Position numbers and translations under genes: made by a program. From NCBI GenBank assembly GCA_030649835.1, contig JAUSES010000036.1:1-38124 (forward strand): a DNA stretch of 38,124 bases, read 5' to 3'. Origin of the DNA: a bacterium. Lineage in GTDB: Bacteria; Patescibacteriota; Minisyncoccia; Phycocordibacterales; UBA1550. Shown in pieces: positions 1 through 38,124 of the stretch. The notes below the pieces were generated by a model. It worked only from the letters and a program-made list of their open reading frames with translations, was not told where the DNA came from and ran no database searches. Position 1 is the first letter of the stretch. Each line of letters opens with the position of its first letter.

Positions 1-135
1 GAATTACGAAACTGAAATATCCCAGCATCGTCTTTGCGAGCAAAGCGAAGCAATCCAGGATTATGCTCGATAAACTCTGGATTGCCACGTTGGATTACCA
101 ACTCGCAAAGACGGAAAACCAGAGTTTCGTAATTC
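1..135. repeat. Palindromic dispersed repeat, copy 1
   Basis: Nested inverted repeats are visible. The outer arms are 1-13 and 123-135 (perfect 13 bp) and the inner arms are 29-40 and 102-113 (perfect 12 bp, CGTCTTTGCGAG). The sequence GCGAAGCAATCCAG follows the left inner arm. The same inner arms and GCAATCCAG/CTGGATTGCC pair recur at 2519-2605, so this is a dispersed family and not a one-off hairpin. Elements of this look are common non-coding repeats in bacteria. No gene is visible in 1-460. Confidence 0.8.
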
Positions 136-218
136 AAAGTATAATAAGTAAAGTATACCCTCACACTTGCTTTTTGTATAATTCAAAGCTCACACGCAAT
201 CCAAGCAGGTGGCTTACT

Positions 219-405
219 CCTATCCGCTCAAAAAAATAGCCCTTAAAAGGGCATATTTTTAACGAGCGGATAGGGTGAGATTCGGTCACGAGTTACTAAG
301 TGTGCTCGAATGATTACATTCTGTGCGTACGAAGTACTCTCGACCCCGACTCGGCAGTTTGAAATGCTTACGCATTTCTCTGCCTCCGTCCTTCGAATCT
401 CACCC
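219..405. repeat. Hairpins with tRNA-Ser 3'-end look-alike sequences
   Basis: Arms 219-229 and 264-274 form an 11-bp stem enclosing a second stem (GCCCTT/AAGGGC). The 19-nt string at 266-284 is identical to 460-478, the 3' end of the tRNA-Ser gene. Part of it (273-284) is repeated in inverted orientation at 394-405, giving a 12-bp inverted repeat. Inside, 353-384 folds into another stem (GGCAG, then GAAATGC with loop TTAC). I see no complete second tRNA. These look like T-arm-derived fragments. Confidence 0.55.
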
Positions 406-422
406 TGCATACAAACGTCAAA

Positions 423-450
423 GTCCGATACCTATTTAAAGGTATCGGAC
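423..450 (-). terminator. Hairpin 3' of tRNA-Ser, possible terminator
   Basis: A perfect 10-bp stem (423-432 with 441-450) with an 8-nt loop lies just downstream of the minus-strand tRNA-Ser. The following minus-strand sequence is only moderately T-rich, so it could be a terminator or a processing hairpin. Confidence 0.5.
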
Positions 451-460
451 CTAGCCGTTG

Positions 461-547
461 CGGATAGGGTGAGATTCGAACTCACGGTCCACTTTCATGA
501 ACGACGGTTTTCAAGACCGCTGCCTTAGACCACTCAGCCACCTATCC
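461..547 (-). tRNA. tRNA-Ser (anticodon UGA)
   Basis: On the minus strand the gene starts GGATAGG at 547 and ends CCTATCC plus discriminator G at 461, a 7-bp acceptor stem. The D-arm region reads GGCTGAGTGGTCTAAGGC. The anticodon loop is CTTGAAA, giving anticodon TGA. A long variable arm follows, as expected for class II serine tRNAs, and the T loop is TTCGAAT. The length is 87 nt. CCA is not encoded; the 3' flank begins CAA. The identification rests on complete arm pairing and is firm. Confidence 0.95.
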
Positions 548-606
548 GTATTTTTGAGCACCAGCCCATCCTATCAAAAAATACCGAAAACGCAATGTTT
601 TAAGCG

Positions 607-650
607 GTAATGAACAGAGTTACAGCTATAGCTGTAACTCTGTTCATTAC
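607..650. repeat. 44-bp perfect palindrome
   Basis: The sequence 607-628 is the exact reverse complement of 629-650, with no loop. It lies between the divergent tRNA-Ser (minus) and ruvX (plus). It could be a cruciform, a dimer-protein site or a repeat remnant. The rest of the 548-847 gap shows no gene and no other strong signal. Confidence 0.85.
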
Positions 651-847
651 GAAGGAAGCGATATTATACCATCCCCAAACAACCTATCCACAATAATCCA
701 AAAATTTTGGCTACGCCATTGTAAAAAGCCTTCAAAATATCCCGATATTCCTCAGTATTTTTACTTCGGCTCGCTCAAGATTTTTTGATTCTTTGTAGAA
801 GAATTATTTGGGGACGATATTAGAATTTTGTGGGGGCGTGCGTGTGC

Positions 848-853
848 TACAAT
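848..853 (+). promoter_or_regulatory. -10 box of ruvX, leaderless spacing
   Basis: TACAAT ends 6 nt before the ATG at 860, so the expected transcription start falls on or next to the start codon. No clear -35 is seen. An AGAGGG string sits directly before the ATG, so a very short SD-like element cannot be excluded. Confidence 0.5.
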
Positions 854-859
854 AGAGGG

Positions 860-1264
860 ATGCGATACTTGGGGATTGATTATGGAACAAAGAGGATTGG
901 GCTTGCTGTCTCCGACGAGGGGGGCATACTTGCTTTCCCATACGCGATTTTAGAGAACACAAAGGGAAGTATAGGAGAGATAAAAACAATTTGCGGGCAT
1001 GAGTCTGTGGAGCTTATCGTCATTGGTGAATCGGTGGACTATAAAGGCGAGCCAAATATTGTAAAAAAAGAAGTTGATAAATTTATTGTGTCACTTAAAA
1101 AAATTGTGAGTATACCTGTCGTGGAGGAGAGGGAGTTTCTTACGACTCAGCAGGCACGGTTTTACCAGACACGAAGGCGCAGGGTGGATGACTCCGCCGC
1201 GGCGATTATTTTGCAAAGCTATCTCGATCGCAAAAACAATAAGCCAATTCTAGAAACACTATAA
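860..1264 (+). CDS. ruvX: Putative pre-16S rRNA nuclease / RuvX (YqgF family)
   Basis: This 134-residue protein opens with MRYLGIDYGTKRIGLAVSD, the RNase H-like first strand of the YqgF family with catalytic Asp7. It also contains VIGESVDYKG and a C-terminal RRRVDDSAAAIILQSYL, the family's DDxAA helix with acidic metal ligands. The family trims 16S rRNA precursors and was originally named as a Holliday junction resolvase. The length is typical of the family. I chose ATG 860 over an upstream in-frame start at 830 because the domain starts there and a -10 box precedes it. It is a single gene, divergent from tRNA-Ser, followed by a strong hairpin at 1291-1326. Confidence 0.93.
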   Translation: MRYLGIDYGTKRIGLAVSDEGGILAFPYAILENTKGSIGEIKTICGHESVELIVIGESVDYKGEPNIVKKEVDKFIVSLKKIVSIPVVEEREFLTTQQARFYQTRRRRVDDSAAAIILQSYLDRKNNKPILETL

Positions 1265-1290
1265 AATTGAAACCTCGAGCTTTTCCCGCA

Positions 1291-1326
1291 TCCCGCATTT
1301 GCTCGCTATCGCGAGCAAATGCGGGA
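1291..1326 (+). terminator. Strong hairpin after ruvX
   Basis: A perfect 16-bp stem (1291-1306 with 1311-1326) has loop TATC and is followed by ATCAATTTT. The stem is very stable but the U-tract is weak. It is a likely terminator or transcript-end hairpin for ruvX. Confidence 0.6.
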
Positions 1327-1339
1327 ATCAATTTTGACC

Positions 1340-1368
1340 TTGACAGAATAGTCACTTAGGTGTATACT
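1340..1368 (+). promoter_or_regulatory. Near-consensus sigma-70 promoter
   Basis: TTGACA (1340-1345), a 17-nt spacer and TATACT (1363-1368) form the best housekeeping promoter in the window. The predicted start near 1375 leaves a leader of about 68 nt before the gene at 1443. Confidence 0.85.
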
Positions 1369-1442
1369 TTAACCATTGTTCTTTGAAGAAGAAGACTCGT
1401 GTACCCGAACGAAGAGGGGATATTTTTTGAGAGGAAGCAGTC

Positions 1443-1943
1443 ATGACAATGGCAAATGCGGTCGTGCGCAAAAATAAGATTTTTAAACCCCACACCTACT
1501 TTAAAACCCGTAAGGGGTTGCGGGTTTCAAACGAGTTCAATCGTCGTGTTCTCGCAAGGCAACCTGTTTCAATTTTGTATCGTGGTTGCGAAGGAATGAC
1601 AAGCTTTGTCCTCCCTAGACTTATGTCTGACCACGAAATCATTAACGAATTTCTGGGCGGCATAGATGAGGTGTTTACACACGGGATCACACTTGACCAA
1701 ATCGCAGAAAAGATTGATCTACAACCAAATGGCAAAGACGGCGAACTCTTGAACAACGGACAAACAAATATATTCTTCTATGTGTCGGTAATCCCGAAAG
1801 TGTATTTCGAAAGTCACTTTGCTGTTAGTGTGAAATGGGATTCGGGTCGCCACGAGTGGTGGGTGTGTGATTGGCCTCTCAACTGGTTTGGCGGGTGGGG
1901 ATCCGGCTCCCGAGGCTTTCGCAATACGACCTTGAAAGCTTGA
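1443..1943 (+). CDS. Conserved-looking hypothetical protein, probably highly expressed
   Basis: This is a 166-residue soluble protein with no signal peptide or membrane segment. I do not recognise a family. The N-terminal 45 residues are basic (many Lys/Arg). The C-terminal part is rich in Trp and Gly (HEWWVCDWPLNWFGGWGSGS), suggesting a compact aromatic domain. It is a monocistron. A near-consensus promoter at 1340-1368 and a 68-nt leader precede it, with GAGAGGAAG a few bases before the ATG, and a very strong intrinsic terminator (1966-1999) follows. The stop is TGA. ATG 1449 is an alternative start. The control signals suggest strong constitutive expression. The function is unknown. Confidence 0.8.
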   Translation: MTMANAVVRKNKIFKPHTYFKTRKGLRVSNEFNRRVLARQPVSILYRGCEGMTSFVLPRLMSDHEIINEFLGGIDEVFTHGITLDQIAEKIDLQPNGKDGELLNNGQTNIFFYVSVIPKVYFESHFAVSVKWDSGRHEWWVCDWPLNWFGGWGSGSRGFRNTTLKA

Positions 1944-1965
1944 AGTCTAGGGTTTTTTGACTCTG

Positions 1966-1999
1966 GCCCCCCGACACTTTGTCGGGGGGCATTCTTTTT
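1966..1999 (+). terminator. Intrinsic terminator
   Basis: A perfect 10-bp GC-rich stem (1966-1975 with 1981-1990) has a 5-nt loop and is followed by ATTCTTTTT. It terminates the gene at 1443-1943. Confidence 0.95.
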
Positions 2000-2000
2000 G

Positions 2001-2006
2001 TATACT
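2001..2006 (+). promoter_or_regulatory. -10 box of the tRNA-binding protein gene
   Basis: TATACT directly follows the U-tract of the preceding terminator and ends 9 nt before ATG 2016, leaving almost no leader. No strong -35 is visible because that position is occupied by the terminator stem. Confidence 0.45.
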
Positions 2007-2015
2007 GCACTCACC

Positions 2016-2486
2016 ATGACAAAAATACCAGAAATTACTTTTGATGAATTTAAAAAGGCGGACATTCGCATTGGGACAATTTTGTCTGCGGAGAAAGTTC
2101 CTGATGCTGATAAATTGATTAAGCTTATGATTGACATTGGGCTAAAACCCTCTGCGCAGAGCGCAGATGGTTCACCCAACCATTCGTCAGAGACGAATGG
2201 TTTAGGGCTAAAACCTACTTCGCAGGTTCGCCCGACCGCCGAAGGCGGCTTAGGGGAGGTGCCTGATATCCGGCAGATTCTCTCGGGGATTGCGCAATAT
2301 TATCCCGACCCAGCCGTCCTTATAGGGAAGCAGGTGCCGGTGCTTACCAATTTACCCGTTCGCACGATTCGTGGATTGGAGAGTCAGGGGATGGTGCTTT
2401 ATGCCGTAGGCGAACATTTGGGCGAAGGATTTTTAGCAACCGTTGGTCCTGACCGCGAGATTCCAAATGGGACCCCGATACAGTAG
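2016..2486 (+). CDS. MetRS beta-type tRNA-binding (EMAP/OB-fold) protein with an in-frame insertion
   Basis: This 156-residue protein matches the free-standing C-terminal tRNA-binding OB-fold of methionyl-tRNA synthetase. It begins with ITFDEFKKADIRIGTILSAE and VPDADKLIKLMIDIG. It resumes with IRQILSGIAQYY, GKQVPVLTNLPVRTIRGLESQGM and ends near GTPIQ. Such domains bind tRNA or act as chaperones for synthetases. Between residues about 42 and 82 lies a low-complexity stretch (GLKPSAQSADGSPNHSSETNG and onward) that homologs normally lack, encoded by a hairpin array (see 2139-2262). The frame is intact, so the protein is probably still made with a surface loop. I chose ATG 2016 over TTG 1998, which lies in the terminator tail. 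Confidence 0.85.
   Translation: MTKIPEITFDEFKKADIRIGTILSAEKVPDADKLIKLMIDIGLKPSAQSADGSPNHSSETNGLGLKPTSQVRPTAEGGLGEVPDIRQILSGIAQYYPDPAVLIGKQVPVLTNLPVRTIRGLESQGMVLYAVGEHLGEGFLATVGPDREIPNGTPIQ
2139..2262 (+). repeat. Hairpin-array insertion inside the tRNA-binding protein gene
   Basis: Four consecutive mini-hairpins with 3-nt loops are visible: 2151-2167 (7-bp stem), 2178-2202 (11-bp stem), 2212-2226 (imperfect) and 2236-2248 (5-bp stem). GGGCTAAAACC occurs twice, at 2139-2149 and 2205-2215, exactly 66 bp (22 codons) apart. The array keeps the reading frame open through about 41 codons. It looks like a mobile or expanding palindromic element tolerated in a coding region. Confidence 0.7.
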
Positions 2487-2518
2487 GTCCTAAGAAATAC
2501 AAAACGATGCCCACCTGT

Positions 2519-2605
2519 TTGTCTTTGCGAGTGAAGCGAAGCAATCCAGTATCAGAGTGTTAAATACTGGATTGCCACGCGCTTTGCGCTCGCAAAGACG
2601 AAAAA
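2519..2605. repeat. Palindromic dispersed repeat, copy 2
   Basis: This is the second member of the family seen at 1-135: GTCTTTGCGAG, then GAAGCGAAGCAATCCAG, and after a short centre CTGGATTGCC and CTCGCAAAGAC. The whole unit folds on itself. It sits between two convergently unrelated plus-strand genes with no promoter role that I can see. Confidence 0.8.
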
Positions 2606-2638
2606 CGAAGGTTTATAATTTAAAAAAATAAAAATTAA

Positions 2639-3256
2639 ATGCCCACTATTCCTCACTTCGATATTATTCAGCTTATCCAAGCTTTTGGGTACCTTGGTAT
2701 TTTGGGCATCGTGTTTGCAGAGTCTGGGGTGCTCATCGGTTTCTTTTTTCCCGGCGACAGTTTGCTTTTTGCCGCTGGGCTTCTCGCCTCGCAGGGGCTC
2801 CTCAACATTTGGATACTAATTATTTTTATTCCCATTGCCGCAATCCTTGGCGACAACTTTGGATATTGGTTTGGGTCAAAAGTGGGACCAAAGATTTTTA
2901 CACGCGAGGATTCATTTTTCTTTCACAAAAAACATCTAGAACGCACGCGAGATTTTTATGCAAAGTATGGAAACAAAGCCATCGTCCTTGCACGTTTCAT
3001 TCCTGTTGTACGAACCTTCACACCGATTCTCGCCGGTGTAGGGCAGATGCGCTACAAAACTTTTCTTACCTACAATATTTTAGGAGGGGTGCTCTGGGGC
3101 GCAGGAATGACACTCCTCGGCTATTTTTTGGGCGCGCTCGTGCCTAATATTGATCAATATCTTTTACCCATCATGCTCGTCATTATCGCTATTTCTTTTT
3201 CGCCCATCATTCACGAAGTCATTAAACACAGAAAAGGTGACCATACTACCGACTAA
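2639..3256 (+). CDS. DedA family membrane protein
   Basis: This 205-residue integral membrane protein belongs to the DedA/VTT (SNARE-associated) family, whose members include lipid scramblases and putative transporters needed for envelope homeostasis. Family hallmarks are visible: acidic Glu28 in the first hydrophobic segment, FFPGDSLLFAAG (37-47), GDNFGYWFGSKVG (71-83), and ARFIPVVRTFTPILAGVGQM (118-137) with the conserved arginines. A last membrane helix lies at about 170-192. The length is normal. There is no SD before ATG 2639; an A/T-rich run precedes it. It is followed by an inverted-repeat intergenic region. Confidence 0.92.
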   Translation: MPTIPHFDIIQLIQAFGYLGILGIVFAESGVLIGFFFPGDSLLFAAGLLASQGLLNIWILIIFIPIAAILGDNFGYWFGSKVGPKIFTREDSFFFHKKHLERTRDFYAKYGNKAIVLARFIPVVRTFTPILAGVGQMRYKTFLTYNILGGVLWGAGMTLLGYFLGALVPNIDQYLLPIMLVIIAISFSPIIHEVIKHRKGDHTTD

Positions 3257-3263
3257 ATGATTG

Positions 3264-3370
3264 ACCCCCACACCAACTTTTTACAAAAAATTTTTGATGC
3301 ATTTATAATCTGTGTTGTTTCAAAATAAAAATAGTGACTTTATAACGTGACAAAAAGTTGGTGTGGGGGT
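3264..3370. repeat. 19-bp perfect inverted repeat around the pilM promoter
   Basis: The sequence 3264-3282 is the exact reverse complement of 3352-3370, with a 69-nt A/T-rich centre. The right arm abuts the -10 box of pilM. It may be a short insertion-element footprint, a long-stem attenuator or an operator. Confidence 0.75.
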
Positions 3371-3375
3371 ACACT
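3370..3375 (+). promoter_or_regulatory. -10 box of the pilus operon, leaderless spacing
   Basis: TACACT ends 6 nt before the pilM ATG (3382). The expected transcription start coincides with the start codon. The box touches the right arm of the inverted repeat. Confidence 0.45.
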
Positions 3376-3381
3376 ATAAGA

Positions 3382-4458
3382 ATGAAGCGAAGCAAGTTCT
3401 ATAGATTTTTTCCTCCACCGCAGTTTTTGCAAATGCCCGCGGTTGGTTTGGATATTTCAGATGTGTCAATGCGTTTTGCTGAGCTTGTTGAAAAAAGAAA
3501 AGGGTTTGTGCTCGGACGTTTTGGTGAGCGCGCAATTCCACGGGGGGTCATTGAGGGCGGAGAGGTCAAAAAACCAACAGAGCTTCGCGCCATCTTTGCC
3601 GATATTAAAAAAGCATACAACTTGGAATTTGTTTCTGTGTCACTTCCCGAAGAGAAGGCATATCTTTTTGATCTGCGCCTTCCTGTCATGAAATATAGCG
3701 ATATTCGGGGGTCTATTGACCTTGCGCTTGAAGAGCACGTGCCTTTAAAAGCAGATGAAGCGATTTTTGATTACGATATTGTGAAAGAAGATGAGTCTAG
3801 TATAACGGTGAGTGTGTCTGTTGTTGCAAGATCACTTGTTGATGGGTATCTTGAGGCGTTTTCTGGCTCAGGAATAACACCACTTGCTTTTGAGGTCGAA
3901 GCGCATTCCATTGCGCGGTCCATTGTTCCCGCGGGCGACAAAAATACTTTTATGACGGTTGATTTTGGCAGAACGCGCACAGGAATAGCAATCGTTACTG
4001 AAGGGGCAGTACAGTTTACTTCTACCGTGCTCGTGGGGGGAGGGTCGCTCACGGATATTATTGCAAAAAAACTGAAGGTTTCTTACGATGAGGCGGAAAA
4101 AATGAAACATGATAAAGGAATTTCTGGGAACAGCACCAACGATGATATTTCGTTGGGGCTTATGTCTATGATCTCGATTCTTCGTGATGAGATAAGTAAA
4201 CACCAAACATATTGGCAGGAGCATCCGGATGACTATGGTAAAAAACGTGCACCAATTCAAAAAATATATCTTTGTGGTGGCGACTCAAACCTAAGCGGGT
4301 TTTCAGGATATCTTGCTTCAGGGCTCACTGTCCCCGTGGAACTTGCGAATACCATGGTAAATATAAATACACTGGATGAATATATTCCTGAAATTAGTTT
4401 CAACGACTCGCTTCGTTATGCGACCGCATTTGGACTTGCGCTTAGGCGACCAAAATAA
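3382..4458 (+). CDS. pilM: Type IV pilus assembly ATPase-like protein PilM
   Basis: This 358-residue protein has the actin/FtsA-like fold of PilM, the cytoplasmic ring component of the type IV pilus alignment complex that binds the PilN N-terminus. AVGLDISDVSMRFAEL (20-35) is the phosphate-1 strand. Mid-protein TVDFGRTRTGIAIV and LVGGGSLTDIIAKKL are further nucleotide-binding segments, and YLCGGDSNLSGF is the adenosine motif. It is the first gene of a pilM-pilN-pilO-like operon, with pilN 6 nt downstream. I chose ATG 3382 over an upstream in-frame codon at 3358, which lies in the inverted repeat. Confidence 0.93.
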   Translation: MKRSKFYRFFPPPQFLQMPAVGLDISDVSMRFAELVEKRKGFVLGRFGERAIPRGVIEGGEVKKPTELRAIFADIKKAYNLEFVSVSLPEEKAYLFDLRLPVMKYSDIRGSIDLALEEHVPLKADEAIFDYDIVKEDESSITVSVSVVARSLVDGYLEAFSGSGITPLAFEVEAHSIARSIVPAGDKNTFMTVDFGRTRTGIAIVTEGAVQFTSTVLVGGGSLTDIIAKKLKVSYDEAEKMKHDKGISGNSTNDDISLGLMSMISILRDEISKHQTYWQEHPDDYGKKRAPIQKIYLCGGDSNLSGFSGYLASGLTVPVELANTMVNINTLDEYIPEISFNDSLRYATAFGLALRRPK

Positions 4459-4464
4459 CATACC

Positions 4465-5025
4465 ATGCTCAATATTCTTTCAACAGAGGAAAAGAAAAAA
4501 ATAATCGCGCTCTATCGTTTCCGTCTTGCGGTTGTAGTTATGTTTGCACTCGGGTCCCTCGTCCTTGCGAGTTTGGTTTTACTTGCGCCATCATACTTGC
4601 TCGCAATTTCCAAATACAACAATTCTCAAGAGCAGCTATCTATATATGAAAAAAGATATAGTCGTGGCGAGCAGGAAAAGGAAATAAGCGCGCAGATTCG
4701 CGAGATAAACAGCAAAATACTTCTGCTTTCAGGGGGTGATACGAGTACGCGCATGGCACCATCGGCAGTAGTCTCTAAAATTTTAGAGCTTAGAAAAAAC
4801 AACGTAAAGATATATGGGTTTACGTATGATTCAAGCACAAATGTGGAGCGAGTTGTTCTTACCGGGACGGCGATTGATCGCGACGCTCTTGCAGATTTTA
4901 TTGAGACGCTAAAAAAGGATCAAACGTTTACCGGGGTTACACTTCCGATCTCAAGCTATGTTAAAAGTAAGGATATAGATTTTTCTATTGTCCTTGAACG
5001 AAAGGAAACAACAGTAAAAAAATAA
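4465..5025 (+). CDS. pilN: PilN-like pilus alignment protein
   Basis: This 186-residue bitopic protein has a short cytoplasmic N-terminus beginning MLNILSTEEKKKI, one hydrophobic helix at about 21-48, a charged coiled-coil-like stretch at 50-95, and a C-terminal ferredoxin-like region (NVERVVLTGTAIDRDALADF and onward). This is the architecture of PilN, the partner of PilM and PilO. Its position immediately after pilM supports the call. It is the last gene before a 330-nt non-coding stretch that separates it from pilO. Confidence 0.85.
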   Translation: MLNILSTEEKKKIIALYRFRLAVVVMFALGSLVLASLVLLAPSYLLAISKYNNSQEQLSIYEKRYSRGEQEKEISAQIREINSKILLLSGGDTSTRMAPSAVVSKILELRKNNVKIYGFTYDSSTNVERVVLTGTAIDRDALADFIETLKKDQTFTGVTLPISSYVKSKDIDFSIVLERKETTVKK

Positions 5026-5060
5026 GCAAAATCAAGGAGCAAAGCGATTAGGATTTTCTT

Positions 5061-5315
5061 ATCCAGTTCTCGTTTTGTTGTTGATTAGTGACGTAGAGCG
5101 AGCGAAGTGCAAAAGTAATCTTTTGCACTTCCGAGCCGAGGAGCTAATATAAGGGTTGAATACCCCGCCCCTCTGGGGCGGTAAATGTGTGAACAAAGTG
5201 AACAACATTTTAGCCGGGGGTTGCCCCGTGGTAGATACCGCTTTTATTGGGAAAAAAGAATGTAGTGATATAAATTATATGGTAACATTATCTATATACA
5301 AAACGAGAGCTGGAT
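5061..5315. repeat. MITE-like structured element between pilN and pilO
   Basis: Terminal arms 5061-5078 and 5298-5315 are inverted copies (17 of 18 match, ATCCAGYTCTCGTTTTGT). Inside are a perfect 9-bp hairpin (5107-5115 with 5120-5128) and a 7-bp GC hairpin with loop TCT (5165-5171 with 5175-5181). No open reading frame of note is present. The layout suggests a small non-autonomous transposable element or structured RNA inserted in the pilus operon. The rest of 5026-5355 holds nothing recognisable. Confidence 0.6.
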
Positions 5316-5355
5316 GGCGATTTTAATCTCGCCGTGCTCGTTAAAATTAGCCACT

Positions 5356-5931
5356 ATGAAAGCTGATAAAAAAACATTAACACTTCTGGGGATCGCGACC
5401 ATCTTTACGCTTGCATCAGGTGGCCTATATGCCTTTTTGTTCTACATAATGAAGGATAAAACAGAGGCAACCCTGGTGGTCTCAGAAAGACTAGATGATC
5501 TTTCTGGAAAGGAGTCTCGCGTGGTGTCGTCAATATCAACGCTGAGACAAGAGAGTGAAAATATTGAAAAACTTTCCAACTACTTTTTTAAGGAAAATGA
5601 AGTAGTGGCATTTACAAAAAAAATTGAAGCACTTGGGCCTCAGTCGGGGACAGTACTAACCATTGAGTCTCTTGAGCAAGGGTATACAGAAAAAAAGGCA
5701 CCATTTTTAAATTTTCGCATACGAGCAACGGGGAGTTTTGCTGATGTTGGGCGGCTACTCGTCCTTATTGAAAATTTTCCTGGGAAAATTGAATGGAAAA
5801 ATGTAAGAATAACACGTGATTCAGTCCCAGCAAACCAGGATTTGGTGGACGGGAAAGTGGTAGCCCCAGTGGTGACCACCCCCGAGTGGCGCATGGAAGC
5901 ATTTTTAGTGGCACTAAATTTCATCAATTAA
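5356..5931 (+). CDS. pilO: PilO-like pilus alignment protein
   Basis: This 191-residue bitopic protein has an N-terminal transmembrane helix at about 8-30, a coiled-coil stretch at 35-75, then a ferredoxin-like domain (FLNFRIRATGSFADVGRLLVLIENF), matching PilO. PilO heterodimerises with PilN in the periplasmic alignment complex. I chose ATG 5356 because the transmembrane helix begins there; an upstream in-frame codon at 5314 lies in the inserted element. The next gene follows after 3 nt. Sequence conservation in this family is low, so architecture and synteny carry the call. Confidence 0.8.
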   Translation: MKADKKTLTLLGIATIFTLASGGLYAFLFYIMKDKTEATLVVSERLDDLSGKESRVVSSISTLRQESENIEKLSNYFFKENEVVAFTKKIEALGPQSGTVLTIESLEQGYTEKKAPFLNFRIRATGSFADVGRLLVLIENFPGKIEWKNVRITRDSVPANQDLVDGKVVAPVVTTPEWRMEAFLVALNFIN

Positions 5932-5934
5932 TTT

Positions 5935-6273
5935 ATGAAAAACATTTCTCAAATAAACTGGAAAGCAGAATTAAAAAAAATTACAAATTCAAAGGGCGTT
6001 GATGCGCTTAAGTTGGAAATTACGCCGTATCGAGATTGGAGAATCGTGGTTGCTGTGTTTTTTTTAGGGCTCCTTTCTTCATTTGCGTTTAATGTGTACA
6101 TGTCAATTGAAATAAACCGTGATAGTTTCTTTACAACACTGCCTAAGAGTACAGGTGTTGTAAGGTTTAATGAACAAGGTCTTGCAAAGGTAGTTGCTGG
6201 GCTTGACGAAAAAGCGGCTGTTTTTGAAAAGGCTGTAACAGAGGGAGTGGCAATGATTGACCCATCTTTGTAA
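5935..6273 (+). CDS. Small single-span membrane protein of the pilus operon
   Basis: This 112-residue protein has a soluble N-terminus (1-34), one hydrophobic helix at about 36-56 and a C-terminal tail of about 55 residues. It begins 3 nt after pilO and is probably co-translated with it. No domain is recognised. Its topology resembles an additional PilN/PilO-class component or a PilP substitute, but that is inference from position only. Confidence 0.7.
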   Translation: MKNISQINWKAELKKITNSKGVDALKLEITPYRDWRIVVAVFFLGLLSSFAFNVYMSIEINRDSFFTTLPKSTGVVRFNEQGLAKVVAGLDEKAAVFEKAVTEGVAMIDPSL

Positions 6274-6426
6274 GAGAGATTTCTCGTGGTAGAGTTCATT
6301 CTAGTTGAAAGTGTTTACGTCCATGACGCGAATCTGCTGATTCGAAAGTCCGTAAAGTCACAAGTAAATATCCCCAAGTGCCCACTTTACAGACTTTTGA
6401 CCTTTAACTTTATGGACTGGTTTTAT

Positions 6427-6498
6427 GCCCCTGTAGTTAAATGGATATAACTGCGGACTTCTAAGCCGTTATTCGAGGTTCGATTCCTCGCGGGGGCA
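6427..6498 (+). tRNA. tRNA-Arg (anticodon UCU)
   Basis: The acceptor GCCCCTG pairs with CGGGGGC (one T-G wobble), with discriminator A at 6498. The D stem is GTTA/TAAC. The anticodon loop CTTCTAA gives TCT, and the T arm is CGAGG-TTCGATT-CCTCG. The length is 72 nt. The anticodon stem has an A-G mismatch next to the loop. CCA is not encoded. The 3' end and flank are the parent sequence of the dispersed repeat found at 9976, 16901 and 20256. The preceding gap (6274-6426) holds no recognisable feature. Confidence 0.94.
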
Positions 6499-6548
6499 CA
6501 GGCATGTGAGACAGACCGAAAGGCCTTATTCTATAAGGGTTTTCAGGA
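6494..6548 (+). repeat. tRNA-Arg 3'-flank copy of the module-boundary repeat
   Basis: GCACAGGCATGTGAGACAGA (6496-6515) followed by CCGA differs in only two positions from the core of the 153-bp repeat. ATAAGGGTTTTCAGGA (6533-6548) recurs at 9976-9992 with one extra T. Thus the last bases of tRNA-Arg and its flank are the anchor of the repeat family. A 14-bp palindrome (TACCTCGCGAGGTA, around 6594-6607) lies further downstream. Confidence 0.75.
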
Positions 6549-6645
6549 AAAGTGAGAGTATAAAAAGCGGTTCGGTAGTATTCTTAGTGGGTTACCTCGC
6601 GAGGTAGACCGGGAGAGGTGGTTCACAGTGGAAAGGTAATAAAAC

Positions 6646-6672
6646 AAAAAACACCAATTTGTGGTGTTTTTT
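6646..6672. terminator. Bidirectional intrinsic terminator
   Basis: The stem 6646-6656 pairs with 6662-6672 (11 bp) with a 5-nt loop and has A and T runs on the two sides. It can terminate the minus-strand Fic/primase-helicase operon ending at 6677 and any plus-strand transcript from tRNA-Arg. Confidence 0.9.
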
Positions 6673-6676
6673 GCTG

Positions 6677-8794
6677 CTATTCTACCCCAAGTTTCTCTTT
6701 GTAAAACTTTTGTCGCTTTTTAAACTGTCGGTCGAGAAATTCTACTTTTTCGTCGTGAAAATCAATGACGTATTTTAGCCCTTCGCCACGAAGCCTCCCA
6801 ATATACTGAACAAGTTTTCCTTCAAATGAAAATGGGAACGCGAGGACGATGGTGTCGATACTGTGCACGTCGAACCCCTCGCCGAGTAATTGCCCTGTCG
6901 CAAGTAGTACTTGAAAGTTTCCCGCCTTTATTTGGTCATGTTTAAGTTTCCGCGAACGGGCGGAATCATCTCCCGAGATGGCAATAGTTTCCGCTTCTCC
7001 GCGCAGGTAAAGGTTGAGGATTTCGACGTGCTCTTTGCGCTCGGTGAGTACCAGCACTTTTCTTTTGGCCTTAACTTCTTTGAGTATCGCCTTAGCAACT
7101 AGCTCATTTCGCGTAGAGTCATATGAAATTACCTTCGCGATTGTTTCATAATGGTCTGTTTTGTAGCGAAACGGAAGGGTTACTTTTGTTGGGTGAATAG
7201 TTATCTCGAATGTTTTGCTGCTTGCGGTATCAGATGCCTTTGCCTCTGCAATAATTGGTCCAATTACAAACTCAGTAATCTTTTCCGTCCCATGTTTTCG
7301 CTCATGCGTTGCGGTGAGTCCGAAACAGTACTTACTTTTAAAAGACCCAATTAGCTCCCGATATGTTTTTGCGGGAAGATGATGGCATTCATCGATAATA
7401 ATCACACCAAAAGAATCCTGTAACTCTGATAGGTTTTTGTATCTCGTGAGACTTTGTATCGTTGCAATTGTTATTTGTTTACCAACTTTTTTCTTTACCC
7501 CCGAGATCACGCCAATCTGTGTTTTGGGGATACCTAAAAATTGCTCAGCACGCTCAATCCATTGGGAAAGTAATTGGTTGCGATTTACGAGAATGAGTGT
7601 TGGTAAACCAAGTTTTGCTGTTAACTCAAGGGCGATGATAGTCTTACCACTTCCTGGAGGAGAGATGATGATGCCGTTCGTTTTATTATTGAGTGCTACG
7701 AGCAGTTTCTCCTGCTCCTTATGTAGGGTGATATTACTTTTAAATTTTACCGATTTATGTTTTTTGTAATTCTCAGTAATTTTGTGGGTGATATTTTCCT
7801 TGTCCAGGTAGTCTGTAAGTTTTTCGAGAAAACCACGTGGAAGCGAGAGTTCATCATTATTATCCTTTATCAGGTTGAAATATTTTTCAGTGCCGAATAC
7901 AGATTTGCCCATTCTTTTCTTTGCAACATATTCTTTGTTAAAAAGATTGAGCTCTTCTTTTATAAAAGTGCTGACGCCTGAAGGAAGTCCTTGTTTCTTT
8001 ATACGTATCGCTCCGTCGAGTAATATTTTGAGAGAGGAAATATTTGGTTGTTGTGGGCTGACACCACTATTTGAAAATAGAGCATCGTACGCAGAATCAA
8101 TTTCCTTGGATGTGTGTTTATGTACCGTCTTTAAAAATTCCCACTGATTAGGATGTGCTATAAAAGTATCGGAATCACAAAATAGGGATGTGCCATGCGC
8201 GACTCGCTCGCCTTGAAGAGGGAGTGCGATTAAGTTCCCAAACCCACCATCAGTGATAGTATCTTGGTTTGGGAACAATCGGTCGAAACTGATTTCTTTT
8301 GCAAATTCAGAATAGCCAAAAATCTTACGTATGAGCTCAAGCAGAATGGCGCGTGATTTCCAGCACGGGTACTTGTTATTAAAGAAGGCCCACACATGGC
8401 AACCGTTGCCTGATCGAGAAATTTCCGTGTAAGCCTTTATTCCAATCTCCTCACATTTGTCTACAAGTTTTTTGCTGTCAGCTTTCCAGTCAGCTTCATC
8501 AAAATCTGCAGCAATAAAATACGAAGTATTATCCTCGAGTATCGGGTACATACCAGCGGTTTCTTTGCCAAGTAGGTGGCTCAATAAAACACCATCAGTA
8601 AGTGGCAGTAGTGTCTTATTCTCGAAGTCTTTGATGGTGCCACCTCTTGCTCTGTGCCCATTAAATTCATCCCAGTCAAAAGAATATGCAGGAGTCCATC
8701 CACTTTTACCATTCTTCTCCCATCGCCTAGGAAATGCATCAGTACGACCTCGAAAGAGTGCCTTGTAGATCGTGAGTTTTTCTTGGTTAGTCAT
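6677..8794 (-). CDS. TOTE-type archaeo-eukaryotic primase fused to an SF2 helicase
   Basis: This is a 705-residue two-domain protein. The N-terminal primase shows the AEP pattern: ADFDE with Asp97/Asp99, SGNGCHVW with His133, FPNQD with Asp178, then GGFGNLIALPLQG. This is the signature of the primase domain of TOTE conflict systems, a proposed anti-parasite class. The helicase follows with Walker A SPPGSGKT (378-385), DECHH (468-472), LTATHE (493-498), an ATGQLLGEGFDV motif and QYIGRLRGE. No C-terminal nuclease domain is visible after the helicase. It probably makes or extends primers on unwound nucleic acid. It starts 11 nt after the fic stop, so the two form one operon. A role in defence or in replication of a mobile element is inference. 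Confidence 0.85.
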   Translation of the reverse strand: MTNQEKLTIYKALFRGRTDAFPRRWEKNGKSGWTPAYSFDWDEFNGHRARGGTIKDFENKTLLPLTDGVLLSHLLGKETAGMYPILEDNTSYFIAADFDEADWKADSKKLVDKCEEIGIKAYTEISRSGNGCHVWAFFNNKYPCWKSRAILLELIRKIFGYSEFAKEISFDRLFPNQDTITDGGFGNLIALPLQGERVAHGTSLFCDSDTFIAHPNQWEFLKTVHKHTSKEIDSAYDALFSNSGVSPQQPNISSLKILLDGAIRIKKQGLPSGVSTFIKEELNLFNKEYVAKKRMGKSVFGTEKYFNLIKDNNDELSLPRGFLEKLTDYLDKENITHKITENYKKHKSVKFKSNITLHKEQEKLLVALNNKTNGIIISPPGSGKTIIALELTAKLGLPTLILVNRNQLLSQWIERAEQFLGIPKTQIGVISGVKKKVGKQITIATIQSLTRYKNLSELQDSFGVIIIDECHHLPAKTYRELIGSFKSKYCFGLTATHERKHGTEKITEFVIGPIIAEAKASDTASSKTFEITIHPTKVTLPFRYKTDHYETIAKVISYDSTRNELVAKAILKEVKAKRKVLVLTERKEHVEILNLYLRGEAETIAISGDDSARSRKLKHDQIKAGNFQVLLATGQLLGEGFDVHSIDTIVLAFPFSFEGKLVQYIGRLRGEGLKYVIDFHDEKVEFLDRQFKKRQKFYKEKLGVE

Positions 8795-8805
8795 AACCGT
8801 AGGAG

Positions 8806-9861
8806 TTACTGCTTCTTCTTGTAGCGCGTCGTTCGTCCTTGCCCGATACGTTCTACTTTTTTCAAACGGAGGAGAGTGTCGAGTGCTTGTGACACGGTGG
8901 GACGGGCCACACTGGTAGCTTTTGAAATTTCCCCAGGGGTTGCCTCGACTACTTGCTCAAGATATTTCCAAACCAAGAGCTGTTTTGGAGAAAGGAGCTT
9001 TTCTATGTTTTCTTTTGAGAGTAGCTCAATTGCTTGCTTTGATTGCTTAAGTAGAACATTAAGAAAAAACTCAAGCCATGGCGTGATGTCTGTTTTCGCA
9101 GTCTTTAAAGTTTTCTGGCTTTTGCGAAGAGCAATATAGTATTCTGCTTTATTATCCTCAACTAATTTTTCATGTGATACATACGGCGTGTATGCGTATC
9201 CAGATTGTAAGAGGAGTAGATTTGTTAGAACACGAGAAAGCCTACCATTGCCATCTTGGAATGGGTGGATATTTAAAAATTCAACGAGGAAGTTTCCGAT
9301 GATGAGCAGGGGATGAGTTTCTTTTAGAAGAACTGCTTCACGAGTCCACTCTACGAGCTCCTGCATTTCTTTTGGAGTGAGGTATGCAGGGGTTGTGTCG
9401 AAGAGTGTTCCGACAGACTGCCCAGCCTCATTGACCATTTCAACTTTGTTTTCAATCCTCTTGTATTCTCCACGGTGTAACTTATCTTTCTCGACATATT
9501 TCAGCAGCTCGCGATGTAGATGTTTGATAGTACTTTCTGAGAGGGGAATACTGTTCCACGCATTGAATACGTTTTCGAGCAATTCGTAATATCCTTGAAC
9601 TTCCTGAATATCTCGGTCAGCAAATTTTTGCATCGAAAGCCCGCGCATCATTTTCTCAATGTCTTCGTCAGAAAGCTTAGAGCCTTCAATACGTGTCGAT
9701 GCTCCTGTCGAGGTCACTAAAACAGAGCGTCTCAATCGCCCGAGTGCTTGTGGGTTTATCTTTGCTCCACCAACCCACTGACCTTTCAACTCATCAATTT
9801 GGTTAATGAGTGACCAGATATTTTGTGGGATATTTGCAATGCGTTTATTGAAGTGGTTCAT
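8806..9861 (-). CDS. Fic family protein (putative AMP transferase) with C-terminal winged helix
   Basis: This 351-residue protein carries the complete catalytic Fic motif HPFQDGNGRLSR at 199-210 and an N-terminal inhibitory motif STRIEG at 55-60 (S-x3-E-G). It is therefore a class II enzyme expected to be autoinhibited. An N-terminal Fic_N-like segment precedes the core, and a winged helix-turn-helix lies at about 291-345 (GEISKATSVARPTVSQALDT). Fic enzymes transfer AMP, or other nucleotide parts, to target hydroxyls. It is the first gene of an operon with the primase-helicase. An 11-bp inverted repeat directly upstream of the start fits binding by its own winged helix. The target is unknown. 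Confidence 0.93.
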   Translation of the reverse strand: MNHFNKRIANIPQNIWSLINQIDELKGQWVGGAKINPQALGRLRRSVLVTSTGASTRIEGSKLSDEDIEKMMRGLSMQKFADRDIQEVQGYYELLENVFNAWNSIPLSESTIKHLHRELLKYVEKDKLHRGEYKRIENKVEMVNEAGQSVGTLFDTTPAYLTPKEMQELVEWTREAVLLKETHPLLIIGNFLVEFLNIHPFQDGNGRLSRVLTNLLLLQSGYAYTPYVSHEKLVEDNKAEYYIALRKSQKTLKTAKTDITPWLEFFLNVLLKQSKQAIELLSKENIEKLLSPKQLLVWKYLEQVVEATPGEISKATSVARPTVSQALDTLLRLKKVERIGQGRTTRYKKKQ

Positions 9862-9865
9862 AGTG

Positions 9866-9902
9866 AATCTAATATACTATATATATGAGATTATATTAGA
9901 TT
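9866..9902 (-). promoter_or_regulatory. Operator-like inverted repeat upstream of fic
   Basis: AATCTAATATA (9866-9876) is perfectly repeated in inverse at 9892-9902 with a 15-nt A/T-rich spacer holding TATA-like boxes. It begins 4 nt upstream of the fic start codon. It overlaps the expected promoter, so a bound dimer would repress; autoregulation by the Fic winged helix is an inference. Confidence 0.6.
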
Positions 9903-9975
9903 AGCACTTTTAGTGCAAGGAGTTTGCGGAAAGCTAATTTGTTTATATTTGGCATTGCTAAAATATCCAATAGTA

Positions 9976-10325
9976 ATAAGGGTTTTTCAGGACCACCTCT
10001 CTAGTGTGACCGAGAGGGTTGGATTCTTAGCGCCCGCACAGGCATATGAGACCGACCGAGGTCCATAAAATAAGGGTTTTTTGAGGGTCGGAAAAGGCAC
10101 CCCGCTAGTACATCGAACTTATGGTATTTAAACTATGTTTTCCAATGACCCCTCTAGTGTGGCCGAGAGGGTTAGATTCTTAGAGCCAGCACAGGCATAT
10201 GAGACCGACCGAGGTCTGTAAAATATAGGTTTTTTGAAGATCGAAAACAGCACCCCGCTAGTACATCGAACTTTTGTTATTCCAGTCATATTTTTCAAGG
10301 ATCCCTCTGTTGTGATTAAGAGGAG
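9976..10325. repeat. Tandem tRNA-Arg-derived 153-bp repeat, copies A and B
   Basis: CTAGTG anchors at 10001, 10154 and (degenerate) 10307 give a period of exactly 153 bp. Each unit has a hairpin CCTCT...AGAGG, a degenerate T-arm (GAGGGTTRGATTCTTAG), the core GCACAGGCATATGAGACCGA (as in the tRNA-Arg flank), GGTTTTTTGA, and CACCCCGCTAGTACATCGAA. A partial unit, ATAAGGGTTTTTCAGGA, precedes copy A at 9976-9992. The gap 9903-9975 holds nothing recognisable. Confidence 0.9.
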
Positions 10326-10353
10326 TTTTCTCTGAAGTTATCGATATAAAAGG

Positions 10354-10359
10354 TATAAT
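10354..10359 (+). promoter_or_regulatory. -10 box of the surface-protein operon, leaderless spacing
   Basis: Consensus TATAAT ends 6 nt before GTG 10366, so transcription should begin at the start codon. It lies just after the third, degenerate repeat start. The -35 is weak (TCTGAA at 10331). Confidence 0.65.
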
Positions 10360-10365
10360 ACAATA

Positions 10366-11187
10366 GTGAGTAAATCTAAAAAAATCTTTGCCCTTGGAAT
10401 TGTTGCCATTGTTTTAACAGTAGCAGTTGCGAGCTGGTATACGTTTCGTTCAGAAAGCAATGGTTGTCGTTCATTTGGAAGCAAGGTGGGTGCTCCAGTC
10501 ACGGCTTATTTCAGTGAAACTCTTCAGAATAGTGTTATCAAAAAGAAGGGCCAGCCCATTGAGGGATTTGAACCGTTTATGTTTATGGAAGCGTATCCAG
10601 GTCTTAACGCCTCTGATTTTAATTGTGTCGCGGAGAACGATGGTGCGGTCTATATCTTTAAAGATGGGCAACTTACGTTTACTCCCAAAAGTACAACAAG
10701 AGTAAGTAGTGCAGAAGGCTCAGTTACTCCCAATGGAATGAACCAGCTATTGCAAAACATCGCTGCCCGACTTGGTCGCCCATTGCCACATACTAATGCG
10801 GAGGTAGATGACATAATCAATGTGTTGAGTGCCAACCCTATTGCTGTTGCAACTTCAACCATTAACCAGGAGCCACCGGCCTGCCCCTCAATTCCCAACG
10901 GCTCGACGCAGACAGTAAGAGAAACAACTCGTTTGTTTATCAATATTCCTAAGGATGTTTACCCGGACAAAGAGCATAATCTGCAATTCAAAACAATTAG
11001 TGGCAATGCAACCTCGGGGTATATTTCCAATGGAGGACTCCCGGGGCAAGCTTTTGAAGCCACTCCATCATGTTGGTCTTACTACAATGAATTTGACGGC
11101 ATTGGAGAAGTGGATTTGACTGTAAAAAGTAAAGTGGAAGGTATGCCTGACTATTTTGTTCGGTTTATTGTAGTTCCAACGCAGTAA
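10366..11187 (+). CDS. Membrane-anchored hypothetical protein
   Basis: This 273-residue protein has an N-terminal Lys-rich start and one hydrophobic segment at about 8-24, then a large exported region. The exported part has several Cys (C34, C83 and two more near 172 and 238) that could form disulfides, and a low-complexity linker near 160. No family is recognised. It starts with GTG directly at the predicted transcription start and has no SD. It is the first gene of a seven-gene operon of anchored proteins; the next gene starts after 7 nt. It may be a cell-surface or pseudo-pilin-like factor, but nothing in the sequence proves it. Confidence 0.7.
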   Translation: MSKSKKIFALGIVAIVLTVAVASWYTFRSESNGCRSFGSKVGAPVTAYFSETLQNSVIKKKGQPIEGFEPFMFMEAYPGLNASDFNCVAENDGAVYIFKDGQLTFTPKSTTRVSSAEGSVTPNGMNQLLQNIAARLGRPLPHTNAEVDDIINVLSANPIAVATSTINQEPPACPSIPNGSTQTVRETTRLFINIPKDVYPDKEHNLQFKTISGNATSGYISNGGLPGQAFEATPSCWSYYNEFDGIGEVDLTVKSKVEGMPDYFVRFIVVPTQ

Positions 11188-11194
11188 AATAAAA

Positions 11195-13225
11195 ATGGTA
11201 AAAAATTTTTCACACAAATTAACCGTGGTAGCAGTTTTAGGTGCGGGCATTATTGTCGGGGGTATTTTTGTGTATAGCAAGTCAGTTGAAAAAAGTAACA
11301 CCATAACATTTGTTGCAGGTACTAACGATAAAATCCGATATATAAAAGCAAAAGATTGCCCCGAGGTGGCGTATGAAAGCAAGGACACCAATGATTATTT
11401 TTACAGCATGTGCAAGGCATATACGACGGATGGTTTATCTGTGTATTACGATGGGATGCGTGAAATGGTACTACCTACTATGATTTCCCCCGTGATGATA
11501 AACGGACGCTTTTCGAGCTCCTCGCTGCCTACTTATAGACAATCAGAGCCGGAGCCCGTTCTCCTTGAGGGTGTTGATTTGAGTACGTTTGAGATAATCT
11601 CAACAGATTATCTTGAGGACTCGCTTGACCCAAAACAGAACCCCACCCTTACCTACGCGCGAGATAGAAATTCTCTTTATCGATTCGGAGAGAAAGTTGT
11701 TGATGCTGACCCCAACACGCTTATAATCCTTGGCAACGGATACATGAAGGACAAAAATTCAGTCTATTTCCAGGGGAAGAAAATGGAAGGTTCAAATGCC
11801 AAGACATTTAAGTTTTTGAAATATGGATATGCGCATGATAAAAATTTTGTGTATCTAATGCAACAACAGGGTAAAAAAATAGAAAATTCAAACGGCGAAA
11901 CATTTAAGATTCTCGACGAGAATTATGCGAAAGATTCCAACGCAGTGTATTACCAGCAAAAGAAATTAGAAGGTGCTGACCCGAGCACGTTTGAAATCGT
12001 ATACCAGACATATCCAGAAGGGGGAGCACCCGCTTATCCGAGTGGATATACAAAAGACAAAAGCTCGTTGTTCTATCAAGGGGTACGCGTAGAAGGCGCT
12101 GATCCCATTACGTTTAAGTTAATCGGGTATGGAGTATTTGCACACGACAAAAATTTTGTATACGGTTCTATAGCAAAAAAACTTTTGTGGATTGATGCAA
12201 GTACTTTTGAAATTGTTTCCGATGGGTATTTTAAAGATAAAAATGCCGTGTATTACGGTGAAGGTGCCGTCGTTAATAATGCAGACCCTGCAACATTTAA
12301 GTATCTGAGCGGAGGCTATTTAAAGGACAAAAATTCAGTATGGAAATCAGTCTATTCTGATGAGGGTGGCGCGGTAGGGTCAATGCCCCTCATCAAAAAT
12401 GCAGATTCTGAAACTTTTCAGTTTGTAAAATATAGTTATGCGCGCGATAAAAATTTTGCGTATTATTATGGCGAAGTTATCCCTGGTGCAATTCCCTCAT
12501 CGTTTGTGGCACTTGAGCAGGTTTATTCGAAAGACAGTAACTCAGCTTTCTATCTGAAGGACAAAATAAATAATGTGGATGCAGCTTCTTTTGAAGTTGT
12601 CGACAGTATGTATAGCAAGGATAAAAATTCTGTGTACCATCGAGGAGTAAAACTTGAAGGTGTCAATCCTTCGTCCCTTGCGATATTTACTTGCGGGTAT
12701 GCGAAAGATGCTTCAAAAGTATTTAGGGTAATGTATGACGGCAAGATGACCCTCATGGATGTTTCTGACCCGAGTTCGTTTACGATGTTTGAGAATGGCT
12801 GTTATGCCAAAGACAAAAACTTTGTGTATTATTTTAACTATGACGGCTCAAAAATCGAAGGAGCAAATCCGAAAACATTTGAGGTTATTGATGGTTGGTA
12901 TACTAAAGATTCAACATCGGTGTATTATTCGGGATTGAAAATCGAAGGCGCAGTTCCTAGTTTGTTTAAGGTAATGAATATTGAGTATGCAAAAGATAAA
13001 AACTTTGTGTATTACAAAGGGAGCAAAATCGATGGCGCAGACGTTGTCTCTTTCGAGATTGGGACGTATGGCACAGAGGTAAGGGACAAGAATACAAAGT
13101 ATCTGTCAGGGAGAGCTGTCAAAGCAGGAGAGCTGATTCGCCCCGATGGAACAATAGTCCCTGGACCAAGTGTGTATGGACTACCCACTGGTATTCCAAT
13201 ACAAATATATCCAATGGGGCTTTAA
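11195..13225 (+). CDS. DKNYY-repeat surface protein
   Basis: This 676-residue protein has an N-terminal signal-anchor (about 7-27) followed by roughly fifteen repeats. The repeats have the pattern YxKDKNxVYYxGxKIEGADPxTFEIL; examples are GYMKDKNSVYFQGKKMEG, NYAKDSNAVYYQQKKLEG and EYAKDKNFVYYKGSKIDG. This is the DKNYY family pattern, predicted to form short beta units on the cell surface. The repeats differ at the nucleotide level, so they are old. It lies in a surface operon and precedes a four-helix membrane protein. Host contact or adhesion is plausible for an episymbiont but is inference. Confidence 0.85.
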   Translation: MVKNFSHKLTVVAVLGAGIIVGGIFVYSKSVEKSNTITFVAGTNDKIRYIKAKDCPEVAYESKDTNDYFYSMCKAYTTDGLSVYYDGMREMVLPTMISPVMINGRFSSSSLPTYRQSEPEPVLLEGVDLSTFEIISTDYLEDSLDPKQNPTLTYARDRNSLYRFGEKVVDADPNTLIILGNGYMKDKNSVYFQGKKMEGSNAKTFKFLKYGYAHDKNFVYLMQQQGKKIENSNGETFKILDENYAKDSNAVYYQQKKLEGADPSTFEIVYQTYPEGGAPAYPSGYTKDKSSLFYQGVRVEGADPITFKLIGYGVFAHDKNFVYGSIAKKLLWIDASTFEIVSDGYFKDKNAVYYGEGAVVNNADPATFKYLSGGYLKDKNSVWKSVYSDEGGAVGSMPLIKNADSETFQFVKYSYARDKNFAYYYGEVIPGAIPSSFVALEQVYSKDSNSAFYLKDKINNVDAASFEVVDSMYSKDKNSVYHRGVKLEGVNPSSLAIFTCGYAKDASKVFRVMYDGKMTLMDVSDPSSFTMFENGCYAKDKNFVYYFNYDGSKIEGANPKTFEVIDGWYTKDSTSVYYSGLKIEGAVPSLFKVMNIEYAKDKNFVYYKGSKIDGADVVSFEIGTYGTEVRDKNTKYLSGRAVKAGELIRPDGTIVPGPSVYGLPTGIPIQIYPMGL

Positions 13226-13241
13226 TAAGATTATATTTCAG

Positions 13242-14348
13242 ATGATTAAATTTCTCAAAGAAAAGGGGTTTGCGATACTATTACTGAGTGTTATTTTTAC
13301 CTCCAGCTCTTTGTTTTGGACGAGAGGCACCGCTCATAATCAAGAGGAATTAAGCGGGATAAAATTAGGCTGGCCGATTTCGTTTGTCGTTCAAGATTAC
13401 TCACAACTTAGTCCTCCAGAATGGTGGTGGCCTAATCGTATTGGATTGGGAACCCCGCAGGAGTACCCTGTATCATTTCGATCTTTACAGTTCTATTTTT
13501 CTGTCGCTCTCAATTTTCTCATAATTTTTAACATTCTTTTTGTTGTACTAGAGCTTAACCCAAGATTGTTTCTTTTGAGAAAGATTATCAGTGTAAAATA
13601 TATAATTGGTGCTGTCGGTGTGGCCTTGCTTGCCCTCATAACTTTTTTTGTTATTCTTGCGAGTAGCACTCGCTCACAAATGGGCGTAGGTATTCCGCCG
13701 CCATATATAGTACCTCCGCAACCAATAATAAGTAGTATTGTTTCGGCAGGGGCGGAAGTTCAGACCGCTCAACCGCTGAGTGTCGAGGATATCAAAACGA
13801 TGCTTCCAGCGCGTCCTATTGATGAAAGTCAAATACCTAAATGGAAAAGTTATACTTCTCAAAAATTGGGAGTTACTTTAAAGTATCCTCCGAATTATTT
13901 AGTCGTGGAAGTAGAAGAGACGACCACTCCAGCCATTGGCGCAAGTGTTTCAATTTTGATTATGGAGGACACTCTACACAACAGAGAGTATGCAAAGAAG
14001 ATGAACCCTGACTTTGATTATGTCATTCCTGAGGACCGTAGAAATGTAGATATTGAACCCGGACAGGGCATTAGTTTAAGCAGATCCGTCGCAAATAATT
14101 TTACGGGAGATGTTACTCAGTGGTTCGGAGATCGTGCACAAAGGATTTTTGACCGTAATGTTTACGCGCCTATAAAATTTCTCGGTATTGATTCCGTAGC
14201 ATATAAAGGCGAAGGCCTGTTTACGTTTGACGGCGTTATTTTTGAAAAAAAAGGTTATTTATATCAATTTGGAGTGCAATACGATAGCCCAACTCTAGCG
14301 CCCAGAAGTGATTTCTATAAAATAATTTCTACTGTAAGGTTTGAGTGA
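13242..14348 (+). CDS. Multi-span membrane protein with C-terminal extracytoplasmic domain
   Basis: This 368-residue protein has hydrophobic segments at about 8-25, 80-103 and 115-140, a Pro-rich linker (PPPYIVPPQPI) and a soluble C-terminal domain of about 170 residues. The soluble domain opens with WKSYTSQKLGVTLKYPPNYLV, a pattern frequent in uncharacterised exported domains. I chose ATG 13242, which puts the first helix at the N-terminus; an upstream in-frame start at 13170 would overlap the previous gene. There is no SD. The function is unknown. Confidence 0.7.
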   Translation: MIKFLKEKGFAILLLSVIFTSSSLFWTRGTAHNQEELSGIKLGWPISFVVQDYSQLSPPEWWWPNRIGLGTPQEYPVSFRSLQFYFSVALNFLIIFNILFVVLELNPRLFLLRKIISVKYIIGAVGVALLALITFFVILASSTRSQMGVGIPPPYIVPPQPIISSIVSAGAEVQTAQPLSVEDIKTMLPARPIDESQIPKWKSYTSQKLGVTLKYPPNYLVVEVEETTTPAIGASVSILIMEDTLHNREYAKKMNPDFDYVIPEDRRNVDIEPGQGISLSRSVANNFTGDVTQWFGDRAQRIFDRNVYAPIKFLGIDSVAYKGEGLFTFDGVIFEKKGYLYQFGVQYDSPTLAPRSDFYKIISTVRFE

Positions 14349-14356
14349 TTTGAGGG

Positions 14357-14362
14357 TATAAT
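14357..14362 (+). promoter_or_regulatory. -10 box, leaderless spacing
   Basis: TATAAT ends 6 nt before ATG 14369. It would give an internal promoter in the surface operon. GAAAGG between box and start could also act as a short SD if transcription begins upstream. Confidence 0.5.
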
Positions 14363-14368
14363 GAAAGG

Positions 14369-14749
14369 ATGAGCAAATACAAAAGAATTTTAATTTTCGG
14401 AACCAAGGCCTTAGTTATTGGTGGAGTGGCTTTTATCCTTTTAGCTGTGGCAGGAATATATTGGCGCAATCATATTGCAGAGGGTACTGCAAAATTTCAG
14501 CCTTCACGTTTCTTTTTTCTCCCACCTTCTGACTCGAGCAATATCAGTATTTTGTCATGGGAAGAAGCAGTCGGAATTCTACATAGTGGTCAAGTGAAAA
14601 AGATAATGCAAACTCATGCTCTTGAGATAACGCTTATCTTGAAAAACGGGAAAATTATTAATACAAAGGAGCCGGGTATAGACGATATTTTTGAAGAAAT
14701 AAATAAATGTGGAAATTCATGCAAAGGTATCAGTATTGCTACTGAATAA
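14369..14749 (+). CDS. Small signal-anchored hypothetical protein
   Basis: This 126-residue protein has a basic N-terminus, a hydrophobic helix at about 11-31 and an exported part. The stretch ISILSWEEAVGILHSGQVKKIMQ, then LILKNGKIINTKEPGIDDIFEEI, resembles the extracytoplasmic domain found at the FtsH N-terminus, but no protease domain follows. It could be a free-standing inhibitor-like or scaffold copy of that domain. The resemblance is by eye and uncertain. Two Cys (CGNSC) near the C-terminus may form a disulfide. Confidence 0.65.
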   Translation: MSKYKRILIFGTKALVIGGVAFILLAVAGIYWRNHIAEGTAKFQPSRFFFLPPSDSSNISILSWEEAVGILHSGQVKKIMQTHALEITLILKNGKIINTKEPGIDDIFEEINKCGNSCKGISIATE

Positions 14750-14763
14750 TTTAATATCAAACC

Positions 14764-15504
14764 ATGAGCAATTTAACAAAACAAAATTTTAAAGGTAAGA
14801 TCTTTTCCATTGGAATCGTAGCTCTAATTTTTATGGGGGTCATTGGTCTTTTTGCTTTTGCAGATTGGAAGTTGAAATTCCACCCGCCCGCTACTTCGCC
14901 TGTCGGTCAGACCGCACTCATGCAGTTGCAAGCCGATATGCAAGGTGTTACTCCACACTTCATTAAGACAGGTGATGATAACCGCCGGACATATACTCCT
15001 GTAGAGCAGAAAATAAAAGACGACCTCGTTACATTTTTGCTCGCAGCAAATCCTGGAGGAGATAAAGATTACTACTCGGGCCTATGGCTCGATGCCATTG
15101 GGAAGCGACATATTCTTGTATCACAGCCCAGTAGTGGAAGCTCAATCAACGAAATAATAGATTCCCAAACGGGTAAAGTCACTCCTATTTCTGCGGAGAG
15201 AGAATACTACCTCGCATCGGAAGGAAGAAATGCTGCTCTGTATCTTGGTACTCAAGCCATCTATATTTACACCCTCGACCAAGATGGCGTGGTGCTGGTG
15301 TCCGGTTCGCAGCTTTCGGACAATGAAACGTATCACTCTGGCACGTCAGACTTTCAAATGGCCCCCGTGCAAACTCATACTAAAAATTCCATAACCATCT
15401 CCGTCTTTGATTCTTCGCAGACTGTTCAGAATCCGGATGCCCAGTCGAATGCGATGAAGACAATGAACAAGAAAGTGCGACAACTAACTTTACCGTTACC
15501 TTAA
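14764..15504 (+). CDS. Signal-anchored hypothetical protein
   Basis: This 246-residue protein has a Lys-containing N-terminus, a hydrophobic helix at about 14-34 and a soluble exported domain. That domain contains a beta-rich stretch (LWLDAIGKRHILVSQPSSG onward), suggestive of a propeller-like or sandwich domain. No family is recognised and there is no SD before the start. It is the fifth gene of the operon starting at 10366, 3 nt before the next gene. Confidence 0.65.
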   Translation: MSNLTKQNFKGKIFSIGIVALIFMGVIGLFAFADWKLKFHPPATSPVGQTALMQLQADMQGVTPHFIKTGDDNRRTYTPVEQKIKDDLVTFLLAANPGGDKDYYSGLWLDAIGKRHILVSQPSSGSSINEIIDSQTGKVTPISAEREYYLASEGRNAALYLGTQAIYIYTLDQDGVVLVSGSQLSDNETYHSGTSDFQMAPVQTHTKNSITISVFDSSQTVQNPDAQSNAMKTMNKKVRQLTLPLP

Positions 15505-15507
15505 GAA

Positions 15508-16371
15508 ATGACAAAATTTAAAAAAATACTAATTTTTATAATCGTCGCGCTCGTCTTAGTGGGAGCTGTATGTTTCTTTGTTTTTAATAAACAAAAAATA
15601 AAAGAAAACTGGCAAGAAACTTTATCTCTGACTAAAAGTCCTCAGGAAGAACAAGAACTCAAAAACTTTAATACTTTGAGAAGCTTTGCGGAGAAAATTG
15701 ACGATTGTCAGAATTTTGGCAAACAAGCATTGTTGTTAAATTTTAAAACAATTAATCTAAATACAACCTATGAAAATTTTGGCATAGGAACATGGGTGGG
15801 GAATGGGTTTGTCTCAACCGTAGAAGGGGAAGTGGGGATGTTCCAAGACGATGATGTATTGGCACGAAAAATTAACGAATACGAAATTAACTTTAAAACA
15901 AACGATGTGGTGAGCATGCGCCAAATTGACGACCCCAACAGAATCCCTGTCGATCAAATGACTGCTGATGATGCAAAGGTTGTTAATGGTCAACAAAGAG
16001 CGCTGTACACGTTTCTTGAATTTTCAAGCGACCCCAAGATAATCCAAGAAACAATAAATAAAGGAGTTGAAACGAGAGTAAGATATTGTTTGTCTGAAAT
16101 TCTTGGCGTGGAAACGTTCAACAAAATTGATAAAAGTAGCGACTCTTTATATAAATTTACACACCTCATCGGTAAAGAAAATATTGAAAATGCAGACAAC
16201 GACCTACGTTATGTGGGGCAGAACCATGTATTGCGTTGGGAAAACGAAAGATACCGCCCATCGAAAGGTCTGAGCTCATTGATGTTTCCCTTTATACAGG
16301 TCGTAATTACCAACAGCGGACATATTTTGAGTTACGAAAGTAATCTAAGTTTTTTTGAGAATATCCAATAA
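15508..16371 (+). CDS. Signal-anchored hypothetical protein
   Basis: This 287-residue protein has a basic N-terminus (MTKFKKILIF) and a hydrophobic helix at about 7-28. The exported domain is rich in Asn and Asp and has two Cys (near 68 and 198). No domain is recognised. It follows the upstream gene by 3 nt and precedes the VanZ-like gene by 17 nt. Like its neighbours it has the MTKFKKI/MSKYKRI-type start common to this operon, suggesting that these anchored genes arose from related N-terminal modules. Confidence 0.65.
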   Translation: MTKFKKILIFIIVALVLVGAVCFFVFNKQKIKENWQETLSLTKSPQEEQELKNFNTLRSFAEKIDDCQNFGKQALLLNFKTINLNTTYENFGIGTWVGNGFVSTVEGEVGMFQDDDVLARKINEYEINFKTNDVVSMRQIDDPNRIPVDQMTADDAKVVNGQQRALYTFLEFSSDPKIIQETINKGVETRVRYCLSEILGVETFNKIDKSSDSLYKFTHLIGKENIENADNDLRYVGQNHVLRWENERYRPSKGLSSLMFPFIQVVITNSGHILSYESNLSFFENIQ

Positions 16372-16388
16372 GTATAGACAGATAATAA

Positions 16389-16844
16389 ATGAAAAAGGAA
16401 TATTTCATCGTCGGTCTATTTATTGCATATCTCATACTACTCATTAAAGTAATTGCATTTAAGTATCCCTCATCCATGGTGTTTGATGTTGCGGATGGAA
16501 ACTATGTACCATTCAAAACGATTGTGTCGTACTTGATGGGACAACCGACATGGACAGTAGCCATTTATAATATTGGAGGCAATATTGTTTCTTTTATTCC
16601 GCTTGGTTTTTTTGTGCCCATTCTCTACAAACAACGGTCTTCCTTAAAGCATGTTTTCATTTTCGCTTTCTCTCTCAGTTTTGCCATTGAGTGTATGCAA
16701 GTTTTGCTGAGCGCAGGAATTTTCGATGTTGATGACATAATACTGAACATTCTCGGTGCTGTCGTAGGGTATGTTTTTGTATTGATATTCCATGTACACA
16801 TGTATACTGCAATACACAGCATTGGGCTTGGTTCAAAAGATTAG
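16389..16844 (+). CDS. VanZ-like membrane protein
   Basis: This 151-residue protein has about four hydrophobic segments and the VanZ family signature. The signature reads NIGGNIVSFIPLGFFVPIL, a mid-membrane Glu in SFAIECMQVL, and FDVDDIILNILGAVVGY. VanZ proteins affect teicoplanin resistance in enterococci, and many family members are of unknown role in the envelope. It is the last gene of the surface operon, followed by a terminator at 16865-16892. Confidence 0.9.
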   Translation: MKKEYFIVGLFIAYLILLIKVIAFKYPSSMVFDVADGNYVPFKTIVSYLMGQPTWTVAIYNIGGNIVSFIPLGFFVPILYKQRSSLKHVFIFAFSLSFAIECMQVLLSAGIFDVDDIILNILGAVVGYVFVLIFHVHMYTAIHSIGLGSKD

Positions 16845-16864
16845 GAAGCACAGAGATACGCAGG

Positions 16865-16892
16865 AAGCGCATTATTCCAAATTGCGCTTTTT
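16865..16892 (+). terminator. Intrinsic terminator after the VanZ-like gene
   Basis: AAGCGCA (16865-16871) pairs with TGCGCTT (16883-16889) across an 11-nt loop, followed by TTT. It ends the operon beginning at 10366. Confidence 0.7.
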
Positions 16893-16900
16893 CAATGTAA

Positions 16901-17135
16901 CCCCCTAGTGTGACCGAGAGGGTTAGATTCTAAGCGCCCGCACAGGCATATGAGACCGACCGAGGTCTGTAAAATAAGGGTTTTTTGAGAGTCCAAAACA
17001 GCACCCCGCTGATACATGGAACTTATGGTATTTAAACTATATTTCTCAAGAGTACCCACGGGCCTAATTAAATGGGTACTCAATCAGCTCGGTTATAATA
17101 TCAACGAAATATTGATATTATTTGCATTTGGTTTT
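16901..17135. repeat. tRNA-Arg-derived repeat, copy C, plus downstream shared block
   Basis: One 153-bp unit starts at the CTAGTG anchor (16905) and holds GAGAGGGTTAGATTCT, the core GCACAGGCATATGAGACCGA, GGTTTTTTGA and CACCCCGCTGATACATGG. After it, CAGCTCGG (17085-17092) and AATATTGATATT (17108-17119) recur with the same spacing at 20361 and 20386 beside copy D. A 10-bp inverted repeat at 17095-17104 and 17112-17121 and a GTACCCA/TGGGTAC hairpin also lie here. The unit separates the surface operon from the ABC exporter. Confidence 0.85.
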
Positions 17136-17141
17136 TCCTGG

Positions 17142-17147
17142 TATAGT
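17142..17147 (+). promoter_or_regulatory. -10 box of the ABC exporter operon, leaderless spacing
   Basis: TATAGT ends 6 nt before ATG 17154. A 10-bp inverted repeat (17095-17121) lies upstream where an activator or repressor could bind. Confidence 0.55.
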
Positions 17148-17153
17148 TTAAAA

Positions 17154-18149
17154 ATGAGTGATAATTCAATCATAGTTACCAACTTATCAAAGACCTTTAC
17201 GTTTCCTGTAAGGAGTGCGACTGCGGGCTGGGTGAAAAACCTTTTTTCTCCGGAGAAGAGAGAAATCACTGCCGTAAAGGAGGTTTCTTTTTCTGTAAAG
17301 GCTGGCGAGCGTATAGCATTCATTGGGCCAAACGGGGCAGGGAAGTCCACTACTATCAAAATGCTAACTGGCATTCTGTTTCCAACCGCCGGCACTATTA
17401 GTGTACTCGGACTCGATCCATCAAAAGACAGAAAGAAGCTCGCGTACCGCATAGGCACGGTATTTGGGCAACGTTCACAGCTTTTGCCAAACCTCCCACT
17501 TACCGACTCACTTGAGTTTTTTGGTGTCATGTATGGGATGTCAGACGCAGATATCAAATCTCGCATAAGCGAGCTTGTGGAGCTATTTGACCTGTCTGCC
17601 TTCATTGATCAGCCAGTGCGAAAGCTCTCTCTCGGTCAGAGGATGCGAGCCGAGGTAGCGGCAGCGCTAATCCATCGCCCAGAAATCATTTTTCTCGATG
17701 AGCCTACTATTGGTTTAGATGTTGTTGCAAAAAAGGCTTTGCGTGATTTGCTTATAAAAATAAATAAGGAGGAAAAAGTGACAATATTTCTCACGTCGCA
17801 TGATGTGGGGGACATTGAGTCACTCTGCGACAGAACCATTGTCATTAACCACGGTACAATTATTAACGACCTCCCAACAAATGAGCTTTCTCGCGCCTTC
17901 GCCTATGAAAAATATATTGACCTTATTCCAAAAACAAGCTTCAAGAACTTCCCATCACTCCTCGAGGGCGCTACGTATTTTTTAAAAAGTAGTGAGAAAA
18001 TAACAGTAATTGTTGATATTAACAAATTAAGCGTTCAGGATTCACTAAAGAGACTTCTTGAGCTGTTTGTTGTCGAGGACATTGATGTGTACAACACTGA
18101 ACTAGAAACAACCATTAGGCACATATATGAAAGAGATTCGGCTCGCTAG
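17154..18149 (+). CDS. ABC-2 type exporter, ATP-binding subunit
   Basis: This 331-residue ATPase has Walker A GPNGAGKST at 58-66, a Q-loop near FGQRSQL (104-110), signature LSLGQRMR (158-165), Walker B IIFLDEP (178-184) and the switch His in LTSHD. It matches ATPases that partner two ABC-2-family (PF06182-type) permeases. I chose ATG 17154, not the longer in-frame start at 17016 inside the repeat, because the domain starts here and a -10 box precedes it. Its end overlaps the start of the first permease by 23 nt, indicating translational coupling. The substrate is unknown. Confidence 0.93.
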   Translation: MSDNSIIVTNLSKTFTFPVRSATAGWVKNLFSPEKREITAVKEVSFSVKAGERIAFIGPNGAGKSTTIKMLTGILFPTAGTISVLGLDPSKDRKKLAYRIGTVFGQRSQLLPNLPLTDSLEFFGVMYGMSDADIKSRISELVELFDLSAFIDQPVRKLSLGQRMRAEVAAALIHRPEIIFLDEPTIGLDVVAKKALRDLLIKINKEEKVTIFLTSHDVGDIESLCDRTIVINHGTIINDLPTNELSRAFAYEKYIDLIPKTSFKNFPSLLEGATYFLKSSEKITVIVDINKLSVQDSLKRLLELFVVEDIDVYNTELETTIRHIYERDSAR

Positions 18150-18927
18150 AAAAATAATCAGGACACTTGTAAAGGACCGTATGCAATATCCGGCGCGTCT
18201 TTTTGCTGACACTGCTACCATTGTAGCGAGGTGTGGTGTTTTGTTACTTTTGTATGCGTATGTCTTTAGCTTGAATGATGGAACGATAAAAGGAACGACG
18301 TTTGCCATGGTGGCGTGGAGTATGTTTTTCTATTTTTCATTTATTACACTTAGTTCAAGTCGTATATCGCGTGCAATCATGCAGGACATTACATCAGGGC
18401 AAATTGAAGTTTTACTAAGTAAGCCAATAACTTATTTATCCTATCGTGCATGGTGGCAGATAGGGGCAGGGGTCTATCCATTCATTGTTACGACAATACT
18501 CGGAGCAGTTACGCTTGCTATGACGGTGGGGATTCCGCAAACTATGAAAATCCCTTTATTCCTCCCAACGCTACTCGTTACATTTATTGGCGCAATAATT
18601 GTTACTCTTTTTATCTATACGATTGTTGGACTGCTTTCTTTTTGGATTGAGGATGTCCTCCCCATATTTTGGATAGTAGATAAAGCAGTGATGATTCTCG
18701 GGGGATCCTACTTGCCTGTGGCGCTTTTCCCGGATTTCATGTACAAGATTGCCCTTTATAGTCCGTTTGGTGCGTCTGTTTTTGTCACACACACAGTTTA
18801 TGAATCGTGGACGACGATTTGGTACAAATTAATTAGTATCCAATTATTCTGGATTGTGGTGCTCGGGGGAATTATATATTTTATGTTCTCAAGGGCTGTA
18901 AAAAATGTCTCCGTGAACGGAGGATAA
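18127..18927 (+). CDS. ABC-2 family exporter permease 1
   Basis: This 266-residue protein has six hydrophobic segments (about 33-52, 60-82, 115-140, 145-178, 185-210 and 232-252). Together with GQIEVLLSKPITYLSYRAWW near 100 it matches the ABC-2 transporter permeases that come as pairs (PF06182-like). It starts inside the 3' end of the ATPase gene and is followed after 4 nt by its paralogous partner. It probably exports a lipid, glycan or small molecule; nothing shows which. Confidence 0.87.
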   Translation: MKEIRLARKIIRTLVKDRMQYPARLFADTATIVARCGVLLLLYAYVFSLNDGTIKGTTFAMVAWSMFFYFSFITLSSSRISRAIMQDITSGQIEVLLSKPITYLSYRAWWQIGAGVYPFIVTTILGAVTLAMTVGIPQTMKIPLFLPTLLVTFIGAIIVTLFIYTIVGLLSFWIEDVLPIFWIVDKAVMILGGSYLPVALFPDFMYKIALYSPFGASVFVTHTVYESWTTIWYKLISIQLFWIVVLGGIIYFMFSRAVKNVSVNGG

Positions 18928-18931
18928 TATT

Positions 18932-19726
18932 ATGATGCAAGAACTTCATTTTGCGCTTTACGCGATCAAGAAAAATATTCAAAGCAGTGCTGAATTGCGA
19001 ACGAGTTTTTTGATGAATATTATTGGGATGGCAATTAATAACATTGCTTTCATTATCCTTTGGGTTTATTTTATACAAGCAGTTGGAATTATTGGAGGGT
19101 GGACGGCTGCAGATATTATAGGACTTCAGGGGTTTACCGCAATTTGCTACGGACTCGTATTTTCCTTTGCTGGTGGAATTAAAAAATTACCTGACTATGT
19201 TTCAAGCGGATCGTTTGATCGTTTCATGCTTTCACCTAAAAATATTTTAATGAGGGTCTCTACCTCATCATTTACCCCCTCAGGGATTGGGGATCTAGTG
19301 TTTGGTGTTATCTGCTTGCTAATCTACGGGATTTTGATGCATGCGAGCATGGTGCAAATTTTACTAATCATGTTACTTGTTGCACTTGCAACAATAATAT
19401 TTTTTTCAGTAACAGTAGTTATTTATTCAGTAAGCTTTTTATTCACAGATGCAGCCTTTGTGGTGGATGGACTCTTTACATTATTTCTCACCCCCTCACT
19501 CTTTCACGGGGGAGCCTTTCAGGGAGCACTGCGCGCATTCTTCATGTTCGTCATCCCAGCTCTCCTTGTGGGCACTATCCCCGTGGAAATAGTAAAGGAT
19601 ATCTCAATGGGCAAGCTCGCAATTGTCGCTGTCTTTACCGTCATTTGGTTGGTTCTCTCTATTAAAATATTCAATCGCGCTGTTCGTCACTACGAAAGCT
19701 CCAATTTAATGACGTTTGGTGGGTAG
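18932..19726 (+). CDS. ABC-2 family exporter permease 2
   Basis: This 264-residue permease has a layout similar to its upstream neighbour, with the family segment YVSSGSFDRFMLSPKNILMR near 88-108 and about six membrane segments. A strong SD, CGGAGG (18918-18923), sits 8 nt before ATG 18932; ATG 18935 is an alternative. It would form a heterodimer with permease 1. The end of the gene carries the -10 box of the NUDIX gene. Confidence 0.87.
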   Translation: MMQELHFALYAIKKNIQSSAELRTSFLMNIIGMAINNIAFIILWVYFIQAVGIIGGWTAADIIGLQGFTAICYGLVFSFAGGIKKLPDYVSSGSFDRFMLSPKNILMRVSTSSFTPSGIGDLVFGVICLLIYGILMHASMVQILLIMLLVALATIIFFSVTVVIYSVSFLFTDAAFVVDGLFTLFLTPSLFHGGAFQGALRAFFMFVIPALLVGTIPVEIVKDISMGKLAIVAVFTVIWLVLSIKIFNRAVRHYESSNLMTFGG

Positions 19727-19728
19727 TG

Positions 19729-19734
19729 TATAAT
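19729..19734 (+). promoter_or_regulatory. -10 box of the NUDIX gene, near-leaderless
   Basis: TATAAT ends 7 nt before ATG 19742, giving at most one untranslated base. Confidence 0.55.
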
Positions 19735-19741
19735 CATCCTA

Positions 19742-20239
19742 ATGAATATTATAAACAACTACAAAGGGCACGCGGGTGTTGAGTATATTTTTGAATATGC
19801 GGATGAGGATTCTTTTGATGATTTAGATTCTAGTAAATGCACTCAAACGTACGGGGTTTGTTTTCATGACAACAAACTAGTAATAGGATACAACGGTAAA
19901 AAGAAAACATGGGGCTTAATTGGTGGTACGATTGAAAAAGGGGAAACGTTTGAACAAACACTGATACGAGAAATACAAGAAGAATCAAATATGGAAGTGT
20001 TGTCAGCTCTACCAATTGGGTATCAGAAAGTTATTGATACCCGCGATGATAGTTTTTATTATCAGCTTCGCTATGTGTGCTCTGTGCAACCACACGGGCC
20101 TTTCGTGTCTGACCCAGCAGACTCAATAACAGAAATTAAACTTGTTGACCCCAACGAATACAAGCAGTATTTTGACTGGGGGAGTATAGGTGACAGGATT
20201 ATGGAGAGAGCATTAGAGCTGAGAACTAAATTTAACTAA
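19742..20239 (+). CDS. NUDIX hydrolase
   Basis: This 165-residue protein has a Nudix box GGTIEKGETFEQTLIREIQ followed by EES, matching Gx5Ex7REUxEE, with Ser in place of the usual Gly after EE. The box binds the metal and pyrophosphate of nucleoside-diphosphate-X substrates. The preceding WGLIGG strand is typical. The substrate is unknown. It stands alone behind its own -10 box and is followed by repeat copy D. Confidence 0.9.
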   Translation: MNIINNYKGHAGVEYIFEYADEDSFDDLDSSKCTQTYGVCFHDNKLVIGYNGKKKTWGLIGGTIEKGETFEQTLIREIQEESNMEVLSALPIGYQKVIDTRDDSFYYQLRYVCSVQPHGPFVSDPADSITEIKLVDPNEYKQYFDWGSIGDRIMERALELRTKFN

Positions 20240-20255
20240 AAATTAAGGAGGGCAT

Positions 20256-20400
20256 GTTTTTTGAGTGTCGAAACCTCGACCACGCTCGTACAGAGAACTT
20301 TTGTTATTTAAACTACATTTTCCAATGACCCACTAGTGTGACCGAGAGGGTTATCGGCCACAGCTCGGCGATGATATTCTCGCAAAATATTGATATTTTT
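20256..20400. repeat. tRNA-Arg-derived repeat, copy D (half unit plus next start)
   Basis: TTTTTTGAG, a degenerate CACGCTCGTACAGAGAACTT, TTGTTATTTAAACTACATTT and TCCAATGACC are the second half of a unit. They are followed by the start of the next unit (CTAGTG at 20333, GTGACCGAGAGGG). The unit breaks off and is replaced by CAGCTCGG (20361) and AATATTGATATT (20386), the block also found after copy C. It separates the NUDIX gene from the metabolic cluster. Confidence 0.8.
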
Positions 20401-20425
20401 TCCTAAGTTTTTGCGTGATAGTATC

Positions 20426-20447
20426 ATTCTACAAATTGTTGTAGAAT
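20426..20447. promoter_or_regulatory. 9-bp hairpin upstream of the oxidoreductase
   Basis: ATTCTACAA and TTGTAGAAT form a perfect stem with loop ATTG. There is no U-tract, so an operator is more likely than a terminator. TATACT at 20461-20466 may be the -10 of the next gene. Confidence 0.45.
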
Positions 20448-20489
20448 TCAGTAGATTATATATACTAGCTAAGATATCCAAAAGTCGAT

Positions 20490-21497
20490 ATGCCTGCTTG
20501 GCCTGTAGGAGTGGATGCTATATTACTCATCACAAACGTAACAAAAGTGGCAATCATTGGCGCAGGGCCAGCAGGCACTGTTTTCTACGATTTACTTGTA
20601 AGGTCGAGGAAATATACACAGGAAGATATTTTACTTTTAGATATGAGTGGAGATGTTTGCCCATGCCTCTCAAGGTACAATGCTTTTGTGGAAAATACAA
20701 AATCAAAGTGCTCCCCAGAGCTTAGGTTTTTAGTTGATGGTAAAATTACGGGGACGGAACTCCGTGCATATTTTAGGAATAAATACCCTTTTCCGGTTAA
20801 GGGTTTTTATATCAAAGAGATATGTAAAAACGAGAACGGTTTATTTAAGCTTACTTCAACAGCAGGCTCTATCCTTACTGAGAAAGTAATTCTTGCGACT
20901 GGCATAAAACAGAAGCTTTTACCAGAGATAGTTTTTGGAGGAGATAGAGAGAAATATGACTTTACTTTTAAAAAATTTACTGAATTCCAAAAGATTGATT
21001 TTAAAAACAATGAAGTAATATTTATTGGGAGCGGAGATAACGTTCTATTTAAATCACATAGACTTGCAGAATGGATAGCAACTAATGCTATACCGCACAG
21101 TTTTGGTTGTATTAAAATTTTTATAAAGAATGTTTTTAAAAATGATAATAACCCTAAGTTTTATAGAAATGTTCAGAAATATGTTGAAAAAGGAATGATC
21201 GAGATAGTCGTTACATCTTGGGATGTAAAGACTATAAAGACTAATCGCTGCGGCCTCGTTTCGGAAATCCAATTGGCAGACGGAATATGTAAAATAGCAT
21301 CCCCCGGAGGGGCGTACCTATCAATTCACACAGGCAACATAATTGATATCCCAGTTCTCGTTGATTGCACAGTGGAAGATTTAATATTGATTGGTGATCT
21401 AAACCTGTTTAAAAACGGACAGATATGCAGTATTTATGATTCTATTTTGGATGCTGAAAAGAAAGCATTTGATTTTATTCAAAACCATGGATATTAA
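20490..21497 (+). CDS. FAD/NAD(P)-binding oxidoreductase, thioredoxin-reductase-like
   Basis: This 335-residue protein has an N-terminal dinucleotide-binding motif VAIIGAGPAGTVF (20-32), a DVCPCL motif (55-60) that could be a redox Cys pair (C57, C59), ATGIK (136-140), a second GSGDN site (180-184) and a C-terminal LIGDL segment that typically closes over FAD. This two-Rossmann layout fits pyridine-nucleotide flavin oxidoreductases. The CxC lies near the N-terminus and not in the usual CxxC place, so the activity is open. Its 3' end overlaps the next gene by 11 nt. I took ATG 20490; there is no SD. Confidence 0.8.
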   Translation: MPAWPVGVDAILLITNVTKVAIIGAGPAGTVFYDLLVRSRKYTQEDILLLDMSGDVCPCLSRYNAFVENTKSKCSPELRFLVDGKITGTELRAYFRNKYPFPVKGFYIKEICKNENGLFKLTSTAGSILTEKVILATGIKQKLLPEIVFGGDREKYDFTFKKFTEFQKIDFKNNEVIFIGSGDNVLFKSHRLAEWIATNAIPHSFGCIKIFIKNVFKNDNNPKFYRNVQKYVEKGMIEIVVTSWDVKTIKTNRCGLVSEIQLADGICKIASPGGAYLSIHTGNIIDIPVLVDCTVEDLILIGDLNLFKNGQICSIYDSILDAEKKAFDFIQNHGY

Positions 21498-22491
21498 ACT
21501 CAACGATATTCAGAGGTGTATCACAATAGCCTACGGTATCGATGACATCAAATCGGTCGAGAGATTTACTGTTGTTGCTTCAAAATTTACGACACAAGAC
21601 CATCATTTTTTGGTAAAAACATCAAAGAATACATTTTTTCTTAAAAGATACGACACTTCTCATATCAATAAAATTCTATGTGAAGTTAGTGCTGTCTTGC
21701 GACTTAAAGATAGAATTCGTATTCCTCAGATATTTCAGACAAAAGAAAAGCTGGATTATTTTATTGATAATGGCTCTGTTTTTGTATTGTACCAGTATGT
21801 TGATGTATTAAATTTAAAAGAGACAGATGAGGAAGCTCAGTCCTTTTTTGATGTTTTGTGCGACATCGAGACTAAGCTTACTGCGTCAAATTCAGACTGG
21901 AATAATTTTTATGATTTCCACCTTCATCTTTCAAGGTTCGAGTCTGAATCAACAGAACTCCTGAAGGTAATAGCGAGTGATGGAAGGAATCATGCACCAA
22001 GAGATCTTGAATATGTTAAATTCCTAGTGAATGAAGTAAACAAACTTAAATCGGATATTCTAAATTTGAAAATTCCGAAAAGTCTAATACACGGAGATTT
22101 TTTGATGCAGAATCTTCTGAGAGATGAAGATGGTATTGTTTGGGTTTTAGATTGGGAGAAATCACTTGAATATATCACTTCTGTTGACGTAATGAGGAGT
22201 ATTACGTTCACGATGTTTGACCCAGCGCAAGAGGATATGAATCTAAATGCAGAGGTATTCGCAAAATGGTCTAGGTACTGCTTCAAAAAGATTCCTTTAT
22301 CTAAGGAGGAAAAATCCAATGCTATTAATTTGTACTATTTCCACGTCATTACCAACACGGATTTTCTTAGAAGGCTTTACATTGAGAGACAGGACCTTAA
22401 TGAAAAGATGGCTGGAGAAGATTTTTTGATATGTAAATGGTTCAGAGATCACAAGGATGCGATCCAGGTTGTGGCAGGTTCGATTTTGTAG
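21487..22491 (+). CDS. Aminoglycoside-phosphotransferase-like kinase
   Basis: This 334-residue protein has the APH/choline-kinase fold. FFLKRYD includes ATP-site Lys53, the catalytic loop is LIHGDFLMQNLL (200-211, with Asp204 and Asn209), and VLDWE has metal-binding Asp222. The family phosphorylates small-molecule hydroxyls (aminoglycosides, homoserine, choline, sugars). It overlaps the upstream oxidoreductase by 11 nt, so the two are probably coupled. I chose ATG 21487; a longer in-frame start at 21436 lies inside the upstream gene. The substrate is unknown, and antibiotic resistance is not implied. Confidence 0.85.
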   Translation: MDIKLNDIQRCITIAYGIDDIKSVERFTVVASKFTTQDHHFLVKTSKNTFFLKRYDTSHINKILCEVSAVLRLKDRIRIPQIFQTKEKLDYFIDNGSVFVLYQYVDVLNLKETDEEAQSFFDVLCDIETKLTASNSDWNNFYDFHLHLSRFESESTELLKVIASDGRNHAPRDLEYVKFLVNEVNKLKSDILNLKIPKSLIHGDFLMQNLLRDEDGIVWVLDWEKSLEYITSVDVMRSITFTMFDPAQEDMNLNAEVFAKWSRYCFKKIPLSKEEKSNAINLYYFHVITNTDFLRRLYIERQDLNEKMAGEDFLICKWFRDHKDAIQVVAGSIL

Positions 22492-22573
22492 CCACCGTAC
22501 TTATTAGAAATAATGTGGTATTTTGTATGCAGAGTTATTTGTCAAATCAAATCATATAGAAAAGGAGAATATC

Positions 22574-24511
22574 ATGTTCGTACCAATGAAGAATAGTTCT
22601 TTGCGTGCGCCGTTCAATCTACAGGATGAAAATCTTGTGGTTCTGTCGGCAAAGATTAGAAAAAGTGTCTTCGAAGTTTGCCTCACTGCTGGTAATGGGC
22701 ATATTGGCGGGAGTTCAGGAGCCGTAGAGCTTCTAACAACTCTCTATTTCGGAGGAATACTTCGTTATAACCCAACCGACGCTCAAGACAGTAGGCGAGA
22801 CAGAGTTCTGATTAGAGGGCATCTTGGCCCCGTCCGGTACTCAATCTTTTCTGAAATTGGGTTCATCTCCAAAGAGGAATTGAGTACGTATCGAACCTTC
22901 GGCTCACGTCTTCAAGGCCACGAGGATCATACTGCCACCCCAGGTGTCGACATCACCCCGAGTGGTTCACTCGGCATGTCGTTATCCTTTGGTATAGGGG
23001 CAGCTGTTGCTGCCCGACATAACGGGGAGGCGTTCAGAACCTTTGTATTCATAGGCGATGGCGAAGAGCAGGAAGGTAATGTGTCTGAAGCTGCACGTCA
23101 TGCTTCAAGACTTGGGCTTAATAATCTCATCGCAGTGCTTGATGCTAATGGTAAGCAACTTTCCGACCCCGTATCAAGTACGGACCACGCGGACATCGCA
23201 GCAATCTGGAGAGGTTATGGATGGAATGTGATTATCCTTGCGGATGGTCATAATATTGCTGCTATAAAGAGTGCTTATTCGAAAGCAGTCGAGAACCTGG
23301 TCAACAATAAACCAGTACTCATCATCGCTTCGACGATAAAAGGGAAAGGGCTTGATGGGGCGGAAGCACATTTCAGTGGATTTCATACTGTTAGTGTGTG
23401 TTCGAAAGATACTATTACTCAAGGAATCAATGTTGCCAATATAGAGCTTTCTCGAATGAACCAAGTATTTGAGGTGGAACCAAGCAATCCTGATTGTCAG
23501 AGTAGCAGTGTTGATCCTGTATCCGCAGTATTCAAGAAATTGAGTCTCGGCATTGAGCCTTCTTCAAATGAAGGCTGTCTCAGTAAGTGGCAAGGTAAGT
23601 ATTTTCAAGGGCTCAAGTCTCTAATTCTGCCGAAGAAGTTCCCAATCTTTTTTCTAACAGCGGATGTTACGAGGAAAGATTTTGTTGACGAGCTCGGCTT
23701 GCGAGATTTTCTGCTTTACGACAATGTTGGGCTTAGGGAACAGCACCTCATGGCTTACTCGCACGGCATCTCTCTTTCCATGCCTTCGTCGCGGATAATT
23801 GTGAACAGTTTTGATGCATTCATGTATCGGGGCTTGGATCAATTGCACGCTATGGCGCATGGAGGAGGCAGTGCCGTTATTCTCGGAGATTATTCAGGGC
23901 TAACAAATGCTCGAAATGGCAGCACTCATCAGAGTTCAAGTCAGCCAGGCGCTATCATGGCAATGCCGAAGGTAACGTTTCTCGAGCCGTGGGATTCAGT
24001 CGATCTCTTTAACTGCCTTAATTGGGCAATCGGAGAAAGTCGAGGTGTTGTTTATATTAGAATCCATTCTGGTCCTGTAGCGGTTCATAAGCGCAGTCCT
24101 TCAAACTCAAAGTGCACCAGTTTTTACCGCCTCTTTGGTGACATGGAAAATCCTGACATAGTAATAGTGTCATCAGGTTTTCCTGTCGGGGATTGCTTGC
24201 GCGCCGCAGAAGAGCTCTCGATACAGGGTATTTCTGCACGCGTAATTAACATTGTAGACCATCGGTCACTTTCTGAATTTTTTGTAGCTGAACTTTCAGC
24301 AGGAAAGCCAGTTCTCACGGTTTATAATGGGTCATCTCAGTTCTTGCAGTCAAATGTGAGTTCTGCTGTTATGCGCTCTCCTGTTCGAACCCCGTCCAGA
24401 ATTGAAGGGGTCGGGTTTGATCTAGGCACAACTGGACATCTGCATGATTTGGTGAGACATTATGGTCTTGATGCCGAAGGTATCCTGAAGTCAGCAAAGG
24501 CGCTGCTTTAA
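22574..24511 (+). CDS. Transketolase-family enzyme, full length
   Basis: This 645-residue protein contains all transketolase parts. The TPP-binding half has GNGHIGGSSG (40-49) and GDGEEQEGNVSEA (161-173). The pyrimidine half has GLREQHLMAYSHG with the catalytic Glu, and the C-terminal domain ends the chain. Transketolases move two-carbon units between sugar phosphates; related enzymes make amino-sugar or secondary-metabolite precursors. SD AGGAG (22563-22567) precedes ATG 22574. A strong terminator (24534-24565) follows. It diverges from the standard housekeeping form in the 300-360 linker (IELSRMNQVFEVE onward), and its neighbours suggest a pathway-specific role. Confidence 0.9.
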   Translation: MFVPMKNSSLRAPFNLQDENLVVLSAKIRKSVFEVCLTAGNGHIGGSSGAVELLTTLYFGGILRYNPTDAQDSRRDRVLIRGHLGPVRYSIFSEIGFISKEELSTYRTFGSRLQGHEDHTATPGVDITPSGSLGMSLSFGIGAAVAARHNGEAFRTFVFIGDGEEQEGNVSEAARHASRLGLNNLIAVLDANGKQLSDPVSSTDHADIAAIWRGYGWNVIILADGHNIAAIKSAYSKAVENLVNNKPVLIIASTIKGKGLDGAEAHFSGFHTVSVCSKDTITQGINVANIELSRMNQVFEVEPSNPDCQSSSVDPVSAVFKKLSLGIEPSSNEGCLSKWQGKYFQGLKSLILPKKFPIFFLTADVTRKDFVDELGLRDFLLYDNVGLREQHLMAYSHGISLSMPSSRIIVNSFDAFMYRGLDQLHAMAHGGGSAVILGDYSGLTNARNGSTHQSSSQPGAIMAMPKVTFLEPWDSVDLFNCLNWAIGESRGVVYIRIHSGPVAVHKRSPSNSKCTSFYRLFGDMENPDIVIVSSGFPVGDCLRAAEELSIQGISARVINIVDHRSLSEFFVAELSAGKPVLTVYNGSSQFLQSNVSSAVMRSPVRTPSRIEGVGFDLGTTGHLHDLVRHYGLDAEGILKSAKALL

Positions 24512-24533
24512 TGAGCGTTGCAGTAAAAACACT

Positions 24534-24565
24534 GAGGCGACCACTAACATGGTCGCCTCTTTTTT
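24534..24565 (+). terminator. Intrinsic terminator after the transketolase
   Basis: A perfect 10-bp stem (24534-24543 with 24550-24559) has a 6-nt loop and is followed by TTTTTT. It separates the transketolase from the hydrolase. Confidence 0.95.
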
Positions 24566-24569
24566 ATGA

Positions 24570-24575
24570 TATAGT
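24570..24575 (+). promoter_or_regulatory. -10 box of the hydrolase gene, near-leaderless
   Basis: TATAGT ends 7 nt before ATG 24583 and follows the terminator U-tract directly. Confidence 0.5.
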
Positions 24576-24582
24576 TAATCTA

Positions 24583-25104
24583 ATGAGATTAGTAATTTTG
24601 CCAGGTAATAGTGAATCAAATAAAGAGTGGGCCACTGCAGCCAGCGACGCTTTCGCTGGTTCTTTTCAAGAAATATATAAACAGGACTACTCGCATTGGG
24701 GCACCGAACAAGGTACTATCGATTTCGAGAGCGAGCTTAAAAAGTTGTCTATGAATGTAAAAGATAAGGATTGTGTGATTTTTGCAAAATCGGCTGGAGC
24801 CATGCTTCTTATTTACGGTGTGCATAAAGGACTGATTCATCCAAGGCGATGTGTCTTTGTTGGATTTCCTGTGAATTGGGCTAAAGAAAAAAATTTTAAT
24901 CTCACACAATGGGTCCAAGATTATGATGTGCCCACTATTATTATACAAAACTCTAATGACCCCATCACCTCGTTTGAGGATTTAAAAATGTTTTTTTCTC
25001 AGGTTAATAAACCAAATATTGAGTTGATAGAAACTGAGGGTAGTGACCACAAATATGGGAATTTTGATCTAATAAAAGAGAAAACCATGAGCTTCCTTTT
25101 ATAG
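24583..25104 (+). CDS. Small alpha/beta hydrolase
   Basis: This 173-residue protein opens with MRLVILPGNSES and carries FAKSAGAM at 67-74 (nucleophile elbow A-x-S70-x-G), Asp126 in NSNDP and His156 in GSDHKYGN, a full Ser-Asp-His triad in order. It resembles short RBBP9/YdeN-like or thioesterase-like hydrolases. I chose ATG 24583; an in-frame start at 24511 would run through the terminator. It has its own promoter. The substrate is unknown. Confidence 0.8.
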   Translation: MRLVILPGNSESNKEWATAASDAFAGSFQEIYKQDYSHWGTEQGTIDFESELKKLSMNVKDKDCVIFAKSAGAMLLIYGVHKGLIHPRRCVFVGFPVNWAKEKNFNLTQWVQDYDVPTIIIQNSNDPITSFEDLKMFFSQVNKPNIELIETEGSDHKYGNFDLIKEKTMSFLL

Positions 25105-25233
25105 TCAGTCAGCAAAGATGAGACCTTTACAGAAGTGTTGGTGACATAAGTAGTATATACAAACACCGCACTTTAGTGTATAAAGTAAAAGGGTTACGGT
25201 CTTTCACACAAACGAACAAAGAGGAGTTAATTC

Positions 25234-26187
25234 ATGAAGATTCTACATAATCAAGCAACGACGAGGCATAATGTTGACACGGACGGGGAGGGGTCATACA
25301 GGATCGAGGATTTTCCAGAGACAGTTTTGAGCCAGCAACTCGTGGGAATAAAGGCTTTAATTGATCAATATATTGAGTTTGTGCATTCGACACGCTACGT
25401 CCAAAAGATAAAAGGTGCATGTAAATCAAAAAGTACCCTTGCTGAAGTTTTATTGAATCCCGCAAGCTTTGATGCAATGTTGGTTTCAGCATATCTGTCA
25501 ATCCTGGCAGCAAAAAACAATGAGTTCGCAATAACCCGGCCACCCGGCCACCACGCTTTTAAAGAAAGGGCCGAGGGGTTTTGTTTCTTTAATAATATTG
25601 CGATTGCAACAACCTATCTATTGCAGCAAGGGAAAAAGGTGTGCGTAATTGACATTGATGGGCATCATGGAAATGGCACGCAATCAATCTTTTGCAAGGA
25701 AGAAAGGGTATTGTTCTCTTCAATTCACCAGAGAGATACATACCCATATTCGGGGAAGGTAACTGACATTGGGAAGGGTCCCAGCTTTAAGAAAGTTATC
25801 AACGTGCCTGTTCCGACCGGCTCTGGAGATGATGTTTTTTTGAAATCTCTAAAATTCATCATTGAAAGTGTTCAGTCTTTTAATCCAGATCACGTAGCTG
25901 TTTCAGCAGGATTTGACGGTTACTTCAAAGACAAGCTTCTCAGTCTTAATTACTCTAAGCGTGGGTATTATGAGGCCGGTAGATTAATATCTTCTATGGG
26001 GAAGCCAACTTTTGCTGTGCTTGAGGGTGGGTATCATCAAGAAGTCAGAGCGTGCGTAGAAGCTTTTATTGCAGGAATGTCAGGGCAGATATTTGATTGT
26101 GATGAGCAGTTGAGTACATCATCCATCGAATGCGTAAGTCAGACAGACGATATCCTCCTGATGTCTTCAAAATTGCTTCGCGTATAG
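25234..26187 (+). CDS. Histone-deacetylase-superfamily amidohydrolase
   Basis: This 317-residue protein carries the HDAC-fold signatures RPPGHHAF (102-109), GFCFFNNIAIA, VIDIDGHHGNGTQ (138-150, with zinc ligands Asp142 and His144), SAGFDGY with the third zinc Asp, and EGGYH with the catalytic Tyr. Bacterial members remove acetyl groups from polyamines, acetoin-related substrates or natural products. An SD (AGAGGAG) precedes ATG 25234 by about 8 nt. The 130-nt upstream region has several TATA-like boxes but no clear single promoter. An intrinsic terminator follows. The neighbours suggest a small-molecule pathway, not protein deacetylation. Confidence 0.92.
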   Translation: MKILHNQATTRHNVDTDGEGSYRIEDFPETVLSQQLVGIKALIDQYIEFVHSTRYVQKIKGACKSKSTLAEVLLNPASFDAMLVSAYLSILAAKNNEFAITRPPGHHAFKERAEGFCFFNNIAIATTYLLQQGKKVCVIDIDGHHGNGTQSIFCKEERVLFSSIHQRDTYPYSGKVTDIGKGPSFKKVINVPVPTGSGDDVFLKSLKFIIESVQSFNPDHVAVSAGFDGYFKDKLLSLNYSKRGYYEAGRLISSMGKPTFAVLEGGYHQEVRACVEAFIAGMSGQIFDCDEQLSTSSIECVSQTDDILLMSSKLLRV

Positions 26188-26208
26188 AGTCTAGGAGATT
26201 TAAGAATT

Positions 26209-26240
26209 AAAAGGGTGTCAACAGAAGTGGCACCCTTTTT
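26209..26240 (+). terminator. Intrinsic terminator after the deacetylase
   Basis: AAAAGGGTG (26209-26217) pairs with CACCCTTTT (26231-26239), with an additional T-G pair, a loop of about 11 nt and a T-run. It ends the deacetylase transcript. Confidence 0.9.
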
Positions 26241-26241
26241 A

Positions 26242-26270
26242 TTTACAACGTACTTCTTTTCTGGTATAAG
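26242..26270 (+). promoter_or_regulatory. Sigma-70-type promoter of the 452-residue unknown
   Basis: TTTACA (26242-26247), a 17-nt spacer and TATAAG (26265-26270). The start near 26277 gives a leader of about 38 nt containing the SD AAAGGAG. Confidence 0.75.
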
Positions 26271-26314
26271 ATTAATAGACTATTGCACCTTAAAATCAAA
26301 GAAAGGAGTACAAA

Positions 26315-27673
26315 ATGTACAACATCGTCTATTATGATGTGTCGCACGATAACAAGCCTAAGATGGTAATAGATGGAACAAGGCTTGGGGTTATGGAATT
26401 GGTGGCTATTAATCTTCAGAATATTTCACTCCCGAATCATGTTCGGGGAATGATGACCTCTCTGAATGTAGACAGTATTGATTCTCTTGGTATTGAACGA
26501 TCAAGCAGGTGGGAGAATCTTATGTCAGCAATTATTTACTGCCTCTGTGGGCAAATGCCATCGAGACAGGAAGTCTTGCGAGGGAGGCAGATTATGATGG
26601 CTCTCCCTAATAATCTGAGGACAAAGGGAGTGGCAGAGAAAATAGCATTTTCCTTGCTACCGTACATTCTCATTGGGTTCAAGGCACATCTTGATAACCG
26701 GTTTCAATCTGATTCAAATATTGTGTCGGACGTCGCGACCTTTATCGCTCGCTTGCATGATAATCACAATCCAATCGCACTTAGTTTTCTCTGTGCTCAT
26801 AGAGGAAGAAGTGGCATTGAAAGACACGTCTTGATTGATTCTGTTCAGGTTGGAAGAGCACAGGTAACTCTTAATGTCATAAAAGGAATACTTTCAAACG
26901 ACCCTTGGGCAAAAAGTCGTTCAATTCGTTGGTATCAACAAGGGCCAACGGAGTGGGCTTGTTTGAACATGTTCCCAGAAATGTTTCTTCGGTATGTAAC
27001 CTCTGGACGAGTTTCTTATCTTTTGACTTTGCTTGGAAGGCATTTTACCGAGCTCCAGGAGTTGATGGGCGTAACTGATCCGAATGGGATAAAAACTGAA
27101 CTGGTAGAAATGGACCCGCTTACTTCCGGAGTCCTGTCTTTTTTGTCGGAAAGATATGGAGCATCTTGGAGATCCACAGACTTTTTTGATGTAACAATTA
27201 AAAAAGATCAACTTATAGGTATCGCACTAGACGTGGCACTTCCGTGCGTGGTTAGACAAATGCCTTTTTATTCTGCATCACATGCTCATGAGGGTTATGT
27301 GGGTAAAAAGTCGTTTTATATTGCGCAGAACATAGAATCATTACAGGATTCGAACCCTGTGCGAGCTTGCCTTATCAAGTGTGCCATTGAGAGGTTCTTT
27401 CAGACACAAATCATGCATCCGACTGCTAAGGCCCTATACGAGACTGCGTTTTATTATGTCTGGGGGAAGCGTACGGCAATGAGCAATAGGGAAATTGCGA
27501 TTGGGATTGATAGAGACCATAACAATTTTCAGTATCTTGCATGGAGACTTGGTTACAATGATGGGTTGGGCGGTACTAGTTTACCTATTCCCTTGCTGTA
27601 TGCCCGCAGAACTGCCGAGGATTGCGAAGTATCGGCACTCAAAGATTATTCCCTCAGGCAGTTTTGGAGGTAA
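26315..27673 (+). CDS. 452-residue protein of unknown function
   Basis: This soluble 452-residue protein has no signal or membrane helix. Possible landmarks are a DGTRLGVMELVAINL segment near 20, a helical N-terminal half, and a His-containing SASHAHEGYVGKKSFYIAQN around 322-341. The C-terminal part reads MHPTAKALYETAFYYVWG and GIDRDHNNFQYLAWRLGYNDG. The H-rich segments suggest metal binding or catalysis, but I recognise no family. It has its own promoter and a strong SD (AAAGGAG), and it ends in an excellent GNRA-loop terminator. It is the last gene of the metabolic cluster. Confidence 0.75.
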   Translation: MYNIVYYDVSHDNKPKMVIDGTRLGVMELVAINLQNISLPNHVRGMMTSLNVDSIDSLGIERSSRWENLMSAIIYCLCGQMPSRQEVLRGRQIMMALPNNLRTKGVAEKIAFSLLPYILIGFKAHLDNRFQSDSNIVSDVATFIARLHDNHNPIALSFLCAHRGRSGIERHVLIDSVQVGRAQVTLNVIKGILSNDPWAKSRSIRWYQQGPTEWACLNMFPEMFLRYVTSGRVSYLLTLLGRHFTELQELMGVTDPNGIKTELVEMDPLTSGVLSFLSERYGASWRSTDFFDVTIKKDQLIGIALDVALPCVVRQMPFYSASHAHEGYVGKKSFYIAQNIESLQDSNPVRACLIKCAIERFFQTQIMHPTAKALYETAFYYVWGKRTAMSNREIAIGIDRDHNNFQYLAWRLGYNDGLGGTSLPIPLLYARRTAEDCEVSALKDYSLRQFWR

Positions 27674-27683
27674 TCCTCACTTG

Positions 27684-27712
27684 GCTCCGTATCGAAAGGT
27701 ACGGAGCTTTTT
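27684..27712 (+). terminator. Intrinsic terminator with GAAA tetraloop
   Basis: GCTCCGTATC (27684-27693) pairs with GGTACGGAGC (27698-27707), closed by GAAA and followed by TTTTTC. It ends the gene at 26315-27673. Confidence 0.95.
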
Positions 27713-27764
27713 CTTAAAATACGAATTTATTTACAATTATATGGCAAGTACTCATTATTTTTCG

Positions 27765-29084
27765 CTAAACAATTTTGATCTGTTTCTCTGCCATCGTTAT
27801 CTTACTCCTTAGGCAGGTGAGTAGTTCTCGTTTTTCCGCGATTGTTCCATCTCGCAGGATATACTTGGCATAGTTTCGGATGTCGATGTCGGCTATTTTT
27901 ACTGTTGTACTTTTTATGCCAAGGAGTCCTGATTCGAATTTTTTGTGACGTTCGATTTCTTCTTTTATTTTTTCTTTCATTCCGATCTCGTCGAGGTGAA
28001 TTTCGTTCATAAGGTCTGCAAGTTGCTCAATCAAATCCTCTTCTCGCATATATCCTGATTTACAGTTTTTGTCTCTGAATCGGCAGCATCCATAGTAAAC
28101 ATATCTATGCACCGTTCCGTTTTGTTGTTTCTTAAATTTCTCATCTGCTGTGATACCTGATCCGCATAGTCCGCAGGTTAGTAGTTTTGTGAATGCGAAT
28201 TCTTTACTTGCGTTGTTTGTGGAATAACCAACGAGACTTTCCTGAACTTTATCGAAAAGTTCTTTGGTGATAATTGGTGTATGTTTACCCTGATACCATC
28301 GCCCACCTTTTTTGGGATACTCAAAGGTTCCGTAGTAGAAAGTATTTTTCAGTATTAAATAAATGTTTCCCACGTTGAGAGCTCTTCCTCTGTGTGTTTT
28401 AAATTTCATTTCATCCTTTAGCCACGAATGCGCCTTTCGACCACTGTATCCCTCATATGCCACTTTCTCAAACATTTTTCTGATCACTGGGGCCCTTTCG
28501 GAGTCGACATCCACATGGCAGCTCCTTTCAGTGTTCGTACTGTTGAGGTACCCTGTCGGGGCAGTGCACGGCCAGAGCCCCATCTCACATCTTGCTCTCA
28601 GTCCGCGCTTCACGTTGACCACCTTATTGTCATTCTCAAGTTTTGCTTGTGAACCCAGAATCATCAGTAAGAATTTCTCATTTGGGTTGTTGCTAAACTT
28701 CTGCCCATAGGTACGTATCTCGTGAAGTTTCCCTGAGTCCATCAAGTCCACGATTCTACCCAAGTCTCCCGCATTTCTTGATATACGGTCTGGTGCCCAC
28801 GTGAGGATGCCGTTAAATTTACCACTTTTGATTTCTTCGACAATTTCGTTAAACACTGGGCGTTGCCCCGCCTCCTTTGCAGAGTGCGATTCCTTTTTGA
28901 TTTCTACGATCTCCAAACAATCCCGCTCTGCCATCTGGAGCATCTCCTTGATCTGGCTGTCGATTGAGAGCACCTGTTGCTCCTCACTTTCCGTACTTTT
29001 CCTCGCGTACAGGCAATATTTGACCCTTACGGGGGCCTGTACCTCCCTCGTCATAGCCCCAACTGGCATTTCAATTTTGCTCAT
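27765..29084 (-). CDS. Large serine recombinase (site-specific)
   Basis: This protein of about 439 residues has the resolvase-type catalytic domain with nucleophile Ser30 in YCLYARKSTESEEQQ, DRISRNAGDLGRIVDLMD, then a recombinase domain (GYSGRKAHSWLKDE and onward). A zinc-ribbon CGLCGSGI...CCRFRDKNC and a coiled-coil C-terminus complete the large-serine-recombinase order. These enzymes integrate or invert DNA at short att sites. I chose ATG 29084; GTG 29090 is possible. The imperfect palindrome at 29104-29131 directly upstream is a candidate att or operator site. It converges with the metabolic cluster. Confidence 0.93.
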   Translation of the reverse strand: MSKIEMPVGAMTREVQAPVRVKYCLYARKSTESEEQQVLSIDSQIKEMLQMAERDCLEIVEIKKESHSAKEAGQRPVFNEIVEEIKSGKFNGILTWAPDRISRNAGDLGRIVDLMDSGKLHEIRTYGQKFSNNPNEKFLLMILGSQAKLENDNKVVNVKRGLRARCEMGLWPCTAPTGYLNSTNTERSCHVDVDSERAPVIRKMFEKVAYEGYSGRKAHSWLKDEMKFKTHRGRALNVGNIYLILKNTFYYGTFEYPKKGGRWYQGKHTPIITKELFDKVQESLVGYSTNNASKEFAFTKLLTCGLCGSGITADEKFKKQQNGTVHRYVYYGCCRFRDKNCKSGYMREEDLIEQLADLMNEIHLDEIGMKEKIKEEIERHKKFESGLLGIKSTTVKIADIDIRNYAKYILRDGTIAEKRELLTCLRSKITMAEKQIKIV

Positions 29085-29103
29085 ATACACACATCAATGA
29101 CGC

Positions 29104-29131
29104 AACCCCGCTAGATAGTCTAGGAGGGGTT
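29104..29131. other. Imperfect palindrome upstream of the recombinase (candidate att or operator)
   Basis: AACCCC...GGGGTT encloses CTAGA-TAG-TCTAG. Its CCCGCTAGAT string (29107-29116) recurs at 34591-34600, and CCGCTAGA recurs at 34450-34457. TGTTGGTAACTA (29131-29142) recurs at 34302-34313. The location next to a serine recombinase start fits an attachment site, which is inference. Confidence 0.4.
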
Positions 29132-29180
29132 GTTGGTAACTAAGGCCCTAAAATCTCTTTAGAAAGTGCCGTAAAAATGT

Positions 29181-29186
29181 TACAAT
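29181..29186 (+). promoter_or_regulatory. -10 box before the 37-residue ORF, leaderless spacing
   Basis: TACAAT ends 6 nt before ATG 29193. It is probably also the promoter for the DpnI-like gene. Confidence 0.45.
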
Positions 29187-29192
29187 TCCTAC

Positions 29193-29306
29193 ATGACCAC
29201 GCGCGATGGTGTAATTGAGATACAAAAAGTTTTTGACATAAACGCTATTTATGCAAAACACGTTTTTTCTTTGGCTGACAAGAAGAATCTTTTCCGAATT
29301 GTGTAA
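29193..29306 (+). CDS. Short ORF (37 residues) upstream of the DpnI-like gene
   Basis: It starts MTTRDGVIEIQKVFDINAIY and ends LFRIV, then TAA. It sits 12 nt upstream of the nuclease start and begins at the predicted transcription start. It could be a leader peptide, a regulatory subunit or the N-terminal stub of a larger lost gene. No family is recognised. Confidence 0.4.
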   Translation: MTTRDGVIEIQKVFDINAIYAKHVFSLADKKNLFRIV

Positions 29307-29318
29307 TTCGAATTATAT

Positions 29319-30086
29319 ATGAACTTAAACTTTGAAACAAAGTTAGCTGATGCTTATACAAATAATTCACAAAAGGCTCGAGTTCTGACCGAGAAGTGGG
29401 TACTTAATGAAATATATTGCCCGAGTTGTGGTAGTGGTGTTTCTGATTACGAAAACAATAAGCCCGTAGCTGATTTTTATTGTAAAAAATGCGCAGAAGA
29501 TTTTGAGCTAAAATCAAAGAAGGGAAAAATCGGGAGCAAAGTTTCTGCTGGTGCGTATTCTCAAATGGTAAAAAGGATTAATTCACCGCAAAAACCAAAT
29601 TTCTTTTTTATGGGCTATTTGGTTGAGGGCTGGAAAGTAAATGATTTTTTCGTTGTTCCAAAACACTTTTTTGTTTCAGAAATTATTGAAGAAAGAAAAC
29701 CACTTGCTGAAAGTGCCAGACGAGCTGGTTGGATTGGTTCGAATATTTTGTTTTCAAAAATACCAAAAGCAGGGCGGATTTTTTATATTGAAAATGGCAG
29801 GGAACTTAGCAAAAATGAAGTATTAGAAAAATGGCAGAAAACAGTATTCCTAAAACAAGTTAAAAAGAGCGATACTAAAGGCTGGATTTTAGACATAATG
29901 AATTGTATCGATTCATTGAACAAGAAGGAGTTCGCATTGCAAGATGTGTATGCTTTTGAAAAAGATTTATCCGTTATTCATCCAGAAAACAAAAATATAA
30001 AACCGAAGATAAGACAGCAGTTACAGTTTTTAAGAGACAAGAATTATCTTGAGTTTATTGAGGCAGGGAAATATAGACTAAAGTAG
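29319..30086 (+). CDS. dpnI: DpnI-like methyl-directed restriction endonuclease
   Basis: This 255-residue protein aligns along its whole length with DpnI as I know that sequence. Features are NSQKARVLTEKWV (16-28), a zinc-finger CPSC at 34-37 and CKKC at 55-58, and the PD-ExK-type core VADFYCKKCAEDFELKSKKG with Asp52, Glu63 and Lys65. RRAGWIGSNI follows, and the C-terminal winged helix ends in KIRQQLQFLRDKNYLEFIEAGKYR. DpnI cuts GATC only when the adenine is methylated and needs no partner methylase. It should restrict Dam-methylated foreign DNA. The start has no SD; the A/T-rich AATTATAT precedes it. Confidence 0.93.
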   Translation: MNLNFETKLADAYTNNSQKARVLTEKWVLNEIYCPSCGSGVSDYENNKPVADFYCKKCAEDFELKSKKGKIGSKVSAGAYSQMVKRINSPQKPNFFFMGYLVEGWKVNDFFVVPKHFFVSEIIEERKPLAESARRAGWIGSNILFSKIPKAGRIFYIENGRELSKNEVLEKWQKTVFLKQVKKSDTKGWILDIMNCIDSLNKKEFALQDVYAFEKDLSVIHPENKNIKPKIRQQLQFLRDKNYLEFIEAGKYRLK

Positions 30087-30120
30087 TTGACTTTCTTTTG
30101 TATTTGATCAAGGGTCAGGT

Positions 30121-30549
30121 ATGAAGAAGACGAAGGAGGAAATGCGGAGGTTGTTATTGCTGACGATATCCCAGTCGTTGGACCATTTTCAAGTGAGTAT
30201 CGTGGAAGAAAAGTTGTTAAAACTGACCAAGAATAACCCAAGAAGACCTATGATTAAAATTCATGGTTTAGAGGATTACGAGTTGAAAGAAATACAAAAT
30301 ATAGTATTGTCGCACATTAGATATTTGCGAGAAAATTATTGTCTTGAGGGTCTAGATTTTTTAACTATAGATATTATTCCAATTGGAAGCAGGGTTTCAG
30401 GGCTTGCAGATATTGATTCGGATTTTGATATAAAGATTAAATACATAGGATGCGCTAGAGAGGATGATATGTTCAACTCCTTGAATGACGAAAACGATAG
30501 ATTAATAATTGAAGACATAATTGTGGATTTTTTCCCAGAAAAGGGGTGA
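30121..30549 (+). CDS. Pol-beta-type nucleotidyltransferase domain protein
   Basis: This 142-residue protein has a helical N-terminus of about 80 residues and a C-terminal catalytic core. The core reads PIGSRVSGLADIDSDFDIKI, the GS...DxD motif of the nucleotidyltransferase fold, with a further Asp in IIVDF near the end. MNT-like enzymes often act as antitoxins that nucleotidylate partner proteins. The protein ends soon after the core and may lack the usual C-terminal helices. It lies in a defence-rich neighbourhood. A TTGACT box at 30087-30092 may belong to its promoter, but the -10 is unclear. Confidence 0.75.
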   Translation: MKKTKEEMRRLLLLTISQSLDHFQVSIVEEKLLKLTKNNPRRPMIKIHGLEDYELKEIQNIVLSHIRYLRENYCLEGLDFLTIDIIPIGSRVSGLADIDSDFDIKIKYIGCAREDDMFNSLNDENDRLIIEDIIVDFFPEKG

Positions 30550-30607
30550 GGCCTGTGTTTATACAAAAAGAATGCAACTAAATTTTTGTGTTTAAAAATG
30601 ATTGGAG

Positions 30608-30613
30608 TATACT
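30608..30613 (+). promoter_or_regulatory. -10 box of the AlbA/ATPase gene
   Basis: TATACT ends 8 nt before ATG 30622, leaving at most a two-base leader. Confidence 0.4.
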
Positions 30614-30621
30614 TTGAACAC

Positions 30622-32034
30622 ATGACAAAAGATGAAATTATCAAAAAGATAAAGTATGGATTAGAAATTTCCAGCGAGCTTTCAGACCTTGAATTTAAGA
30701 CTGCAACGGATAATATTCCCAACGAGATATGGAGAAGTATTTCTGCTTTTGCAAATCGACGAGGTGGTGGGTTGATAGTTTTTGGAGTAGACGAGAGACA
30801 GAATGCAATTACTGGTTGCAATAACCTTGGTCAAATGCAAACTAAGCTTACTGAAGTTTTTAATGACAAGATGAGTTTCATTTTACGCCCAGAATATCAT
30901 GTAATTGAAATTGATGGCAAAACAATTCTTGCGGTGAATATTCCTGAATGTCCGAAAGACTACATGCCTTGTTACTTTAAACCCGTTGGTTTGCCTAGTG
31001 GCGCATACATCAGAGAGGGGAATACTAGTCGTAAAATTACTGACAATGAATTTCGTACTTATGTGGCAACGTCTAAAGAATTTCAGTTCGACCTCTCAGA
31101 GGCGCGAGGTGCTGAGAGGAATGATATTTCAACAGAAAAAGTCGAAATTCTTCTTACTCAAAGCGAGGAGCTTGTAAAAAGAGGCGCGGAACATGTTATC
31201 AATGATGCTGTTCTTGAGAATCTCGGAGTAGTTTCGTTGTTTGATGGTGGATATAAGCCAACCGTTGGTGGATACTTAATCTTTTCAAAAGACCCTCCTC
31301 AAAAAAGGAGCCCTTACAATAGATATGCAGTGAGATGTATCCACTATAAGGGAAGCGACCCATCTTCGGAGATTCTTGACTCAGTTGATGTAATTGGGAC
31401 TCTTGATGTGCAGATTGATGAGGCATACAAATTTATATTGAAGAATATCACAAAAAAATCTGTGATTGTTGGCACAAAAAGAGTTGAGAAATATGAATAC
31501 CCAAAGGAGGCTATTCGCGAGCTTGTTGCTAATGCTATTATCCATCGGGATTACAAGATTATTGAGACGTATACACAAATTAGGATTTTTCAGGACCGTG
31601 TTGAAATTACTAACCCTGGTTCTCTTCCTCCTGGGGTAACCGTAGACAATCTCAAGGAGGCACAGTTTAGTCGCAACTCAATGATTGCTGCAAGGCTTAA
31701 GGATATGAAGTATCTTGAAGAGTATGGTAGGGGAATTGATATCGTTGTTAAAAAAATGACCGAGTGGGGGCTACCCTCGCCTCTCTTTAGAAATACCGTT
31801 AATAGTTTTGAGGCTATATTATTAGGTGAAACTTACCAAGACATAAATGATAGACAAATAAAGATTATTGATGTTCTTCTAATAAAAGGACGCTTGGCGG
31901 CATCAGATTGTTTAAAAATATTAAAGGGAACCCCCCGAGCTACTATCAACAGTGACCTTAAAAAATTAAAAGATCTTGGTGTTATTGTTACGAAAGGTGC
32001 TTCTGTAAATACATACTACACCCTTGCTTTCTAG
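30622..32034 (+). CDS. AlbA_2 (Schlafen-type) domain and GHKL ATPase transcriptional regulator
   Basis: This 470-residue protein opens with an AlbA_2/Schlafen-type domain: SDLEFKTATDN near 21-31 and FANRRGGGLIVFGVDE near 43-58. A GHKL ATP-binding region contains AIRELVANAIIHRDY (297-311), with the Glu/Asn pair of the N-box, and NPGSLPPGV (331-339). A C-terminal winged helix follows (TPRATINSDLKKLKDLG). Such proteins are common near defence and toxin loci, where they act as transcriptional regulators. I chose ATG 30622 because 30586 would add an unlikely leader. It is probably a local regulator; its target is not shown. Confidence 0.88.
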   Translation: MTKDEIIKKIKYGLEISSELSDLEFKTATDNIPNEIWRSISAFANRRGGGLIVFGVDERQNAITGCNNLGQMQTKLTEVFNDKMSFILRPEYHVIEIDGKTILAVNIPECPKDYMPCYFKPVGLPSGAYIREGNTSRKITDNEFRTYVATSKEFQFDLSEARGAERNDISTEKVEILLTQSEELVKRGAEHVINDAVLENLGVVSLFDGGYKPTVGGYLIFSKDPPQKRSPYNRYAVRCIHYKGSDPSSEILDSVDVIGTLDVQIDEAYKFILKNITKKSVIVGTKRVEKYEYPKEAIRELVANAIIHRDYKIIETYTQIRIFQDRVEITNPGSLPPGVTVDNLKEAQFSRNSMIAARLKDMKYLEEYGRGIDIVVKKMTEWGLPSPLFRNTVNSFEAILLGETYQDINDRQIKIIDVLLIKGRLAASDCLKILKGTPRATINSDLKKLKDLGVIVTKGASVNTYYTLAF

Positions 32035-32149
32035 AAGCTTTTAGGAGCAATATAAAAACCCCTTATAAAATAACGTCAAAAATCAATATTATTGACCATT
32101 GCTCGTTGGGAGCAATTAGAGACAGTCGTGGTGGTGTTCTAACCAAAAT

Positions 32150-32446
32150 AGTTTAATCCTTCAATTTGCAGACGAGATGGAGAAAGTTGCTAAGGAATTT
32201 TATCGCGTATTAAAACCAGGGAAATTCTGCGCAATTTTGATGGGGGATACTCGCCGTAACAAAATGTACCAGCCTCTCGCATTCAAAGTTATGGAGCGTT
32301 TTCTTAAAACAGGCTTTAAATTAAAGGAGGACATTATCAAAAGACAGTTCAACTGTAAAGCCACGGGCTTTTGGGTAAACAAATCGAAAGATGCCAATTT
32401 TTTACTGATAATGCATGAGCACTTGTTTATTTTTCAGAAAATCTAA
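32150..32446 (+). pseudogene. C-terminal remnant of a DNA methyltransferase
   Basis: The open frame from about 32150 encodes about 98 residues. Its core, EKVAKEFYRVLKPGKFCAIL then MGDTRRN and TGFKLKEDIIKRQFN, is the C-terminal half of an N6/N4-type DNA methyltransferase. The SAM-binding and DPPY parts are missing upstream, where the frame breaks within about 100 nt. An ATG at 32177 could start a small protein, but it would lack catalysis. It is the decayed methylase of a lost restriction-modification pair. A 6-bp hairpin (TTGCTC/GAGCAA) lies near 32099. Confidence 0.7.
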
Positions 32447-32568
32447 AACAAGATAGGCTGGACAATAGATCTGCCAATCTTTCAAGTATTTGAGCAAATT
32501 TGATAGCATATAAGCATGGATTAACTTGCCTAAGAAAGCGAGCAATCCTCCTCCATTTCAAAAGCTTT

Positions 32569-33774
32569 ATGAATGACTTTTTTGTTAAAATAAAATCAGA
32601 GAAAGTGAGAATCGACAAAAGAGTCTTCCTTTCGTTGTTGGACCTTTCACCAATTAAGCAATACGTTGCATATGAAAATGCTCTGGCTAGTAATGAGATA
32701 AGTCTAGACGAATTAAAAAACCTTTCTGCTCGGGCAAATATTCCATACCCATTATTTTTTGCAACCAAGAGCAAGGTTGATAAGCAGACTAGAGATAAAG
32801 ATAAAAATTTGTTTTACAAACTCCCGGGTAAAGCTGAAATGCAACTCGGGTTTCGTGGATCTATGAAACCCAGAGATATTGAAATTATCGTGAAGGACTT
32901 AGGAAGAAAGCAGGAGTTTCTTAAGAATAGGGTACTGCCTACATCAAAAGATAATGCATTTATTGGAATCATAGCAAAAAGGGTAGCAGAAAGAGTATCA
33001 AATAAAAAAAATGCTGAAGAAATTAGAGAGTACTTCGAAATAAATTTAGGCGAATTGCGTAAAATGTCTAAGGATAAAGTACTGTCCTATCTATGCAACA
33101 AAATTGAAGGCAGAAACATACTCGTTTCATTCAGTTCGCATAATTATATGCCACAAAATATGTCCAGGGAACTTGGGCTGAGCGGTCTCTGTATTAAAGA
33201 CAAAAAATTTCCATACATATTTATAAATACACGAGATGGAGATGAAAAGCCGTTAATTCTTGAAACATCAGGACGCCAAATTTTTACAGTAATCTCCATG
33301 CTAGTAAGCATTGGTATGAATAAGTTTATTTTAAGCACAAAAAGCGGACAGATAAAGAAGCCTGCATATAAAAAAATTTTTGCAATTACTGGTGAAATCT
33401 TGATACCAGAAGCAGATCTGGTGGGTATTAACATTAAAAATCTTGATGGAGTAAAACACTACGCTCAGTCATTTAAGATTACTCCAAGTATGCTTGTCTC
33501 TCGCCTTGAAGAACTGGGGCTTATTAGTAAAGAGGTCTCTAGAGATTATTACCGAAAACTTTCAGAAGAAATTTTAGGGGTTGAACAAGGTACTCCTCGT
33601 CAGCCGTCCCAGGTCACTGGGTACAAAAAATATAATGGCGAGAAATTGTCTCGCGAAGTTACACATGCTTACGAAGGTAACAAAATTTCACATGATGAAA
33701 TAAAAAACATTCTTTTTAGAAAAGGAAAAATGGAAAGTACTTTGTTTCGAGAATATATTGAAAAATTTAAATAA
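32569..33774 (+). CDS. ImmA/IrrE-like protein lacking the HExxH zinc motif
   Basis: This 401-residue protein has the ImmA/IrrE layout. A helical N-terminus contains NEISLDELKNLSARANIPYP (42-61), a frequent companion of the domain. FPYIFINTRDGD (214-225) is the strand before the active site. The C-terminal reads ITPSMLVSRLEELGLISKE, typical of the family's end. Where HExxH should follow FT, the sequence reads QIFTVISMLVSIG (237-249), with no His or Glu. It is therefore predicted to be proteolytically inactive. Its gene is 5 nt before a PIN protein gene, the usual arrangement of the ImmA/IrrE plus DUF4411/PIN pair. A role as antitoxin or binding partner is inference. Confidence 0.75.
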   Translation: MNDFFVKIKSEKVRIDKRVFLSLLDLSPIKQYVAYENALASNEISLDELKNLSARANIPYPLFFATKSKVDKQTRDKDKNLFYKLPGKAEMQLGFRGSMKPRDIEIIVKDLGRKQEFLKNRVLPTSKDNAFIGIIAKRVAERVSNKKNAEEIREYFEINLGELRKMSKDKVLSYLCNKIEGRNILVSFSSHNYMPQNMSRELGLSGLCIKDKKFPYIFINTRDGDEKPLILETSGRQIFTVISMLVSIGMNKFILSTKSGQIKKPAYKKIFAITGEILIPEADLVGINIKNLDGVKHYAQSFKITPSMLVSRLEELGLISKEVSRDYYRKLSEEILGVEQGTPRQPSQVTGYKKYNGEKLSREVTHAYEGNKISHDEIKNILFRKGKMESTLFREYIEKFK

Positions 33775-33779
33775 TCTTT

Positions 33780-34178
33780 ATGAAGTATCTATTAGACACG
33801 CACATACTCTCTGCTAGCTTGATGAGCAGAGCAATAAGAAGGAATGACCTCTGTATTCTTCAGGAGGTTGCAGACGAGAGGGTGTATTCCAAAGAAGATT
33901 TATTAAGAATTCAACGTGCCGGCATAAAAATACTAGAAATTACTGATAGACACTTAGAGAAACTCAAGGATGTTTTGGCGGAACATGGTGATAATTTCGA
34001 TCTAATAAGACTATACACAGGAGAGGGGACGGCGGATGTCGTAATGCTCGCTTACGTTTTATGTGAGAGAGACACACCCGCAACTCTTTTCCCTGAAGAA
34101 TATACTATTGTTACAAAAGACAAGGCTCTAAGCCTTGCTGCAAAGGGATATGGGATTGCATATGTTTCGGGAGTATAA
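33780..34178 (+). CDS. PIN-domain protein (toxin-like, DUF4411 type)
   Basis: This 132-residue protein begins MKYLLDTHILSASL with Asp6, has GEGTADVVMLAYVL with acidic residues in the middle and TIVTKDKAL with the last Asp. This acidic set is the metal-dependent ribonuclease core of PIN domains. PIN toxins usually cleave tRNA or mRNA. It is encoded directly after the ImmA/IrrE-like gene, which is expected to control it. No SD is visible. Confidence 0.82.
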   Translation: MKYLLDTHILSASLMSRAIRRNDLCILQEVADERVYSKEDLLRIQRAGIKILEITDRHLEKLKDVLAEHGDNFDLIRLYTGEGTADVVMLAYVLCERDTPATLFPEEYTIVTKDKALSLAAKGYGIAYVSGV

Positions 34179-34213
34179 TAACTCTTGTTTTGAGGACCAC
34201 GCCCTCTCATCAA

Positions 34214-34600
34214 AGTCACTCTAGCGGAGTTGTATGTTTCCATACAACCCAAGGAATGACATATTTGTCGGGGAAGTCCAGGCTTACGCCAGTTGGTAAT
34301 CTGTTGGTAACTACCCCTTCGCAACCCTTTGTTTTTAAGCTACTATTGGTGAATGGTAGCTTATTTGTGTTATCATCATTTAGTAGCAACAATTGAATAA
34401 AAGACGGCCTAACCCCTTGGTGTTGAAACTCAGGATATGGTTGCAAAACCCGCTAGAAATTAAAGGACTCCCAGTCAGAGTCACTCTAGCGGGTCATATC
34501 GGGAAACTGGTATGGGTGGTTGTCGAAAGACGCCATCGCAATGGCTGGGAGCCTTTTGGTTACCCGAAAAGCTCCTTGTCGTTTTAAAATCCCGCTAGAT
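34214..34600. repeat. Cluster of TCTAGCGG-type motifs and hairpins
   Basis: AGTCACTCTAGCGG occurs at 34214-34227 and 34479-34492. CCCGCTAGA and TCTAGCGGG form an inverted pair at 34449-34457 and 34485-34493. CCCGCTAGAT recurs at 34591-34600. Other stems are GTTGTATG/CATACAAC (34228-34247) and AAGCTAC/GTAGCTT. The region 34179-34603 has no convincing gene. The same core stands beside the serine recombinase at 29107. It may be a site of repeated recombination. Confidence 0.6.
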
Positions 34601-34603
34601 TTT

Positions 34604-35497
34604 ATGTTAAAGAAAATCCTATATGGACTTGGAGGTGTATTCCTATTGTTCACAATAATGGGGGCTCTAGCTCCTGTTCCAAAGGCAAAAGTTGCTCAGG
34701 TTGAAGAACAAACAAAACAAGCGACCCCTAATGAAGGAATAAGCATGAACGCTGAAGCAACAACCTCAGTTCCAGTTCCTGTTGTTGTGAAATCTGAAAT
34801 ACGAAAGCAAGCTAGTACAAGTGTAGCACCACCAATTCTGCTCACTTCAAGTTCTACACCACAATACGCTTACTACTCAGTCGTGAGCGTTATAGATGGC
34901 GACACTATAAAGGTGAACGTAAACGGCGTTACTGTAACCCTCCGTCTTATTGGGATGGACACTCCAGAGACCGTTGACCCAAGAAAACCTGTTCAGTGTT
35001 TTGGGAAAGAAGCATCTAGTAAAGCGAAAGAGTTATTAGCTAACACCAAGGTGCGCCTCGAGAAAGACTCGACTCAAGGTGAGCTTGATAAATATGGACG
35101 CACTCTCGCATATGCCTATCGTGAAGATGGTTTGTTTTACAACAAATACATGATTGAGCAAGGTTATGCTCACGAGTACACGTACAACACACCATACAGA
35201 TACCAAGTTGAGTTTAAAGCTGCACAGAAATCTGCCCAAGAAAATGCGAAAGGATTGTGGTCCTCGACGACTTGCAGCGGAGATACTACGGCTGGTTCAA
35301 ATACTGCACCTCAGTCAGTGGTAATTCAGGGTGCTGGTAAATACTATACGTCTTCTCACTACAGCGCAAAATACTACTACCCAGAATCATGCGATGGGTG
35401 GCAAAGCCTAAGTGCCGCATACCTTAAATCGTTTGATTTGCTTGAGTCTCTGCTGTTGCAATACCCGACAAGAGTTAAGGGTCCTCAGTGTATTTAG
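34604..35497 (+). CDS. Exported thermonuclease (SNase-fold) family protein
   Basis: This 297-residue protein has an N-terminal signal or anchor helix (about 7-22), a Ser/Thr/Pro linker to about residue 88 and then a staphylococcal-nuclease domain. The domain contains VVSVIDGDTIKV, LRLIGMDTPE with the catalytic Arg and Glu, DKYGRTLAY with the second Arg, and AQENAKGLWS. A C-terminal extension of about 60 residues has a Tyr-rich KYYTSSHYSAKYYYP and two Cys. It cuts DNA or RNA outside the cell and could supply nucleotides to an organism with few biosynthetic genes. I chose ATG 34604, directly after the CCCGCTAGAT motif. Confidence 0.9.
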   Translation: MLKKILYGLGGVFLLFTIMGALAPVPKAKVAQVEEQTKQATPNEGISMNAEATTSVPVPVVVKSEIRKQASTSVAPPILLTSSSTPQYAYYSVVSVIDGDTIKVNVNGVTVTLRLIGMDTPETVDPRKPVQCFGKEASSKAKELLANTKVRLEKDSTQGELDKYGRTLAYAYREDGLFYNKYMIEQGYAHEYTYNTPYRYQVEFKAAQKSAQENAKGLWSSTTCSGDTTAGSNTAPQSVVIQGAGKYYTSSHYSAKYYYPESCDGWQSLSAAYLKSFDLLESLLLQYPTRVKGPQCI

Positions 35498-35569
35498 TTT
35501 CGTTCATTACCACAGTAAACTCTTCTTTCTGTGTTCACGGCCAAACATTTGAATTTCTCGGTCAATTAC

Positions 35570-36082
35570 TTACTCAGTAAAGCGACCGTCTTTATTCTTA
35601 TCAACATAGAAGGACTGGTTGCATGACACACAAAACATATGTCTCGGCTCATTGGGGTCATCGGGACTCCCGTCCATCGTAATGAACTCCGCTAAGTTTC
35701 TCATGTCCTCAGACGCTTTATTGATTTTTCTCATGTCCTCCTCATTAAATCGGCGCTGAGCATCCTTGAGGGGATTAGAATGTTCAATAACAACTTTTCT
35801 AGTTTTTGGTTTGTATCGCGGTGAGCTGTGGCTCAGCACGTACTTAATTGCCTCCATCTTCTTTTCCTTCACGTTAATCATAAGTGCGTGCTCTGCAACA
35901 TCACAGTTATTCTCTCTTCCAATTCGTATGGCCTTAGTCGCATCTTTCTTGAATTCCTTATCACTTTCTTTCCACCGATAGAAAGTAGATTTATCAACGC
36001 CAACCTTCAGACAAGCAAGGTATACATTCCCGCTCTTCTCGAGTTCTCGAATGAGTTTTTGTCTTGTCTTTAGGTCAATCAT
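35570..36082 (-). CDS. Terminase-small-subunit-like HTH protein
   Basis: This 170-residue protein has an N-terminal helix-turn-helix (VYLACLKVGVDKSTFYRWKE, 20-39) followed by helices and basic stretches, like small terminase subunits or DNA-binding proteins of phages. The tail carries CVSC. It starts 1 nt after the stop of the ParB-methyltransferase gene and is co-transcribed with it. The large terminase subunit is not in the window. A phage remnant is likely. Confidence 0.65.
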   Translation of the reverse strand: MIDLKTRQKLIRELEKSGNVYLACLKVGVDKSTFYRWKESDKEFKKDATKAIRIGRENNCDVAEHALMINVKEKKMEAIKYVLSHSSPRYKPKTRKVVIEHSNPLKDAQRRFNEEDMRKINKASEDMRNLAEFITMDGSPDDPNEPRHMFCVSCNQSFYVDKNKDGRFTE

Positions 36083-36083
36083 A

Positions 36084-37412
36084 CTAGTTTATTTTCTCCG
36101 GTTTCTTTCCTGTTTCCATTTCCCATCGGCGCAAGATAACTTGTGCATATACGGGAGACTTTTCCATCAAGTAGCACTGGCGCTTCATCTTAACGGAAGC
36201 AATAAGTGTCGACCCGCTTCCTCCGAATGGCTCCACAATTAAGTCATCACGCTTGGTGAGTACTTTGATGTAAGGCATAAGAATCTCAAGTGGTTTCGTC
36301 CCAAAGATGATTCCTTGACCTGATGATTTCTCGTCTGCTGATTTGAAATCGATGAAATCAGTTGGACAGATTTTCTTTCCTTTCTCGTAAGACTCCCAAT
36401 GTGGTTTCCCAGAAATAGCGTAGAGTGCTGTCTCGTATTCGTTTTCCAGAAGTTCGTCTTCCTCAAGGTTCTGAACAGCCACGTCCTCTGTTGCGCCAAC
36501 CATTGCGATGTCGTGCTTATTAAAGAACTTTCCTTTTGCAGAAAATCCTTGAACGCGATTTGGCACGTGCCACACTATCATGTTCTTAACCTTCCAGTAC
36601 TTCTCCATCTCGTTCCAAATTGTTCGAATGTTTTTCCAGTTTTCATACACAATGATGACAAAACTTTCCTTTGAAACTTTACTAATGTTTCCCATCCAAA
36701 GTTCGGTAAAGTTGTCGGGGAGAACATCTGTCTCAAGGTAACGCCTGTTTTTCTTTGCACCGAATCCTGTAGTGACGCCGTCTTGTTGTTTTGTTTTACC
36801 TCTAAGGTAATCAAGAATATATGGTGGGTCAGTGAAGCACATATCAGCTTTGCGGTCGCCCATGAGTTTCATCATGTCTGCCTCGATTGTTGAGTCGCCA
36901 CAAAGAAGTCGTGATCCGTTGAGCTCATAAATATCACCCTTTTGCACAGTGATTTCTTGAATGTTGAGTTTCTCGAGCTCCTTGTTTATATCGAATTGCT
37001 CGGTGTTTTCTTCGGCGGGGAATATATCGTCGAGATCCTGGCTATCGAATCCAATGTCTGCAAGAAACGTTTCATCAAATTGCGCGAGGAGCTCCAAGTC
37101 AAATTCACCCGTGTTTTTGTTGAGGCGAATATTGAGTTCCTTTTCCTTCTGTATATCAGGAATGTTTACATACACAACAGGGACTGTTTCAAACTTTAAT
37201 TCCCCAGCAACCTCCAACCTAAAGTGTCCTCCGATAACAATGTTATTTCGTTCATGTGCTGAGTTGACGATAATCGGATCTACTAATCCGAAACGAATCA
37301 TAGATTCTTTTAACTGTGCAGACTGCTCCTTGTTATGCTTGCGTGGATTATATTCAGATGCATGAAGATCTGTTATTGGAACTTCAACGATTACGATTTT
37401 TTCTTTTTCCAT
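36084..37412 (-). CDS. ParB-like nuclease domain fused to DNA methyltransferase
   Basis: This 442-residue protein starts with a ParB/Sulfiredoxin-type domain: ITDLHASEYNPRKHNKEQ at 13-30 and IVIGGHFRLEVAGEL at 58-72. It continues with a class-beta DNA methyltransferase carrying DPPY (195-198), and near the C-terminus VEPFGGSGSTLIA, the SAM-binding FxGxG motif. This fusion is typical of phages and mobile elements, where it modifies adenine or cytosine. A 17-bp inverted repeat is centred just upstream of the start. Its specificity cannot be read from sequence. It is not a Dam-like enzyme and gives no hint of self-protection against DpnI. Confidence 0.9.
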   Translation of the reverse strand: MEKEKIVIVEVPITDLHASEYNPRKHNKEQSAQLKESMIRFGLVDPIIVNSAHERNNIVIGGHFRLEVAGELKFETVPVVYVNIPDIQKEKELNIRLNKNTGEFDLELLAQFDETFLADIGFDSQDLDDIFPAEENTEQFDINKELEKLNIQEITVQKGDIYELNGSRLLCGDSTIEADMMKLMGDRKADMCFTDPPYILDYLRGKTKQQDGVTTGFGAKKNRRYLETDVLPDNFTELWMGNISKVSKESFVIIVYENWKNIRTIWNEMEKYWKVKNMIVWHVPNRVQGFSAKGKFFNKHDIAMVGATEDVAVQNLEEDELLENEYETALYAISGKPHWESYEKGKKICPTDFIDFKSADEKSSGQGIIFGTKPLEILMPYIKVLTKRDDLIVEPFGGSGSTLIASVKMKRQCYLMEKSPVYAQVILRRWEMETGKKPEKIN

Positions 37413-37413
37413 A

Positions 37414-37459
37414 TGTTTGTTTAAATTAACTGCTAGTAATATGTTAATTCAAACAAACA
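37414..37459 (-). promoter_or_regulatory. Inverted-repeat operator at the methyltransferase start
   Basis: TGTTTGTTTAAATTAAC (37414-37430) and its inverted copy at 37443-37459 match at 16 of 17 positions with a 12-nt spacer. It lies directly upstream of the ATG at 37412, overlapping the expected promoter. A repressor site is likely. Confidence 0.65.
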
Positions 37460-37503
37460 GGTCGCTACGCTTTCAATACGCTCTTGATGATTTTGGGAAT
37501 TTA

Positions 37504-37530
37504 AAATACCGCCTATATTAGGCGGTATTT
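37504..37530. terminator. Bidirectional intrinsic terminator
   Basis: A perfect 12-bp stem (37504-37515 with 37519-37530) has loop TAT and A/T-rich ends. It lies just beyond the stop of the 98-residue gene on the minus strand. Confidence 0.8.
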
Positions 37531-37566
37531 ATATAAGTTATCCACAAGGCAAGGGTGTATCGAAGA

Positions 37567-37863
37567 CTATACGTTTACTACTCTTATTTCTGGGTTGATG
37601 CGATATCCGCTACCAGCCTCTCCTTTAAACAGCTCTTTGTCTGTATCAAATTTTTTCTTAAAAAGAAGACTTATCTTTTGGATTTCACTTATTGTAAGTT
37701 TAGTATTCGGTTTCTCCGCAAATTTTGCAAGAAGGTTTGTAGGCACAAATCCTTTATTCATGCATAGCGCGGAGACAATCTTTTCTCGAGCACTCCCTTT
37801 TTTTATTTTGTACAAACAGTCAGACCCTTTCTCAAAAAGAGTATTATTTTGCTGGTCATACAT
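37567..37863 (-). CDS. Small protein, possibly winged-helix
   Basis: This 98-residue basic protein has a C-terminal stretch, LTISEIQKISLLFKKKF followed by GEAGSGYRINPEIRVV. It resembles the recognition helix and wing (GxGYR) of OmpR-type DNA-binding domains. It could bind the operator at 37414-37459 next door, but this is inference. No receiver or other domain is present. There is a weak TATTAG-like box before the start. Confidence 0.6.
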   Translation of the reverse strand: MYDQQNNTLFEKGSDCLYKIKKGSAREKIVSALCMNKGFVPTNLLAKFAEKPNTKLTISEIQKISLLFKKKFDTDKELFKGEAGSGYRINPEIRVVNV

Positions 37864-37997
37864 AAGTACTAATAGTTCTTGCGTTCGTGGCTGATTAATC
37901 TGTGACTGTTCAAGAACATACTAAGCCCACCATTTTGCTGCACGAGATGTTTCTGGGTCACCTACTAAGGAATTCCCCCCTCTGTTAAAACTCGTTT

Positions 37998-38056
37998 CCC
38001 TGCGGTCTCTGCCGCAGGGTCCTTGTAGGAAAGTCAGAAAACCCTCGGTTTTCTGA
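37998..38056. repeat. Two hairpins upstream of the transposase
   Basis: CCCTGCGG/CCGCAGGG (37998-38005 with 38012-38019) and TCAGAAAACC/GGTTTTCTGA (38034-38043 with 38047-38056, loop CTC) are perfect stems. Such hairpins next to a Y1 transposase can be its left-end recognition structure. No gene is visible in 37864-38070. Confidence 0.6.
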
Positions 38057-38058
38057 TG

Positions 38059-38064
38059 TATACT
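38059..38064 (+). promoter_or_regulatory. -10 box of the transposase, leaderless spacing
   Basis: TATACT ends 6 nt before ATG 38071. Confidence 0.5.
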
Positions 38065-38070
38065 GTGCCC

Positions 38071-38124
38071 ATGACTCTTCAAAAAGGTTACCACTGTGCG
38101 TACGAAACTCACTACCACATCGTG
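38071..38124 (+). CDS. IS200/IS605-type Y1 transposase, 5' end only
   Basis: The 18 visible residues, MTLQKGYHCAYETHYHIV, include the N-terminal strand and the HYH (HUH) motif typical of Y1 transposases and RAYT proteins. The catalytic Tyr lies beyond the window edge. Two hairpins upstream fit a left-end structure. A REP-associated (RAYT) identity is possible because palindromic repeats are present in the window. Confidence 0.75.
   Translation, partial: MTLQKGYHCAYETHYHIV

What the first reader, a model, noticed from the sequence alone, without database searches (positions are those of the whole stretch)
6677..9861. Operon of an autoinhibited Fic enzyme and a TOTE-type primase-helicase
Fic (complete HPFQDGNGRLSR plus inhibitory STRIEG) is followed after 11 nt by an AEP primase fused to an SF2 helicase, on an island at a tRNA. 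TOTE primases are proposed anti-parasite systems. Pairing with a Fic AMP transferase suggests a two-step system in which Fic may modify or be triggered by the primase-helicase. I know of no described system with this pair.
Basis: partly seen in the sequence, partly recalled or inferred. Interest (0 to 1): 0.68.

Follow-up and report, generated by a model that had tools for sequence, protein, structure and literature searches.

The report
Mobile Fic toxin plus primase-helicase pair
A small, genome-reduced bacterium carries, next to a tRNA gene, a two-gene cassette that pairs a self-inhibited protein-modifying toxin with a DNA primase-helicase; the pairing recurs in many relatives with several unrelated versions of the toxin, so it is probably an undescribed anti-virus or anti-plasmid device, not yet tested.

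Summary
Window 8806-9861(-) encodes a class II (autoinhibited) Fic protein; 11 nt downstream, 6677-8794(-) encodes an AEP primase fused to an XPB-like SF2 helicase with intact catalytic motifs. The genome is a 1.06-Mb patescibacterium. The pair is not unique. In three genome samples about 32 loci encode the AEP-helicase, and 16 have a same-strand Fic gene directly upstream (10 of 11 within the order), although Fic occurs only about once per 900 genes. At least four Fic subfamilies are involved, two with their own DNA-binding domain and operator. Elsewhere the Fic slot holds PIN, AbiEii or a restriction-modification pair. The operon is accessory (3 of 16 same-genus genomes); at this site most same-genus genomes are empty. 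It sits at tRNA 3' ends. 'TOTE' is only a domain name: a TOTE system is TPR-OB-TBP-Effector and the genome has no TBP. Best reading: a mobile two-gene defence module in which Fic is the toxic effector and the primase-helicase senses or acts on invading DNA. Function and order of action are inferred. No paper found describes the pair, but most subscription journals were not searchable.

The parts
8806..9861 (-). Fic AMP-transferase-like protein, class II autoinhibited (STRIEG at 55-60, HPFQDGNGRLSR at 199-210), C-terminal winged HTH; first gene of the operon
   Evidence: SoFic PDLC03963 3.5e-44; PDB 8uqu 1e-32
6677..8794 (-). AEP (archaeo-eukaryotic primase) domain fused to XPB-like SF2 helicase, 705 aa; second gene
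9862..9911 (-). predicted promoter/operator: AATCTnATATAATCTnATATA ... TATTAGATT inverted repeat overlapping a TATAAT -10; conserved before same-subfamily Fic genes with or without the helicase
   Evidence: (1 match in window, 0.02 expected)
6427..6499 (+). tRNA-Arg(TCT), apparent insertion site; same-genus genomes without the operon run pilNOP - tRNA-Arg, mostly followed by tRNA-Val
6477..6519 (+). tRNA 3' end plus tail, copy 1 of a 43-nt att-like repeat
9985..10299 (+). two tandem 153-nt intergenic repeats, each with a 79-81% copy of the tRNA-Arg tail (10017-10059, 10170-10212); possible right boundary of the island
16889..17050 (+). third copy of the intergenic repeat (tRNA-tail copy 16921-16963)

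Best explanation
A mobile two-gene defence cassette of Patescibacteria. Shown by sequence: an operon behind an operator-like promoter, with an autoinhibited Fic enzyme first and an AEP-SF2 primase-helicase second, both under purifying selection and recurrently paired. Inferred: Fic is the toxic effector, held off by its own inhibitory helix and probably self-repressed through its winged-helix domain. The primase-helicase engages foreign or abnormal DNA such as forks, ends or replication intermediates, and its action relieves Fic inhibition directly or through a nucleotide or DNA signal. Fic then AMPylates an essential host target (gyrase or topoisomerase IV by analogy) and stops growth before the invader spreads. 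The helicase may also process invading DNA itself.
For: Fic directly upstream and co-oriented in 16 of about 32 AEP-helicase loci (hand tally) against 174 Fic genes in 197 genomes. Several independent pairings on the helicase tree with at least four Fic subfamilies. Inhibitory Glu kept in 16 of 16 paired Fics. The upstream slot elsewhere holds PIN, AbiEii (twice) or methyltransferase + TdeIII endonuclease. Accessory, at tRNA 3' ends. Closest PADLOC model of the Fic is SoFic; SoFic is a reported anti-phage abortive-infection protein (PMC12249575). AEP and helicase motifs intact.
Against: No functional data. Close Fic relatives stand alone in many genomes and on plasmids, so Fic does not need the helicase. 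In four loci Fic is intact while the helicase is broken or truncated (L036, L038, L052, L086; MAG errors possible). None of the 14 plasmid helicase loci read by eye has Fic beside it, so the pairing may be patescibacterial. L019 keeps both genes, but Fic has lost the catalytic His (RPFADGNGR) and another gene lies between.
Confidence: 0.5

Rival explanations
1. Maintenance (addiction) and replication cassette of a mobile element: the AEP-helicase is an element-borne replication or repair protein and Fic a stabilising toxin, with no anti-viral role.
For: AEPs are common on mobile elements (PMC5862659). tRNA 3'-end sites, tRNA-tail repeats, serine recombinases next to some copies (L079 and L043; L162). 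Toxin-antitoxin genes are frequent near the plasmid copies.
Against: No integrase, relaxase or origin within the 3.5-kb segment. Plasmid copies sit beside separate replication genes (Pantoea repA). No phage record of 50,697 has a match covering 80% of the protein. The helicase is XPB/RadD-like, not a typical replicative helicase. Restriction enzymes in the Fic slot do not fit a replication role.
Confidence: 0.2
2. The primase-helicase is the actual defence enzyme, attacking or filling in foreign DNA, and Fic is its regulator: AMPylation keeps it inactive or its winged helix represses the operon until infection.
For: Fic is first in the operon, has an HTH and an operator in front. All paired Fics keep the Glu that in FICD supports deAMPylation (PMC6408439, abstract). 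The helicase also occurs with restriction-modification genes or with no obvious toxin.
Against: The operator accompanies the Fic subfamily even without the helicase (L117, L119), so it looks like Fic self-control. Replacement of Fic by other toxins (PIN, AbiEii) argues that the toxic activity is what is conserved.
Confidence: 0.15
3. Type II-like toxin-antitoxin pair in which the primase-helicase neutralises Fic.
For: Toxin-first operon. A 47-aa antitoxin (AS1) lies downstream of E. coli SoFic (PMC12249575), the position that the helicase gene occupies here.
Against: Fic persists intact where the helicase is broken, truncated or absent, so the helicase is not an obligate antitoxin. A 705-aa two-enzyme protein with conserved catalytic motifs is an unlikely pure antitoxin.
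Confidence: 0.08
4. Two independent defence genes that merely share defence islands; no functional link.
For: Each gene occurs without the other (L046, L047, L076). Both favour islands rich in restriction and toxin genes.
Against: Gaps of about 0-30 nt, same strand and same order across several Fic subfamilies and helicase identities down to 38%; far above the Fic background.
Confidence: 0.07

Closest known systems
SoFic single-gene anti-phage protein (Shewanella/E. coli; PADLOC SoFic)
   Same: Class II Fic with N-terminal inhibitory motif, HPFx[DE]GNGR and a C-terminal domain (winged-helix hits here); best PADLOC hit
   Different: SoFic acts alone or with the 47-aa AS1 protein; here Fic is followed by a primase-helicase. 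Well below the NCBIfam SoFic equivalog cut-off (48.5 vs 550 bits)
Non-CRISPR CAPP-helicase PrimPols (CAPP_A third type; PMC8211822)
   Same: [quoted passage not shown] PADLOC PrimPol PDLC01465 1.2e-67, PDB 7nqd 1.7e-12
   Different: No CRISPR context (no Cas1 in the genome); paired with Fic
TOTE conflict systems (TPR, OB, TBP, Effector; Aravind, Iyer et al. 2022, cited in PMC12458937)
   Same: The AEP domain matches Pfam's AEP-TOTE family, 253.7 bits against a cut-off of 27
   Different: No TBP in the genome; no TPR or OB partner was recognised in the operon
AbiE-type and PIN/HigB toxin-antitoxin operons with the same AEP-helicase downstream
   Same: Toxin gene directly upstream of an AEP-helicase homologue (L161, L092, L073, L089)
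   Different: Nucleotidyltransferase or RNase toxin instead of Fic

Membership tests
TOTE conflict system | AEP-TOTE domain protein | tested here: met
   PF22548 2.1e-75
TOTE conflict system | TBP component | tested here: not met
   No PF00352 match in the genome (98% complete, 77 contigs); controls ring in four archaea
TOTE conflict system | TPR and OB (cold-shock) component in the operon | tested here: inconclusive
   The operon has only the two genes; flanking genes scanned with Pfam gave no TPR or OB, but not every window ORF was scanned
SoFic-type anti-phage Fic | Class II Fic: active-site motif plus N-terminal [S/T]xxxE[G/N] | tested here: met
SoFic-type anti-phage Fic | Passes the curated SoFic equivalog cut-off | tested here: not met
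   48.5 bits against 550: related subfamily, not an equivalog
SoFic-type anti-phage Fic | Toxic, anti-phage, abortive infection | not testable with these tools
   needs bench work
CRISPR-associated PrimPol (CAPP) | AEP catalytic DxD, xxH and third acidic motif | tested here: met
   DFD97-99, SGNGCH128-133, D171 invariant
CRISPR-associated PrimPol (CAPP) | Lies in a CRISPR-Cas operon | tested here: not met
   No Cas1 in the genome
Mobile or defence-island element | Patchy presence and empty sites in relatives | tested here: met
   3 of 16 same-genus genomes carry the AEP-helicase; tRNA-Arg site without the operon in same-genus relatives
Mobile or defence-island element | tRNA 3'-end location | tested here: met
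   Nearest tRNA 3' end faces the operon in 14 of 14 loci that have a tRNA on the stretch; within 450 nt in 9 of 18
Mobile or defence-island element | Own integrase | tested here: not met
   None inside 6500-10000; a serine recombinase lies at 27765-29090

The most novel reading that the evidence does not exclude
An undescribed class of modular immune system: a conserved AEP primase/XPB-like helicase acts as universal detector of invading DNA and switches on exchangeable toxic effectors placed in the upstream slot (Fic of several subfamilies, AbiEii, PIN, restriction enzymes), with Fic freed from its inhibitory helix as the main version in Patescibacteria, a phylum whose immunity is little studied.
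Probability: 0.3. Interest if true: 0.8.

Novelty: new variant of a known kind. Interest (0 to 1): 0.6.

Why it matters
What switches on autoinhibited Fic toxins during infection is an open question (PMC12249575 says so for SoFic). A recurrent genetic partner with primase and helicase domains is a direct, testable candidate for that trigger. It also offers a role for the non-CRISPR PrimPol-helicases found on mobile DNA, and adds a candidate immune module to ultra-small bacteria whose defence is poorly known.

Tried and rejected
Viral origin: rejected; no phage record covers 80% of the AEP-helicase, and of 80 IMG/VR loci only three have the full architecture, one with Fic. TOTE system membership: rejected for lack of TBP. 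CRISPR-associated PrimPol: no Cas1. Housekeeping enzyme: rejected. Small antitoxin ORF near Fic as in SoFic-AS1: ORFs of at least 20 aa were listed around the Fic start only, nothing convincing; downstream of Fic there is no room (11 nt). Fic structure prediction failed (mean pLDDT 45.7) and was not used. The AEP-helicase model (pLDDT 71, pTM 0.48) supports only the XPB-like helicase half. A complex prediction was not possible. Rfam: only the tRNA. Literature searches for Fic + primase + defence: no paper on the pair.

Full report
1. Observation. 8806-9861(-) is a 351-aa Fic protein: Pfam Fic 3.2e-17; active-site motif HPFQDGNGRLSR at residues 199-210; inhibitory motif STRIEG at 55-60, upstream of the Fic core, which makes it class II; weak winged-helix hits at the C-terminus. 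After 11 nt follows 6677-8794(-), 705 aa: AEP-TOTE PF22548 (2.1e-75, residues 5-234), ResIII (4.7e-31) and Helicase_C (2.4e-8). The AEP motifs (DFD97, SGNGCH128-133, DRLFP171) and helicase motifs (GSGKT381, DECHH468, TAT494, QYIGR663) are intact and invariant or nearly so in 20 homologues down to 34% identity. By sequence the helicase half is nearest to archaeal XPB and RadD, the AEP half to CAPP PrimPol; the predicted model (pLDDT 71) also retrieves XPB-Bax1 complexes first. dN/dS against near relatives, where it could be computed, is 0.04-0.10 for Fic and 0.07-0.09 for the helicase.

2. Host. The window lies in a 1.06-Mb, 77-contig genome, 98% complete. A same-genus contig is labelled Candidatus Yonathbacteria: Patescibacteria/CPR.

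3. Recurrence. In three samples of genomes (relatives, class, phylum) I read the surroundings of the AEP-helicase loci. By hand tally about 32 loci contain the AEP part, and 16 have a Fic gene directly upstream on the same strand, with gaps mostly 0-30 nt: 10 of 11 in the order including the window, 2 of 9 in the class sample, 4 of 12 in the phylum sample. Fic itself is common (174 genes in 197 relatives by hand sum, about one per 900 genes if a genome has about 800 genes), which would give about 0.04 by chance. The binomial values ignore relatedness and are only indicative. On a tree of 35 AEP-helicases the label 'Fic upstream' needs seven changes, and the window's Fic subfamily alone sits in at least three places by well-supported branches. 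The paired Fics fall into at least four types: the SoFic-like type of the window; XRE-HTH + Fic (L038, L039, L044, L048, L086); two further types (L077/L080 and L083). The helicase and Fic trees differ: L037 has a Fic 75% identical to the window's but a helicase at only 51%, while L034 has 64% and 66%. Pairs have therefore probably been re-formed. The inhibitory glutamate is kept in all 16 aligned paired Fics; the catalytic His is lost in one, L019.

4. Other partners. Where Fic is missing, the gene directly upstream is often another toxin or restriction gene: RHH + PIN (L073), AbiEii (L161, IMG/VR; L092 and L244, Arcobacter plasmids), HigB + HTH (L089), NYN (L091), N6/N4 methyltransferase + TdeIII endonuclease (L049, whose helicase lies inside the XRE-Fic clade, i.e. 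a swap); Vsr lies about 200 nt upstream in L074. Others have no recognisable partner (L047, L076, L078, L079). Among 14 plasmid loci read I saw no Fic, so the Fic version looks patescibacterial. Conversely, Fics of the window's subfamily occur without the helicase in 13 further loci (several are near contig ends), one in front of a cytosine methyltransferase + HpaII endonuclease (L124), and on plasmids of Rhizobium and cyanobacteria.

5. Regulation. All 14 aligned promoters of the window's Fic subfamily (11 paired, 3 unpaired) share AATCTnATATAATCTnATATA-like repeats followed by an inverted half-site, overlapping the -10 (one match in the window, 0.02 expected). XRE-Fic promoters instead carry two AACTTTATAAAGTT palindromes 14 nt apart. 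Each of these two Fic types thus comes with its own DNA-binding domain and operator. Autoregulation is inferred, not shown.

6. Island. The AEP-helicase is in 3 of 16 same-genus genomes. All 16 have the pilin-assembly gene next to the site; those with enough contig run pilNOP - tRNA-Arg(TCT), often followed by tRNA-Val. In the window and in G004 the operon follows tRNA-Arg at the same place; in L018 it also lies at tRNA-Arg. Elsewhere it lies at tRNA-Trp, -Ser, -Gln or -His. Of 18 Fic-helicase loci, 14 have a tRNA on the stretch read; in all 14 the nearest tRNA has its 3' end towards the operon, in 9 within 450 nt. In the window, 43 nt of tRNA end plus tail recur at 10017, 10170 and 16921, within a 153-162-nt intergenic repeat found only on this contig. 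This looks like serial insertion, but no integrase lies in the cassette, and the repeats could have another origin.

7. Mechanism. Fic as effector is favoured because it is replaced by other toxins, because its closest PADLOC model is SoFic, a protein reported to act by abortive infection (PMC12249575), and because Fic toxins AMPylate gyrase and topoisomerase IV (PMC13327609 and PMC7479194, abstracts and titles). The primase-helicase as sensor or trigger is inferred from its DNA-engaging domains. It is not an obligate antitoxin: Fic is intact where the helicase is broken or truncated (L036, L038, L052, L086; assembly errors possible).

8. Known or new. TOTE stands for TPR, OB, TBP, Effector (PMC12458937); this locus shares the AEP domain only, and the genome has no TBP. 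PrimPol-helicase fusions outside CRISPR are known in outline (PMC8211822). Searches found no description of the Fic pair, but the library lacks most subscription journals, and the 2022 paper that is cited for TOTE could not be read. I rate it a new variant of a known kind: toxin plus DNA-engaging enzyme.

Noticed in passing
window 9985-10299, 16889-17050, partial 20256-20353: A 153-162-nt intergenic repeat carrying a degenerate copy of the tRNA-Arg 3' end and tail; only on this contig of the genome and without an Rfam match. Possible serial insertion scars at the tRNA.
   Followed up: partly
window 27765-29090 (-): Large serine recombinase (Resolvase + Recombinase + zinc ribbon); similar recombinases lie beside AEP-helicase or Fic genes in L043, L079, L118 and L162 (only L162 checked with Pfam), so this recombinase type may move these cassettes.
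   Followed up: partly
window 30586-37412: SLFN/AlbA_2 protein with a RecG-like C-terminal domain, a nuclease of the SNase family, and a ParB_N + N6/N4 methyltransferase: further mobile-element-like genes.
   Followed up: no
window 11195-13225 (+): 676-aa DKNYY-repeat protein (six stretches pass the threshold) after the island, next to a 273-aa protein without Pfam match.
   Followed up: no
L041 (G060) 7531-9309: Decayed locus: helicase fragment, a truncated Fic of the window's subfamily in opposite orientation, and beside it the operator typical of XRE-Fic. Looks like replacement of one Fic type by another at one site.
   Followed up: partly
L019 250-1308: Fic whose catalytic His is replaced (RPFADGNGR) and which is separated from the helicase by another gene, while the rest of the protein is conserved.
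   Followed up: partly
L124 3950-7018: Same Fic subfamily directly in front of a cytosine methyltransferase and an HpaII endonuclease: Fic tied to a restriction-modification system.
   Followed up: partly
L161 2-3925: AbiEii nucleotidyltransferase directly upstream of a 1007-aa AEP-helicase on an IMG/VR contig, as on Arcobacter plasmids (L092, L244).
   Followed up: partly
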